47,865 nt of DNA from Actinomycetota bacterium (GTDB taxonomy: Bacteria; Actinomycetota; UBA4738; HRBIN12). Position 1 is the first letter of the stretch. Each line of letters starts with the position of its first letter. A program made the translations under genes and the position numbers. Of the stretch, positions 1 to 47,865 are shown one piece after another. The notes below the pieces were generated by a model. The model was not told the DNA's origin. It made no database searches and saw nothing but the letters and a program-made list of their open reading frames with translations. The stretch is from contig DASSCU010000036.1 in the NCBI GenBank assembly GCA_035697485.1, positions 1 to 47,865 of the forward strand, given 5' to 3'.

Positions 1-2
1 AC

Positions 3-497
3 CGAGGCGAGGACCTTCTGCGTCGGACCCACCAGGCGGGCCTTGCTCACCACGAGTGCGGGGACACCTCGCTGGCGCGGAGCGTCCTGGAGCAAGCGGT
101 GGACCTCTCGATAGCCGGGCCGGCTCGGGCCCGCGTGCTGCTTGAGCTGGGGATGGCCCTCGCCGACGTCGATGACCGAGGAGACTCGGGCCCTCATCTC
201 GAGCTGGTGTCGGCAGCCGGGGATGGTCAGCCGAGCTGGCGGCCGAGCTCATCGCGCGTCAGGAGGTCGATGGCCCCGTGGATCGCGGAAGCAGTCTCTG
301 CGGCTGTCGCGGACGGGAGGACCAGGGTTTCCACCACGCAACCGCCTTGGAAGATGGATGTCCACCGGATGTCGCCGTCATCGAGCGTGGACATCCGCTG
401 TGTAACTCCGTCGGTCGGCGCCTCGCCGTCGACCGGATCGTCCGCTGGTATGCACGAAGCTCGAAGTACGACCCGGAGCAATGCCCCGTCTTCGTGA
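3..497 (+). pseudogene. Remnant of a TPR-type (LuxR/AAA-like) regulator, 5' end outside window
   Basis: The frame is open from the window edge to the stop at 495-497. Only the first ~75 codons (to about 240) look like protein: helical, leucine/alanine-rich text such as ARSVLEQAVDL and ARARVLLELGMALAD. This is the style of the tetratricopeptide region of large LuxR/AAA-ATPase regulators, where 'LLEQAV' and 'ARALLxLG' repeats are common. After about 240 the frame runs antisense to the well-supported lipoprotein gene on the other strand and loses protein character. I therefore read it as the end of a truncated or frameshifted gene rather than an intact one. No helix-turn-helix is seen. The family assignment rests on repeat style alone. 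Confidence 0.35.
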
Positions 498-736
498 GCG
501 AGGGTGAAGGTTCCGCTGGAGTCGTCGGCGGAGAAGGCGTCGACGACCCATCCGTCCGGAAGGTTGGCCACGCAGGGCACCAGTCGGGCGGCGGGGACCG
601 ATTCGGCCATCAAGACCGTCGGCGGAACGGCCCGGCACCGAGGCTCCTCGATCGGGCGGCCGCACGCGACCAGAGGAGCCCACGAGAGAGCGACCGCGAG
701 CAGCCATGCGCCGGGAGTCAGGTGCGAGCGCGTCAC
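227..736 (-). CDS. Small secreted lipoprotein of unknown function
   Basis: The GTG start at 736 gives 169 aa with a classical lipoprotein signal: a short basic N-terminus, a hydrophobic stretch (AWLLAVALSW) and the lipobox LVAC with the Cys at about residue 25. The mature part has several cysteines (ACG, PRC, VPC, ASC, GGC) and no family I recognise; it should be tethered to the outer face of the membrane. The GTG overlaps the TGA of the upstream PAP2-kinase gene (GTGA, 733-736), so the two are translationally coupled and probably act together at the membrane. A longer frame exists upstream but would bury the signal peptide, so it was rejected. Confidence 0.75.
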   Translation of the reverse strand: MTRSHLTPGAWLLAVALSWAPLVACGRPIEEPRCRAVPPTVLMAESVPAARLVPCVANLPDGWVVDAFSADDSSGTFTLAHEDGALLRVVLRASCIPADDPVDGEAPTDGVTQRMSTLDDGDIRWTSIFQGGCVVETLVLPSATAAETASAIHGAIDLLTRDELGRQLG

Positions 737-2463
737 AGCGCCCTCGGGTTCGCCAGGTTGAAGGCGAGCAAGGCAAGGAACGCGGCCGCGACGATCACGG
801 TGCGCGCGGTCAACACGATCCGACGCATGCTCCATCGCTGGATCGCGATCGTGTCGTGTTCGGGAGCGAGGGTCCTGTACCGACCGATGAGGTCCGGCGC
901 GTGCTCCTTCAGGTGCTCGCGGAGCTGGCGCGGGATCGCCGGTCCTCGAGCCGCACCGAAGGCCTCCCCGATCTCATCAGGATCGAAGATCCCGACGGCC
1001 CGGTCGTAGACGCGCTCCGGGGTGGTGGCGAGCCCGAGCACCAGCATCATGTTCGCGAGGTCCACCACTTGGCGCCATGGCGTCGGTCGCATCTGGCCGA
1101 ACGCGACGTCGATCAGGAATACGTGGTCGCCGCGCACGAGCACGTTCGCCGGCTTGATGTCGCGGTGCGCGAGCCCGTGGTCCCAGAGGGTGCGGATGAT
1201 GCGAAGGCCATCGTCGATCGCGGCGTCCGACAGTTCGGCGTCCTGGTCCGCTTCGGTCGCTCGCTCGAGGAAGGTCATCAGCAAGAGGTACTCACGTTCG
1301 GCCTCGAGCTCGACGAACCCGCGGGGCTCCACGCTGCGAACGCCTGCCTCGTGCATCACGCGCAGCATGTAGTCCTCGTACTCGACCAGCCGTCGGACGG
1401 ACTCGAACGCGACCTCATCCTCCAGCTCGCCGTACAGGATCGTCCGCGAGAGCTTGTACCAGCGGTCGGCCCGGAGGTGCCCAGCGGAGTAGAGCTTGCC
1501 GAACAACGTTTCCACGCGGCCCCCGTCCACGCGACGCACCTCGAGCCGTAGCGGCGTCGACGCGCCGGATCCCTCCTCGCCGAAGGGCTCGACGGTGATC
1601 AGCTCGAGCCCGGCCTGCTCGTCGAGGGCTTCGCGGATCGCCTCCTGCCTGCGCTCGTCGATCGCGAGGTGCGCTGCCCGGCCGCGGTCATACCTCACGG
1701 GAAAGATCTCGTCGGGGACGAAGAGGCGGAAGGCGATCGTCGCCACCGCCACCGCCCCGATCGCACCGACGAGCACGTCGCTGGGGTGGTCCACGCCGAG
1801 GTAGACGCGCGCGAGCGCCAGCAGGCTCACGAGGGCTGCCGCGCACCACATCGCGCGGGTCCGCCAACGGCCCGCCGGGACCAGTGCGTGTCCGGCCGCG
1901 ACCACGGCCACGGCGAAGGCCGCGACGTGGGTCGAGGGGTTGGCGTAGCCCTCCCATCCATAGAGGTAGGGCACGTCCCAGGGTCGGGGCCGCTGGATCA
2001 CCCACGTGAGGGTCGAGGCGGCGAGACGGACGACGAGAAGTGTCCCGATGAAGACGACCAGCGTTCGCCCCCGTTGGAATACAGCGAGCACGAGCACCGG
2101 CGCCCACCGTAGGAACAGGACCAGCCCGACCGATCCGAGGAGCGCGATGGTTCGAGCTGCAGACGTCAGCCCATCGGACCGAACGGCAACCATCGCATCG
2201 AGCAATGCGGCGTCGGCACGCTGCGCCACCCCGATCGGCCGTCCGTCCTCGAACAGGACGAACCAGATCACCGAGAGGATGAATGCTCCGAGGATCCAGG
2301 TCCAACCCATCCAGCCCATGTCGATCGGCAGACGCTCGGGTCCGCCGGCCGGACGGCGTCGCTTGATCAGTGGCAGGGTCGCGAGGGGAGACTCCTCGGC
2401 GACGTCGTCATTGACGACGGCATCGTCCTCGGGCCGCGTCGTGGTGGGACCGGACGCCGTCAC
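733..2463 (-). CDS. PAP2 phosphatase fused to a protein/lipid-kinase-like domain
   Basis: 576 aa. GTG start at 2463, chosen for the GGAGG 7 nt upstream. The N-terminal half is a multi-spanning PAP2 (type 2 phosphatidic acid phosphatase) domain: QRPRPWD (R-P of motif 1), NPSTH (motif 2, usually PSGH) and RVYLGVDHPSD (motif 3, SRxxxxxHxxxD-like). After a soluble linker comes a kinase fold with a GKLYS strand, a catalytic loop HRDIKPANVL and a metal-binding FLIDVAFGQ in DFG position, as in RIO/lipopolysaccharide-kinase-like proteins. The C-terminus is a final membrane helix. The likely role is lipid (undecaprenyl- or phosphatidyl-type) phosphate handling coupled to phosphorylation. Substrates are unknown. 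Divergent from a second PAP2 gene 198 bp away. Confidence 0.85.
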   Translation of the reverse strand: MTASGPTTTRPEDDAVVNDDVAEESPLATLPLIKRRRPAGGPERLPIDMGWMGWTWILGAFILSVIWFVLFEDGRPIGVAQRADAALLDAMVAVRSDGLTSAARTIALLGSVGLVLFLRWAPVLVLAVFQRGRTLVVFIGTLLVVRLAASTLTWVIQRPRPWDVPYLYGWEGYANPSTHVAAFAVAVVAAGHALVPAGRWRTRAMWCAAALVSLLALARVYLGVDHPSDVLVGAIGAVAVATIAFRLFVPDEIFPVRYDRGRAAHLAIDERRQEAIREALDEQAGLELITVEPFGEEGSGASTPLRLEVRRVDGGRVETLFGKLYSAGHLRADRWYKLSRTILYGELEDEVAFESVRRLVEYEDYMLRVMHEAGVRSVEPRGFVELEAEREYLLLMTFLERATEADQDAELSDAAIDDGLRIIRTLWDHGLAHRDIKPANVLVRGDHVFLIDVAFGQMRPTPWRQVVDLANMMLVLGLATTPERVYDRAVGIFDPDEIGEAFGAARGPAIPRQLREHLKEHAPDLIGRYRTLAPEHDTIAIQRWSMRRIVLTARTVIVAAAFLALLAFNLANPRAL

Positions 2464-2661
2464 CCTGGCGCCTCCAGAGGGCGATCGACTGTGCCGATCG
2501 CACGCTGCGGCACCTTCGCTCGGCAGCAGCCCCCGCCGTCTCTGTCGGCCCTCCGCATGTCCCGCCTCCCGCGTTCTCCTACCCGAAACACCGGGAGCCA
2601 TGCATCAGCTGACCTGCAAGCGGCGAGTTTCCGCGGACGGCGACGTGGGGACGATCCCCGC
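2464..2661. other. Divergent intergenic region between two PAP2 genes
   Basis: 198 bp separating oppositely oriented membrane-phosphatase genes; it must hold both promoters. A ribosome binding site (GGAGG on the minus strand) is clear for the left gene. No confident -10/-35 pair or operator could be picked by eye. Confidence 0.4.
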
Positions 2662-3366
2662 ATGGAGGTTCAGGCCCGCACCGGCTTCGCGAGACTCGTC
2701 GCATCGAACGTGCGGCGGCGGCGCGCTGACGTCGTTGCATTGGCGTGCGGTCTCGTCGTGCTGGCGATCTCGATCGGGTTGCTGGGGCGGCTCGACCGCG
2801 TGCCCGAACTCGAGCGCAACGTGTTCCGTGCGATCAACGGTCTGCCCTCCGCATGGAACGTGGTGGTCACGCCTCCGATGTTCCTCGGCACGCTCGCGTC
2901 GGTCCCGCTCTTCATGGTCGTTTGCGGTCTGTTCCGGAAGTTCCGGATGGGGTTCGTGCTCGGCATCGCCGGACTCGTGGCCTACCTGCTCGCGCGTCTC
3001 GGGAAACACCTCGTCGGGCGCGGGCGACCGGGCGAAGTGTTCGCCGACCTGCAGCTGCGCGATGTGGACGCGACAGGACTCGGCTTCCCGTCCGGCCACG
3101 CCGCGGTCTCTGCGGCGATGGTGGTGGCAGCCTTGCCCTATCTACCTCCGCGCTGGAGACCGCCCGTGCTGTTGTTCCCGCTGTTCATGGCGTTCGCGCG
3201 TGTGTACACGGGGGCACATCTTCCGCTCGACGTCGTGAGCGGTGCGGCCATCGGCGTCGTGGTCGGCTCGAGCCTGCACCTGCTCCTTGGCGTGCCCCTG
3301 GTGCCCGCGGCGGACCCCCCCGTCGTCGCCCCTGCGGTCGAGGGAACTCCGGGAACGGGGGCGTGA
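2662..3366 (+). CDS. PAP2-family membrane phosphatase
   Basis: 234 aa from the ATG at 2662; the longer upstream frame has no hydrophobic or conserved content. A stand-alone PAP2 lipid phosphatase with about six membrane helices. All three signature motifs are present: KHLVGRGRP (K-x6-RP, ~residue 113), FPSGH (~140) and RVYTGAHLPLD (R-x5-H-x3-D, ~180). His in motifs 2 and 3 and Asp in motif 3 form the catalytic centre in this family. Probable substrates are polyprenyl or phosphatidyl phosphates on the outer membrane leaflet. The C-terminal ~25 residues are a Pro/Ala-rich tail. Unlike its fused neighbour it keeps the canonical PSGH. Confidence 0.87.
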   Translation: MEVQARTGFARLVASNVRRRRADVVALACGLVVLAISIGLLGRLDRVPELERNVFRAINGLPSAWNVVVTPPMFLGTLASVPLFMVVCGLFRKFRMGFVLGIAGLVAYLLARLGKHLVGRGRPGEVFADLQLRDVDATGLGFPSGHAAVSAAMVVAALPYLPPRWRPPVLLFPLFMAFARVYTGAHLPLDVVSGAAIGVVVGSSLHLLLGVPLVPAADPPVVAPAVEGTPGTGA

Positions 3367-3588
3367 GGATCGGGACGCATCCACGGGTCGCGGCTCCGCC
3401 CGGACGCGCGCCTCGGCCTCGCTCCATCACGTCGTTGCCGTTCCTGAGCACTGTTCACGTTCGCACTGCTTCGTCGAGAGCGCGCAGCGCGCCCGGCCGA
3501 ATCGCACGCCCCCCACGACACGGGCATCGTGCTCGACCGCGAGGGTCGCGGATCGACCTCCTCGCGCGGGGCGGCGATACTCACGCGG
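3367..3588. other. Intergenic region, nothing recognised
   Basis: 222 bp between the PAP2 gene and the next gene. I see no clear promoter, repeat or small gene. Confidence 0.3.
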
Positions 3589-4540
3589 GTGAGCGATCGG
3601 GCCGGAGGCTTCGAGGTGTTCGGAGGGTCGCCGGGCCGCGTCCCGGCCGCGACGATCGCCGCGCAGCGTGTCGCCGAAGTCCGCGACCGCCCACACGGCC
3701 GGCTGGAACTGCTCCGGTCGTCGTACGCACCAACCCCGGGTGCCCCGCCTCTCCATCTCGCCTATCCGCGCGCGGCGCTCGCGTTCATGGGTTGGCAGCT
3801 CCGTCGCGGTCTCCTCAACCCGCTGGATCACGAGCGGCCGGGCAGCCCTTGGTGGCGAGCGGTGAACGAGCGGCTGCTGCGCGACACGTGCGAGGCGCGT
3901 TCGCTGATCCTCGGCCACCCGGGTCCGGCGTCGTCGCCGAGCATCGAGCTGTCGGTCCGCTTCGCCCGTCATCCCTCGCCACGCACGTGGTACCTGGCCC
4001 ACAACGTCACGATCGTCAACGCGTACCTCGATCACCGCAAACTGGCCGAGCGGGAGAACCGGGTCGAGCGCTTCTTCATCAACCTCGTCCTGGTCCGCGT
4101 GCTGTACGCCCATGCCCTCGTCGCCGCGCCCCGGCTCGCACTGGCTTGGCTCGCGCCGATCGCCCGATGGCTCGGCGATCCGCGACTGGACATGACCGGG
4201 ATGTTCCTCTCGGTGTCGCGGGTCCTGCCTCATGTCTATCCGCTGTGGGGCGAGCTCGACGACTACATCGCCGACGAGCACGCCTTCGGCCGGCTCCTCG
4301 ACCTGGGCGTGATCGTTCCACGCCTCACCGAGCTGTATCGCTGGGTCGGCTCACGAGCTGCGGATCCCGGAGGTCACCGACCTCCTCAGCCTCGCCACCC
4401 CGGCATATGCGTGGGATCACCACGACCGGGAACCCTGGGCGCCACCGCCGAGACGGCTCGTCCGCGCCGTTCGCCGAGCACTCCCGCCCGGATCAGATGC
4501 CCGATCGCCGTGGGGATCCCCGTCGTCCTGGAGTGAGTGA
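3589..4540 (+). CDS. Uncharacterised protein with a frameshift near its 3' end
   Basis: GTG start at 3589 (an upstream GTG at 3529 is possible). About 315 aa when corrected. Not a family I recognise: a charged N-terminus, then LHLAYPRAALAFMGW, a region with FINLVLVRVLYAHALVAAPRLALAWL that could be a buried or membrane-associated helix, and an acidic segment GELDDYIADEH. From about 4351 the frame turns into low-quality Arg/Pro text (ending at 4536). The neighbouring frame continues as HELRIPEVTDLLSLATPAYAWD and stops at 4540. Removing the single T at 4351 joins them. So the gene is either newly broken or the sequence has a one-base error. Function unknown. Confidence 0.6.
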
Positions 4541-4609
4541 GCGTGGTCCGGGAAACGTGGAGAACGGGTTCAGATCGAGCGCTGCGGCATGATCCGCTCG
4601 GTCATCGCG

Positions 4610-5036
4610 TCAACGCGGCGGATCTTCCCCGACGAGCCCGTCCACCGACTCCCGGATCAGGTCGGCGTGGCCCGCGCGATCGGTCGACGGCGTCGCGCCA
4701 CAGCGTCATGAGCTCGTCGGGGGTGTCGTCGACGGCCGAGTGCCATTCCCAGTCGGGATCGGCATCCCAATCGACCGAGTCCCAAGGGGGAGCCGGCTCC
4801 CGCCCCAGCATCTTCTGGTGGAAATGGTCGTCCTCGACGGCCGCCATGTGCTTCAGCAACCCGCCCAGGGTGATCGTCGAGGCGCCGACCGTCGCCCTCA
4901 GGCCGGCGTCGTCCTGCCCTCCGCACTTTCACGCCAGGATCGCGCGCTGGCGTTCGAGAGAGCCCAGGAGCGTGGCGGTCTCGTCGCCCGCGATCGGGAC
5001 GAGTTCCTCCCGTCCCTGTTCGTCGACGTCGGTCAT
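4610..5036 (-). pseudogene. DinB-family (DUF664) protein, nonsense-mutated and internally deleted
   Basis: Starts at ATG 5036 (MTDVDEQGREELVPIAGDET...). The text is typical DUF664: a first helix, then TVGASTITLGGLLKHMAAVEDDHF with the metal-binding His of the four-helix DinB fold, then PDELMTLWRDAVDRS. Two lesions are visible. Codon 36 (4929-4931) is TGA where the family has Trp in 'WKCxGLD', so this is a one-base TGG-to-TGA change. After the WRDAVDR segment the sequence jumps to GHADLIRESVDG, the normal C-terminal motif, in another frame. The ~45 residues that usually carry the second metal His (LLHMIEEYARHN-like) are gone. Intact homologues are ~170 aa putative thiol-dependent transferases. 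This copy cannot be active as written. Confidence 0.7.
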
Positions 5037-5042
5037 GGCGCG

Positions 5043-5048
5043 AGTCTA
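5043..5048 (-). promoter_or_regulatory. -10-like TAGACT, leaderless start of the DinB gene
   Basis: TAGACT lies 6 nt before the ATG at 5036 with no Shine-Dalgarno sequence between. This spacing puts transcription at or next to the A of the start codon. Confidence 0.45.
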
Positions 5049-5178
5049 GCGACGAGCGACGAACGCTGTTCCGACCTCGATGCGTCGAGTGAAGGAGGAT
5101 CTCGACCCTCGTCATCGGCCTCCGTCCCGAGATGTGTCGGGACCCCGATCTGCCGCCAACCGAAAGAAGGTGGTTGCG

Positions 5179-6204
5179 ATGACAGTCTCCCGCACGCTTC
5201 CCCGTCATCGCGCGAGGAAGGTCTTCGTCGCTGCCGTGGCCGCGGCATCTGCGGTGGCGGCTGTCGGATCGGTGGTGGTGTCGGCCTCCGCCTATCCACG
5301 GGGCAAGGTGAGCGTCTGCAAGTACGTGGGTACCCCGGGCGTCGATGAGCGCCTGCAGACCGGGCAGAACCCGATCGAGGTGACCATCAACGCCAGCCCG
5401 GACTCCATGGTGTCGGTTCCTACTTCGCCGACGCGCAGGGCCGTTCGTACGTGCTGGGCGAGGTACCGATGGAGCCCGAGCCCACGGCTGCGGACTGCCC
5501 CGACGGCGACCCCGTGATCCACTTGCCCACCATCGGCGGTGTGGCGTTCTGCGTGGACCCCGAGGCCCGCACCTAGGGGTCGACGACACGATCGACACCG
5601 ACGGTGCCGCCGACATCGAGTCCGGGACGGAGCCGCAGGACGACGGTTCGCTCACGGCGACGGACTTCCCGCTCGCCGGCAGGTCGGTCACCTACTCGTA
5701 CTCCGACGGGCACGATCAGACGGCGACCTTCGACGAGATCGCCCTTCCCCAGGGGAACTGCGCCTCGAGCCGCCCGAGGACCAGCCCTCCGTGGTCCTGA
5801 CCCAGGCGACTGCGACAACGCCGCGTTCGTCACGCTGCTCGATCCGACCGACGAGCCCGTCGTGTTCACGGTGAACGGCGTGTACCGATCGAAATCGCAG
5901 CCGGATCCGAGCAAGACGTCGAGGTCGAGTTCGGGGAGGTCATCGTCACGTGGGCGAGGACGACCTCTTCGACGCGGTCGCCGAGGAACCCACGGGCTGC
6001 GGCGACGTCGAGCCATGGGAGCCCGGCTGGGAGTCCGACGACGGTGGAGCGATACTGCCGGCAGGCGGAACCGGAACCTCGCCTCGGGTGACCACGGCGT
6101 TCACCGGCAGCGAGCTCGCCGGTCCGACGGTCATCATGGGCCTGCTGACAGTGATCGGTCTGGGAGCCGTGGGCCTCGGTCGGAGTCACACGGTCGAGCG
6201 ATGA
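5179..6204 (+). pseudogene. Secreted wall-anchored surface protein broken by six frameshifts
   Basis: Starts at ATG 5179 after AAGAAGG. A signal peptide (FVAAVAAASAVAAVGSVVVSASA) is followed by KVSVCKYVGTPG, a motif seen in actinobacterial surface proteins. The end has ILPAGGTG, then FTGSELAGP, a membrane helix and a basic tail, as in sortase- or membrane-anchored wall proteins. Between them good protein text moves through the frames at about 5405, 5570, 5757, 5800, 5900 and 5950: GVGSYFADAQGRSYVLGEV; GVDDTIDTDGAADIESG; ELRLEPPEDQPSVVLT; GDCDNAAFVTLLDPTDEP; EQDVEVEFGEVIVTW; VGEDDLFDAVAEEPTG. All six shifts go the same way, as single-base losses would. Corrected length is ~340 aa. Ligand unknown. 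Confidence 0.65.
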
Positions 6205-6221
6205 CGGAGGAGACGAACGGG

Positions 6222-6241
6222 GTGGCGTTCGAGGGCGCCAC
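6222..6241. terminator. Possible hairpin between convergent genes
   Basis: GTGGCG (6222-6227) and CGCCAC (6236-6241) can pair with an 8-nt loop, in the 45-bp gap between the convergent surface-protein and membrane-protein genes. There is no T-run, so a terminator role is only a guess. Confidence 0.25.
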
Positions 6242-6249
6242 GCCCTTCA

Positions 6250-6975
6250 TCACCCCGGCAGCACGTTGACCGCCCGCGCGATCACCAGGATCGCGGCGAT
6301 GAGGGAGATCACCGCCTGGGCCATCATCGTCATCTTGGCCCACGTCCGAAGCGGCAGCGTGTCCGTCGGGCTGAACGCCGTCGCGTTCGTGAACGCGAGG
6401 TACAGGTAGTCGGGGTAGCGCGGCATCCATCCGGCGGCAACCAGCTCGGGCATCGCGTCCTCGGGGAATCCGAAGCTCGCGGGGATCGACGAGCCGGCCG
6501 CACGTTCGGCTGCGCCGCCACGATCCAGCTCCCAGAACCAGAGGCTGAACACCAACACGTTGGTCACCCACAGGGCGGCGCCGCGTCCGAGCAACACCGT
6601 GGGGCCGACGCTGTAGGCGCTGTCGACGATGTCCACCAGCAGCACGACGATGCCGCCCAGCGTACCCACGGTCATGACCACGATCAGCACGATCGTGGCG
6701 CGGCGTTGCGCGCGCGTCCGGCGATCGATACGACCGGGATCACGGATGATCAAGACGGCGAGGAGGACGAACTCGAGCACCGGGAACACCCACCAGAACA
6801 CGAGCCTGCCGGCGTGCGGTGTGACCACTTGGAACACGATCGCGGTCAGTACCGCCAGCGCCATCGGCCACCGCCGCTCCGGCGTGCGCGCGACGGCCTG
6901 CGGCGTGGCGTCGTGGGATCGATCCGGTGTCCTGCCGATCTGCGTCACCTCCCGCTCGCTCGTCGTCGGCGCCAC
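6250..6975 (-). CDS. Conserved integral membrane protein, ion-channel-like C-terminus
   Basis: About 241 aa with a GTG start at 6975 (13 nt after GGAG; a second in-frame GTG at 6948 is possible). Five or six hydrophobic helices: MALAVLTAIVFQVV, FWWVFPVLEFVLLAVLII, ATIVLIVVMTVGTLGGIVVLLV, ALWVTNVLVFSLWFWELDRGG and a last pair around DYLYLAFTNATAFSPTDTLPLRTWAKM, then AVISLIAAILVIARAVNVL. The 'TNATAFSPTDTxPL' segment before the last helix resembles the short pore-like loop of two-helix ion channel domains, as found at the end of many bacterial membrane proteins of unknown function. No enzyme motif. It lies just downstream of the P-type ATPase on the same strand only in map order; the ATPase ends at 7023, 47 nt upstream of this start, so co-transcription is plausible. 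Confidence 0.75.
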   Translation of the reverse strand: MAPTTSEREVTQIGRTPDRSHDATPQAVARTPERRWPMALAVLTAIVFQVVTPHAGRLVFWWVFPVLEFVLLAVLIIRDPGRIDRRTRAQRRATIVLIVVMTVGTLGGIVVLLVDIVDSAYSVGPTVLLGRGAALWVTNVLVFSLWFWELDRGGAAERAAGSSIPASFGFPEDAMPELVAAGWMPRYPDYLYLAFTNATAFSPTDTLPLRTWAKMTMMAQAVISLIAAILVIARAVNVLPG

Positions 6976-7022
6976 CCTACCGATGACGCTCCTTCCTCGG
7001 GCACCGCAGTCGTGTCGCGCTC

Positions 7023-9602
7023 CTACGTCGTGTGTCGGCGGCGCACGGCCTTGTACGCCGCGTCGAGGGCGAGCATCACGGGTGCCGCGGCGAGGGCGAC
7101 GGCCCACCCGACGACGGCGGGCAGCGCCTGCTCGAGTAGCGATGCCAGCGCCGGTACGAAGAGGAAGGTTCCTGCGATCACGAGTTCGATCGAGGCACCC
7201 CACACGAGCAGCCTGTTCGAGAGCCACCCCAGCGAACCGGGCCATCGTGTCGCGCTCCTGCACGCCCAGGCGTTCGCGGTCTGCGCGATCACGACCGTCG
7301 CGAAGGCGGCCCCTGAGGCTCGCATGAGCACGTCGCCGCCTGGGAACGACTGCCCCGGACGCCACCCGGCGGCCAGGAACGAGGCGAAGAACGCGATCAT
7401 CGTGAGCAACCCCTCCGTCGGGCCGAGTACCCCGAACGCGCGACGAGCGACCTCGCGGTTGAGCAGGCGCTCGCGGTCCGGCGGGCCGTTCATCACACGC
7501 CCCTCCGGCCGCTCCGCGCCGAGAGCGGTCGCCGAAAGCGTGTCGGTGCCGATGTCGAGCGCGAGTATCTGCAGCACGCCGAGCGCGAGCGGGATGGAGC
7601 CCCCTGACAGCGCCCACACGACGAACGGGGTCACCTCCGCCACGTTGTCCGTCAGGTGGTACGTGAGGAAACGGCGGACGTTGGCATAGATGCCGCGACC
7701 GTGCTCGATCGCGGCCACGATCGTGGCGAAGTCGTCATCGAGCAGCACGAGGTCGGCGGCCTCACGCGCGACATCGGTGCCCGAGAGGCCCATCGCTACC
7801 CCGATGTCGGCCTCACGCAGCGCGGGCGCGTCGTTCACACCGTCGCCCGTCATCGCGACCACGTGTCCCCGTTCGCGGAGCGTACGCGCGATGCGCAGCT
7901 TGACCTCGGGATCGATGCGGGCGAGCACGATGCCGTCGCGGTCGACGAGCTCCCCGAGTTCGGTATCGCCCTCGGGTAGGTCGGCGCCCTCGAGCACGGG
8001 AGCGTCGCCGAGGGCGAGACCCGTCTGGCGGGCGATCGCGGCGGCCGTGGCAGGGTGGTCGCCGGTGATCATGGCCACCTTCACGCCCGCCGTGCGGCAC
8101 GACCTGATCGACTCGTTGACGTGCAGCCTCGGCGGGTCGTGCATGCCGACCAACCCCAGCAGCTCCAGATCGCGTTCGGCCTCGTCGCGGTCGATCGTGG
8201 CCGGATCCTCGGTGTCGCCGACCTGTCGCGTCGCGACGGCGATGACGCGGAGGCCTCGCACCGTCATCGTGGCCAGCGCCGCGTCGACTCCCTCATCGGG
8301 GGCGCACAGGGGGAGCAACCCGTCGGACGCGCCCTTCACGAACACCTCGTGGTCGACGACGACGGACATGCGTCGTCGCCTCGGGTCGAACGGGAACCGT
8401 CGGACGTCCGGGTGCTCCGCGCGGTCGCCCTCGGGGTCGACGCCCGCCCGGCGCGACAGCGCGTCGACGGCCGCGTCGAGGGGGTCGCCCAGCGCGACCC
8501 ATCGCTCGCCCTGCGGCACGACCCTTCCCGTGGAACATCGCACGGCCGCACGGGCCAGCCTGGTCACCGCATCGACGACGTCGGGATCGTCGGACGTGAT
8601 GCGACCTGCGGGGTCGTATCCGGAACCCTCGATCGTCGCGCTCCCCCGGGGGGTCCAGACCTCGACCGCGGTCAGCTCGTTGTGCGTGAGCGTTCCCGTC
8701 TTGTCGGTGCAGACGAACGTGGTCGATCCGAGCGTCTCCACCGATTCGAGCCGTCGCACGAGGGCGTTTCGATCGGCCATGCGCTGCGCGCCGATCGCCA
8801 GTGACAGCGTCACCGTCGGCAACAATGCCTCCGGAACCAGGGCCACGGTCACACCGACCGCGAACAGGAAGCCGTTCTGGGGCTCCGTGCCGAGCAGCAG
8901 CGAGACCCCGAAGAAGCTGACGCCCACGCCGACGGCGACGACCGAGATCGTCCGCACGACCCGACGGATCTCCCGGACGAGTGGGGGCACGGGCGACGGG
9001 CCCGACGCGAGGCGGGCGATCTCGGCCAGTCGCGTGCGTGCGCCCGTCGCCTCGACGAGGCCGCGAGCCTCGCCTTCGCTCAGGAACGTGCCCGCGAACG
9101 CACGGCCATCTCGCTCGAGCGACGAGGGATGGCTCTCACCGGTCAGCGTCGAGGTGTCGGCCCGCGCCGCGTGTGCCTCGACGATCCGTAGGTCGGCCGA
9201 GACGCGATCGCCCGCTTCCAACAGCACGAGGTCCCCGACGACGAGCTCCGCGGCGTCGATCTCGACCTCGTCCCCGTCGCGGATCACGCGAGCGCGACGA
9301 GGCAGCAGGTCCCGCAGTCCCTCGGCCGCGCGTTCGGCGCGGCGTTCCTGCGCGAAGGCGAATATCGCGTTCAGCACGATCACGGCCACGATCGCGACGC
9401 TCAGCTGCGGCAGCCCCGCGATCGCGGCGAGACCAGCCGCGACCCACAACATCATGGCGAAGAAGTGGAAGAGCTGTCCCGCCAGGCGGCGCGCCCACGA
9501 CACACCCTTGGCCGCCGGCAAGGCGTTCGGCCCGTCGAGACGCAGACGCTCGGCGGCGTCGGCGCCGCGCAGACCAGCGATAGCGTCGGTCGCCGGCATC
9601 AT
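7023..9602 (-). CDS. P-type (P2-like) cation-transporting ATPase
   Basis: 859 aa from ATG 9602. Domains in order: cation ATPase N-terminal region; two membrane helices; actuator domain with TLTGES (~155); helices 3-4 with VPEALLPTVTLSLAIG (ion-site Pro-Glu); phosphorylation site DKTGTLT (~310); nucleotide-binding domain; hinge TGDGVNDAPALREADIGVAMG; then the C-terminal helices with NVAEVTPF and LDIGTDTLSATALGAE. The layout matches Ca2+/Mg2+-type P2 pumps rather than heavy-metal P1B pumps, as there are no N-terminal CxxC domains and no CPC. Exact ion is not decided by sequence. A TAGGCT box 5 nt before the start suggests its own leaderless promoter. Confidence 0.92.
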   Translation of the reverse strand: MMPATDAIAGLRGADAAERLRLDGPNALPAAKGVSWARRLAGQLFHFFAMMLWVAAGLAAIAGLPQLSVAIVAVIVLNAIFAFAQERRAERAAEGLRDLLPRRARVIRDGDEVEIDAAELVVGDLVLLEAGDRVSADLRIVEAHAARADTSTLTGESHPSSLERDGRAFAGTFLSEGEARGLVEATGARTRLAEIARLASGPSPVPPLVREIRRVVRTISVVAVGVGVSFFGVSLLLGTEPQNGFLFAVGVTVALVPEALLPTVTLSLAIGAQRMADRNALVRRLESVETLGSTTFVCTDKTGTLTHNELTAVEVWTPRGSATIEGSGYDPAGRITSDDPDVVDAVTRLARAAVRCSTGRVVPQGERWVALGDPLDAAVDALSRRAGVDPEGDRAEHPDVRRFPFDPRRRRMSVVVDHEVFVKGASDGLLPLCAPDEGVDAALATMTVRGLRVIAVATRQVGDTEDPATIDRDEAERDLELLGLVGMHDPPRLHVNESIRSCRTAGVKVAMITGDHPATAAAIARQTGLALGDAPVLEGADLPEGDTELGELVDRDGIVLARIDPEVKLRIARTLRERGHVVAMTGDGVNDAPALREADIGVAMGLSGTDVAREAADLVLLDDDFATIVAAIEHGRGIYANVRRFLTYHLTDNVAEVTPFVVWALSGGSIPLALGVLQILALDIGTDTLSATALGAERPEGRVMNGPPDRERLLNREVARRAFGVLGPTEGLLTMIAFFASFLAAGWRPGQSFPGGDVLMRASGAAFATVVIAQTANAWACRSATRWPGSLGWLSNRLLVWGASIELVIAGTFLFVPALASLLEQALPAVVGWAVALAAAPVMLALDAAYKAVRRRHTT

Positions 9603-9607
9603 GCGCC

Positions 9608-9613
9608 AGCCTA
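9608..9613 (-). promoter_or_regulatory. -10-like TAGGCT of the P-type ATPase gene
   Basis: TAGGCT is 5 nt before the ATG at 9602 (8 nt before the next ATG at 9599). It lies in the 29-bp gap after the MFS gene and favours the first ATG as start. Confidence 0.4.
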
Positions 9614-9631
9614 GCCCGACGTGTGGCCGCC

Positions 9632-10972
9632 TCAGGGCTCGATGACGCGCTCCACCGGCTCGGACTCGGGGAGCCGGGTGACCCACGGGCCGCCGGCGAC
9701 GGGCTCGCGCTCGGGCTCGGTCGCGGGCTCGGGCTGAGACTCCGGCACGAGCACCGTGGCCGCCTGCGCCGCCCGCAGCTCCGCGGCCGCTGCAGCTCGG
9801 CGATCGAGCGACCGAGCGGCGATCAGCCCGGCGAGGCCCGCGAGCGCCGTGCCCGTGCCGCCGATCAGGAGCGCCGCGCGGCCGCCGAGCCCGGCCACGA
9901 TCGCGCCTGCCGCCGCGGTCGCGCCGATCTGCATGCCGTTGACCAGCGCGCCGTACGAGGCGAACGCTCGTCCGCGGAACCGGTCAGCCACGTGATGCAC
10001 GATCAGGCTCCTCATCGCGACCGTCTCCACCCCGTTCGCGAGGCCGCCCACGACGAAGAGGGCGATCGCGAGCGGGAACACGGCGGCCGCGGCCGCGCCG
10101 AAGACCGCGAGGCCGTTCACCACCGCGGCGAGCGCCATCGACCAGAGGAGCCGGTCGTCGCGGAGCCGACGGGCGATCAGGGTTGCCCCACCGACCATGC
10201 CCACGAGCCAGGCGGAGGCGAGCACCCCGTACCCCCAGGCGCCCACGCCCAGCGTGTCGGTCGCGAAGAAGACCTCGGCCACGTTGTCCATGGCGGCGAA
10301 CAGGATCACCGCGCCGATCACCGTGAACGCGACCACGAGCACGCGGTCGCCGCGGATCACGCGGAACCCCTCACGGGCGGCGCCCTCCTCCGGGCGTCTC
10401 TCCTCGGCCGCCGCTCGCCGCACCCGCAGCAGCAGCGCCGCGACGGCGATCACGACGAACGTGCCCGCATCGACCAGCAGCGCCACCTCGGTACCCACCC
10501 CGGCGGCGAGCGAGCCGGCCAGCACCGGGCCGGCGATCATGCCCGTGTAGCGGGCGCCCTCGAGGTAGGCGTTCCCCTCGGTGGCGTGCTCTTCGCCGAC
10601 CACGCGCGGCACGAGGGTGTAGATCGACGGGTTCTCGACGGCCGAGGCCGTGCCGAGCAGGAACGTGAGCATCAGGATCATCGGCAGTTCGTCCGAGAAC
10701 GCGAGACCCACGGCCAGCGCGGCCTGGATCGCCGTGGCGATCGCGAGCGTCCTGCGCGTCTCGTAGTTGTCGACGATCACGCCGGCCGACGGCGCGAAGA
10801 TCACGAGCGGCACCACTCCGCACAGCAGCAACGCCGCAACGGCCCATCCGGAAGCGGTGAGCTCGGCCACCTTGATCGTAAGGGCGATCAAGGCCAATTC
10901 GTCACCGAGCGAGGAGAGGCCGGTCGACAGTGTGAGCAATCGGAAGTCGCGCCCACGCAACGGACCGTTCAC
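9632..10972 (-). CDS. MFS transporter (exporter-like)
   Basis: About 446 aa from a GTG at 10972, the first start after the upstream amidase gene that keeps the family's N-terminus (GRDFRLLTLSTGLSSLGDEL). About 12 hydrophobic helices with short loops; the second-loop pattern (GVIVDNYETRRTLAIATA) is the major-facilitator 'D-R-x-G-R/K' variant seen in DHA-type and enterobactin-exporter-like proteins. The Pro/Glu-rich C-terminal tail (about 35 aa) is cytoplasmic. Substrate unknown. No Shine-Dalgarno is evident, so the start is the least certain part; longer versions would overlap the amidase gene. Confidence 0.82.
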   Translation of the reverse strand: MNGPLRGRDFRLLTLSTGLSSLGDELALIALTIKVAELTASGWAVAALLLCGVVPLVIFAPSAGVIVDNYETRRTLAIATAIQAALAVGLAFSDELPMILMLTFLLGTASAVENPSIYTLVPRVVGEEHATEGNAYLEGARYTGMIAGPVLAGSLAAGVGTEVALLVDAGTFVVIAVAALLLRVRRAAAEERRPEEGAAREGFRVIRGDRVLVVAFTVIGAVILFAAMDNVAEVFFATDTLGVGAWGYGVLASAWLVGMVGGATLIARRLRDDRLLWSMALAAVVNGLAVFGAAAAAVFPLAIALFVVGGLANGVETVAMRSLIVHHVADRFRGRAFASYGALVNGMQIGATAAAGAIVAGLGGRAALLIGGTGTALAGLAGLIAARSLDRRAAAAAELRAAQAATVLVPESQPEPATEPEREPVAGGPWVTRLPESEPVERVIEP

Positions 10973-11060
10973 GAAGCGGGACTCTATGCGCTCGCGGAGT
11001 CCCCCGCATCGGTCGGTCGGGCCAAATTGCGGGGCCCCCGGACGGGCTAGGGAAGGTGCA

Positions 11061-11804
11061 TCAACAGCGGGGGTCGACCCACTCCGGCGATGGGCCGACA
11101 GGGACGTCGTTCGCACGGGCGAGGTCGCGGAGTCGATCCCGGTAGGCCCGCATGTCGTGGTGATCGAAGTCGGCGTGGGTCATGCATCGCCACTCGGCGT
11201 ACCGCTCGTAGTGGAACGGGCTCTCGAGGCTCTCGGCGTGTCCGATCACGTTGCGGGCCTCGATGCCGTACGTCGCCATCAGCCAGAGGGTCAGGCGCAG
11301 CGACGACCGCATCATGGCGGGGTTCCGCAGGACCGCCGCCGCGCTGCGGCCGACGTGCTCGATGCCGATCGAGACGTGGTTCAGCCCGATCGCGTGGCGA
11401 CACCGCACCTCGCGGTCGACGAGCTGGTAGATCGTGCCGTCATTGTCGATCAGGAAATGCGCACACGCGCCAGGCTTCTCGCCGAGGTGGCGCGCGTTCG
11501 AGGCGAACGTGTTCCACGCGCTGGCGAAGGAGGAGCCCCCCGTGTAGTGCTGGACGATCACCGCCGGGGCAAGTCGCCAGCCGCTCCGGCCGTAGTGGCG
11601 CCGGGAGTACGCGGCCATCTGGTCCCTGCGCAGGTCCGGGAAGGGGATCGGCTTCCGCAGGATCTGGGGTTGCAGGTCCCATCCCGGGTCGGAACGGGAC
11701 GTGGCGGCGACCGGCACGGTCGCGGCAGGCAGGAAGGCTGTGATGAGCACGGCGATCGCGACGGCGCTCTCGAGGCTCGTCCGGCGGACGGTCCGGTCCC
11801 CCAT
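11061..11804 (-). CDS. Secreted N-acetylmuramoyl-L-alanine amidase (Amidase_2/PGRP fold)
   Basis: 247 aa from ATG 11804. A signal sequence or anchor (AVAIAVLITAFLPAATVPVAA) is followed by a zinc amidase domain: VIVQHYTGG (first His ligand), CAHFLIDNDGTIYQLV, RCRHAIGLNHVSIGIEHVG and NVIGHAES with a further His. These are the landmarks of the Amidase_2 family, which cuts between N-acetylmuramic acid and the stem peptide. It should act outside the cell on peptidoglycan. It follows gltX by 64 bp on the same strand. An upstream extension of the frame is Arg-rich and was rejected. Confidence 0.85.
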   Translation of the reverse strand: MGDRTVRRTSLESAVAIAVLITAFLPAATVPVAATSRSDPGWDLQPQILRKPIPFPDLRRDQMAAYSRRHYGRSGWRLAPAVIVQHYTGGSSFASAWNTFASNARHLGEKPGACAHFLIDNDGTIYQLVDREVRCRHAIGLNHVSIGIEHVGRSAAAVLRNPAMMRSSLRLTLWLMATYGIEARNVIGHAESLESPFHYERYAEWRCMTHADFDHHDMRAYRDRLRDLARANDVPVGPSPEWVDPRC

Positions 11805-11868
11805 GCGGCAGGTATCGGGGCCCGGTGCGGCTCCCTTGAGCCGAGCAGGCGCACTATTCCAGTGTGGA

Positions 11869-13323
11869 CTAGTCGGGCGCCGTCGCGACGCGGCGCATGC
11901 GCTCCAGCGTGCGGTCACGGCCGAGCAGCTCGAGCGACTCCGGCAGGGGCGGCGACACGTTCGACCCGGTCACCGCCGCGCGGACCGGCTGGAACGCCTT
12001 CGCGCGGCTGAGACCCTCGCGCTCGGCCAGCGCGTCGAGCGCGTCGGTGATCGCACCCGCGGTCCACGGGTCGACGCCCTCGAGGGCTCCGGCGACCCGC
12101 GCCAAGTACCGGTCGGGCGCCTTGGCGACCAGCCCCGACGCCTTCTCGTTCAGTTCAAGGTCGTCGGTGAACAGGAACCGCAGCAACACCGGCGCCTCGG
12201 TGAGGTTCTTCATGCGTTCCTTCACGAGCGGCATCGCCGAGCGCAGCGTGGCCGGATCGGGCATCAGGCCGTCCTCCGTGAGGAAGTGCAGGCAGCGGGC
12301 GGCGAGGTCGTCGTCGTCGAGCGACTGGATGTAGCGATTGTTCAGCCAGGTCAGCTTCTCGGTGTCGAAGGCGGCCGGGTTCGACGAGACGCGTTCGAGG
12401 TCGAAGGCCTCGACCAGCTCGTCGAGCGAAAGCACCTCGCGGTCGTCGCCGGGCGACCATCCGAGCAGAGCGAGGTAGTTCACCATCGCTTCCGGCAGGA
12501 ACCCCTGTTCGCGGAACGACTCGACGCTGGTCGAGCCGTGGCGCTTCGACAGCGGCTGGCGATCGGGGCCGAGCACCTGGGGCACATGCGCGTACCGTGG
12601 CGGCGTTCCGCCCAGCGCCTCGATCACCGCGGCGTTGCGTGGCGCGCTTGCGAGCAGGTCGTCGCCGCGGACGACGTGCGTGACGCCCATCAGCAGGTCG
12701 TCGACGGCTACCGCCAGCAGGAACACGGGAGAACCGTCGGAACGCAGCAGCACGAAGTCGCGGAGCTGCCCGGGGCCGAACCGCACTTCCCCCTTCACCA
12801 TGTCGTCGACCACCCACTCGTGGTCGGGCATGCGGAAGCGCACGACCGAATCCCGCCCCTCGGCCTCGAAGCCGGCGATCCGCTCGGCGGAGAGATCGCG
12901 GCAGTGGCCGTCGTAGCCGGGCGCTTCGCCGGCGGCCATCGCGGCCTTCCGGCGATCCTCCAGCTCATCGGGCGTGCAGTAGCAGCGATACGCGTCGCCC
13001 TGGGCGAGCAGCCGCTCGGCGTGGTCCCGGTAGATGCCGAGGCGCTGGGACTGGCGGTACGGCGCGTGTGGACCACCGACGTCGGGGCCCTCGTCGTGAT
13101 CGAGGCCGAGCCACCGGAGGTCCTCGAGCACGCCGGCGACCGCCTCCTCGGTGACGCGGCTCGCGTCGGTGTCCTCGACCCGCAGGACGAATGCCCCGCC
13201 GTGATGGCGGGCGAACAGCCAGGAGAAGAGCGCGCTGCGGACGTTCCCGACGTGCAGCGACCCGCTCGGCGCGGGCGCGAACCGGCACCGGACGGCAGAC
13301 GCCGAAGCCCCGGCAGCGCTCAT
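11869..13323 (-). CDS. gltX: Glutamyl-tRNA synthetase
   Basis: 484 aa from ATG 13323. A class I synthetase charging tRNA-Glu (possibly also tRNA-Gln, since actinobacteria use the amidotransferase route). Seen: the HIGH-type motif in APAPSGSLHVGN (~residue 20), FVLRVEDTDASR, the GluRS-type zinc region with CYCTPDELEDRR, VVRGDDLLASAPRNA and the KMSKS-type LSKRHGS (~250), followed by the all-helical anticodon-binding domain. Its ATG overlaps the TGA of the FAA hydrolase gene (ATGA, 13320-13323), so an essential translation enzyme sits inside an operon with two catabolic-looking genes. Family length is normal. Confidence 0.95.
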   Translation of the reverse strand: MSAAGASASAVRCRFAPAPSGSLHVGNVRSALFSWLFARHHGGAFVLRVEDTDASRVTEEAVAGVLEDLRWLGLDHDEGPDVGGPHAPYRQSQRLGIYRDHAERLLAQGDAYRCYCTPDELEDRRKAAMAAGEAPGYDGHCRDLSAERIAGFEAEGRDSVVRFRMPDHEWVVDDMVKGEVRFGPGQLRDFVLLRSDGSPVFLLAVAVDDLLMGVTHVVRGDDLLASAPRNAAVIEALGGTPPRYAHVPQVLGPDRQPLSKRHGSTSVESFREQGFLPEAMVNYLALLGWSPGDDREVLSLDELVEAFDLERVSSNPAAFDTEKLTWLNNRYIQSLDDDDLAARCLHFLTEDGLMPDPATLRSAMPLVKERMKNLTEAPVLLRFLFTDDLELNEKASGLVAKAPDRYLARVAGALEGVDPWTAGAITDALDALAEREGLSRAKAFQPVRAAVTGSNVSPPLPESLELLGRDRTLERMRRVATAPD

Positions 13324-14078
13324 CGCACCGTGTTCGCGAGGGTACCGACACCCTCGACCTCGATCTCGACCACGTCGCCGGGGGCGAGCTGACCGACCCC
13401 ATCGGGGGTGCCGGTCATGATCATGTCGCCGGGCAAGAGCGTCATGAACGAGGTGATGTACTCGATCAGGGTCGCGACGCCGAAGACCATGTCGACGGTG
13501 CTCGCGCGCTGGCGGATCTCGCCGTTCAGGCGCGCCTCGACGACCACGTCGTTCGGGTCGAGGTCCGTCTCGATCCAGGGCCCGATCGGCGCGGAACCAT
13601 CGAAGCCCTTCGCGCGCGCCCACTGGTCGTCGGACCGCTGGAGCGTGCGGAGCGTGACGTCGTTGCCGCACGTGTAGCCGAGGATCACGCGGTAGGCGTC
13701 CTCGGCCTTGATGTCCTTGGCGAGCCGCCCGATCACGACGACCAGCTCGCCCTCGAAGTCGATCCGGCGGCTGACCGGCAGCAGCGTGATCGGGTCGTTC
13801 GGGCCGATCACGGCCGTCGAGGGCTTCAGGAACAGCAGCGGCTCTTCCGGCACGGTCTGGCCCCACTCGGCGGCGTGCGCCTCGTAGTTCTTGCCGACGC
13901 ACACGAGCTTCGACGGCAGCACCGGCGCGAGCAGGTGCAGCTCGTCGAAAGAGAGCTCCTCCCCCGTCGGCAGCGGATCCTCGAAGAACGTGCCCCCGAG
14001 CACCCGGACGGCGTCCTCGTCGGTCTCGGCGACGCCGGTCGCGATGCGGTCGCCGTGGCGGAAGCGCAGGAGTCGCAT
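13320..14078 (-). CDS. Fumarylacetoacetate-hydrolase family protein (HpaG/isomerase-decarboxylase type)
   Basis: 252 aa from ATG 14078. The FAH fold is evident: VGKNYEAHAAEWG, then RIDFEGELVVVIG with the two acidic metal ligands, GYTCGNDVTLRTLQRSD, KGFDGSAPIGPWI and LLPGDMIMTGTPDGVG. Such proteins hydrolyse or decarboxylate/isomerise 2-oxo-enoic diacids in aromatic degradation (for example 5-oxopent-3-ene-1,2,5-tricarboxylate in the homoprotocatechuate path), though some act as oxaloacetate decarboxylases. It sits between an acetoacetate-decarboxylase-like gene (11 bp upstream) and gltX (overlapping). The homoprotocatechuate dioxygenase at 33-34 kb gives it a plausible substrate; this link is inference. 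Confidence 0.9.
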   Translation of the reverse strand: MRLLRFRHGDRIATGVAETDEDAVRVLGGTFFEDPLPTGEELSFDELHLLAPVLPSKLVCVGKNYEAHAAEWGQTVPEEPLLFLKPSTAVIGPNDPITLLPVSRRIDFEGELVVVIGRLAKDIKAEDAYRVILGYTCGNDVTLRTLQRSDDQWARAKGFDGSAPIGPWIETDLDPNDVVVEARLNGEIRQRASTVDMVFGVATLIEYITSFMTLLPGDMIMTGTPDGVGQLAPGDVVEIEVEGVGTLANTVR

Positions 14079-14089
14079 GACGTCCGAGG

Positions 14090-14878
14090 CTACACGGCGG
14101 TGCCCCCGGCGAACGTCGCCCCGACCTGGCGCCAGTAGCCGGCGATCGTCTCGACGGGCTCGAGCGCTGCGAGCTCGTCGGCGGGTGCCTCGAAGAACGT
14201 CACGGTCGGCTCGCCCACGTATGCCGGCCCGAGCTCGACGTCGCGGGAACGCATCGTGACGAGCTCGTCGAGCGAGGGGGGCAGAGAGGGGTCGATGCTC
14301 GGCATCCAGCGCGAGTGCAGCATCGGCAGCGCGTTCACGAACCCTCCGGTCTCGCTCTCGCCGGTGAGCGTCAGGGTGACATCGGCGAGACGCCGATCGT
14401 TCGCGGCGAGCGTGGCGCCGAATCGGCCTCCCGGCTCGAGCCGCGGGCCGGCCCTGCCCACCCTCACGGGCCGCGTCATCCAGATCTGACCCAGCTTCTT
14501 CGGGTATCCCTGGTACCAGCCGCGGGCGAGCGCGAAGTCCTTGTCGACCCACATGTAGACGCAGCGCGAGAACGTCTCGCCCCCGTGGGTGCACCGCACG
14601 ACGACGAACGCCTCCTTGTACTGACTGCGAACCGGGTCGAGCAGTTCCTCCCCCCCGTCGCTGCACGACTGCCAGTCGGCCCAGATGATCGCGACGGCGC
14701 CGGGGTCCTCATCGGCCAGTCCCACGCCCGGTGGCAACAGCGCTTCGATGTTGCCCGGGTCGGTGCGGTACTCGATCGTGAGCACGTCGCCCGAGTAGTG
14801 CCATGGAGGGCTCGGCACGATCGACGCGCGGCCCTGGGGCGTGCGCGGCACCATGAACCCTCGCAGCTCCTCCGACAC
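14090..14878 (-). CDS. Acetoacetate decarboxylase-like protein
   Basis: 262 aa from a GTG at 14878, supported by a -10-like TACGAT 7 nt upstream (a later ATG lies at 14854). The family core is clear: SIVPSPPWHYSGDVLTIEYRTDP at the start, then GWYQGYPKKLGQ with the paired lysines that form the Schiff base in acetoacetate decarboxylase, and FSRCVYMWVDKDFALARGW. Many relatives in catabolic operons have unknown 2-oxo or beta-keto acid substrates. It heads the operon to the FAA hydrolase and gltX and is divergent from a second FAA hydrolase with only 25 bp between the start codons. Confidence 0.85.
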   Translation of the reverse strand: MSEELRGFMVPRTPQGRASIVPSPPWHYSGDVLTIEYRTDPGNIEALLPPGVGLADEDPGAVAIIWADWQSCSDGGEELLDPVRSQYKEAFVVVRCTHGGETFSRCVYMWVDKDFALARGWYQGYPKKLGQIWMTRPVRVGRAGPRLEPGGRFGATLAANDRRLADVTLTLTGESETGGFVNALPMLHSRWMPSIDPSLPPSLDELVTMRSRDVELGPAYVGEPTVTFFEAPADELAALEPVETIAGYWRQVGATFAGGTAV

Positions 14879-14885
14879 GGCGCCT

Positions 14886-14895
14886 ATCGTACGCT
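14886..14895. promoter_or_regulatory. Overlapping divergent -10 boxes in a 25-bp start-to-start gap
   Basis: On the minus strand TACGAT (14891-14886) lies 7 nt before the GTG at 14878. On the plus strand TACGCT (14890-14895) lies 8 nt before the ATG at 14904. The two hexamers share two bases. Neither gene has room for a normal leader, so both transcripts should be leaderless and the promoters should exclude each other. Confidence 0.55.
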
Positions 14896-14903
14896 TCGAC
14901 GCG

Positions 14904-15749
14904 ATGGAGACGAGGCGCATCCTGCTCGACGGCGTGCCCACCAGGGTGACGCGCGAGGGCGACGAGCTCGTTGCCCCCGACGGCCGGCGGATGCCCCTCG
15001 ACGACCCGATCCATCTGCCGCCGGTCGAGCCCACGAAGGTCGTGTGCGTGCACCTGAACTACGAGAGCCGGCGCGCCGAGTTCCAGGCGACGCTCGGACC
15101 GGCCCCGACCTACTTCCACAAGCCGATCTCGTCGCTGAACGCGCACGGGGGCGAGATCGTACGCCCGCCGCGGTGCCGCTTCCTGAACTACGAGGGCGAG
15201 ATCGGCATCGTGATCGGCGAGCGGTGCCGCCACGTCGCGCCCGACGAGGCCGATGCGTACGTCGCCGGGTACACGATCGGCAACGACTACGGGCTCCACG
15301 ACTTCCGCGACACGGACGCGGGCTCGATGCTCCGCGTGAAGGGCTCGGACTCGCTGTGTCCGCTCGGACCGGGCCTCGTGACCGACTGGGACTTCCGCGG
15401 CAAGCGGCTGCAGACGCGCGTGAACGACGCGGTCGTCCAGGACGGGAACACTGACGAGATGATCTGGGACATGCATTACCTCGTCGCCGACATCGCGCGC
15501 ACGATCACGCTCGAGCCCGGCGACGTGATTCTGTCGGGCACGCCGGCCAACTCGCGCCCCGTTGAGCCCGGCGACGTCGTCGAGGTCGAGGTCGAGGGCC
15601 TCGGGGTACTGCGAAACACGATCGTCGAAGGATCGGTGCCGGTGCGCGAGGACGTCGGCGCGCAGCCGAGCGAGAGCGAGGAAGTGACCTCGACGGCTCT
15701 GGGCGGCGACTGGGAGTTCAGGGGCGTGCGATCCCCGAGGGAGGACTAG
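14904..15749 (+). CDS. Second fumarylacetoacetate-hydrolase family protein
   Basis: 281 aa from ATG 14904. It has FAH-fold landmarks: KVVCVHLNYESRRAEF, YFHKPISSLNAHGG, CRFLNYEGEIGIVIG (metal ligands), GYTIGNDYGLHDFRDTDAGSMLRVKGSD and LEPGDVILSGTPAN. The 'HDFRDTDAGSMLRVKG' text is typical of 5-carboxymethyl-2-hydroxymuconate isomerase / 2-hydroxyhepta-2,4-diene-1,7-dioate isomerase relatives. With the FAA gene at 13320-14078 it forms a pair of non-identical paralogues on opposite strands, which would suit the two successive decarboxylation and isomerisation steps of a meta-cleavage route. It leads a three-gene operon with a VOC protein and a GH76 protein (gaps of 3 bp each). Confidence 0.9.
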   Translation: METRRILLDGVPTRVTREGDELVAPDGRRMPLDDPIHLPPVEPTKVVCVHLNYESRRAEFQATLGPAPTYFHKPISSLNAHGGEIVRPPRCRFLNYEGEIGIVIGERCRHVAPDEADAYVAGYTIGNDYGLHDFRDTDAGSMLRVKGSDSLCPLGPGLVTDWDFRGKRLQTRVNDAVVQDGNTDEMIWDMHYLVADIARTITLEPGDVILSGTPANSRPVEPGDVVEVEVEGLGVLRNTIVEGSVPVREDVGAQPSESEEVTSTALGGDWEFRGVRSPRED

Positions 15750-15752
15750 CAG

Positions 15753-16121
15753 ATGGCGACGGTCCGATACCTGGTGCACGACGTCGGTTCCGCGCTGGCG
15801 TTCTACGTCGACGGTCTCGGCTTCGAGCTCGTCGAGCGCTACGGACCCGCGATCGCGATCGTGCGTCGTGACGATCTCGTCCTGTGGCTCGCCGGACCGA
15901 CGTCGTCGGCGGCCCGGCCGATGCCCGACGGCCGCGCGCCCGAACCCGGGGGCTGGAACCGGCTCGTGATCGAGGTGGAGGACCTCGACGGACGCGTCGA
16001 GGCGCTCGGTGCGAGAGGCGTGGTCTTCCGCAACGACGTCGTCGAAGGACCCGGTGGGCGCCAGATCCTGGCCGAGGACCCGTCGGGCAACGTCGTCGAA
16101 CTCTTCGAACCGGGCGCCTGA
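15753..16121 (+). CDS. VOC-family (glyoxalase/extradiol fold) protein
   Basis: 122 aa, one vicinal-oxygen-chelate domain: VRYLVHDVGSALAFYVDGLGF at the start, NRLVIEVEDLDGRVEALGARG in the middle and DPSGNVVELFEPG at the end, where the Glu is the usual last metal ligand. Single-domain VOC proteins include lyases, epimerases and thiol transferases, and the substrate cannot be told from sequence. A likely first ligand His is not obvious in the first strand, so metal binding may be incomplete. It sits 3 bp after the FAA hydrolase and 3 bp before the GH76-like gene, so co-transcription is near certain. Confidence 0.85.
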   Translation: MATVRYLVHDVGSALAFYVDGLGFELVERYGPAIAIVRRDDLVLWLAGPTSSAARPMPDGRAPEPGGWNRLVIEVEDLDGRVEALGARGVVFRNDVVEGPGGRQILAEDPSGNVVELFEPGA

Positions 16122-16124
16122 CGC

Positions 16125-17135
16125 GTGGCGGCGCCGCGGGCAGACCGTGCACTCGAGGCGTGGGAATCGTTGTCGCGGGCATGTCTGCGCCCGGGTGATC
16201 ACGGCTCGCTCCTCGTGCGCGAGCGGCCAGGCCGTCGGAAGCTCGGCCCCGTCTGGCCGGTCAGCCAGGTGCTCGCGGCGGCGATCGACCTGGCGGAGCT
16301 CACGGGCGACCTCGACGACGTGGACCGGCTCGTGATCGGTCTGCGCACGTACGCGGCAGGTGACGGCTTCCTGCCCGCACCCGGGGATCGCCGCCGCTAC
16401 TACGACGACAACGCGTGGATCGGGCTCTGCTTCGCACAGCTGCACCTGCAAACGGGCGAGGCGCGGTGGCTGCGGCGGGCGCGGAAGGTCTTCCGGTTCG
16501 TGCGCGAGGGACAAGACCCCGACGGCGGGATGCGTTGGGTCGAGCGACGACGCGCACGACACACGTGCTCGGCCGCCCCGGCCGCCCAGCTCGCCCTTCG
16601 TCTGCACCTCGCCGACGGTGACGACGAGACGCTGGTGTTCGCCCGGCGCACGCTCGCCTGGCTCGACGGGACACTGCGGGTGCGCGGTGGCCTGTACGCA
16701 GACCACGTCGATCCGCGCGGCAAGGTCACCCAGACGCTCTGGACCTACAACCAGGGGGCTCCGGTCGGCGCGCACCTGCTCGTGTATCGAGCGACCGGCG
16801 ACGACGTCGCCCTCGACCAGGCACGAGCGACCGCTCGAGCGTCGTTACGACGCTTCGGCGCCGACCGCACGTGGAGGCATCCGCCGGTGTTCAACGCGGT
16901 GTGGTTCCGCAACCTGGTTGCACTCGACGCGAGCGGCCCTCGCCAGCCGGGCGTGCGCCCGGCGTTCGACTCCTACCTGTCCCGTGCGTGGCGCGAGGGC
17001 CGCGACCGCGACGGGCTCTTCACGACCGGAGGGATCGGCTCCTACGACGGCACGCCTGCGACCGACACCGGGGGCATCGTGCAGTTGCTCGCGCTTCGGG
17101 CATGGCCTCGGGAGCGACGACCGTTGATCTGCTAG
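16125..17135 (+). CDS. Glycoside hydrolase family 76-like protein, apparently cytoplasmic
   Basis: 336 aa, GTG start directly after the VOC gene. An (alpha/alpha)6-barrel pattern of repeated helices with the GH76 signature RRYYDDNAWIGL (~residue 90), whose adjacent Asp pair is catalytic in alpha-1,6-mannanases. Also GGMRWV, LWTYNQGAPVGAHL and SYDGTPATDTGG. GH76 proteins normally act outside the cell; here no signal peptide or membrane helix is seen. It is shorter than many secreted members. The stop TAG is half of a palindromic CTAG (17132-17135) that is also the stop of the convergent glutamine amidotransferase gene. What a mannanase-like enzyme does in an operon with a meta-cleavage hydrolase is unclear. 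Confidence 0.78.
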   Translation: MAAPRADRALEAWESLSRACLRPGDHGSLLVRERPGRRKLGPVWPVSQVLAAAIDLAELTGDLDDVDRLVIGLRTYAAGDGFLPAPGDRRRYYDDNAWIGLCFAQLHLQTGEARWLRRARKVFRFVREGQDPDGGMRWVERRRARHTCSAAPAAQLALRLHLADGDDETLVFARRTLAWLDGTLRVRGGLYADHVDPRGKVTQTLWTYNQGAPVGAHLLVYRATGDDVALDQARATARASLRRFGADRTWRHPPVFNAVWFRNLVALDASGPRQPGVRPAFDSYLSRAWREGRDRDGLFTTGGIGSYDGTPATDTGGIVQLLALRAWPRERRPLIC

Positions 17136-17794
17136 ACGCCCTCGAGGAACGCGGCGACCAACCGATGGGCCCGCTCGCGGGCGGCGTTCTCATCGGCTCG
17201 CAACGCCTCGACGGTGTCCATCGGGTCCAGAGAGGCGTTCCGGAAGTCGGCATCGTCGTATGCGACCCACCCGGCGACGATGTCGGCGGTCGCCTCCGGA
17301 TGGAACTGCACGAGCAGGTGCGGCCCGAGCGTGTACGCCTGGGGGCCGTTCGTGGTGGCGGCGAGGACGCTCGCACCGGGCGGTGGTCCGAACGTGTCAC
17401 CGTGCCACATGAACCACGGTCCGGACGGGACGACGTCCGGAGCGGCGCTCTCGACGGCCTGCAGCCCGACCTCGGTGTCACGGGCGCGGGCCACCCACCC
17501 GCCGTTGGCCTCGGCGAACGCCTGCGCGCCGAAACAGATCCCGAGCACCGGCACGTCGTCGGAGACGGCTTCTCGCAGCCGCTCCAGCAGCGGCCCGATC
17601 CAGTCGCGGACCTCGTCTCCGTACACCGACCACGGGGCGCCCATCACGACGGTCGCGTCGAACCCGTCGAGCGGTGGCGGCGGGCCGGCGTCGGCGAGCA
17701 CGTGCTCGTGGAGATCGGCGCCTCCCGCTCGGAACGCCTCGCCTACGAGACCGGGATCCGCGAGCTCGTGCGGCTTCAGGATCAAGACACGCAT
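17132..17794 (-). CDS. Class I glutamine amidotransferase-like protein
   Basis: 220 aa from ATG 17794. A triad glutamine amidotransferase fold: VLILKPHELADPG at the start, VVMGAPWSVYGDE (oxyanion region), LGICFGAQAFAEANGG with the nucleophile Cys in GxCxG, and VQFHPEAT with the catalytic His and Glu. It stands alone, without a synthetase partner domain, as do gamma-glutamyl hydrolases such as PuuD-like proteins or AtdA2 of aniline degradation. With two glutamine-synthetase-like ligases and two P450 genes within 10 kb, a role in removing gamma-glutamyl groups is plausible but inferred. A GMP-synthase-like domain of other use is the alternative. Confidence 0.88.
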   Translation of the reverse strand: MRVLILKPHELADPGLVGEAFRAGGADLHEHVLADAGPPPPLDGFDATVVMGAPWSVYGDEVRDWIGPLLERLREAVSDDVPVLGICFGAQAFAEANGGWVARARDTEVGLQAVESAAPDVVPSGPWFMWHGDTFGPPPGASVLAATTNGPQAYTLGPHLLVQFHPEATADIVAGWVAYDDADFRNASLDPMDTVEALRADENAARERAHRLVAAFLEGV

Positions 17795-17802
17795 CGACGC
17801 CA

Positions 17803-17808
17803 ACGATA
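17803..17808 (-). promoter_or_regulatory. -10-like TATCGT of the glutamine amidotransferase gene
   Basis: TATCGT lies 8 nt before the ATG at 17794, in the 36-bp gap to the divergent small gene. Confidence 0.4.
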
Positions 17809-17818
17809 GCGACGGGCG

Positions 17819-17824
17819 TACGAT
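17819..17824 (+). promoter_or_regulatory. -10-like TACGAT of the small gene at 17831
   Basis: TACGAT ends 6 nt before the ATG at 17831. With the opposing box at 17803-17808 it makes a second very short divergent promoter. Confidence 0.45.
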
Positions 17825-17830
17825 GACTCC

Positions 17831-18070
17831 ATGAGCAACTCCGAAGGTGACCGCCCCCATATCCCGCCACCGCACCCGGGAGTCGCTCCCGGGTTCTCGA
17901 TGCCGAAGGAGCCCGCCGAGCGCCCTGACTACGGAGACGAGGGCGTGCAGCGACGCCGGAGCGCCTGGGCGCGACTGAAGGCGTGGTTCTCGAGGCAGCC
18001 CGGGCGGCACGACAGCTACGTCTCGAACGTCACGAACCCCGACGACCGCCGGTTCATCCCCCGCCGCTGA
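17831..18070 (+). CDS. Small hypothetical protein
   Basis: 79 aa from ATG 17831. Hydrophilic, Pro-rich at the start (HIPPPHPGVAPGF) and basic at the end (RRSAWARLKAWFSRQPGRHD, then RRFIPRR). The middle RLKAWF segment could be a short amphipathic helix. No signal, no family recognised. It is squeezed between divergent and convergent neighbours and carries a promoter-like box at leaderless spacing, which supports it being real despite its size. Confidence 0.6.
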   Translation: MSNSEGDRPHIPPPHPGVAPGFSMPKEPAERPDYGDEGVQRRRSAWARLKAWFSRQPGRHDSYVSNVTNPDDRRFIPRR

Positions 18071-18076
18071 CGTTCC

Positions 18077-19204
18077 TCACGACCAGAGGCGGTCGGCGAC
18101 CCTCCCGACGAGCTCGAGCTTGCGCCACTGCGCGTCCTCGTTCGTCTCGTTGCCGAGCATCACGCTCGCGAACCCGCACTGCGGACTGATCGCGAGCCGG
18201 TCCATCCCACCGGCGTATGACGCGGCTTCCTCGAGCCGGCGGACGAGATCGCCCTCGTCCTCGAGCTCCGGCGTTTTCGAGTTGATCAGCCCCATGACCA
18301 TGATCGATCCGTCGCGGAGGTGGCGCACCGGCGCGAACCCGCCGTCACGGCCCTCGTCGTCCCACTCCACGAGGAACGAGTCGTACGGAAGTTCGCCGAA
18401 GACCCGGTCCGCGATCGGTTCGAGGGATCCCTCGCACATCCACGACGACCGGAAGTTGCCGCGACAGATGTGCAACCCGACCGTGACCTCGTCCTGGATG
18501 CCCTCGAGCACGGCTGCGTCGGCGGCGATCGCGCGATCGACGAGGGTCTCGACGTCGTGGCCCGCCACCTCGAACCGACCGATCCACGCCGGGTCGACCA
18601 GGTAGGGATACAAGGGAAAATCGAACTGCACGTATCGGGCGCCGGCTTCGATCGCGTCGGCCACGAGCGCGCGCTCGATCGCGATCGCTGCCTCGACGAA
18701 CGCGTCCACGCTCTCGTAGGCGCCTTCCACGGTCGTGAACGGGTGGGCGAAGATCGACGCCGCCGGGAACGTGACCTTGAACGGCGTGTCGCCGGCGACC
18801 TCGCACATGAACGCAGCCTCGCGCGCGCCCGGCGAATCGACCGCCTCGAGCGGCGCGACGATCTCGTGCACCGCGAGCTCGACGTCGTCGCCACGGTCGT
18901 TGCGGAAGGTCACGGACTTGCCGGTGCGAACGCCGCTCACCGCGTCGTAGAACGAGTTCATGAACATCCAACGGCGGAACTCGCCGTCGGTGATCACGTC
19001 GAGCCCGCAGTCGCGCTGTCGTTGCACGGCAACACGGATCGCCTCGTCTTCGGTCTGCCGCAGCGCCGTGCGATCCTTCGCGCGTTCCTCTTCGAGCGTC
19101 GCCGAGTGTCCCGGCTCGTAGAAGGCATCGATCGCAGCCAGGAGCGCCGACGGCCGCAGGAGTGATCCGACGACCTCGGCCCGGGCCGGGGACCTTCCGG
19201 TCAC
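18077..19204 (-). CDS. MetE C-terminal-domain-like (cobalamin-independent methionine synthase core) protein
   Basis: 375 aa; the GTG at 19204 overlaps the TGA of the upstream gene (GTGA). A single UROD/MetE-like barrel without the N-terminal half of true MetE. Seen: EVVGSLLRP, DCGLDVITDGEFRR, QFDFPLYPYL, GLHICRGNFRSS (His-x-Cys, zinc ligands in the family), FLVEWDDEG (Glu ligand position) and ISPQCGFAS (last Cys ligand). Such short proteins are methylcobalamin-dependent or cobalamin-free methyltransferases acting on thiols, and several occur in xenobiotic operons as epoxide-thiol transferases. It closes the probable P450 no. 1 operon, so an S-conjugation step is possible rather than methionine synthesis. 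Confidence 0.85.
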   Translation of the reverse strand: MTGRSPARAEVVGSLLRPSALLAAIDAFYEPGHSATLEEERAKDRTALRQTEDEAIRVAVQRQRDCGLDVITDGEFRRWMFMNSFYDAVSGVRTGKSVTFRNDRGDDVELAVHEIVAPLEAVDSPGAREAAFMCEVAGDTPFKVTFPAASIFAHPFTTVEGAYESVDAFVEAAIAIERALVADAIEAGARYVQFDFPLYPYLVDPAWIGRFEVAGHDVETLVDRAIAADAAVLEGIQDEVTVGLHICRGNFRSSWMCEGSLEPIADRVFGELPYDSFLVEWDDEGRDGGFAPVRHLRDGSIMVMGLINSKTPELEDEGDLVRRLEEAASYAGGMDRLAISPQCGFASVMLGNETNEDAQWRKLELVGRVADRLWS

Positions 19205-19698
19205 TCCTCCCCCTCGGGTGGGTCGACCTCCTCGGCTTCGAGGGCCTCGATCACCGCCTTGGCGTGCGCTGGGCCGATGCGGTTGCCCTCCCACTGGTAG
19301 CTGCGACCCGAGGAGGGCTCCTCGACCGACAGCGTGCGTACGTTCACCCGGCCGTGGACCGTGAAGCGAGCGGTCGACCGGTCGAACGTCGCGAACGTCT
19401 CCTGCGGCTGCCACCCGACGCCGTGTTGCCCACACGAGATCGCGTAGAGCGTCGTGGGTGTGACGGCGAGCATCGTCCAGCGAGGCACGCCGTCGACGTG
19501 GGACATCGCCCGCCCGGCTTCGACCGAGGCGGCGGCCCCGGCGAGCTCGCCGACGATGTTGTTCGTTGCGAGGCCGGCGCCCACCGCACCGCCCATGCCG
19601 CCCGACGTGCCACGCGGCTGGAAGATGCCCGCCGCGAGCACCTGCTCGCCGTCGCCCAGGTACGCCTGCGCTTCCTCGATCAGCTTCTCGTCGCTCAT
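19201..19698 (-). CDS. Uncharacterised protein, bacterial PH-like domain suspected
   Basis: 165 aa from ATG 19698, with AAGGAG upstream; the ATG overlaps the TGA of the NmrA-like gene. The N-terminus has a Gly/Ala-rich stretch (TSGGMGGAVGAGLATN) that is too polar for a clear membrane helix. The rest has beta-rich text: WTMLAVTPTTLYAISC, ATFDRSTARFTV and VRTLSVEEPSSGRSYQWEG, then a helix AHAKAVIEALEAEE. The strand-strand-strand-helix order recalls short bacterial pleckstrin-homology domains. The C-terminus is strongly acidic. Function unknown. It is co-translated with oxidoreductase and methyltransferase neighbours. Confidence 0.7.
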   Translation of the reverse strand: MSDEKLIEEAQAYLGDGEQVLAAGIFQPRGTSGGMGGAVGAGLATNNIVGELAGAAASVEAGRAMSHVDGVPRWTMLAVTPTTLYAISCGQHGVGWQPQETFATFDRSTARFTVHGRVNVRTLSVEEPSSGRSYQWEGNRIGPAHAKAVIEALEAEEVDPPEGEE

Positions 19699-20578
19699 CG
19701 CTCGTCGCTCCTTCTTGGCTCGGTGAGGTGCTGCCACAGTTCCGGCCGTCGTCGCAGGAACGGCTCGAGGGCCTCCGGCGGCACGCCGGTGATGCGTTCG
19801 ACGTCGTCGCTCACGGTGGACATCTCGCCCATGGCGATCGCCTGGTACGACGTGATCCATCCCTCGATCTCCCAGTCCGGCGCGCCGGACGGGCGCCGGG
19901 ATGCCCACGCCTCCTCGATCGTCTCCTCCTGGAAGGCGATCGTGCGTCCGGTCACGCCACTCAGAACCACGGCCGTCTCGGTGAGGCTGAGCGCGGCCGG
20001 ACCGGTGACGTCGTAGGTCGCGCCCTCGTGACCCGGCTCGGCGAGTACCGTGGCCGCCACCTCGGCGATGTCGTCGCGCCCGATCCGCGACACGGTCCCG
20101 TCCCCGGCCGGTCCTCTGATCACGCCGTCGGACCCGGTGAAGAACGGCACGAAGTCGGCGTAGAGCGAATCCCGCAGGAACGTGAAGACGAAGCCGGCTT
20201 CGCGGATCATCCGCTCGGTCTCGTGGTGCTGACGAGCGAGCGTGAACGTTGCGTCGGGCGCAGCGTTGAGGAACGAGAGGTACACGACGTGCTCGACGCC
20301 CGCGTCACGGGCCGCGTCGACCGCGCTGCGGTGCTGGGAGAGCCGATCCTCGGTCTCCCGTCCGGAAACGAGGAACAGGCTCGTGACGTCCTCGAAGGCA
20401 CGGCGCATCGCGTCGTGGTCGTCGTATCCGGCCGCGACCGCCACCTCGGCGCCCGGCAGTCCGGTGCGCGTGCCGGGTCACGGACGCAGAGCACCTGCGG
20501 CACGCCTCGCTGGGCGAGCCGACCAGCCACACGGCCCCCGACCTTCCCCGTGCACCCCGTGACCGCGATGGTTCCCAT
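19695..20578 (-). pseudogene. NmrA-like NAD(P)-dependent oxidoreductase with one frameshift
   Basis: ATG 20578 has GGAG 6 nt upstream. The first ~38 codons read MGTIAVTGCTGKVGGRVAGRLAQRG, the Rossmann glycine motif of atypical SDR/NmrA proteins, up to VRDPARA. At about 20463 the frame must change to continue as GLPGAEVAVAAGYDDHDAMRRAFED and on to the end (VEHVVYLSFLNAAPD, RDSLYADFVPFF, GRDDIAEVAATVL, YDVTGPAALSLTE). The corrected protein is ~294 aa, normal for the family (quinone reductase or regulator-like). One missing base explains it. The gene is otherwise well kept, so a sequence error or a very recent mutation is likely. Probable operon with P450 no. 1 (48 bp upstream). Confidence 0.75.
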
Positions 20579-20626
20579 CGTCATCTCCGGCTCAGCGATG
20601 CGACGCGAACGCGTATTCCACGGACG

Positions 20627-21802
20627 TCACACCGCCCAGCGGACCCAGAGCGAGTCGGGCGCGCGAAACTCCCACCCACTCAGCGTCACCGGGCGCTCCG
20701 GTACGAGCTCGAGGTCGAAAAGCCGGTCGAGCGCGTGGTCGAGGGTCACCCGTGCGAGGTGCCGGCCGAACCACGCGCCGAGGCAGAAGTGTGTGCCCGC
20801 CGAGAACGCGAGGTGCGCGCCCTCCTTGCGGTGGACGTCGAAGCGATCGGGATCGGTCCAACGGCGCGGATCGCGGTTCGCCGACGAGAGCACCGCGCCG
20901 ATCAAGGCACCCCGCTCGAGCTCGACCCCCGAGAGCGAGACCTCTCGGGTCGCCTGGCGCGTCGCCGTGCCGACCGGGCCGGCCCACCGCAGTGTCTCCT
21001 CGACCGCGGCCTTCACGAGGGAGCGATCCTCGCGGACCTCCTGGAACTGCGAGCGGTTCGAAAGCAGCGCCCACAGCGTCAGCGCGATCACGTCACGTGG
21101 CTCCTGCAGGCCGCCGCTGAGCATCAGCGTGGTGTTCGCGACGATCTGCTCGCGGCTCATGCGCCGTCCGTCCTGCTCGTGATGCAGCATCCACGAGAGC
21201 ACCGAGCCGTCGGGCTCGTCGGCGAGCTGGTCGAGCACACCGCCGATCGCCGCGTGCAGGGCCGCCGAGGCCTCGTCGGCCGGAGCCTGCTTCGCCGGGT
21301 CCCCCTCGAAGTTCGCCAGCCCGGGCATCAGGCCCTCGTTCCATCGCAGGATGTCCTGCCACGGCACCTCGTCGAGCCCGAGCATGAAGCAAAGCGATCG
21401 CACGCTCATCGGGTCGGCGTACTCGTGGAACAGGTCGGCCTGCCCGCGCTCGACGAACCCGTCGATCAGCTCGTCGGCCAGGCGAGGGATCATGCCCTGC
21501 GTGCGTTCCTCGACGTCGCGGGGACGGAACGGCGACTCGGTGATCGCCCGGATCCACCGCTGTTCGGGGCCTTCCATGCCGAGCATGTTCTTGCCCATCG
21601 TGCGGTTGAGGGTCGAGGGCTCGGTCGCGGCCGTGAACGTCTCGGGGTCGTTCGTGACGCGCTTCACGTCGTCGTGGCGGGTGACGAGCCACAGACCGAC
21701 GGCCGGCACGAAGCTCACCGGCTCCTCGTCGCGCAGGCGTGTGTAGATCGGGTAGGGGTCGCGCTCGAGCGCCTCCAGGGTGACCGTCCCGCCGATCGTC
21801 AT
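20627..21802 (-). CDS. Cytochrome P450 no. 1 with unusual I-helix
   Basis: 391 aa from ATG 21802. A soluble class I type bacterial P450: ERDPYPIYTRLRDEEPV at the start, K-helix EETLRW (ExxR), heme loop FSAGTHFCLG (FxxGxxxCxG with the Cys ligand). The I-helix reads LSGGLQEPRDVIAL. The usual acid-alcohol pair (AGxET or AGxDT) that delivers protons to bound oxygen is replaced by Glu-Pro, so Thr is missing. No ferredoxin or reductase gene is in the window. A 21-bp element shared with P450 no. 2 lies 39 nt upstream. It heads a probable operon with the NmrA-like, PH-like and MetE-core genes. Confidence 0.9.
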   Translation of the reverse strand: MTIGGTVTLEALERDPYPIYTRLRDEEPVSFVPAVGLWLVTRHDDVKRVTNDPETFTAATEPSTLNRTMGKNMLGMEGPEQRWIRAITESPFRPRDVEERTQGMIPRLADELIDGFVERGQADLFHEYADPMSVRSLCFMLGLDEVPWQDILRWNEGLMPGLANFEGDPAKQAPADEASAALHAAIGGVLDQLADEPDGSVLSWMLHHEQDGRRMSREQIVANTTLMLSGGLQEPRDVIALTLWALLSNRSQFQEVREDRSLVKAAVEETLRWAGPVGTATRQATREVSLSGVELERGALIGAVLSSANRDPRRWTDPDRFDVHRKEGAHLAFSAGTHFCLGAWFGRHLARVTLDHALDRLFDLELVPERPVTLSGWEFRAPDSLWVRWAV

Positions 21803-21841
21803 CGGAGCCGTGAACCCCCTTCGCGCGCGTTCCCCGGAAGG

Positions 21842-21862
21842 GGTATTTTGTGCCCGAACGAC
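21842..21862 (-). promoter_or_regulatory. Conserved P450 upstream element, copy A
   Basis: On the minus strand the sequence is GTCGTTCGG, then GCAC, then AAAATACC. The two outer blocks (17 of 21 positions) are identical to copy B before P450 no. 2. The 3' edge is 39 nt from the P450 start. The 122-bp region is also the upstream region of the divergent glutamine-synthetase-like gene, so that gene may share control. The outer arms GCCCG and CGGGC around it form an imperfect inverted repeat. Operator or promoter core not distinguished. Confidence 0.7.
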
Positions 21863-21924
21863 CGGGCCGCGCAAACTTCGGTCCCAGCCGATACCGTGCA
21901 CACCTGACCGCGCCAGGGGGGTTC

Positions 21925-23232
21925 ATGGACACGAACGGCAAGCGTCTGCGGCTGCTCTACCCCGACGTCCACGGGCTGGAGCGAGGCAAGTACCTGTTCG
22001 GCGAGGTCGCGGAGTCGGGCCACGCCGCGTTCTGCATCGGCGTGTACCCCCTCACGCACGACCGCGAGATCCTGCCCGTGCCGAAGACCCAGTTCGACGT
22101 CGGACTACCCGATATCGACGTGCACCTCGACCGTGACTCGCTGCGTCACTCCTGGGAGCCCGAGACCGTGATCGGCATCGGCGACGCGCGGTTCCGGGGG
22201 GAACCCGTCCCGATCGATCCGCGTCACGTGTTGCGACAGGCGGTCGAGGCCTGGCGGGCGATGGGCCTCGAGCCGCAGATCTCGTTCGAGCTCGAGTTCT
22301 ACCTGATGGAACCCGACGGGGGCGGCGGATGGCGTCCGGTCTCGCTCCCCGCCCACCGCGTCTACGGCACCGGCACGTCGATCGACCCGACGGGGTGCGT
22401 CGACGCGATGGTGACCACGGCGCTCGAGTGCGGCTTCCCCGTGGAGAGCTGGGGCAGCGAGTACGACGAGTCGGCCTACGAGGTCAACATCCGGTACAAC
22501 GACGCGATCCCGGCGGCCGACGATGCGTTCGTGTTCCGGCTGCTGGTCCGTGAGATCGCCGAGCACCACGGCAAGCTCGCGACGTTCATCGGCCGTCCCC
22601 TGAACGACCGCGGCGGCAGCGGCATGCACGTGAACCTCAGCTTCCGCCGCGAGGACGGCTCGAACGCGTTCCACGACCCCAACGACCCCGACGGTCTCTC
22701 CGAGGTCGCCCGTCGCTGCGCGGCGGGAGTCCTCCAACACCACACCGGCATGGCGGCGCTGATGGCGCCGCACGTGAACGCCTACAAGCGCCTGCAACCC
22801 GACATGCTGAACGGGTACTGGGCCAACTGGGGCCACGACGATCGCAGCGTCACGGTGCGCGTGCCCCCGGCGCGCGGCGAGGGCACGCGACTCGAGCAGC
22901 GCACCGCCGATGCGGCCGCGAACCCGTACCTGGTCGGGGCCGCGGTGCTCAACGCCGCCCGCTTCGGCGTCGAGGATTCGCTCGTCCTCAAGCCTCCGCA
23001 GCCGGTCGGCGAGGACCCCGACACCGATGTCTGCATCCCCGCAAACCTCGCCGTGGCACTCGACGAGCTGAACGCCGACGAACGGCTCGTGCAGGCCATG
23101 GGCCCCGAGCTCGTCGAGGCGTTCACGATCTTGAAGCGCGGCGAGTGGGAGCGCTACGTCGCGGCGGTCGAAGACACCTCGACGACCGACGTGAGCGATT
23201 GGGAGCTGCGCTACTACATGCCGTACCACTGA
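21925..23232 (+). CDS. Glutamine-synthetase-like gamma-glutamyl ligase no. 1
   Basis: 435 aa from ATG 21925 (G-rich Shine-Dalgarno GGGGGG). The GS fold: short beta-grasp N-domain, then the catalytic barrel with SFELEFYL (metal Glu), EYDESAYEVNIRY, GGSGMHVNLS (His of the GS signature), NAYKRLQPDML, NWGHDDRSVTVRVPP and EQRTADAAANPYL. In ammonia-using GS the second metal motif is usually followed by GQ(Y/W)E; here it is SAYE. The loop with GEGTRLEQRTADAAANPY fits amine-ligating relatives (PuuA-like, PipC-like, AtdA1-like). It has no adenylylation-site tyrosine loop that I can recognise. Divergent from P450 no. 1. Confidence 0.87.
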   Translation: MDTNGKRLRLLYPDVHGLERGKYLFGEVAESGHAAFCIGVYPLTHDREILPVPKTQFDVGLPDIDVHLDRDSLRHSWEPETVIGIGDARFRGEPVPIDPRHVLRQAVEAWRAMGLEPQISFELEFYLMEPDGGGGWRPVSLPAHRVYGTGTSIDPTGCVDAMVTTALECGFPVESWGSEYDESAYEVNIRYNDAIPAADDAFVFRLLVREIAEHHGKLATFIGRPLNDRGGSGMHVNLSFRREDGSNAFHDPNDPDGLSEVARRCAAGVLQHHTGMAALMAPHVNAYKRLQPDMLNGYWANWGHDDRSVTVRVPPARGEGTRLEQRTADAAANPYLVGAAVLNAARFGVEDSLVLKPPQPVGEDPDTDVCIPANLAVALDELNADERLVQAMGPELVEAFTILKRGEWERYVAAVEDTSTTDVSDWELRYYMPYH

Positions 23233-23242
23233 GAGGCAGCCC

Positions 23243-23833
23243 TCACCCCGTCGCGTGCTTGCCTGCTCCCAGTTGACGCCGAAGCGCGTCGTGGCGAACT
23301 CGAGCGGCTCGGGTTCCAGCTCGGTCGCCATCGTGTCGTTCCATCGGTTGAGGAACCCGAACAGGCCGATCACACAGAGCATCTCGACGATCTGACCTTC
23401 GTCCCAGTGACGACGGAGGTCGACGAAGGGCGCCGGCGTGACCTCGTTGGGCACGAGTGACGCGTCACGAGCGAATCGCAGCGCCGCACGCTCCGCCTCG
23501 GTGTAGCGGGCGCTGCGCTCGAAGTTCCAGATCTCTGTGATCTTCTCCCCGTCGACCCCGCGCTCGCGGGCGTCGATCGCCTCGTGCGCCTGGCAGTCGC
23601 GGCACCCGGCGACCACGCTCGCGGCGATCGCGATCAGCGGTTTCAGCGCCTTGGGCGGGGTGCCGGTGTTCCAGATCTGCGTGATCAGTTCGCCGAACGC
23701 CACGAAGATCTCGGGCCTGTCGCGCCATCGTGAACAAGGAGTTGGGGACGAAGCGGAGGGTCTCGTCGTAGTGGGCGAAGAGTGGCTCCAGCTCCGGATG
23801 GTCTTCACGTCGCAGGGGCCGCATGTTCGCCAC
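23243..23833 (-). pseudogene. Carboxymuconolactone decarboxylase/AhpD-like protein with two frameshifts
   Basis: Starts at GTG 23833 (or ATG 23824) as MRPLRREDHPELEPLFAHYDE, through VPNSLFTMARQ. Near 23720 the frame shifts to RPEIFVAFGELITQIW and runs through AGCRDCQAHEAI, which has the CxxC-x3-H redox motif of AhpD-like proteins. It continues to FGFLNRWNDTMATELEPEPLEFA. Near 23270 a second, opposite shift restores the first frame and gives GAGKHATG and the stop at 23243, a typical ending for this family. The corrected length is ~196 aa. The +1/-1 pair leaves only the middle out of frame. The role would be a peroxidase-like or decarboxylase-like enzyme, and it is probably inactive as written. 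Confidence 0.7.
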
Positions 23834-23919
23834 GTCACCCCTCGGATCCGGCCGGGGCCTCGGCGTTCGCTCACGACCCCGTGATGCGGCACACTACCCC
23901 GCACCGGACGGGAGGGGCG

Positions 23920-24726
23920 ATGCGGCTCGAGGGCAAGGTGGCGGTGATCAGCGGTGGTGGCTCGGGCATCGGGGCGGCCATCGCACGACTCTTCGCGGCC
24001 GAGGGGGCCAAAGTGGTCGTGACCGGCCGGCGGCCCGAGCCGATCGGCGAGGTCGCAGCCGCGATCGGCGGTATCGCGGTTGCGGGCGACACGTCCGACC
24101 CGGCGCACGCCACGGCAGCGGTGGATGAGGCTGTCCGCGCGTTCGGCGTGCTCGACCTGGTCGTGGCGAACGCGGGGGTCGGGTTCGGGGGTGGGGCCGG
24201 CGACGTCGCCGACGACGCGTGGCGCGCCACCATCGACATCAACCTGTCGGGAGCGCTCTACCTCGTTCGAGCCGCCATGCCGCACCTCGAGGCCCGCGGC
24301 GGCGGCTCCATCGTGCTCGTATCGTCGGTCTCGGGGTTCGTGAGCTCTGCTTCGAGCGCCGCGTACGTCGCGTCGAAGGCGGGCATGATCGGCCTCGCGA
24401 AGTCGATCGCGGTCGACGCTGGTCCGCGGGGCATCCGCGCCAACGCGCTCTGCCCGGGCTGGGTGCACACGCCGATGGGCGACGAGTCGATGGACGAGCT
24501 CGCCGAGGTCCGCGGCGTCTCGCGGGACGAGGCGTACCGGCTCGCAACCGAGCTCGTGCCGATGCGGCGGGCCGCCGAGCCCGGCGAGATCGCGGAGTGC
24601 GCGCTGTTCCTGGCGAGCGACGCGGCGTCGTACGTGTCGGGCACCACGCTCGTGGTCGACGGCGGGGGCATGGCCGTCGACATCGCGTCGGTCGCCTTCG
24701 ACGAAGTGCGCGGAGAAACCGAGTGA
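23920..24726 (+). CDS. Short-chain dehydrogenase/reductase no. 1
   Basis: 268 aa from ATG 23920 with a strong GGAGGGG site. A classical SDR: cofactor loop SGGGSGIGAAIA, ANAGVGFG, active-site Ser in VSSVSG and YVASK (Tyr-x3-Lys). The residue after the second strand is GRRPE (Arg), which favours NADP(H). The C-terminus VSGTTLVVDGGG is the usual oligomer interface. First gene of a tight three-gene operon with another SDR and a glutamine-synthetase-like ligase; its TGA overlaps the next GTG (GTGA, 24723-24726). Substrate unknown, likely an alcohol or carbonyl intermediate of the same catabolic path. Confidence 0.92.
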   Translation: MRLEGKVAVISGGGSGIGAAIARLFAAEGAKVVVTGRRPEPIGEVAAAIGGIAVAGDTSDPAHATAAVDEAVRAFGVLDLVVANAGVGFGGGAGDVADDAWRATIDINLSGALYLVRAAMPHLEARGGGSIVLVSSVSGFVSSASSAAYVASKAGMIGLAKSIAVDAGPRGIRANALCPGWVHTPMGDESMDELAEVRGVSRDEAYRLATELVPMRRAAEPGEIAECALFLASDAASYVSGTTLVVDGGGMAVDIASVAFDEVRGETE

Positions 24727-25493
24727 GCTTCGACCACACGGGGAGGACAGCGTTCGTGACCGGGGCGGGATCGGGCATCGGCCGAGCCGTGGCGATACGG
24801 CTCGCCGCCGAAGGTGCCTCGGTTGCGGTGGCCGATGTGCGCCTCGATGCTGCGGACGAGGCGGCGGCCGAGATCGGCCGCCGCGGCGGCCGCGCCGTCG
24901 CGATCGAGCTCGACGTGCGCGATCCTTCCCAGGCAGCGACCGCCCGCGACGCCGCCCTCGAGGCGTTCGGCTCGCTCCACTACCTCGTCAACAACGCCGG
25001 GCTCGTCCGCATGTCGGCGCTCGACGATCTCGACGAGGACGAATGGGACCTCGTGCTCGACACGAACCTCAAGGGTATGTACATCGTGACCCGGGCGGTC
25101 GCTCCCGCGATCGGCGACGCCGGTGGCGGGGCGATCGTGAACATGTCGACGGTCGAGTCCGAGGTGGTCGTGTCGTCGGCGGGTCACCCGCAGGTGCACT
25201 ACAACGCGTCGAAGGGCGGGGTGAAGATGCTGACGAAGGCGCTCGCGGTCGAGCTGTCGCATCGGCGGATCCGTGTGAACGCGGTCGCACCCGGCCCGAT
25301 CGCCACGTCGTTCATCCCGGGCGGCGACCTCCGATCGCCGGAGGCCTGGGCGTTCATGTCGCGGCGCCTGCTCATCGACCGCGTCGGAGAGCCCGAGGAC
25401 GTGGCGGCGGCGGCGTCGTTCCTGCTCTCGGACGAGGCCTCGTTCATCACCGGCGCGCAGCTGCCGATCGACGGGGGGTGGCTCACGCGATGA
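24723..25493 (+). CDS. Short-chain dehydrogenase/reductase no. 2
   Basis: 256 aa. GTG start overlapping the previous stop, stop overlapping the next ATG. A classical SDR: VTGAGSGIGRAVA, VADVRLDA (Asp after strand 2, so NAD+ is likely, unlike SDR no. 1), NNAGLVRMSALDDL, NMSTVES and HYNASKGG (Tyr-x3-Lys), VAPGPIATSFIPGG, ITGAQLPIDGGWL. The differing cofactor residues of the two SDRs suggest one oxidising and one reducing step, or two successive dehydrogenations. Translational coupling on both sides argues that the three products work in one pathway at fixed ratio. Confidence 0.92.
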   Translation: MSFDHTGRTAFVTGAGSGIGRAVAIRLAAEGASVAVADVRLDAADEAAAEIGRRGGRAVAIELDVRDPSQAATARDAALEAFGSLHYLVNNAGLVRMSALDDLDEDEWDLVLDTNLKGMYIVTRAVAPAIGDAGGGAIVNMSTVESEVVVSSAGHPQVHYNASKGGVKMLTKALAVELSHRRIRVNAVAPGPIATSFIPGGDLRSPEAWAFMSRRLLIDRVGEPEDVAAAASFLLSDEASFITGAQLPIDGGWLTR

Positions 25494-26863
25494 CCGTGCC
25501 GCCGATCGGTCCGGCGATCCGTCCCGATCACCTGACCGACGCCGGTCTCCGCACCGTGATCGTGACCTCGGCCGACGTGACCGGCCGGCTCGTGGGCAAG
25601 CGCTTCCCGGTCGAGGTGTTCCGCCGGCTGCTCGACGAAGGGGTGCCGCTCTCGTCGTGCGTGCTGGGGTGGGACCTCGACCAGTGGCCAGGGCCGGCAC
25701 AAGCGTACACGGGTCACCAGACCGGGTGGCACGACGTGCGACTCGTGCCCGACCTCGACACCCTCCGGCCGGCCGCCTGGCTGGACGCCACCGCGGTCTG
25801 CGTCGCCGACTTCGTGGAGATGGGCGGTGATGCGCTCGTCGCGGTCGCGCCCCGCACGATCCTGCGCCGGCAGGTGGAGCGGTTCGCCGCCGACGGGTAC
25901 ACCCCGCAGGTCGCGAGCGAGCTCGAGTTCGCGCTCTATCGAGGCACCTATGACGACGGCCGGATGAACGGGTACGAGACGCTCGTACCGACGACGACCG
26001 CGCGGGCGGACTACACGGTGCAGGCCGGCGACCAGCACGAGACCTTCTTCGGCCCGGCCCGTCAGGCGCTCGTGGACTCGAACCTCGGCCCCTGGACGAG
26101 CCAGGTCGAGTGGGGGCTCGGTCAATGGGAGATCAACCTCGAGTACCGGCAGGCGCTCGAGATGGCCGACCGGCACATCCTGTTCAAGCTCGCGATGCGC
26201 GACCTCGCCGCCGCGAACGGCATGGCCGCGACGTTCATGGCGAAGCCCTTCCCCGACACGACCGGCTCGTCGTGCCACCTGCACCTCTCGCTCGCCGACG
26301 ACCGCGGCAGGAACGTCTTCGGCGACGGCTCCAGCGGCGAGACGCTCGCAGCGCCGCTGCGCGGCGCCATCGGCGGCCTCCTCGCTCGCGCCCCCGAGCT
26401 GATGCTCTGGTACGCGCCGACCGTGAACTCGTACCGGCGCATCGCGGGCGGCGAGTTCTCGGGCAACGGACTGAGCTGGGGCTTCGACAGCCGCATGGTT
26501 TCGTGCCGCGTGCTGGTCGAGGAGCCCTCGTCGACCCGACTCGAATGGCGTGTGCCCGGCGCCGACGTGAACCCCTACCTGGCGATCGCCGGGCTGCTCG
26601 CATCGGCTCGTGAGGGCATCGCCGACGGCACCGACCCCGGCGAGCCCCTCGTCGGCGAGGACTGGGATCGTGAGGTGCCACAACTGCCCACGCACCTCGG
26701 CGATGCGACCGGCGCGTTCCGCGACAGCGACTGGACGGCCGAGACGTTCGGCGCCGACGTCGTGTCCCACTACGCGGAAGCCGCCCGCTGGGAATGGCAG
26801 CGGTTCCTCGCCGCCGACGTCGTCACCGAGTGGGAACGCCGCCGCTACTTCGAGGTGATCTGA
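25490..26863 (+). CDS. Glutamine-synthetase-like gamma-glutamyl ligase no. 2
   Basis: 457 aa from the ATG overlapping the SDR stop (ATGA). GS fold with ASELEFALYRG (metal Glu), EWGLGQWEINLEY (the canonical GQxE text, unlike ligase no. 1), SSCHLHLSL, NSYRRIAGGEFSG, SWGFDSRMVSCRV and EWRVPGADVNPYLAIAG. This is the GlnA type III / gamma-glutamylpolyamine synthetase style. It probably ligates glutamate to an amine using ATP, in the cytoplasm. Its 3' end overlaps the convergent DUF5655 gene by 19 bp. Only low similarity to ligase no. 1 is apparent by eye, so they are old paralogues with probably different amine substrates rather than a recent duplication. Confidence 0.9.
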   Translation: MTVPPIGPAIRPDHLTDAGLRTVIVTSADVTGRLVGKRFPVEVFRRLLDEGVPLSSCVLGWDLDQWPGPAQAYTGHQTGWHDVRLVPDLDTLRPAAWLDATAVCVADFVEMGGDALVAVAPRTILRRQVERFAADGYTPQVASELEFALYRGTYDDGRMNGYETLVPTTTARADYTVQAGDQHETFFGPARQALVDSNLGPWTSQVEWGLGQWEINLEYRQALEMADRHILFKLAMRDLAAANGMAATFMAKPFPDTTGSSCHLHLSLADDRGRNVFGDGSSGETLAAPLRGAIGGLLARAPELMLWYAPTVNSYRRIAGGEFSGNGLSWGFDSRMVSCRVLVEEPSSTRLEWRVPGADVNPYLAIAGLLASAREGIADGTDPGEPLVGEDWDREVPQLPTHLGDATGAFRDSDWTAETFGADVVSHYAEAARWEWQRFLAADVVTEWERRRYFEVI

Positions 26864-27231
26864 GGCCCTGCGCGGTCCGCGGCGTCCCGGAGCCACGTGG
26901 CGACCTCGTCATCGATCTCGCCGGGATGACGCACCTCGAGATGATGCATCCAACGCCCCGGCGCGGGTTGCACCACCTCCTTGAACCGATCGGAGACGAT
27001 CGGGCGATCCAACGCGATCGAGAGCACGACTTCAGCGACGTCGCCGTGCAGATACCGGTCGGGCAGCCAGAGAAAGGCGAAGCCACGACCTCGGCGGAAG
27101 CCCACCTGCGACTTCGACGTGCGGACCTGATGCGGTCCGACCTCGTCGAGGATGCTCCGCACCCGGTCGAACACCGCAAGCGCAGCGGGATGACCAACGA
27201 AGAACTCCTCGGGTCCTTCCGGCTCGTCCAT
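26845..27231 (-). CDS. DUF5655-like protein
   Basis: 128 aa from ATG 27231. The text FDRVRSILDEVGPHQVRTSKSQVGFRRGRGFAFLW, then SIALDRPIVSDRFKEVVQPAPGRWMHHLEV, is characteristic of DUF5655, a small alpha/beta domain often compared with YdhG/MmcQ-like folds and of unknown role. No signal or membrane segment. A TACGCT box 6 nt before the start suggests a leaderless transcript. Convergent with, and overlapping, the GS-like gene; it is divergent from P450 no. 2, so the P450 upstream region also contains this gene's promoter. Confidence 0.8.
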   Translation of the reverse strand: MDEPEGPEEFFVGHPAALAVFDRVRSILDEVGPHQVRTSKSQVGFRRGRGFAFLWLPDRYLHGDVAEVVLSIALDRPIVSDRFKEVVQPAPGRWMHHLEVRHPGEIDDEVATWLRDAADRAGPQITSK

Positions 27232-27237
27232 CGCGCG

Positions 27238-27243
27238 AGCGTA
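27238..27243 (-). promoter_or_regulatory. -10-like TACGCT of the DUF5655 gene
   Basis: TACGCT ends 6 nt before the ATG at 27231. It lies 22 bp from the P450 element on the other strand. Confidence 0.45.
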
Positions 27244-27264
27244 GTGGGCTGAGTTGCCCGGAAA

Positions 27265-27285
27265 GTCGTTCGGTAGCAAAATACC
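27265..27285 (+). promoter_or_regulatory. Conserved P450 upstream element, copy B
   Basis: GTCGTTCGG, then TAGC, then AAAATACC. Identical to copy A except in the four central bases, and at nearly the same distance from its P450 start (43 nt against 39 nt). The A-rich block stands out in this GC-rich sequence. Confidence 0.7.
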
Positions 27286-27328
27286 TGCGCCGCGCACCGC
27301 CTCGACCCGACGGAGGGGAGCCGATCGC

Positions 27329-28576
27329 ATGGGTGACACGCTGGGCGATATCGACCTCGTGAACCCCGACAACTACGTCGAACGCGTGCCGTTCGAGTGG
27401 TTCGATCACCTCCGCGAGGATCACCCGATCGTCTGGCACCCGGAACCCTCGCCGAACACGGGCTTCTGGGCCGTCACCCGCTACGACGACCTCACCAACG
27501 TGCACATGGACTGGCAGACCTACTCCTCGGAGCTCGGAGCCGTCGCCCTCGAGGAGCTCGACGAGGAACAGCTCGAGGTGCGTAAGTCGATGCTCGAGAC
27601 CGACCCACCCCGGCATACGGAGCTGCGCAAGATCTGCTCGAAGCGGTTCAGCGCGCGCGGCGTCGGCCGCTACGAGGACTGGATCCGCGACGTCGCCCGC
27701 ACGGTGCTCGACGACGCCCTGCCCAAAGGCGAGTTCGACTTCGTGAGCGAGATCAGCCGCGACCTGCCGATCCGCTTCCTGTGCTCGATCTTCACCGTGC
27801 CACAGGAAGACGCCCCGCAGCTGATCGCCTGGGGCGACAGCATGATCGCGAACCAGGACCCGGATCTCTCCGCTGCCGTGGTCGACAAGGTCGACACCGA
27901 GGCGTACCGGCTGCTGCCGTTCCGCTCCCCCACCGCGCTCAAGGTGTTCGAGTACGCCGACCGCCAGCGCGACCAGCGCCTGGCCGAGCCCGCCGACGAC
28001 GTGCTGCAAGCCCTCACGGTCGCGCAGAGCGAAGGGGTGCTGGACGAGCGCGAGTTCCATAACTACTTCGGGGTGCTGATGATCGCGGGCAACGAGACCA
28101 CGCGGCACACCATCAGCCACGGCATGCTCGCCCTGATGCAACACCCGGAGCAGTTCGAACTGCTGCGAGAGCGGCCGGAGCTGATCCCGAACGCCACGGA
28201 GGAGATCCTGCGGTGGGCCACCCCGGTGTTCCACTTCCGGCGCACCGCCACCCGCGACGCGGAGTTGCACGGTCAACCGATCGCGATGGGCGACAAGGTC
28301 GTGACCTGGTACATCAGCGCCAACCGCGACCCGGCGATGTTCCCCGACCCCTACACGTTCGACGTCACGAGGACGCCGAACGACCACGTGACGTTCGGGC
28401 CCGGGGGACCCCACTTCTGCCTGGGGGCGCACCTGGCGCGGCTCGAGACGAAGATCCTGTTCCAGGAGCTGATCCCCCGCCTCGACGCGATCGAGCTCAC
28501 CGGGCCCGTCCAGCGCATCCGCTCGAACTTCGTGAACGGCATCAAGCGCATGCCGGTGCGCGTGCGAACGAAGTAG
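27329..28576 (+). CDS. Cytochrome P450 no. 2, CYP125/CYP142-like
   Basis: 415 aa from ATG 27329 after GGAGGGGAG. Soluble bacterial P450 with the full set of motifs: I-helix MIAGNETTRH (normal Glu-Thr), EEILRW (ExxR), heme loop FGPGGPHFCLGAHLAR. The N-terminal DLVNPDNYVERVPFEWFDHLREDHPI and C-terminal RIRSNFVNGIKRMPVR segments resemble the actinobacterial CYP125/CYP142/CYP124 group that hydroxylates sterol side chains or branched lipids. The substrate here may differ. It is followed after 6 bp by an LLM oxidoreductase. No redox partner genes nearby. Confidence 0.92.
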   Translation: MGDTLGDIDLVNPDNYVERVPFEWFDHLREDHPIVWHPEPSPNTGFWAVTRYDDLTNVHMDWQTYSSELGAVALEELDEEQLEVRKSMLETDPPRHTELRKICSKRFSARGVGRYEDWIRDVARTVLDDALPKGEFDFVSEISRDLPIRFLCSIFTVPQEDAPQLIAWGDSMIANQDPDLSAAVVDKVDTEAYRLLPFRSPTALKVFEYADRQRDQRLAEPADDVLQALTVAQSEGVLDEREFHNYFGVLMIAGNETTRHTISHGMLALMQHPEQFELLRERPELIPNATEEILRWATPVFHFRRTATRDAELHGQPIAMGDKVVTWYISANRDPAMFPDPYTFDVTRTPNDHVTFGPGGPHFCLGAHLARLETKILFQELIPRLDAIELTGPVQRIRSNFVNGIKRMPVRVRTK

Positions 28577-28582
28577 CGCCCG

Positions 28583-29521
28583 ATGAAGCCTCCGCGGCTG
28601 GTGCTCGTGCTGAGCGAGAACCACACCCTCGTGCCGGCCCGGGACCTGCGCGCGTTGGTCGACGTCGCGGTCGAGGCCGAACGCGCGGGGTTCGACGGCG
28701 TCATGGTGAGCGAGCACATCGTGCTCGGCCGGGGAGCCGACGTCGACGGGTTGCCCGAGAACCCGCGCGACTACGCCCTGCCGGGGAACCAAGACCCGGC
28801 GACGCCGTGGCCCTCGTCGTTGCTGCTGCTCGCGGCGATCGCGACGGTCACCACCGACCTGCGGCTGATCGCGAGCGCGGTGATCCCGCCGCTTCGGCAC
28901 CCGCTGCAGATCGCGAAGGAGCTTGCGACCCTCGACCTACTCTCGCGTGGCCGGCTCGTCGTGCAGCCAACCGTGAGCTGGCACCGCGCGGAGTACGAAG
29001 CGCTCGGCGTGGCGTTCGAGACGCGCGGCGTGCGCCTGGACGAACACCTCGAGGCGTGGAAGCTGCTCTGGCGGGATTCCCCCGGCAGCTTCCGCGGCGT
29101 GCACTACGCGTTCGACGACGTCTGGCTCGAGCCGAAGGCCTTCCGAACCGACGGGCCGCACCTGTGGTTCGGCGGTGAGCGCCTGCACGACCGGCAGCTG
29201 CGGCGGCTCGTGACCTACGGCCACGGCTTCAACCCGCTCGGCCGCGCGAGCGACGACGACCTGGAACGCCTCGCCTCGGCGATGGCTGCGGCCGGCCGCG
29301 ACATGGCGGAGCTCGAGATGGTCGGTGGCACGCGAGGCTCGTTCCCCGACGCGAGCCACCCGGCCGCGCTCGACGGAGCACTCGACCAGATCCCCGAGCA
29401 CGTGGAACGGGGGTTCACCACGATCTGCATCAAGCCCAGCCAGTTCACCGACGATCCGACCGAGATCCCGGCGCTCCTGCGGCGTGTCGTCGACGGCGTC
29501 GAGGCGCGCGTCCGGGGCTAG
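28583..29521 (+). CDS. LLM-class (probably F420-dependent) oxidoreductase
   Basis: 312 aa from ATG 28583. Luciferase-like monooxygenase TIM barrel: DVAVEAERAGFDGVMVSEHIVLG, SLLLLAAIATVTTDLRLIASAVIPPLRHPLQIAKELATLDLLSRGRL, and VSWHRAEYEALGVAFETRGVRLDEHLEAWKLLW. These are the usual landmarks of F420-dependent actinobacterial members (TIGR03619-like); FMN use cannot be excluded. It probably acts on a product of the adjacent P450, with which it is co-transcribed. It ends 6 bp from the convergent MarR gene. Confidence 0.9.
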   Translation: MKPPRLVLVLSENHTLVPARDLRALVDVAVEAERAGFDGVMVSEHIVLGRGADVDGLPENPRDYALPGNQDPATPWPSSLLLLAAIATVTTDLRLIASAVIPPLRHPLQIAKELATLDLLSRGRLVVQPTVSWHRAEYEALGVAFETRGVRLDEHLEAWKLLWRDSPGSFRGVHYAFDDVWLEPKAFRTDGPHLWFGGERLHDRQLRRLVTYGHGFNPLGRASDDDLERLASAMAAAGRDMAELEMVGGTRGSFPDASHPAALDGALDQIPEHVERGFTTICIKPSQFTDDPTEIPALLRRVVDGVEARVRG

Positions 29522-29527
29522 TCCGGC

Positions 29528-30085
29528 TCAGACGACCGGGCCCGGATCCTCGCTCGTCGAGGGCGCCACGGCCCGCAGCAACGACCGCAGCATCGCTGCC
29601 AGGTCGTCCTGCTGCTCGGGATCCAGGTGGCCGGCCACCGCAGATTCCTCAGCGTTGAACTTCGGGAATAGATCTTCGATCGTGGCGCGGCCCGACGGCG
29701 TGAGCTCGACGATCACCATCCGCCCGTCCTTCGCGTCCTTCCGGCGGGTGACGAGCCCCCGGGACTCGAGCGTGGTCATCACCCCGGTCGCCGTCGGTCG
29801 GCTGATGCCGACGGCGGCGGCGAACTCGCGGGCCTCCATCTCGCCCCAGACCCACAGCACCCACAGCCCGACGAACGACGTCCAACTCAGGCGGTCGGGC
29901 GCGAGCACCTTCGCCTCCATGTGCCGGCGGATCGCGGCGGAGCTGCGGAAGAGGTTCGAGATCGCCCACATCGCCCGGAAGTCGAGGTGGAGCTGCCCGA
30001 GCTCCTCCTGCACCTTCCGCTCGGCCGGCAGCAGGCCGTCCTCGCCCGGCAGGTGGCGCTCACCGGGGCGCGTCGTGTGGCTCAC
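29528..30085 (-). CDS. MarR-family transcriptional regulator
   Basis: 185 aa; the GTG at 30085 overlaps the TGA of the PLP-decarboxylase gene (GTGA). A winged helix-turn-helix: DRLSWTSFVGLWVLWVWGEMEAREFAAAVGISRPTATGVMTTLESRGLVTRRKDAKDGRMVIVELTPSG, with the recognition helix at SRPTATGVMTTLE and the wing at RRKDAKDGR. An extended N-terminus of ~45 aa. MarR proteins usually sense aromatic or phenolic ligands. It is the only intact DNA-binding regulator in the window and the natural candidate for controlling the decarboxylase/permease genes and perhaps the P450 elements; which sites it binds is not shown by the sequence. Confidence 0.9.
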   Translation of the reverse strand: MSHTTRPGERHLPGEDGLLPAERKVQEELGQLHLDFRAMWAISNLFRSSAAIRRHMEAKVLAPDRLSWTSFVGLWVLWVWGEMEAREFAAAVGISRPTATGVMTTLESRGLVTRRKDAKDGRMVIVELTPSGRATIEDLFPKFNAEESAVAGHLDPEQQDDLAAMLRSLLRAVAPSTSEDPGPVV

Positions 30086-31509
30086 GCCGCGCTCCCCGTG
30101 CGGGCGATCCGCTCACCCAGCTCGCGTGCGACGTCGAGCAGCGCCACCACGTCCTCCTCGGTGGTCCGGAAGTTCACGAAGCAGGGGCGCAGCCACACCT
30201 CGTCGTCGATGAGGGCCGGCGCGAGGTACGCGCGGCCGTCGGCCTGGATCGCTTCGGCCAGCGCCTGGTTGTGGGCGTTGACGTCGGCGACGCCGCTGGG
30301 CACGTGCCGGATCGGCACGATCGAGAGCTGTGGCGTGGCCTCCATCACCTCGAAGTCCTCCGTGTGCTGCGCCCGCCGGTAGAGCAGGTCCGCCTCGGCG
30401 AGGTTCCGTTCGATCGCGTCGCGGAACTGCGCGGCGCCGTGCGCCCGGAACGCGAGCCAGAGCTTCAGCGCCCGGAACGGGCGGGAGTACTCGAGCGTGA
30501 TGTCGGCGGCGTGCAGCTCGTGCTGCTGGTGCGGCAGGTAGCCCTGCTCGTGGCTGAACGCGCTCGCCAGCGCCTCGTCGTCGCGCACGAGGACCACGCC
30601 GCACGCCTTGGGCAGGTACAGCCACTTGTGCGCGTCGATCGAGCAGGAATCGGCCCGGTCGAGCCCCGCGAACAGGTCGCGCCTCGACGGGACCGACGCC
30701 GCCGGCAGGCCGTAGGCCCCGTCGACGTGCATCCAGACGCCGCGCTCCTCACACACGTCGGCCACGTCGCCGAGCGGATCGATCGCGCCCGTCAGGGTGG
30801 TGCCCGCGGTCGCCACCACGGCGATCGGCGTCACGCCCGCCCCGAGATCGTCGACGATCGCGCGGTCGAGCGCCTCCGGCCGCATGCGCCGCAGCCCGTC
30901 GATCTCGATCGCACGCAGGTTGTCGGAGCCGATGCCCAGCAGCTCGACGGCCCGGGTCACCGAGTAGTGCACCTCCTGCGAGCAGTACACGGCAGTGGTT
31001 ACCTGCCCGAGCCCCCGGTGGCGCGCCCCTGGCAGGGCGCGTTCCCGCGCGGCGGCGATCGCCGTCACGTTGCTGACGGTGCCCCCGCTCGTGAACGCCC
31101 CGGCTGTGGCCGGGAAGCCTACGAACTCGGCCACCCACCGGACGGCCTGGTCCTCGGTCTGGGTCGCCGCCCGAGCGTCGACCGCGAGGTTGATGTCGTA
31201 CGAGTGCGCGAGGAAGTCGCCGAGCGTGCCGATCTCGAGCCCGCTCGACCCGATGAACGCGAAATACCGGGGCCGTGCCTGCGCGATCGACTCGTCGAGG
31301 ATGCGCGCGGCGTCGTCGAGTACGTCGTGCACCGGCGACGGCTCGGCGGGCAAGGCGCGTTGGAGGAGCCGCCGCACCCGGTCGTCGAGCGGCGGCTCCT
31401 CAGGGCGGAAGCGGTCGAAGCTGCGCCAGGCCTCGGCGACCAGGCGCGCCGCGTGCTCGAGCGCCTCGTCGCGAGGCGCATCGAGCCGCAGCGGTCGGTC
31501 GTCGCTCAT
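30082..31509 (-). CDS. Group II pyridoxal-phosphate-dependent decarboxylase
   Basis: 475 aa from ATG 31509. Aromatic-L-amino-acid/glutamate decarboxylase family: PRYFAFIGSSG, AGAFTSGGTVSNVTAIAAAR, VYCSQEVHYSVTRAVELLG, VATAGTTLTGAIDPLGDVADVCEERGVWMHVDGAYG (Asp binding the cofactor pyridine) and SIDAHKWLYLPKACG with the Schiff-base Lys. It turns an amino acid into an amine and CO2. The next gene upstream is an APC permease, so amino-acid uptake followed by decarboxylation is likely. Tyrosine or DOPA-type substrates would lead to the homoprotocatechuate dioxygenase nearby; that is inference. A TACCAT box 6 nt before the ATG suggests its own leaderless promoter. Confidence 0.93.
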   Translation of the reverse strand: MSDDRPLRLDAPRDEALEHAARLVAEAWRSFDRFRPEEPPLDDRVRRLLQRALPAEPSPVHDVLDDAARILDESIAQARPRYFAFIGSSGLEIGTLGDFLAHSYDINLAVDARAATQTEDQAVRWVAEFVGFPATAGAFTSGGTVSNVTAIAAARERALPGARHRGLGQVTTAVYCSQEVHYSVTRAVELLGIGSDNLRAIEIDGLRRMRPEALDRAIVDDLGAGVTPIAVVATAGTTLTGAIDPLGDVADVCEERGVWMHVDGAYGLPAASVPSRRDLFAGLDRADSCSIDAHKWLYLPKACGVVLVRDDEALASAFSHEQGYLPHQQHELHAADITLEYSRPFRALKLWLAFRAHGAAQFRDAIERNLAEADLLYRRAQHTEDFEVMEATPQLSIVPIRHVPSGVADVNAHNQALAEAIQADGRAYLAPALIDDEVWLRPCFVNFRTTEEDVVALLDVARELGERIARTGSAA

Positions 31510-31515
31510 GCCGGG

Positions 31516-31521
31516 ATGGTA
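31516..31521 (-). promoter_or_regulatory. -10-like TACCAT of the decarboxylase gene
   Basis: TACCAT ends 6 nt before the ATG at 31509, in the 23-bp gap after the permease gene. Confidence 0.4.
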
Positions 31522-31532
31522 CCGACCCCGGC

Positions 31533-33014
31533 CTACCCCGCTTCCTTCGAAGTGAGGTCGGGGAGGGCCTGGCTCGCCGGTTCCCGACCCTTCACGATCG
31601 CCATGTAGACGAGTCCGATCACGAACCAGATCACGGCGTAGCGCGGAGCCCAGATCGTGGGCGCCGGCACCTTGTAGAAGGAGCCCCAGATCGCCGCACC
31701 CGTGATCGCGATCCCCACGACGGCGGCGATCGCGACACCGACGGGCTTCGGCTGCTCGCCGAGCCTGGCCAGCACGCCGATCGACATCAGCAGGTAGACG
31801 ACGAGGAGAGCGAACCCACCGAACGTCGCGCACCAGGCGAACAGGGCGAAGTAATGATCCAGTCCCTCGAGCGCGAAGAGCGAATCCCAGAACTCCGCGG
31901 CGGCGATCAAGGCCAGCTGCACGATCATCAGCAGCACGATCGCGCCGATCGGGGTGCCGTACTTCGACGAAACCGACGCCATCGACGCCGGCAAGCGCCG
32001 GTCGCGGGCCATCGCGAACGTCCCACGGGTCGATGCGACCGCCGCCCCAACGTAGACCGCGAGCATGTCGAGGAAGACGACGACGAGCAGGACCTTCAGC
32101 CAGAGCTCGGAACCCGACGGAGAGCCCGGCGCCCCGAGCGCGAACAGCGGCGCCCCTGCGACCTCGGGGCTGGTGATCACCGCGAGGTCGAAGCCGAAGC
32201 CGGCCACTTCCGTGTAGGCCGCGATCAGGTAGAAGATCGAGACGAGCACGACCGCACCGAGGACCGCCCGAGGGATCGAACGCTTGGGATCGGTCGTCTC
32301 CTCTGCGAGGTTCGCGGCGGTCTCGAAACCGACGAAGATCAGCACACCGTAGAGGACCCCGAACAGGACGCCGCTGAACCCACCTTCGGGACTCGGGTCC
32401 AGCGCCTGCCCGAAGTCGTTCGCGTCGCCCAGATCGATGATCACCATGATGAAGAAGACCAGCACGACGGCGATCGAAATCAGGGCGAGCGTGAGCTGCA
32501 CACGCGTGGAGATCTGCACGCCGAAGTAGAGGACCACGAATAGCAGCGCCGTGAATATCAGGTCCCACAACCACAGCGGAAGATCGAGGTCGATCTCCAG
32601 CGCCGGCAGCACGTTGTCGTTCACGAACCAGCCGAGCAACACACCGAGGCCGGTCGTGAGGATGATCGTCCCGCCGTAGTAGAGCCACCCCGAGGCCGCG
32701 CCGATCGTCGAGCCCAGCCCCTCGGTGACGTAGTCGTAGAGCGAACCCGCCGCGTGGATGCGCTTCGCGTACTGAGCCACGATCCACCCGAGGGCGAAGA
32801 CGCCCACCCCCGCGAGGAGCACAGCGAGCGGAGCGGACGTTCCCGCACCCCTGGCGGCAGCGTTCACGCCGATGATCAGCGGGATGATGAACGCGGCCGA
32901 GAAGACCGGTCCCATGAATCCGACGGACTGGGCCACCACGTCGATGAGTGAGAGCTTCGCCTCGCCCAATCGTTCGTAGCCCAGATCCTGTGACTGACCC
33001 TGCTGGTCTGCCAC
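31533..33014 (-). CDS. APC-superfamily amino acid/amine permease
   Basis: 493 aa with a GTG start at 33014 after AGGGGGG. Twelve or so hydrophobic helices. The first, VAQSVGFMGPVFSAAFIIPLII, carries the Gly-rich unwound segment typical of the APC fold. Also FVGFETAANLAEETTDPKRSIPRAVLGAVVLVSIFYL, the conserved helix 6 to loop text (GFETAANLAEET-P) of amino-acid permeases. The Lys/Glu-rich C-terminus is cytoplasmic. Substrate not resolved. Position between a PLP decarboxylase and an aromatic ring-cleavage gene, all on one strand, suggests import of an aromatic amino acid or amine. Confidence 0.92.
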   Translation of the reverse strand: MADQQGQSQDLGYERLGEAKLSLIDVVAQSVGFMGPVFSAAFIIPLIIGVNAAARGAGTSAPLAVLLAGVGVFALGWIVAQYAKRIHAAGSLYDYVTEGLGSTIGAASGWLYYGGTIILTTGLGVLLGWFVNDNVLPALEIDLDLPLWLWDLIFTALLFVVLYFGVQISTRVQLTLALISIAVVLVFFIMVIIDLGDANDFGQALDPSPEGGFSGVLFGVLYGVLIFVGFETAANLAEETTDPKRSIPRAVLGAVVLVSIFYLIAAYTEVAGFGFDLAVITSPEVAGAPLFALGAPGSPSGSELWLKVLLVVVFLDMLAVYVGAAVASTRGTFAMARDRRLPASMASVSSKYGTPIGAIVLLMIVQLALIAAAEFWDSLFALEGLDHYFALFAWCATFGGFALLVVYLLMSIGVLARLGEQPKPVGVAIAAVVGIAITGAAIWGSFYKVPAPTIWAPRYAVIWFVIGLVYMAIVKGREPASQALPDLTSKEAG

Positions 33015-33048
33015 TGGAGCCCCCCTTCCTTCTCCGTGCCGACGAACG

Positions 33049-33948
33049 CTACGCCGCGGCGCCGCTCCCGGTCCAGCCGTCGGCCGGGCGCTCGAACCAG
33101 ACGTGCACCTGGCCCGTGCCGACGGAGGCTTCGTACTCGCTGAACAGCTCGCCCGGAGCCTGGCAGCGCGCGCCGCCGAGAGCCGAGGCCATCATGAGGT
33201 AATGGCCGAAGTGCCCCTCGGGCGCGGCCTTGCGGTACTCGGGCATCCAGTCGATCACGCCGGCGTGATCGCCCTTGGCGAACATCGAGAGCACGTGCTG
33301 GTCTGCCTCGTAGCTCTCCAGGTGGAGGATGTTCCCGGGCGCCTTCGAGCTCTCGTGCTGCCGCAGCTCGCGGAACGGGTAGAACCGGTGCGTCATGCCC
33401 CCCGACGCGAGCAGCACCACGCGGCGGTCGCTCTGGGCGATCGCGTCGCCGATCAGCTTCCCGAACAGCAGGAAGTCCTCGGTGGTGCAGGTCTGGTTGA
33501 TCGCGACGCTGATCCAACGGGTCGCCGGATCGCCGAGGAACGTCCAGATGTTGACCGTGCCGTAGAAGATCGGCAGGAACGGGTCGTCGCACGCCAGGAT
33601 CCAGCAGTCGTCGCGGCCGTCGGCCTGCGCCGCGATCCCCTTCGCGAGATCGGGGTCACCCGGCATGTCGTACGGGATGCCAGCCATGCCACGAGGCAGC
33701 TCGTGGCTCGTGAACTTCCCCTGCCGTCGCTCGTGCGCCGTCACGATGTGCTCGAACGTCGACTCCCAGTGCGTGTCGAACACGACCACCGTGTCCGGCT
33801 TCAGACGGTCCAGGCACTCGCTCTTCATGCGATGCAGCCCGGGCACGAGGGTGATCTCGTTGCCGTCGTTGATCTCCCGACGGGTCTCCTCGGGCAGCAT
33901 GATCGTGGGAACGTGGGCCACCAGGGCCCCGCCGACGACTTCACCCAT
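33049..33948 (-). CDS. hpaD: Extradiol ring-cleavage dioxygenase, homoprotocatechuate 2,3-dioxygenase type (LigB fold)
   Basis: 299 aa from ATG 33948 with a strong GAGGAGG site. A class III (LigB-type) extradiol dioxygenase: GGALVAHVPTIM (first iron-binding His), VVVFDTHWES (second His), SHELPRGMAGIPYDMPGDP, LLASGGMTHRF, then EGHFGHYLMMASALGG and VGTGQVHVWFERP. The whole layout agrees with 3,4-dihydroxyphenylacetate 2,3-dioxygenases of the single-domain kind. It would open the ring next to the hydroxyl pair to give 5-carboxymethyl-2-hydroxymuconate semialdehyde, the substrate of the aldehyde dehydrogenase encoded just upstream. Exact catechol unproven. Confidence 0.88.
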   Translation of the reverse strand: MGEVVGGALVAHVPTIMLPEETRREINDGNEITLVPGLHRMKSECLDRLKPDTVVVFDTHWESTFEHIVTAHERRQGKFTSHELPRGMAGIPYDMPGDPDLAKGIAAQADGRDDCWILACDDPFLPIFYGTVNIWTFLGDPATRWISVAINQTCTTEDFLLFGKLIGDAIAQSDRRVVLLASGGMTHRFYPFRELRQHESSKAPGNILHLESYEADQHVLSMFAKGDHAGVIDWMPEYRKAAPEGHFGHYLMMASALGGARCQAPGELFSEYEASVGTGQVHVWFERPADGWTGSGAAA

Positions 33949-33983
33949 CTGCGTTCCTCCTCATCCTCGCGCTGATCGTTGAC

Positions 33984-35456
33984 CTAGCTCCACGGTGCGG
34001 TGCAGACGTTCTTCACGTCCGCGTAGAAGTCGAAGCTCCAGGGTCCGCCCTCGCGGCCGATGCCCGAACCGCGCGCGCCACCGAACGGGGCCGCGAGGTC
34101 GCGGACGAAGAAGCAGTTGACCCACACGGTGCCGGCCACGAGACGGGAGCTGACGCGCTCCGCCCTGGCCTCGTCGCCCGTGTAGAGGATGGCCGCCAGG
34201 CCGTACTCGGTCGAGTTCGCGAGCGCGACGGCCTCGTCCTCGCCCTCGAACGATTGCAGGGTGAGCACCGGCCCGAAGACCTCCTGTGTGAGGATCTCCG
34301 AGCCCTCGGGCGCGTCGGTGAACAACGTCGGCCGGTAGTAGAGGCCGCCGAGGTCCTCGTTCGGACCCCCGCCGAACACGACCGTCGCCCCGTCGGCCTT
34401 CGCGCGCTGCACGAACCCATCGACCCGCTCGAGATGCTCACGCGTGATCTGCGGTCCGATGTCGGTGGCCTCGTCGCGAGGATCGCCCTGCACGATCGCG
34501 CCCGCCGCCTCGACGAACCGTTCGAGGAAGGCGTCGTACATCGAGCGCTCGACGATGAGCCGGGTGCCGGCGAGACACACCTGGCCGGCGTTGTCGAACT
34601 GGTTCACCGCTTGGCGCACGACCGCATCGAGGTCCGCGTCCGCGAACGCCAGGAACGGCGACTTGCCACCGAGCTCGAGTGAGACCGGCGTGAGGTTCGG
34701 GCCGGCCGCCCGGGCGACGAGCTTCCCGGTCGGCACACTGCCGGTGAAGGCGATGCGGTCGACACCCGGGTGCGCGGTGAGGGCGGCGCCCGCTTCCTCG
34801 CCGATGCCCTGCAGCACGTTGAACGCGCCGACGGGCAGCCCCGCCTCGTGGGCGATGTCGGCCAGCATCGAGGCGGTGAGCGGCGCCCATTCCGGTGGCT
34901 TCAGCACGACCGCGTTGCCGGCGGCGAGGGCCGGCGCGACCCGCCAGGTGGCGAGCATCAGCGGGGCGTTCCAAGGGGTGATGACGACCGTGACGCCGCT
35001 GGGGTCCCACGCCACACGCTCGGCGAACCCGTCGTAGTCCTTCACGCCGGTCTCGAGGGAGAGCAGCTGATCCGCGAAGAACCGGAAGTTGCGCGCGACC
35101 CTCGGCATCACCGAGTTCCGCATCGAGCGGAGCAGCGAGCCGTTGTCGCGCGTCTCGACCGCCGCGAGCTCGGGTACCCGCGCCTCGACCCCGTCGGCGA
35201 TGCGGTGCAGCACCTCGGCGCGCTCCTTCGGCGACGTCGATCCCCACGTCGCCCCCGCCGCACGGGCAGCAGCGACCGCGTTCTCGGCCTCGCCGGCGCC
35301 GCCGCGTGCCACCTGAGCGATCGGCTGCTCGTCGATCGGAGAGATGTCGGAGAACGAGGTTGTCGAAGGCACGCGTCGGCCACCGATCCAGTGTTCGGTC
35401 GAGACCTCGATGCCTTCGACGACGGCGCGACTCGTCGTGCTCCCTCCCCATGTCAG
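33984..35456 (-). CDS. Aldehyde dehydrogenase, carboxymethyl-hydroxymuconate-semialdehyde type; start codon unclear
   Basis: About 490 aa. NAD(P)+-dependent aldehyde dehydrogenase: TPWNAPLMLATW, VLKPPEWAPL, FTGSVPTGKLVA, catalytic Glu in LELGGKSP, nucleophile Cys in NAGQVCLAGTRL, EVFGPVL and GSGIGREGG. The N-terminus VVEGIEVSTEHWIGGRRV is close to HpaE-like enzymes. There is no ATG, GTG or TTG near the expected start in this frame. The nearest choice is CTG 35456. An ATG at 35451, preceded by GAGG, is one base out of frame across a run of four G; three G would give MGGSTTSRAVVEGIEV. So a one-base insertion (or error) at 35446-35449 is likely. Probably co-transcribed with the dioxygenase. Confidence 0.85.
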   Translation of the reverse strand: MTWGGSTTSRAVVEGIEVSTEHWIGGRRVPSTTSFSDISPIDEQPIAQVARGGAGEAENAVAAARAAGATWGSTSPKERAEVLHRIADGVEARVPELAAVETRDNGSLLRSMRNSVMPRVARNFRFFADQLLSLETGVKDYDGFAERVAWDPSGVTVVITPWNAPLMLATWRVAPALAAGNAVVLKPPEWAPLTASMLADIAHEAGLPVGAFNVLQGIGEEAGAALTAHPGVDRIAFTGSVPTGKLVARAAGPNLTPVSLELGGKSPFLAFADADLDAVVRQAVNQFDNAGQVCLAGTRLIVERSMYDAFLERFVEAAGAIVQGDPRDEATDIGPQITREHLERVDGFVQRAKADGATVVFGGGPNEDLGGLYYRPTLFTDAPEGSEILTQEVFGPVLTLQSFEGEDEAVALANSTEYGLAAILYTGDEARAERVSSRLVAGTVWVNCFFVRDLAAPFGGARGSGIGREGGPWSFDFYADVKNVCTAPWS

Positions 35457-35468
35457 AGGACCTCGGAA

Positions 35469-35487
35469 GGTCGTTCGTGTCCGAACG
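35469..35487 (-). promoter_or_regulatory. Degenerate copy of the P450 element / inverted repeat upstream of the aldehyde dehydrogenase
   Basis: Plus strand 35472-35487 is CGTTCG-TGTC-CGAACG, a perfect 6-bp inverted repeat. Read on the minus strand, CGTTCGGACAC then GAACGACC matches copy A in 15 of 19 positions. It lies 17 nt upstream of the ATG at 35451, closer than in the P450 cases. It could be an operator for the meta-cleavage genes. Confidence 0.4.
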
Positions 35488-35613
35488 GTATGGGGGGCAG
35501 GGGAAGCTGTCAAGCCGGAGCCCGCGCTCCCGGCAGCCCTCGAACCCGGGCGGTTGGGAACCGATGCAGCCACCCCATTCGTCGGAGTCGCCTCAGCACG
35601 GAAAGGACCCGAC

Positions 35614-36699
35614 ATGGCAGGGACACCGCACCGTCTGCGTCGATCCGCGATCGTGGCACTCTCGGCGGCCATCCTCGTGACCGGGCCGGCCGGCGCCGCC
35701 CTGGCGTGCGGTGGGCTCGTCACGCCGAACGGCACGATCAACCTCGTGCGCACGACGACCCTGGCCGCCTACCACCGGGGCGTCGAGCACTACGTCACGT
35801 CGTTCGAGTTCGCCGGCCAGGGCCAGGAGATCGGCTCGATCGTGCCCCTGCCCGGCGTGCCGACGAAGGTCGTGAAGGGCGGCGACTGGACGCTGCAGCG
35901 GCTCGTGATCGAGACGCAGCCTCCCGCCCCGGAATCCGCCCTCTTCGCGGTCGCCGCCGACCGCGCGGCCGAGGTGCTGCTCGAGACCGAGATCGATTCC
36001 CTCGACATCACCGTCCTCAGGGGCGGGGCGCTCGCGGTGGGCACGTGGGCCCGAGAGCACGGCTACTTCCTGCCCCCAGACGCCCCCGCGGTGCTGGAGT
36101 TCTACGCCGAGCGGAGCCCGATCTTCCTCGCTGCCCGGTTCAACGCGGAGCGGGCCGCCGAGCAAGGCGAGCAGCGCGGGGAAGGCACCCCGATCCACGT
36201 AGTGATCCCGACCCCCGACCCGTGGGTGCCCCTTCGGATCCTGGGGCTCGGACGGCAGCCGTCCGAGATCGTGCAGGCCGATGTGTTCCTGCTGACCGAC
36301 GTGGCCCCGACGATGCTCCCCCAGGCGGTCGAGCCGAACGGCGACGAGGATCAGCGGGGGCTGATCCTGCGGACCAGCGAGCGGGCGTCGGACTCCCTGA
36401 TGCGCGATCTGCGCTCGGACGCGCGCATGGGCTGGCTCCCGGAGCAGGACATGTGGCTCACCCAGGTGCAGGTCAACGAGCGAGCCGACCGGCTCACCCA
36501 TGACCTCGCGATCGACGCGAGCGGCTACGGACAGCCCGATCCGATCGCGGCGGGACTGGCGCGGCCGATGCGCGCGGCCTCCGCCGGCACGATCCCCGTG
36601 GGTGCCCTCGCGGCGGTCACCGTCGGCACGGCACTCGTCGTGGCCACGGGGCTGGCGCTGATCGGTCGGCGACGCGGCGGCTTCCGGCGGCCCGCGTGA
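35614..36699 (+). CDS. DUF2330 membrane-anchored secreted protein
   Basis: 361 aa from ATG 35614 (GGAAAGGA upstream). Signal peptide SAIVALSAAILVTGPAGAALA, then ACGGLVTPNG, the typical start of mature DUF2330 proteins. The body has SIVPLPGVPTKVVKGGDWTLQRL, GYFLPPDAPAVLEFYAERSPIFLAARFN and IPTPDPWVPLRILGLGR, and there is a C-terminal membrane helix (VGALAAVTVGTALVVATGLALIG) with a basic tail. It should sit outside the cell anchored by the C-terminus. Function of DUF2330 is unknown. Its stop overlaps the GTG of a cupredoxin gene (GTGA), which suggests a link to copper or electron transfer at the cell surface. Confidence 0.85.
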   Translation: MAGTPHRLRRSAIVALSAAILVTGPAGAALACGGLVTPNGTINLVRTTTLAAYHRGVEHYVTSFEFAGQGQEIGSIVPLPGVPTKVVKGGDWTLQRLVIETQPPAPESALFAVAADRAAEVLLETEIDSLDITVLRGGALAVGTWAREHGYFLPPDAPAVLEFYAERSPIFLAARFNAERAAEQGEQRGEGTPIHVVIPTPDPWVPLRILGLGRQPSEIVQADVFLLTDVAPTMLPQAVEPNGDEDQRGLILRTSERASDSLMRDLRSDARMGWLPEQDMWLTQVQVNERADRLTHDLAIDASGYGQPDPIAAGLARPMRAASAGTIPVGALAAVTVGTALVVATGLALIGRRRGGFRRPA

Positions 36700-37124
36700 T
36701 CGCCCGGCCCGCCGCCGGACTCACCGTCGCCACCGTGGGCGTGATCTTCCTCGGCGCGCTGGCGATGGGCGGCGGCGCGGTCCCGGGCGTTGACGGGGCC
36801 CGGGAGGTAAGGATCGTCGTGCACCATTCGCGCTTCGACGTCGCAACCGTCGAGGTCGAGTCGGGTGAGACCGTGCGGTTCGTGCTCGAGAACACCGACC
36901 CGATCGACCACGAGTTCATCGTCGGCGACGCCCGCGTGCAGCTCGCGCACGAGCGCGGCTCGGAGGCGCACCATCCGCCGGGGCCCGGAGAGATCACGGT
37001 GCCCGCGGGCGCGACGCAGGCGACGACCGTCACCTTCCCGACGTCGCCCCAGACGACGCTGTTCGGCTGTCACCTGCCCGGGCACTACGCGTTCGGCATG
37101 GTCGGCACCGTCCGGATCGGCTGA
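36696..37124 (+). CDS. Secreted cupredoxin-like copper protein
   Basis: 142 aa, GTG start coupled to the DUF2330 stop. An N-terminal signal or anchor (AAGLTVATVGVIFLGALAMGGGA) and one cupredoxin domain: FVLENTDPIDHEFIVGD (first copper His) and LFGCHLPGHYAFGMVGTVRI, which supplies the Cys, His and Met ligands in the order Cys-x4-His-x4-Met. A complete type 1 copper site. It probably carries electrons or binds copper outside the membrane. No oxidase or reductase partner is next to it; the DUF2330 protein is the only co-transcribed gene. Confidence 0.87.
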   Translation: MIARPAAGLTVATVGVIFLGALAMGGGAVPGVDGAREVRIVVHHSRFDVATVEVESGETVRFVLENTDPIDHEFIVGDARVQLAHERGSEAHHPPGPGEITVPAGATQATTVTFPTSPQTTLFGCHLPGHYAFGMVGTVRIG

Positions 37125-37141
37125 CCGCCCGGGCCGCGCGC

Positions 37142-39667
37142 CTACCCGGAGAAGTGCGCCTCGAGGTCGGGCGTCGCCCGTTCGCGCAGCGCCGCCGCCA
37201 CCCGCTGGCGCTCGAGCATCTGCTCGAGCATCTTGGCCGACTGCGGGATCGGGTGCGCGGCGAAGAACGCCTGGGCCTCGTTCACCTGTTCGGGCAGCGT
37301 GAGGTAGCGCACGCCTTCGACCAGGCGGATCGTGAGCTGTGACGGGAACCGCTCCTCGGCCTCGTTCCAGCGTTCCTGGAGGATCGCCCACGCGCGATCG
37401 CCCAGGTCGCGGTTGATCAGCGAGTACGCGAAAACGAACGGCGCATCCTGGCTGCGGATGTCGTCGCCGAACGTCGCTTCGAGTGTGCGCTCGAACAGCT
37501 CGGCATCGCGGAAGAGCGGCAGGGCGAACAGATACCGGTACTGCTCCTGGGGCGTGGGCGACTCCCGGTAGGCCGTCCAGTAGTGCTCGTAGTCGGCCGC
37601 ATCGCCGTTCGTCGCGACCACGTTCACGGCGGCCGCCGCGAGCGACGCGTCGACCGGCTTGCCAGCGCGCGCCTCCGCCTCGAACTCCCGGGCGGCCGCC
37701 TCCGCGTTCGGGTCTGCGCCGAGCACGCCGAGGCCTTGCAGCAGGGCCCCCCGCAGTGCCCGCATGCGGTCGGACTCGTCGGCATCGGCTTCCCACCCGA
37801 GCCGATCCATCGCGGGCGCCACGAGGCGCCGGACGAAGGCACGGAACCGCTCCCGCGGTTCCCCCTCGAGGAAGCGGTCGCACCACCCCAGGCCCTGCAG
37901 CAGCACCTGCCAGACGGCGAGGTCGTCCTCGTCGCCGTACCGCGATGCCGCGACCACGAACTCCGACGCCGACGCGGCCCCCGACGACACCGCGGCCCAG
38001 TGGTCGTCGACCAGGCCGTAACGTTCGAGGGGCGAGATCTCGGGGAGCCGGTCGGTCAGGCGTTCCAGCAGACCTCCCTCGTAGCGGACCCGGATGAAGC
38101 TGCTCGCCCCCGCGTTCGCGACCACGGCGGCGTCGGCGGCCTCGTCCACGAGGATGCCGTCGGCCGGCACCAACACCGACGACTCGCCCCCGTCGAGCGC
38201 CCGCACGCGCAACGGCACATCCCACACGGAGTGATCGGTGCCGCCGTCGGCAAGGAACCGTCGCTGATCGAGTCGCACCCCGTCGGCGCTCGGCGAGGCG
38301 GTCACGAGCGGGTAGCCGCCCTGCCAGATCCACTGATCCATGATGCGACGGACCGGTTCGCCGCTCGCCTCCTCGATCGCGTGCCACAGGTCATGCGTCT
38401 CGGTGTTCCCGTAGGCGTGACGGGCGAGGTACAGCCGGATGCCCTCGCGGAAGCGGTCGGCCCCCAGGTACTGCTCGAGCATGCGCAGGATCGCGGCACC
38501 CTTCTGGTAGGTCAGCACGTCGAACATGCCCGAGGCGTCGTCGGGCGAGTGCACGGGGTACTCGATCGCACGGGTCGAGCGCAACGCGTCGACCTCCTTC
38601 GCGGCGGTCACGCCGCGGGCGAACGTGTTCCACTGCTCCCAGTCGGGGCGCCACGCGTCGACCGTGACGAGCGCCATGAACGTGGCGAACGCCTCGTTCA
38701 GCCAGATCCCGTTCCACCACCGCATCGTGACGAGGTTGCCGAACCACTGGTGTGCGAGTTCGTGCGCCACGACGTCGGCGATGTTCTCGAGCTCGGGCTG
38801 GGTCGCGTGTTCGGGGTCGACGAGCAGCAGCGACTCCCGGTAGGTGATCAGGCCCGTGTTCTCCATCGCCCCCTGCGCGAAGTCGGGGATCGCGATGAAG
38901 TCGACCTTCCGGTCGGGGTAGGGGATGGCGTAGTACTCCGTGAAGAACCGCAGCGAGAACTCGCCCGCCTCGAGGGCGAACCGGGCGAGGTGACCCTTGC
39001 CGGGCAGGTGCACGAGCCGCAGCGGGACGCCGTCGACGTCGATCGGGTCGGTGATCTCCAGCCGGCCCACGACGAACGCGACGAGGTAGGTCGACATCGA
39101 CATCGTGTCGGCGAACCGCACGCGAACGCGGCCGTCCCCGATCCGCTCGCGCTCGATCTCCGGCCCGTTCGAGAGGGCCACGACGTCGCCGGGCACGACG
39201 AGCGCGATGCCGAAGACCGCTTTGAGGTCGGGCTCGTCCCAGCACGGGAACGCCCGGCGAGCGTCGGCCGCCTCGAACTGCGTCGTCGCGATCGTGTGGG
39301 TGCCCTCGTCGTCGGTGTAGGTGGACCGGTAGAAACCGTGGAGCTGATCGTTCAGCACCCCTCGGAACGAGGCCGAGAGCGACCACGGCCCCGCATCGGC
39401 GGCGCTCTCGAGCGTCAGGGTGGCGCGCTGGAGCTCTTCGTCGAGCGCGACGGCCGTGACCGTGATCTCGGTGCCGTCGTCGTGACGCAGGACCGCATCG
39501 TCGATCGCGAGATCGAGCGCGTTCACCACGATCTCGTCGACGCGTTCGTGCACCTCGACGACGGCGCGGACCGTGCCCGAGAAGGTCGCCGCCTCCAGGT
39601 CGGGCTCGAGGACTAGGTCGTATCGGGTCGGGACGACGGTGCGGGGAAGCCGGTAACGATCCTGCAT
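37142..39667 (-). CDS. pepN: Aminopeptidase N (M1 metallopeptidase)
   Basis: 841 aa from ATG 39667, normal for actinobacterial PepN. Domain order: beta-rich N-domain (RYDLVLEPDLEAATFSG), exopeptidase motif GAMENTGLITY, zinc site VAHELAHQWFGNLVTM (HExxH) with the third ligand Glu in LNEAFATFM, a beta-sandwich, and the helical ERAP1-like C-domain with ALLQGLGVLG. No signal peptide, so it is cytoplasmic; it releases N-terminal residues from peptides. TAGGCT 8 nt before the ATG looks like a leaderless promoter. Ends 17 bp from the convergent cupredoxin gene. Confidence 0.95.
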   Translation of the reverse strand: MQDRYRLPRTVVPTRYDLVLEPDLEAATFSGTVRAVVEVHERVDEIVVNALDLAIDDAVLRHDDGTEITVTAVALDEELQRATLTLESAADAGPWSLSASFRGVLNDQLHGFYRSTYTDDEGTHTIATTQFEAADARRAFPCWDEPDLKAVFGIALVVPGDVVALSNGPEIERERIGDGRVRVRFADTMSMSTYLVAFVVGRLEITDPIDVDGVPLRLVHLPGKGHLARFALEAGEFSLRFFTEYYAIPYPDRKVDFIAIPDFAQGAMENTGLITYRESLLLVDPEHATQPELENIADVVAHELAHQWFGNLVTMRWWNGIWLNEAFATFMALVTVDAWRPDWEQWNTFARGVTAAKEVDALRSTRAIEYPVHSPDDASGMFDVLTYQKGAAILRMLEQYLGADRFREGIRLYLARHAYGNTETHDLWHAIEEASGEPVRRIMDQWIWQGGYPLVTASPSADGVRLDQRRFLADGGTDHSVWDVPLRVRALDGGESSVLVPADGILVDEAADAAVVANAGASSFIRVRYEGGLLERLTDRLPEISPLERYGLVDDHWAAVSSGAASASEFVVAASRYGDEDDLAVWQVLLQGLGWCDRFLEGEPRERFRAFVRRLVAPAMDRLGWEADADESDRMRALRGALLQGLGVLGADPNAEAAAREFEAEARAGKPVDASLAAAAVNVVATNGDAADYEHYWTAYRESPTPQEQYRYLFALPLFRDAELFERTLEATFGDDIRSQDAPFVFAYSLINRDLGDRAWAILQERWNEAEERFPSQLTIRLVEGVRYLTLPEQVNEAQAFFAAHPIPQSAKMLEQMLERQRVAAALRERATPDLEAHFSG

Positions 39668-39675
39668 GGACCCGA

Positions 39676-39681
39676 AGCCTA
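39676..39681 (-). promoter_or_regulatory. -10-like TAGGCT of pepN
   Basis: TAGGCT lies 8 nt before the ATG at 39667, in the 113-bp divergent gap. The same gap has CGTTC-N5-GAACG (39724-39738), a possible small operator. Confidence 0.35.
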
Positions 39682-39780
39682 TCGTGCCGCCACCGCTCGT
39701 GAGGTGGGTGCGTTCCGCGGCATCGTTCCCCGTGAACGCGAACCCGTGAGACCCTGCTCGGGGAGGTTCCGACAGGACCC

Positions 39781-40647
39781 ATGCGAACGTCACGAAGCGA
39801 CGAAGGCACCGACCGGAGCCACGTGGAGCTCGGGTTCGTGACCGAACCCGGTGTCTCCGACCACGACCGTCGAACCGACGCGCGTCGGCGCATGGTCACG
39901 CTCACGTCCTTCGGTGTGGTGACCCTCCTCGCGATCGCGGCCGTGATCGTGAGCGAGGACGGGAACGAGCCTCCACGGTCCGCGACGGTGAGCGACGCCG
40001 GCGTCCCCGGTACGTCGGCGCTGCAGCCAGGGACCTATCCGCTGCCCGGTCTCTCCGCCCCCGTCTCGATCACCGTGCCGGCCGGGTGGTCGGCCGGGAA
40101 CTCGATCTGGGGTACGGCGGGCGAGGGGCTCGCGGCGGTCTCCAGCGGGCGACGGGGAGCCTCGGTCAGCATCGCGCTCCTCGACGTCGGACGCCTCCAT
40201 CCGTACTCGGTGTCGAAGGATGCCCCGCTCGATCGTCCGGGCACCCCGGCCTGGTTCCGACGGTCGCTCGGAGACTACACGGCGCGCGTGGAGCCTCGCC
40301 TGCGCGATCGGGTGGTCGGCCACCGGCTCGACTGGCGGGGGCCGCCGGTCCTGGCATGGCTGCTGACGTTCACCGACCGCGGCCCCATCGAGGTGGCCGA
40401 CGACGTGATCTACGACGGCCGGCGCGGCGACCTGGTCTCCTTCCCGTTCCCCGGCCCGGCTCGCTCGGTGTTCGAGGTGCCGCAAGGCGGCACGATCGCC
40501 TTCCGACCGGGTGTCGCGTACACGTTCTGGGTGCCACGCGCCGGCGAGCCCGGCGGGGACACGATCGTGCTCGGGGTCGCGCGAGAGCTCGGCGCGCCGC
40601 CGAGCACCAACGAATGGGACGTCGTGCGGACGCTCGAGATCGGGTGA
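39781..40647 (+). CDS. Hypothetical single-pass membrane protein
   Basis: 288 aa from ATG 39781. A hydrophilic 37-residue N-terminus, one membrane helix (MVTLTSFGVVTLLAIAAVIV, ~38-57), then an extracellular part with beta-rich text: GTYPLPGLSAPVSITVPAGWSAGNSIWG, then RGASVSIALLDVG, DWRGPPVLAWLLTFTDRGP and IAFRPGVAYTFWVPR. No enzyme motif recognised. The orientation (short charged cytoplasmic part, large outside domain) suggests a surface or sensing role. Its stop lies close to the ilvE stop, with a perfect 12-bp palindrome between them. Confidence 0.65.
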   Translation: MRTSRSDEGTDRSHVELGFVTEPGVSDHDRRTDARRRMVTLTSFGVVTLLAIAAVIVSEDGNEPPRSATVSDAGVPGTSALQPGTYPLPGLSAPVSITVPAGWSAGNSIWGTAGEGLAAVSSGRRGASVSIALLDVGRLHPYSVSKDAPLDRPGTPAWFRRSLGDYTARVEPRLRDRVVGHRLDWRGPPVLAWLLTFTDRGPIEVADDVIYDGRRGDLVSFPFPGPARSVFEVPQGGTIAFRPGVAYTFWVPRAGEPGGDTIVLGVARELGAPPSTNEWDVVRTLEIG

Positions 40648-40652
40648 GCCGG

Positions 40653-40664
40653 ACCGGTACCGGT
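40653..40664. repeat. Perfect 12-bp palindrome between convergent stops
   Basis: ACCGGTACCGGT fills most of the 18-bp gap between the stop of the membrane protein and the stop of ilvE. It may help transcription end on both strands or bind a protein; no loop or T-run is present. Confidence 0.3.
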
Positions 40665-40665
40665 G

Positions 40666-41592
40666 TCAGTCGTTCACGTAGGTCAGCCAGTCCGCGTACT
40701 TCGCGTCGTCGCCCTTCGTGGCGGCGAAGAACGCGTCCTGCAGGGCCTTCGTGACCGGCCCCCGATGCCCCGCGCCCACCGTGCGATCGTCGACCTCGCG
40801 GATCGGGGTGATCTCGGCGGCGGTCCCCGTGAAGAACACCTCGTCGGCCGTGTACAGGTCGGTGCGCACCAGGTGCTGCTCGATCACCGGGAAGCCGAGG
40901 TCGCGCGCGATCGTCATGACCGCGGCCCGGGTGACGCCCGCCAGACACCCGTGTCCCGTGTGCGGCGTCACGATCGTGCCGCCGTTGACGACGAAGATGT
41001 TCTCGCCGGAGCCCTCCGTGACGTAGCCATCGTCGTTCAGGAGCACGGCCTCGTCGTAGCCGGACTTCGTGGCGTCGACCTTCGCGAGGATCGAGCCGAG
41101 GTAACCGCCCGTCGCCTTGGCGGCGGAGGGGAGCGAGTTCTGGTCGTGGCGCTTCCACGAGCTGATCTTCACCCGAACGCCCTGCTCGAGGGCTTCTTCG
41201 CCGAGATAGGCCCCCCACGGCCACACCGCGATCGAGACGTCGACGGGGTTGGCGAGCGGGCTGACGCCCATCTCGCCGTAGCCACGGAACGCGATCGGGC
41301 GGATGTAGCACGACTGCAACCCGTTGGCGCGGATCGTGTCCTTCACCGCGTCGATGAGCTCCGCCTTGGAGAACGGGATCTCCATGAAGTAGATGGAGGC
41401 CGACGAGTACATGCGGTCGAGGTGCGCGTCGAGGTGCCACACGGCGGGGCCGCGGGTCGTCTCGTACGCCCGGATGCCCTCGAATACGCCGCTGCCGTAG
41501 TGCAGGGCGTGGCTGAGCACGTGGACCTTGGCCTCTTGCCAGGGCACGAGCTCGCCGTTCATCCAGATCGTCTCGACCTCGGTGATCGGCAC
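40666..41592 (-). CDS. ilvE: Branched-chain amino acid aminotransferase
   Basis: 308 aa, GTG start at 41592 with AGGAGG upstream. A fold-type IV PLP aminotransferase: IWMNGELVPWQEAKVHVLSHALHYGSGVFEGIRAYE, then the PLP Lys in PSAAKATGGYLGS, the conserved Glu in YVTEGSGENIFVV, and GCLAGVTRAAVM. It matches bacterial IlvE (about 305 aa), which transaminates Leu, Ile and Val with 2-oxoglutarate in the cytoplasm. It stands alone. Upstream, TATCCT on the minus strand (41654-41649) could be its -10 with a leader of ~50 nt. Confidence 0.93.
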   Translation of the reverse strand: MPITEVETIWMNGELVPWQEAKVHVLSHALHYGSGVFEGIRAYETTRGPAVWHLDAHLDRMYSSASIYFMEIPFSKAELIDAVKDTIRANGLQSCYIRPIAFRGYGEMGVSPLANPVDVSIAVWPWGAYLGEEALEQGVRVKISSWKRHDQNSLPSAAKATGGYLGSILAKVDATKSGYDEAVLLNDDGYVTEGSGENIFVVNGGTIVTPHTGHGCLAGVTRAAVMTIARDLGFPVIEQHLVRTDLYTADEVFFTGTAAEITPIREVDDRTVGAGHRGPVTKALQDAFFAATKGDDAKYADWLTYVND

Positions 41593-41663
41593 CGTCGAAC
41601 CTCCTCGGGTCGTCCGTGAGCGGGATGCACACGGGCGTAGCCCTTAAGGATACCGATGGCGGG

Positions 41664-41679
41664 CGTCTCCCGCGAGACG
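41664..41679. promoter_or_regulatory. Inverted repeat in the ilvE upstream region
   Basis: CGTCTC-CCGC-GAGACG is a 6-bp inverted repeat in the 130-bp divergent region between ilvE and the small acidic gene, beside the CCTTAAGG palindrome at 41642-41649. A possible operator. Confidence 0.3.
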
Positions 41680-41710
41680 GGCCGACGCCGGATCCAGGCA
41701 CGGAAGACGG

Positions 41711-41716
41711 TAGTGT
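41711..41716 (+). promoter_or_regulatory. -10-like TAGTGT of the small acidic gene
   Basis: TAGTGT ends 6 nt before the ATG at 41723, with no Shine-Dalgarno, consistent with a leaderless transcript. Confidence 0.45.
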
Positions 41717-41722
41717 GCCGGT

Positions 41723-42106
41723 ATGCACGAGGATCAGCTGACGCCGAGCGAGGGGCCGTCGCCAACCGACGTCGACGCCGACGATGGTGAGACGATGGAA
41801 GACCTGATCAGCGGCATGGACCGGTACGCGGGTGCCGATGAGCACACGACCCTCGCCGAGCAGCACGACGGCGACACGATCGACGAGCGGAACCGCCGCG
41901 AGCAGCTCGCGGCGCGCCGAGACTTCGCAGGCGTCGACCTCGTCGACGAGAGCGACGACGGCGTCGATCGCGAGAAGGATCTCGTCGGCGATCCCGAGGC
42001 GTCAGACGGGCCCGTGCCGGCCGAGCTGGCCGCGATGCACGTCGTCGACGAGGCGCCCGGCGTCGTCGACCATCCGGACGACTACGTGGAGCCCGAGACT
42101 CGGTAG
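41723..42106 (+). CDS. Small acidic protein (DUF5709-like at most)
   Basis: 127 aa from ATG 41723. Very acidic: runs such as DVDADDGETMEDL, VDLVDESDDGVD and VDHPDDYVEPE. Probably mostly disordered. The AELAAMHVVDEAPG segment near the end recalls the 'AEEAAVHIV' end of small actinobacterial DUF5709 proteins, but this is weak. No signal, no metal motif. Its 3' end overlaps the convergent methyltransferase gene by 25 bp. Confidence 0.65.
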   Translation: MHEDQLTPSEGPSPTDVDADDGETMEDLISGMDRYAGADEHTTLAEQHDGDTIDERNRREQLAARRDFAGVDLVDESDDGVDREKDLVGDPEASDGPVPAELAAMHVVDEAPGVVDHPDDYVEPETR

Positions 42107-42864
42107 CGGTGCCAGCGCATCGGCGCCTCGGGGTCGAGAGGCGCATCCCAGTCGTCGTAACGCTCGGCCGCCCACGCCCGCACGTCGTCGATCGCACGCC
42201 TGAGATCCTCGTCGCTCGCCCGCCACGTCCAGGAGTACGTGCGAGCCGACGCCTCGTCGAAGAACTTCGAGAGCGAGCCGCCGAAGTGGCCCGGGGCGTC
42301 GACCACGCCGAACGGCTCGGCTCCGACAGCCGTGAACGCCTCGTCGAGCGCCCCGGGCTCCCGGTCGCGGGACAACCCGACCGGCTCGGCATCGGGGCCG
42401 ATCTCGAAGATCATGCGATCCATGACCTCGCGCCACAGGCCCGAGAACCCCCCGGGCTCGATCGCGACCACCCCGCCCGGCCGCACCGTCCGGACGAGCT
42501 CGGCCACGGCGTAGGGCCACGCCGGGATCAGATGGAGGACCCATCGGGCGTAGGCGCCGACGAACGCCTCGTCGCGGAACGGCAGTCGGGTGGCGTCCGC
42601 GAGCGCCAGCCCGACGTTCGGGGACTTCTCGCGGAGCCGCGCCATCATCTCGCGGGAGAGGTCGATGCCGACGACCCGGACGCCCCTGGCAGCGAGTGGC
42701 ACGGCCAGCGCCCCGGTGCCGACCCCGATCTCGAGCACGGGACCCTCGCCGATCGCGACGTCACGGTCGAGCAGGTCGACCGTGACGCGGAGCGTCTCCT
42801 CGTCGGTGACGCGGGTGGAGTCGTAGAACGAGGCAGCCCGGTCGAACGAGACCGAGTCGCTCAT
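42082..42864 (-). CDS. SAM-dependent methyltransferase (class I)
   Basis: 260 aa from ATG 42864, which overlaps the TGA of the oxygenase gene (ATGA, 42861-42864). Rossmann-like methyltransferase: FDRAASFYDSTRV, motif I VLEIGVGTGALAVPLAARG, acidic end of strand 2 in VVGIDLSREMM, LALADATRLPFRDEAF (motif II/III) and VRPGGVVAIEPGG. Small-molecule methylation is likely (UbiE/COQ5-like group). Translational coupling to a ring-hydroxylating-oxygenase-like protein suggests a shared substrate or a methyl-group salvage role. Confidence 0.9.
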   Translation of the reverse strand: MSDSVSFDRAASFYDSTRVTDEETLRVTVDLLDRDVAIGEGPVLEIGVGTGALAVPLAARGVRVVGIDLSREMMARLREKSPNVGLALADATRLPFRDEAFVGAYARWVLHLIPAWPYAVAELVRTVRPGGVVAIEPGGFSGLWREVMDRMIFEIGPDAEPVGLSRDREPGALDEAFTAVGAEPFGVVDAPGHFGGSLSKFFDEASARTYSWTWRASDEDLRRAIDDVRAWAAERYDDWDAPLDPEAPMRWHRYRVSGST

Positions 42865-43817
42865 GCCCCGTGCAGCAGTTCCCGACGCGGGTACGCGGTG
42901 GATGAAGGTTGCTCGGGTCGCCCCGGCACGTCGCCCCGCAGGTAGCCGTCGGCGATCATGCGCACCTGCATGTAGACACCGCCTTCCCAGACGGTCGACA
43001 TCGGCCCGGCCCGGTGACCGCGCGAGGTCGCCGCGCGCTGCAGCGACTCACACGCGGCCCAATCCTCACGGTTCGTGACGTCCCAGAAGTCGACCGCGTA
43101 GGCGGGATCGAAGCCCCCGAGCTCGAGCGCCTCCGGCGGGAACAGCCACTCACACTCCACGTAGCTCCGGTCTGGTGCGATCGGCTCGATCCGGTGGGTG
43201 AGCACGTAATCGGGGTGCGGGCTGATCAGCAGGTTCGGGAAGATGCCGAAGTAGCCCACCTCGCGCAGCTGGTGACCGCGCAGGCCGCGGATCGGCACGC
43301 CGTGCGATGCTCCGTCGAGCGACATCGTCTCGACGCCCTCGTACAGGTCCATCGGCCCCGCGACGTAGAGTCCCTGGATGTCGATCGAGTAGCCGCTGTC
43401 GGGCGGGGTCACCGTGCAGAGCTCGGGGTGGATCTCGGAGCAGTGGTAACACTCCTGGTAGTTCTCGTGGATCAGCTTCCAGTTCGCCGCGATCTCGTAC
43501 GAGTGCCGCGCTGCCGCCACGAGTCGCTCGGGCTCCCATGGCGCGAGGTGCTCCCAGAGGTTCCCGAACTGCTCCTCGGCGTCGATGCCGTCGGGGTCAC
43601 GGCGCACGAACACCCACCCCCCGCGTTCGATCTGCCCGGCCGCACGGCGATGGGCGCCGGTCCGCCCGATACACACCCACGATCGGTCGAAGAAGCGTTC
43701 TCGCTCCCACGCGAGCACGTCTGGCGACGTGTAGGCCTCGCCGGGGAGCCCGTGCGAGAGCCCGAACGGGCTGGCGCACCGCTGCAATGCATCTCGGTCG
43801 ACCGGCGCCGCGCTCAT
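42861..43817 (-). CDS. Ring-hydroxylating oxygenase alpha subunit lacking its Rieske domain
   Basis: 318 aa from ATG 43817. The catalytic half is complete: EIAANWKLIHENYQECYHCSEIH gives Asn119, Glu122 and the iron ligands His125 and His130; NREDWAACESLQ gives Asp252 as third ligand. The start EAYTSPDVLAWERERFFDRSWVCIGRT is also normal. Then, at residues ~53-66 (43660-43620), the text jumps to IERGGWVFVRRDPDG, which belongs after the Rieske domain. The CxH...CxxH iron-sulfur site (~85-100 aa) is absent; relatives are ~390-420 aa. The frame is kept. It resembles GbcA/choline-monooxygenase-like proteins. As written it cannot receive electrons in the usual way. Confidence 0.8.
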   Translation of the reverse strand: MSAAPVDRDALQRCASPFGLSHGLPGEAYTSPDVLAWERERFFDRSWVCIGRTGAHRRAAGQIERGGWVFVRRDPDGIDAEEQFGNLWEHLAPWEPERLVAAARHSYEIAANWKLIHENYQECYHCSEIHPELCTVTPPDSGYSIDIQGLYVAGPMDLYEGVETMSLDGASHGVPIRGLRGHQLREVGYFGIFPNLLISPHPDYVLTHRIEPIAPDRSYVECEWLFPPEALELGGFDPAYAVDFWDVTNREDWAACESLQRAATSRGHRAGPMSTVWEGGVYMQVRMIADGYLRGDVPGRPEQPSSTAYPRRELLHGA

Positions 43818-43862
43818 GCGGTCAGCATCCCTGGCCGGCCGGGCCGCGGCAAGTCCCGCCGG

Positions 43863-44405
43863 TCAATTCAAGGAAGGGTCGCGCGGCATCAGGCGCAGCA
43901 GGTCGTAACCGCGCCCGAGCCTGCGCAGCACGTCCTCCCACAGGCGCCCCGGATCGTCGTGGAAGACGTCGTCGGGCAGCGCGGGCGCGGTCACCCAACT
44001 CTCCTCCTCGAGCTCCGCTTCGAGCTGGCCGGGGCCCCACCCGGCATACCCCGCGTATACGCGCGCACGGCGGATCACCTCGCCGATGTCGCCGCCGGCC
44101 TCCGGGGGCAGGAAGCCGATCGACCCCACCGCCAACAGCTCGGCCCTCGAAGGATCGAGGAAGTCGGCGAGCACGACGATCGATGCGGGCTCGACCGGGC
44201 CGCCATCGAACAGCGGTTCCTCGGGGTCGACCAGGTCACCGAGCGGCGGCACCGCCTCGCGGACCGACACCCCGAGCGACTGGTTCAGCACGACCCCGAC
44301 CGCCCCGTCGTCGTCGTGATGGCCGACCAGCACGACCGTGCGACGGAAGTTCGGATCGAACAGGTTCGAGTTCGAGATCAGCAGATGGCCGGTGAGAGGT
44401 TCCAC
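43863..44405 (-). CDS. AlgH/YqgE (DUF179) family protein
   Basis: 180 aa from a GTG at 44405. Text typical of YqgE/AlgH: GHLLISNSNLFDPNFRRTVVLVGHHDDDGAVGVVLNQSLG, then LFDGGPVEPASIVVLADF, then RARVYAGYAGWGPGQLEAELEEESWV. A compact alpha/beta protein found widely and of unsettled function (once linked to alginate control). Cytoplasmic. The usual position near redox or nucleotide genes is not kept here; it follows the APH-like kinase by 7 bp. The Shine-Dalgarno is very close to the GTG, so the exact start is uncertain. Confidence 0.9.
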   Translation of the reverse strand: MEPLTGHLLISNSNLFDPNFRRTVVLVGHHDDDGAVGVVLNQSLGVSVREAVPPLGDLVDPEEPLFDGGPVEPASIVVLADFLDPSRAELLAVGSIGFLPPEAGGDIGEVIRRARVYAGYAGWGPGQLEAELEEESWVTAPALPDDVFHDDPGRLWEDVLRRLGRGYDLLRLMPRDPSLN

Positions 44406-44412
44406 CCCTCCA

Positions 44413-45273
44413 TCATGCCGCGTCGAGCAGCCATGTGGCTGCCTCGATGTGCTCGCGCATCGGCCCGTCGTCGTCGAAGCACCACGACACCGTGTGTGCC
44501 ATCGACCACAGCCGCGCCCGCTCCCGGTCGAGCCCGAGCTCCGCGGTGACCCGGTCGAGTCGTCGCAACACCGCCTCCCGGGTGTGTCCGAGCTCCCGGC
44601 CACGCACGATCGACGCGACCCCGAACTCGCGCTCTCCCATCAGAGGCTTCGGGTCGATCAGGAGCCACGGCTCTCGCTCGGCCGCGAGCACGTTGTCGGC
44701 ATGCAGGTCCTGGTTCACGAGCACCTGCTCGCCCTGCGTCGGCGCGAGCGACTCGAACGCCTCCGTCGCGGCGTCGATCAGCCGCTCCTCGATCGTGCGA
44801 CCCGTGCCCTCCCAGTGCTCGCGCATCTCGACGATCAGGTCGGCGACCTCATCGGCGAGCGGTCTGAACGGTTCACCGGCCGCGATCCAGACCCGCGGGA
44901 GCAGCCCGATCAACACGTCGAGGGCGGCTTCGGTGTCCTCGTTCGTGAGCGGCGTGCCCGGCGTGCAGCGCTCGAGCAACATCACCCGTCGGTCGGGATC
45001 TTCGTCGAGCAGGAGCACGGCGCCGCTCCCGTCGAGCCGGCGGAGCGCCTCGCCTTCGAGCTCTCCCTCGCGGTCGGGGATGCCGATCTTCAGCACGACC
45101 GCCTCGCCGTCGCGACTCGCCGGCATCGTGAGCGAGGCGATGCTGTTCGTCCACGGTTCCCCGAGCGTCAGCGACCACCGCCGCGAGCACGCGTCGAGGA
45201 TCGCCGGCAGCTCGTCGAGCCATGATGAGAGCCGAGGGTCGCCGCGCCAGACCTCCAGATGCTCGTAGGTCAC
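44413..45273 (-). CDS. APH(6)/hydroxyurea-type aminoglycoside phosphotransferase-like kinase
   Basis: 286 aa from a GTG at 45273. Kinase fold of the APH(6)/hydroxyurea-phosphotransferase family: VVLKIGIPDREGELEGEALRRLDGSGAVLLLDED (N-lobe, Lys and Glu), VMLLERCTPGTPL, catalytic loop VNQDLHADNVLAA and metal-binding WLLIDPKPLMGE. It phosphorylates hydroxyls of small molecules. Resistance is only one possibility and no resistance phenotype can be claimed from sequence. TACGCT 7 nt before the GTG indicates a leaderless promoter of its own, 17 bp after the DmdA-like gene. Confidence 0.87.
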   Translation of the reverse strand: MTYEHLEVWRGDPRLSSWLDELPAILDACSRRWSLTLGEPWTNSIASLTMPASRDGEAVVLKIGIPDREGELEGEALRRLDGSGAVLLLDEDPDRRVMLLERCTPGTPLTNEDTEAALDVLIGLLPRVWIAAGEPFRPLADEVADLIVEMREHWEGTGRTIEERLIDAATEAFESLAPTQGEQVLVNQDLHADNVLAAEREPWLLIDPKPLMGEREFGVASIVRGRELGHTREAVLRRLDRVTAELGLDRERARLWSMAHTVSWCFDDDGPMREHIEAATWLLDAA

Positions 45274-45280
45274 GCGGAAG

Positions 45281-45286
45281 AGCGTA
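45281..45286 (-). promoter_or_regulatory. -10-like TACGCT of the APH-like gene
   Basis: TACGCT lies 7 nt before the GTG at 45273, within the 17-bp gap after the DmdA-like gene, and fixes this GTG as the likely start. Confidence 0.45.
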
Positions 45287-45290
45287 CGGC

Positions 45291-46448
45291 TCAGCTCCTC
45301 GCCGGGATCTCCTTCTTCGGGTCGAGGAACGGCAACGGGGTCACCGTGGCCGTCATCGGGCCGTCGGGTGACGCGATCTCGACGCGCGTACCATCGCCGG
45401 CTAAGTCGATCGGCACCCACGCGAAGCCCATGTTGAACTCGAGCCGCGGCGAGTACGAGGCGCTCACGAGCCGGCCGACCTGCTCGTCGCCATCGACGAC
45501 CGGCCAGAAGTCCTCGAGCCACATGCCGAGGGGATCGCCGTCGATCCTCACGCCGACGAGCTTCTGCTGCACGCCTTCGTCGCGGATCCGCTCGAGCGCG
45601 TTCCGGGAGACGAACTCGTTGTCGCTGTCGAGCTCGACAAGCCGCTCGAGGCCGGTGATCTCGAACGGGTTGTTCGTGATGTCCATGTCGCTGCCGTAGT
45701 TGAAGATGCCGGCTTCCATGCGGCGCTGGTCGCTCGGGGCGATCGCCCGCAGCCCGAACTCCTCGCCGGCGGCCATGATCGCGTCCCACAGGTCGTGGGC
45801 CATCGAGGAATCGCGCAGGTACACCTCGTAGCCCAGCTCCGCGCTCCATCCCGTGCGCGAGACGACTACCGGGATGCCGTCGAGCTCGGTCTGCTTGTGC
45901 CAGTAGTACCTCTGGTCGGCCACGTCGTCGCCGAAGAGCTCGCGGATCAGCGGCTTCGACAGCGGGCCCTGGATCTGCAGCGGCGACACGTCGGGCTCAC
46001 GGATCTCGACGTCCATGTCCGCGAACGCCTGCACGCCGAGCGCGTACAGCAGCGCGTCGCTGTCGGCGAGCGAGAGCCAGAAGTGGTCCTCGGCGAGCTT
46101 CAGCAGGATCGGGTCGTTCACGATGCCGCCGTCGGGCGCGCAGAGCAGCACGTACTTGCACTGTTCGGGCTGGGTCTGCGACAGGTCGCGGGGCGTGAGC
46201 AGCTGGGTGAACCGCGCGGCGTCGGGACCGGTGATCTCCACCTGACGCTCGACCGCGACGTCCCAGAGCGTCACCTTCTCGACGAGGTGCCAGTACTCCT
46301 TGATGTCGTCGTCGTACAGCGTCGGGATCAGCATGTGGTTGTACAGATCCCAGCTGGTGCACCCGGCTTCCACGGTGCGCTGGAAGTAGGGCGACTTCTT
46401 GTACCAGCTCGCGAAGTAGAACGGGAACGACGAGTTCGGCTCGGCCAT
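45291..46448 (-). CDS. DmdA-like tetrahydrofolate-dependent demethylase (GcvT family)
   Basis: 385 aa from ATG 46448 with GGAAGGG upstream. GcvT/aminomethyltransferase fold (folate-binding domain plus C-terminal barrel). Segments follow dimethylsulfoniopropionate demethylase DmdA closely: YNHMLIPT, WDVAVERQVEITGPDA, LLTPRDLS, GGIVNDPILLKL, WLSLADSD, IQGPLSKPLIRELFG, SRTGWSAELGYEVY, FNYGSDMDITNNPFE and VELDSDNEFVS. It would pass a methyl or one-carbon unit from a sulfonium or methylamine donor to tetrahydrofolate. DmdA proper versus a related methylamine enzyme (dimethylglycine- or sarcosine-type) cannot be settled here. It follows the flavoprotein gene by 7 bp. Confidence 0.87.
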   Translation of the reverse strand: MAEPNSSFPFYFASWYKKSPYFQRTVEAGCTSWDLYNHMLIPTLYDDDIKEYWHLVEKVTLWDVAVERQVEITGPDAARFTQLLTPRDLSQTQPEQCKYVLLCAPDGGIVNDPILLKLAEDHFWLSLADSDALLYALGVQAFADMDVEIREPDVSPLQIQGPLSKPLIRELFGDDVADQRYYWHKQTELDGIPVVVSRTGWSAELGYEVYLRDSSMAHDLWDAIMAAGEEFGLRAIAPSDQRRMEAGIFNYGSDMDITNNPFEITGLERLVELDSDNEFVSRNALERIRDEGVQQKLVGVRIDGDPLGMWLEDFWPVVDGDEQVGRLVSASYSPRLEFNMGFAWVPIDLAGDGTRVEIASPDGPMTATVTPLPFLDPKKEIPARS

Positions 46449-46455
46449 CGGTTGC

Positions 46456-47865
46456 TCAACCCTTCCGTCTCAGCGGACCGCGCCGGCGGTCCTTCTTGAT
46501 CTCGCGGACCATGTTGTACGCGGGGATGCCGCAGACGCCGCCGCCGGCGTGCGTGGCGCTGGAGCACTGGTACAACCCCCGGATCGGCGTGCGGTAGTCG
46601 GCGTATCCGGGCGCCGGTCGCATGTGGAAGAGCTGCTCGGCGCTGAGCTCCCCGTGGAAGATGTTCCCGCCGATCAGCCCCCACTCCTGCTCCATCTCGT
46701 GGGGGCCGATCACCTGGCGGTGCAGCACGGAGTCGGCGAACCCGGGCGCGAGCTCGTCGTAACCGGCGATCACGCGGTCGGCGTACGCCTCGAGCTCGGC
46801 CGGGTGCGGCTCCTCGCTCCACTCGTGCGGAACCCACTGCGTGAACAGCGAGACGACGTGCTTGCCCTCGGGGGCGAGCGTGTGGTCGAAGACGGTCGGC
46901 ATCACGCCGTCGCTGAACGGCGCGGTCGCCGGCTCTCCAGCGCGCGCCTGCTCGAAGGCCTTTTCGAGGTAGGCGACCGAGTGCGCGAGCTCGAACCCGC
47001 CCGTCAGGTCGGTGAGCTCCGGCATCGCGGTGAAGACCGGAGCGCGGTCGAGCGCGGCGTTGATCTTCACGACGCCGCTGCGCGTCTTCCAGTTCGCGAT
47101 GTCGTCCATGAAGTCGGCGGGAAGGTCGACCCGGTCGATCTGCTCGAGGAACGTGATCTTCGGGTGGATCGCCGTGACGACGAGCGGCGCCCGCACCTCT
47201 TCACCGGAGTCGAGCACGACGCCGGTCGTGGCGCCGCCCTCGACGAGGATCCTCGCGACCCTGGCCCCGGTGCGGATCTCGGCGCCATAGGAACGGGCGC
47301 TCGAGGCGATCGCGTCGCTCACGGCGCCCATGCCGCCCTCGGGCACCGCCCACGAGCCGAGGTGGCCGTCGCCCACGTCGCCGATCGAGTGGTGCGCCAT
47401 CACGTAGCCGGTGCCGGGCTCGTACGGCCCCGCCCACGTGCCGATCAGGCCGTTGAGCGCCATGACCGTCTTCACCTGGTCGGATTCGAAGAACCGATCG
47501 AGCAGGTCGACGACCGACATCGTCATCAGCTGGGTCACGTCGGCGAGCCCGCGCACGTCGAGCCCTCGGAAGCGCCACGCGAGCCGCAGCTGCTCGGTGA
47601 GATCGGAGGGCTTCAACGAGCCGAGCCTGGGCGGCGTCGTCATCATCAGCGGCCCCAGCACCTCGGCGAGTCCGCCGATCCACGCGTCCCATCGCTCGAT
47701 CGCGTCGGCGTCGCGCTTGCTGAACTGGGCGAACGACTCGTAGTTCTTCTTCGCGTCGTCGTCGGCCTGCAGGATGGCGCGACCGTCAGGGAACGGCAGG
47801 AAGTACGGCCCGACCGGCGTCGACCGATACCCATGGCGCGCGAGCTCGAGGTCGCGCAGGATCGT
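46456..47865 (-). CDS. FAD-dependent oxidoreductase, PYROXD2/CrtI-like, 5' end outside window
   Basis: At least 469 aa, open to the right edge; the N-terminal FAD-binding GxGxxG must lie beyond it. Visible text belongs to phytoene-desaturase-like amine oxidase flavoproteins: LELARHGYRSTPVGPYFLPFPDGR, AEVLGPLMMTTPPRL, FESDQVKTVMALNGLIGTWAGPYEPGT (substrate domain), GATTGVVLDSGEEVRAPLVVTAIHP (FAD-domain strand), and the C-terminal GGNIFHGELSAEQLFHMRPAPGYADYRTPIRGLYQCSSATHAGGGVCGIPAYN. This matches PYROXD2-like proteins of unknown substrate rather than carotenoid enzymes. It is co-transcribed with the DmdA-like demethylase. Confidence 0.9.
   Translation of the reverse strand, partial: TILRDLELARHGYRSTPVGPYFLPFPDGRAILQADDDAKKNYESFAQFSKRDADAIERWDAWIGGLAEVLGPLMMTTPPRLGSLKPSDLTEQLRLAWRFRGLDVRGLADVTQLMTMSVVDLLDRFFESDQVKTVMALNGLIGTWAGPYEPGTGYVMAHHSIGDVGDGHLGSWAVPEGGMGAVSDAIASSARSYGAEIRTGARVARILVEGGATTGVVLDSGEEVRAPLVVTAIHPKITFLEQIDRVDLPADFMDDIANWKTRSGVVKINAALDRAPVFTAMPELTDLTGGFELAHSVAYLEKAFEQARAGEPATAPFSDGVMPTVFDHTLAPEGKHVVSLFTQWVPHEWSEEPHPAELEAYADRVIAGYDELAPGFADSVLHRQVIGPHEMEQEWGLIGGNIFHGELSAEQLFHMRPAPGYADYRTPIRGLYQCSSATHAGGGVCGIPAYNMVREIKKDRRRGPLRRKG

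Follow-up and report, generated by a model that had tools for sequence, protein, structure and literature searches.

In Rieske oxygenases, the iron-sulfur cluster of one subunit serves the mononuclear iron of the next, about 12 Å away (PMC12445004), and these enzymes are described as needing this supply from a neighbor. The group V members that act on carnitine (CntA), stachydrine (Stc2), glycine betaine (GbcA/BmoA) and choline (choline monooxygenases) are all full-length proteins. In CntA, mutants of the bridging glutamate E205 were all inactive, and the passage of electrons to the iron was impaired (PMC7948474). Residue Y203 of the same enzyme binds the ammonium group of the substrate and marks group Va, and loss of the aromatic ring at this position abolishes or lowers activity. 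A cysteine pair is moreover needed for full CntA activity, which is lowered or abolished when either member is lost (PMC10952381). A catalytic subunit of the Rieske oxygenase type that receives its electrons from the Rieske cluster of another protein has been described in NdmC, part of the NdmCDE 7-methylxanthine N7-demethylase of Pseudomonas putida CBB5, which depends on NdmD, a reductase carrying a Rieske domain, and on NdmE (PMC4408171, PMC10380055). Our searches of the literature for Rieske oxygenases without a Rieske domain returned the NdmC work only. Two different alpha-type subunits can also assemble with each other, as in the α3α′3 heterohexamer of NdmA and NdmB (PMC10380055, PMC12445004).

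The window analyzed here, a stretch of 47,865 nucleotides from an Actinomycetota genome (G000; the genomes compared with it are numbered G001, G009 and so on), encodes a ring-hydroxylating oxygenase alpha-type protein that lacks the Rieske domain. This gene, which we call RL, lies at 42861..43817 on the minus strand, as do all window features named below. It is an uninterrupted open reading frame, with an ATG start and a TGA stop, that encodes 318 amino acids. Pfam detects the mononuclear-iron catalytic domain PF00848 (Ring_hydroxyl_A; residues 97-290, 42948..43529, E 3e-45) and no Rieske domain (PF00355) in RL, and finds both domains in a full-length paralogue encoded by the same genome. Alignment with 27 full-length relatives showed that RL is colinear with them apart from one main gap, located at the junction Q62|I63 (43631..43632), where the relatives carry 85-93 extra residues (mostly 85) that include the cluster-binding CxH...CxxH motif. 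The N-terminal segment that precedes the cluster in these relatives is retained (residues 1-62, 43632..43817). An earlier note on this DNA had placed a clean in-frame loss of the Rieske domain at 43620-43660, and the junction codons indeed fall inside that range; a segment is missing as it had proposed, with the size coming down from its estimate of about 270 bp to about 255 bp. No frame on either strand contains the CxH...CxxH motif between 39000 and 47865, and a profile search for PF00355 gave no match anywhere on the contig, which rules out a separate Rieske gene beside RL. An AlphaFold model of RL, computed from an alignment of five sequences only, had a mean pLDDT of 33, too low to be informative.

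To define which residues are retained, near-invariant columns were taken from 25 full-length relatives, giving 77 in total and 63 in the catalytic domain. RL and its orthologs in G001 and G009, which together make up the window lineage, keep 61 of these 63; the exceptions are A153, a glycine in the full-length proteins, in all three sequences, and position 240 in G009 alone. The remaining near-invariant differences, at positions 65, 72, 77 and 87, lie beside the junction. All three residues of the 2-His-1-carboxylate triad of Rieske oxygenase alpha subunits occupy near-invariant columns in RL: H125, within the C123-Y-H125-C126 stretch (43440..43451), H130 (43428..43430) and D252 (43062..43064), just as had been read from the sequence of RL alone. 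The RL motif ENYQECYHCSEIHPELC aligns with CntA, and structure 6Y9C, of the CntA C209A mutant, has its alanine in the same column as C126 of the window protein. This fixes the register, so that E122 (43452..43454) corresponds to the bridging glutamate E205 (PMC7948474), Y120 (43458..43460) to Y203, the π-cation residue of group Va quaternary-amine oxygenases, and the C123/C126 pair to C206/C209; H125 and H130 likewise have matching residues in CntA. RL thus has both marks of group V, an aromatic residue at CntA position 203 and a CxxC pair by the iron. The nearest solved chains are 3n0q, 3vca, 4qup and 6y8j, and the GbcA model (NF058607) scores RL at 90 bits, below its cut-off of 670.

The same short gene was found in other genomes. 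G001, of the same genus, encodes a colinear copy with 88% identity; this gene crosses a contig break, and the two contigs share about 135-140 bp across the junction. G009, from another genus of the same family and assembled in seven contigs, encodes a short form that aligns without gaps at 71% identity over 295 amino acids. The dN/dS ratio between RL and the G001 copy was 0.134 (272 codons), and that of the full-length paralogues of the same two genomes was 0.181; for the G009 comparison the corresponding values were 0.26 and 0.43. These ratios indicate that purifying selection has preserved the short form since the domain was lost. Surveys of 396 Actinomycetota genomes, of the 27 genomes of the order, of 39 from the family of G233 and of 24 from the class of G042 brought up one further colinear short form, in the single draft genome G233 of a different, distant actinobacterial family. 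It is 55% identical to RL and keeps all 63 near-invariant catalytic columns. Plasmid records gave only distant matches, below 60% identity, and a scan of viral contigs for further sequences to include in the structure model found none. In a maximum-likelihood tree of the catalytic domain, the three sequences of the window lineage form one clade (support 100/100), and the G233 short form pairs with the full-length-type protein of G155 (100/99). In this G155 gene (contig C29, locus L053, about position 1857), the Rieske part is present and a frameshift, either a sequencing error or the mark of a pseudogene, occurs just before ENYHECYH. The two well-supported clades force the conclusion that the Rieske domain was lost independently at least twice in Actinomycetota. 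The search for the shortened form in relatives, which the earlier note had suggested, returned colinear genes, kept by purifying selection, in genomes that had been assembled separately. The alternative it had left open, a loss during assembly, is not borne out, as the junction is identical in these separate assemblies. Together, these results exclude assembly loss or recent decay and confirm that RL is a genuine, selected protein.

RL belongs to a conserved gene block. Its stop codon overlaps the start of a SAM-dependent methyltransferase gene (Methyltransf_11; 42082..42864) in an ATGA at 42861-42864, so the coupling that had been reported from the sequence is real, and it is kept in both relatives (ATGA in G001, TTGA in G009). 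A branched-chain amino-acid transaminase gene lies downstream of the methyltransferase (40666..41592). Upstream of RL are an AlgH-like gene identified by its DUF179 domain (43863..44378; found in the same position in G001 and further members of the family, and not found at the G009 locus), a GcvT/DmdA-like gene for a folate-dependent methyl-transfer enzyme (45291..46448) and a gene for an FAD-dependent oxidoreductase of the amino-oxidase/CrtO-like type, cut by the window end (46456..47865). Synteny also holds for the transaminase, GcvT-like and oxidoreductase genes. Between the GcvT-like and AlgH genes sits an aminoglycoside/hydroxyurea phosphotransferase-like gene (44413-45264; PF04655 APH_6_hur, E 6e-31) that we did not find at the corresponding loci of G001, G009 and the other family members examined. 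In sister genera, most clearly in G014, the order is FAD oxidoreductase, GcvT-like, AlgH, second GcvT-like, methyltransferase, branched-chain transaminase and aminopeptidase. In the window and in G001, RL occupies the slot of the second GcvT-like gene of G014, and in G009 the short oxygenase directly follows the first GcvT-like gene. The full-length paralogue itself adjoins two GcvT-like genes in G000 (contig C20, locus L038, 5208-8955) and in G009. In G024 and G026, which belong to another family, a GcvT-like gene lies directly 3′ of a full-length oxygenase. The GcvT-like proteins resemble DmdA and score below the curated DmdA cut-off (362 versus 410 bits). This context of GcvT-like, FAD-dependent and methyltransferase genes points to a block that may remove a methyl group from a betaine-like compound.

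We propose that RL is a functional catalytic subunit that would be reduced in trans, most likely by the full-length paralogue within a mixed trimer, a reading to which we assign a probability of roughly 55%. A quaternary-amine (group V) Rieske oxygenase that lost a domain would be the ancestor of RL, whose predicted mononuclear Fe(II) site may still oxidize a methylated ammonium-type substrate. A Rieske cluster carried by another polypeptide would dock where the Rieske domain of the neighboring alpha subunit normally sits, and the electron would enter the iron site through E122. The retention of E122 suggests that a cluster probably still docks there, although it is not specific evidence, because nearly all near-invariant residues are kept. 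As for the donor, one full-length alpha subunit of the mixed trimer could serve the iron of the short subunit. Each of the four genomes that encode a short form carries the paralogue as well, a co-occurrence that weighs little since 16 of the 27 genomes surveyed in the order have a strong match to it. In the window genome it lies on contig C20, not beside RL. The identity of the partner is the least certain part of this proposal.

We also considered whether RL might depend on an NdmD-type reductase. FNR-type reductases (PF00970, FAD_binding_6) gave no match in G000, G001 or G009, and a control search with the same profile returned matches in 8 of 14 genomes; to the extent that their assemblies are complete, an NdmD-type partner is therefore ruled out in these three genomes. 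Each of the three encodes two or three full-length Rieske oxygenases, which must then use another type of reductase. No GST-like gene of the NdmE type was seen next to RL.

A variant of this proposal, in which a stand-alone Rieske ferredoxin rather than the paralogue would dock directly at the catalytic iron, is unlikely but fares best among the alternatives. Contigs C64, C43, C29 and C58 of the window genome do encode stand-alone Rieske proteins, and relatives of the C58 protein and of the SUF-operon Rieske protein occur in all three genomes. The C64 ferredoxin (locus L101, about 2928-3195) adjoins an NADH-ferredoxin reductase of the AndAa/HcaD type (BphA4/AndAa-type; 1649-3058), and the pair has an ortholog in G001. 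However, G009 encodes the short form but nothing closely matching this pair, and the reductase occurs in G008 and G014, which lack the short form. Because its distribution does not track that of the short form, this pair is ruled out as a dedicated partner, and no such ferredoxin gene lies near RL. Together with the presence of the paralogue in all four genomes, this favors, without proving, the mixed trimer.

Less probable still is that domain loss, occurring at least twice in Actinomycetota, gave rise to an oxygenase truly free of Rieske clusters, powered by hydrogen peroxide through a shunt or reduced directly by another donor, for example the flavoprotein of the gene block. Such chemistry has a precedent in CntA, in which a peroxide shunt can take the place of NADH and the reductase (PMC10952381). 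A conserved neighbor of RL is a flavoprotein, and FNR-type reductases are missing from the three genomes. However, the bridging glutamate, clearly needed only in a Rieske-coupled mechanism, is kept in every short form. To our knowledge, peroxide shunts in Rieske oxygenases are in vitro side reactions, which also counts against this reading. The retained glutamate and the constant presence of the paralogue make supply of the cluster in trans likelier than Rieske-free chemistry. The suggestion in the earlier note of a Rieske-free iron oxygenase thus stands insofar as a Rieske-less oxygenase-like protein exists, and its stronger suggestion, of a novel route of electron delivery, goes beyond what the data show.

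We consider it about equally improbable that RL has lost oxygenase chemistry altogether and now acts as a substrate-binding or a structural or regulatory subunit. The independent loss of the cluster domain in two lineages and the position of RL in the operon slot of a second GcvT-like gene would fit such a role, but a non-catalytic protein would not need the iron ligands, the bridging glutamate, the CxxC pair and the 61 of 63 near-invariant residues that RL keeps. Finally, although G001 at least is a metagenome-assembled genome and the others are multi-contig drafts, an assembly error or recent pseudogene is very improbable, as the identical junction in separate assemblies (88% and 71% identity), the intact frame and the dN/dS of 0.13 refute it for the window lineage and leave only the single G233 copy to such a reading.

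RL has its closest counterparts in systems that are already known. RL shares with the group V enzymes the catalytic domain, the 2-His-1-Asp ligands, the bridging glutamate, the CxxC pair and the tyrosine of group Va, and differs from them in lacking the 85 residues of the Rieske domain that bind the cluster. The question that RL poses is whether the cluster is supplied in trans by the paralogue or the catalytic domain works alone. A natural, repeated, in-frame domain loss under purifying selection, in genomes without an NdmD-like reductase, offers a ready-made system in which to test it, and proteins that match only PF00848 should not be thrown out as fragments. The mixed trimer proposed here would recall the joint assembly of NdmA and NdmB, both of which, unlike RL, retain their Rieske domains. 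NdmC, according to its published description, is like RL a Rieske-oxygenase-type catalytic subunit without a Rieske domain; its system includes the FNR-type NdmD, whereas G000, G001 and G009 show no reductase of that type. A Rieske-less catalytic subunit is therefore an already-known kind of protein, for which NdmC is the precedent, and it is in its arrangement without an NdmD-like reductase that RL differs.
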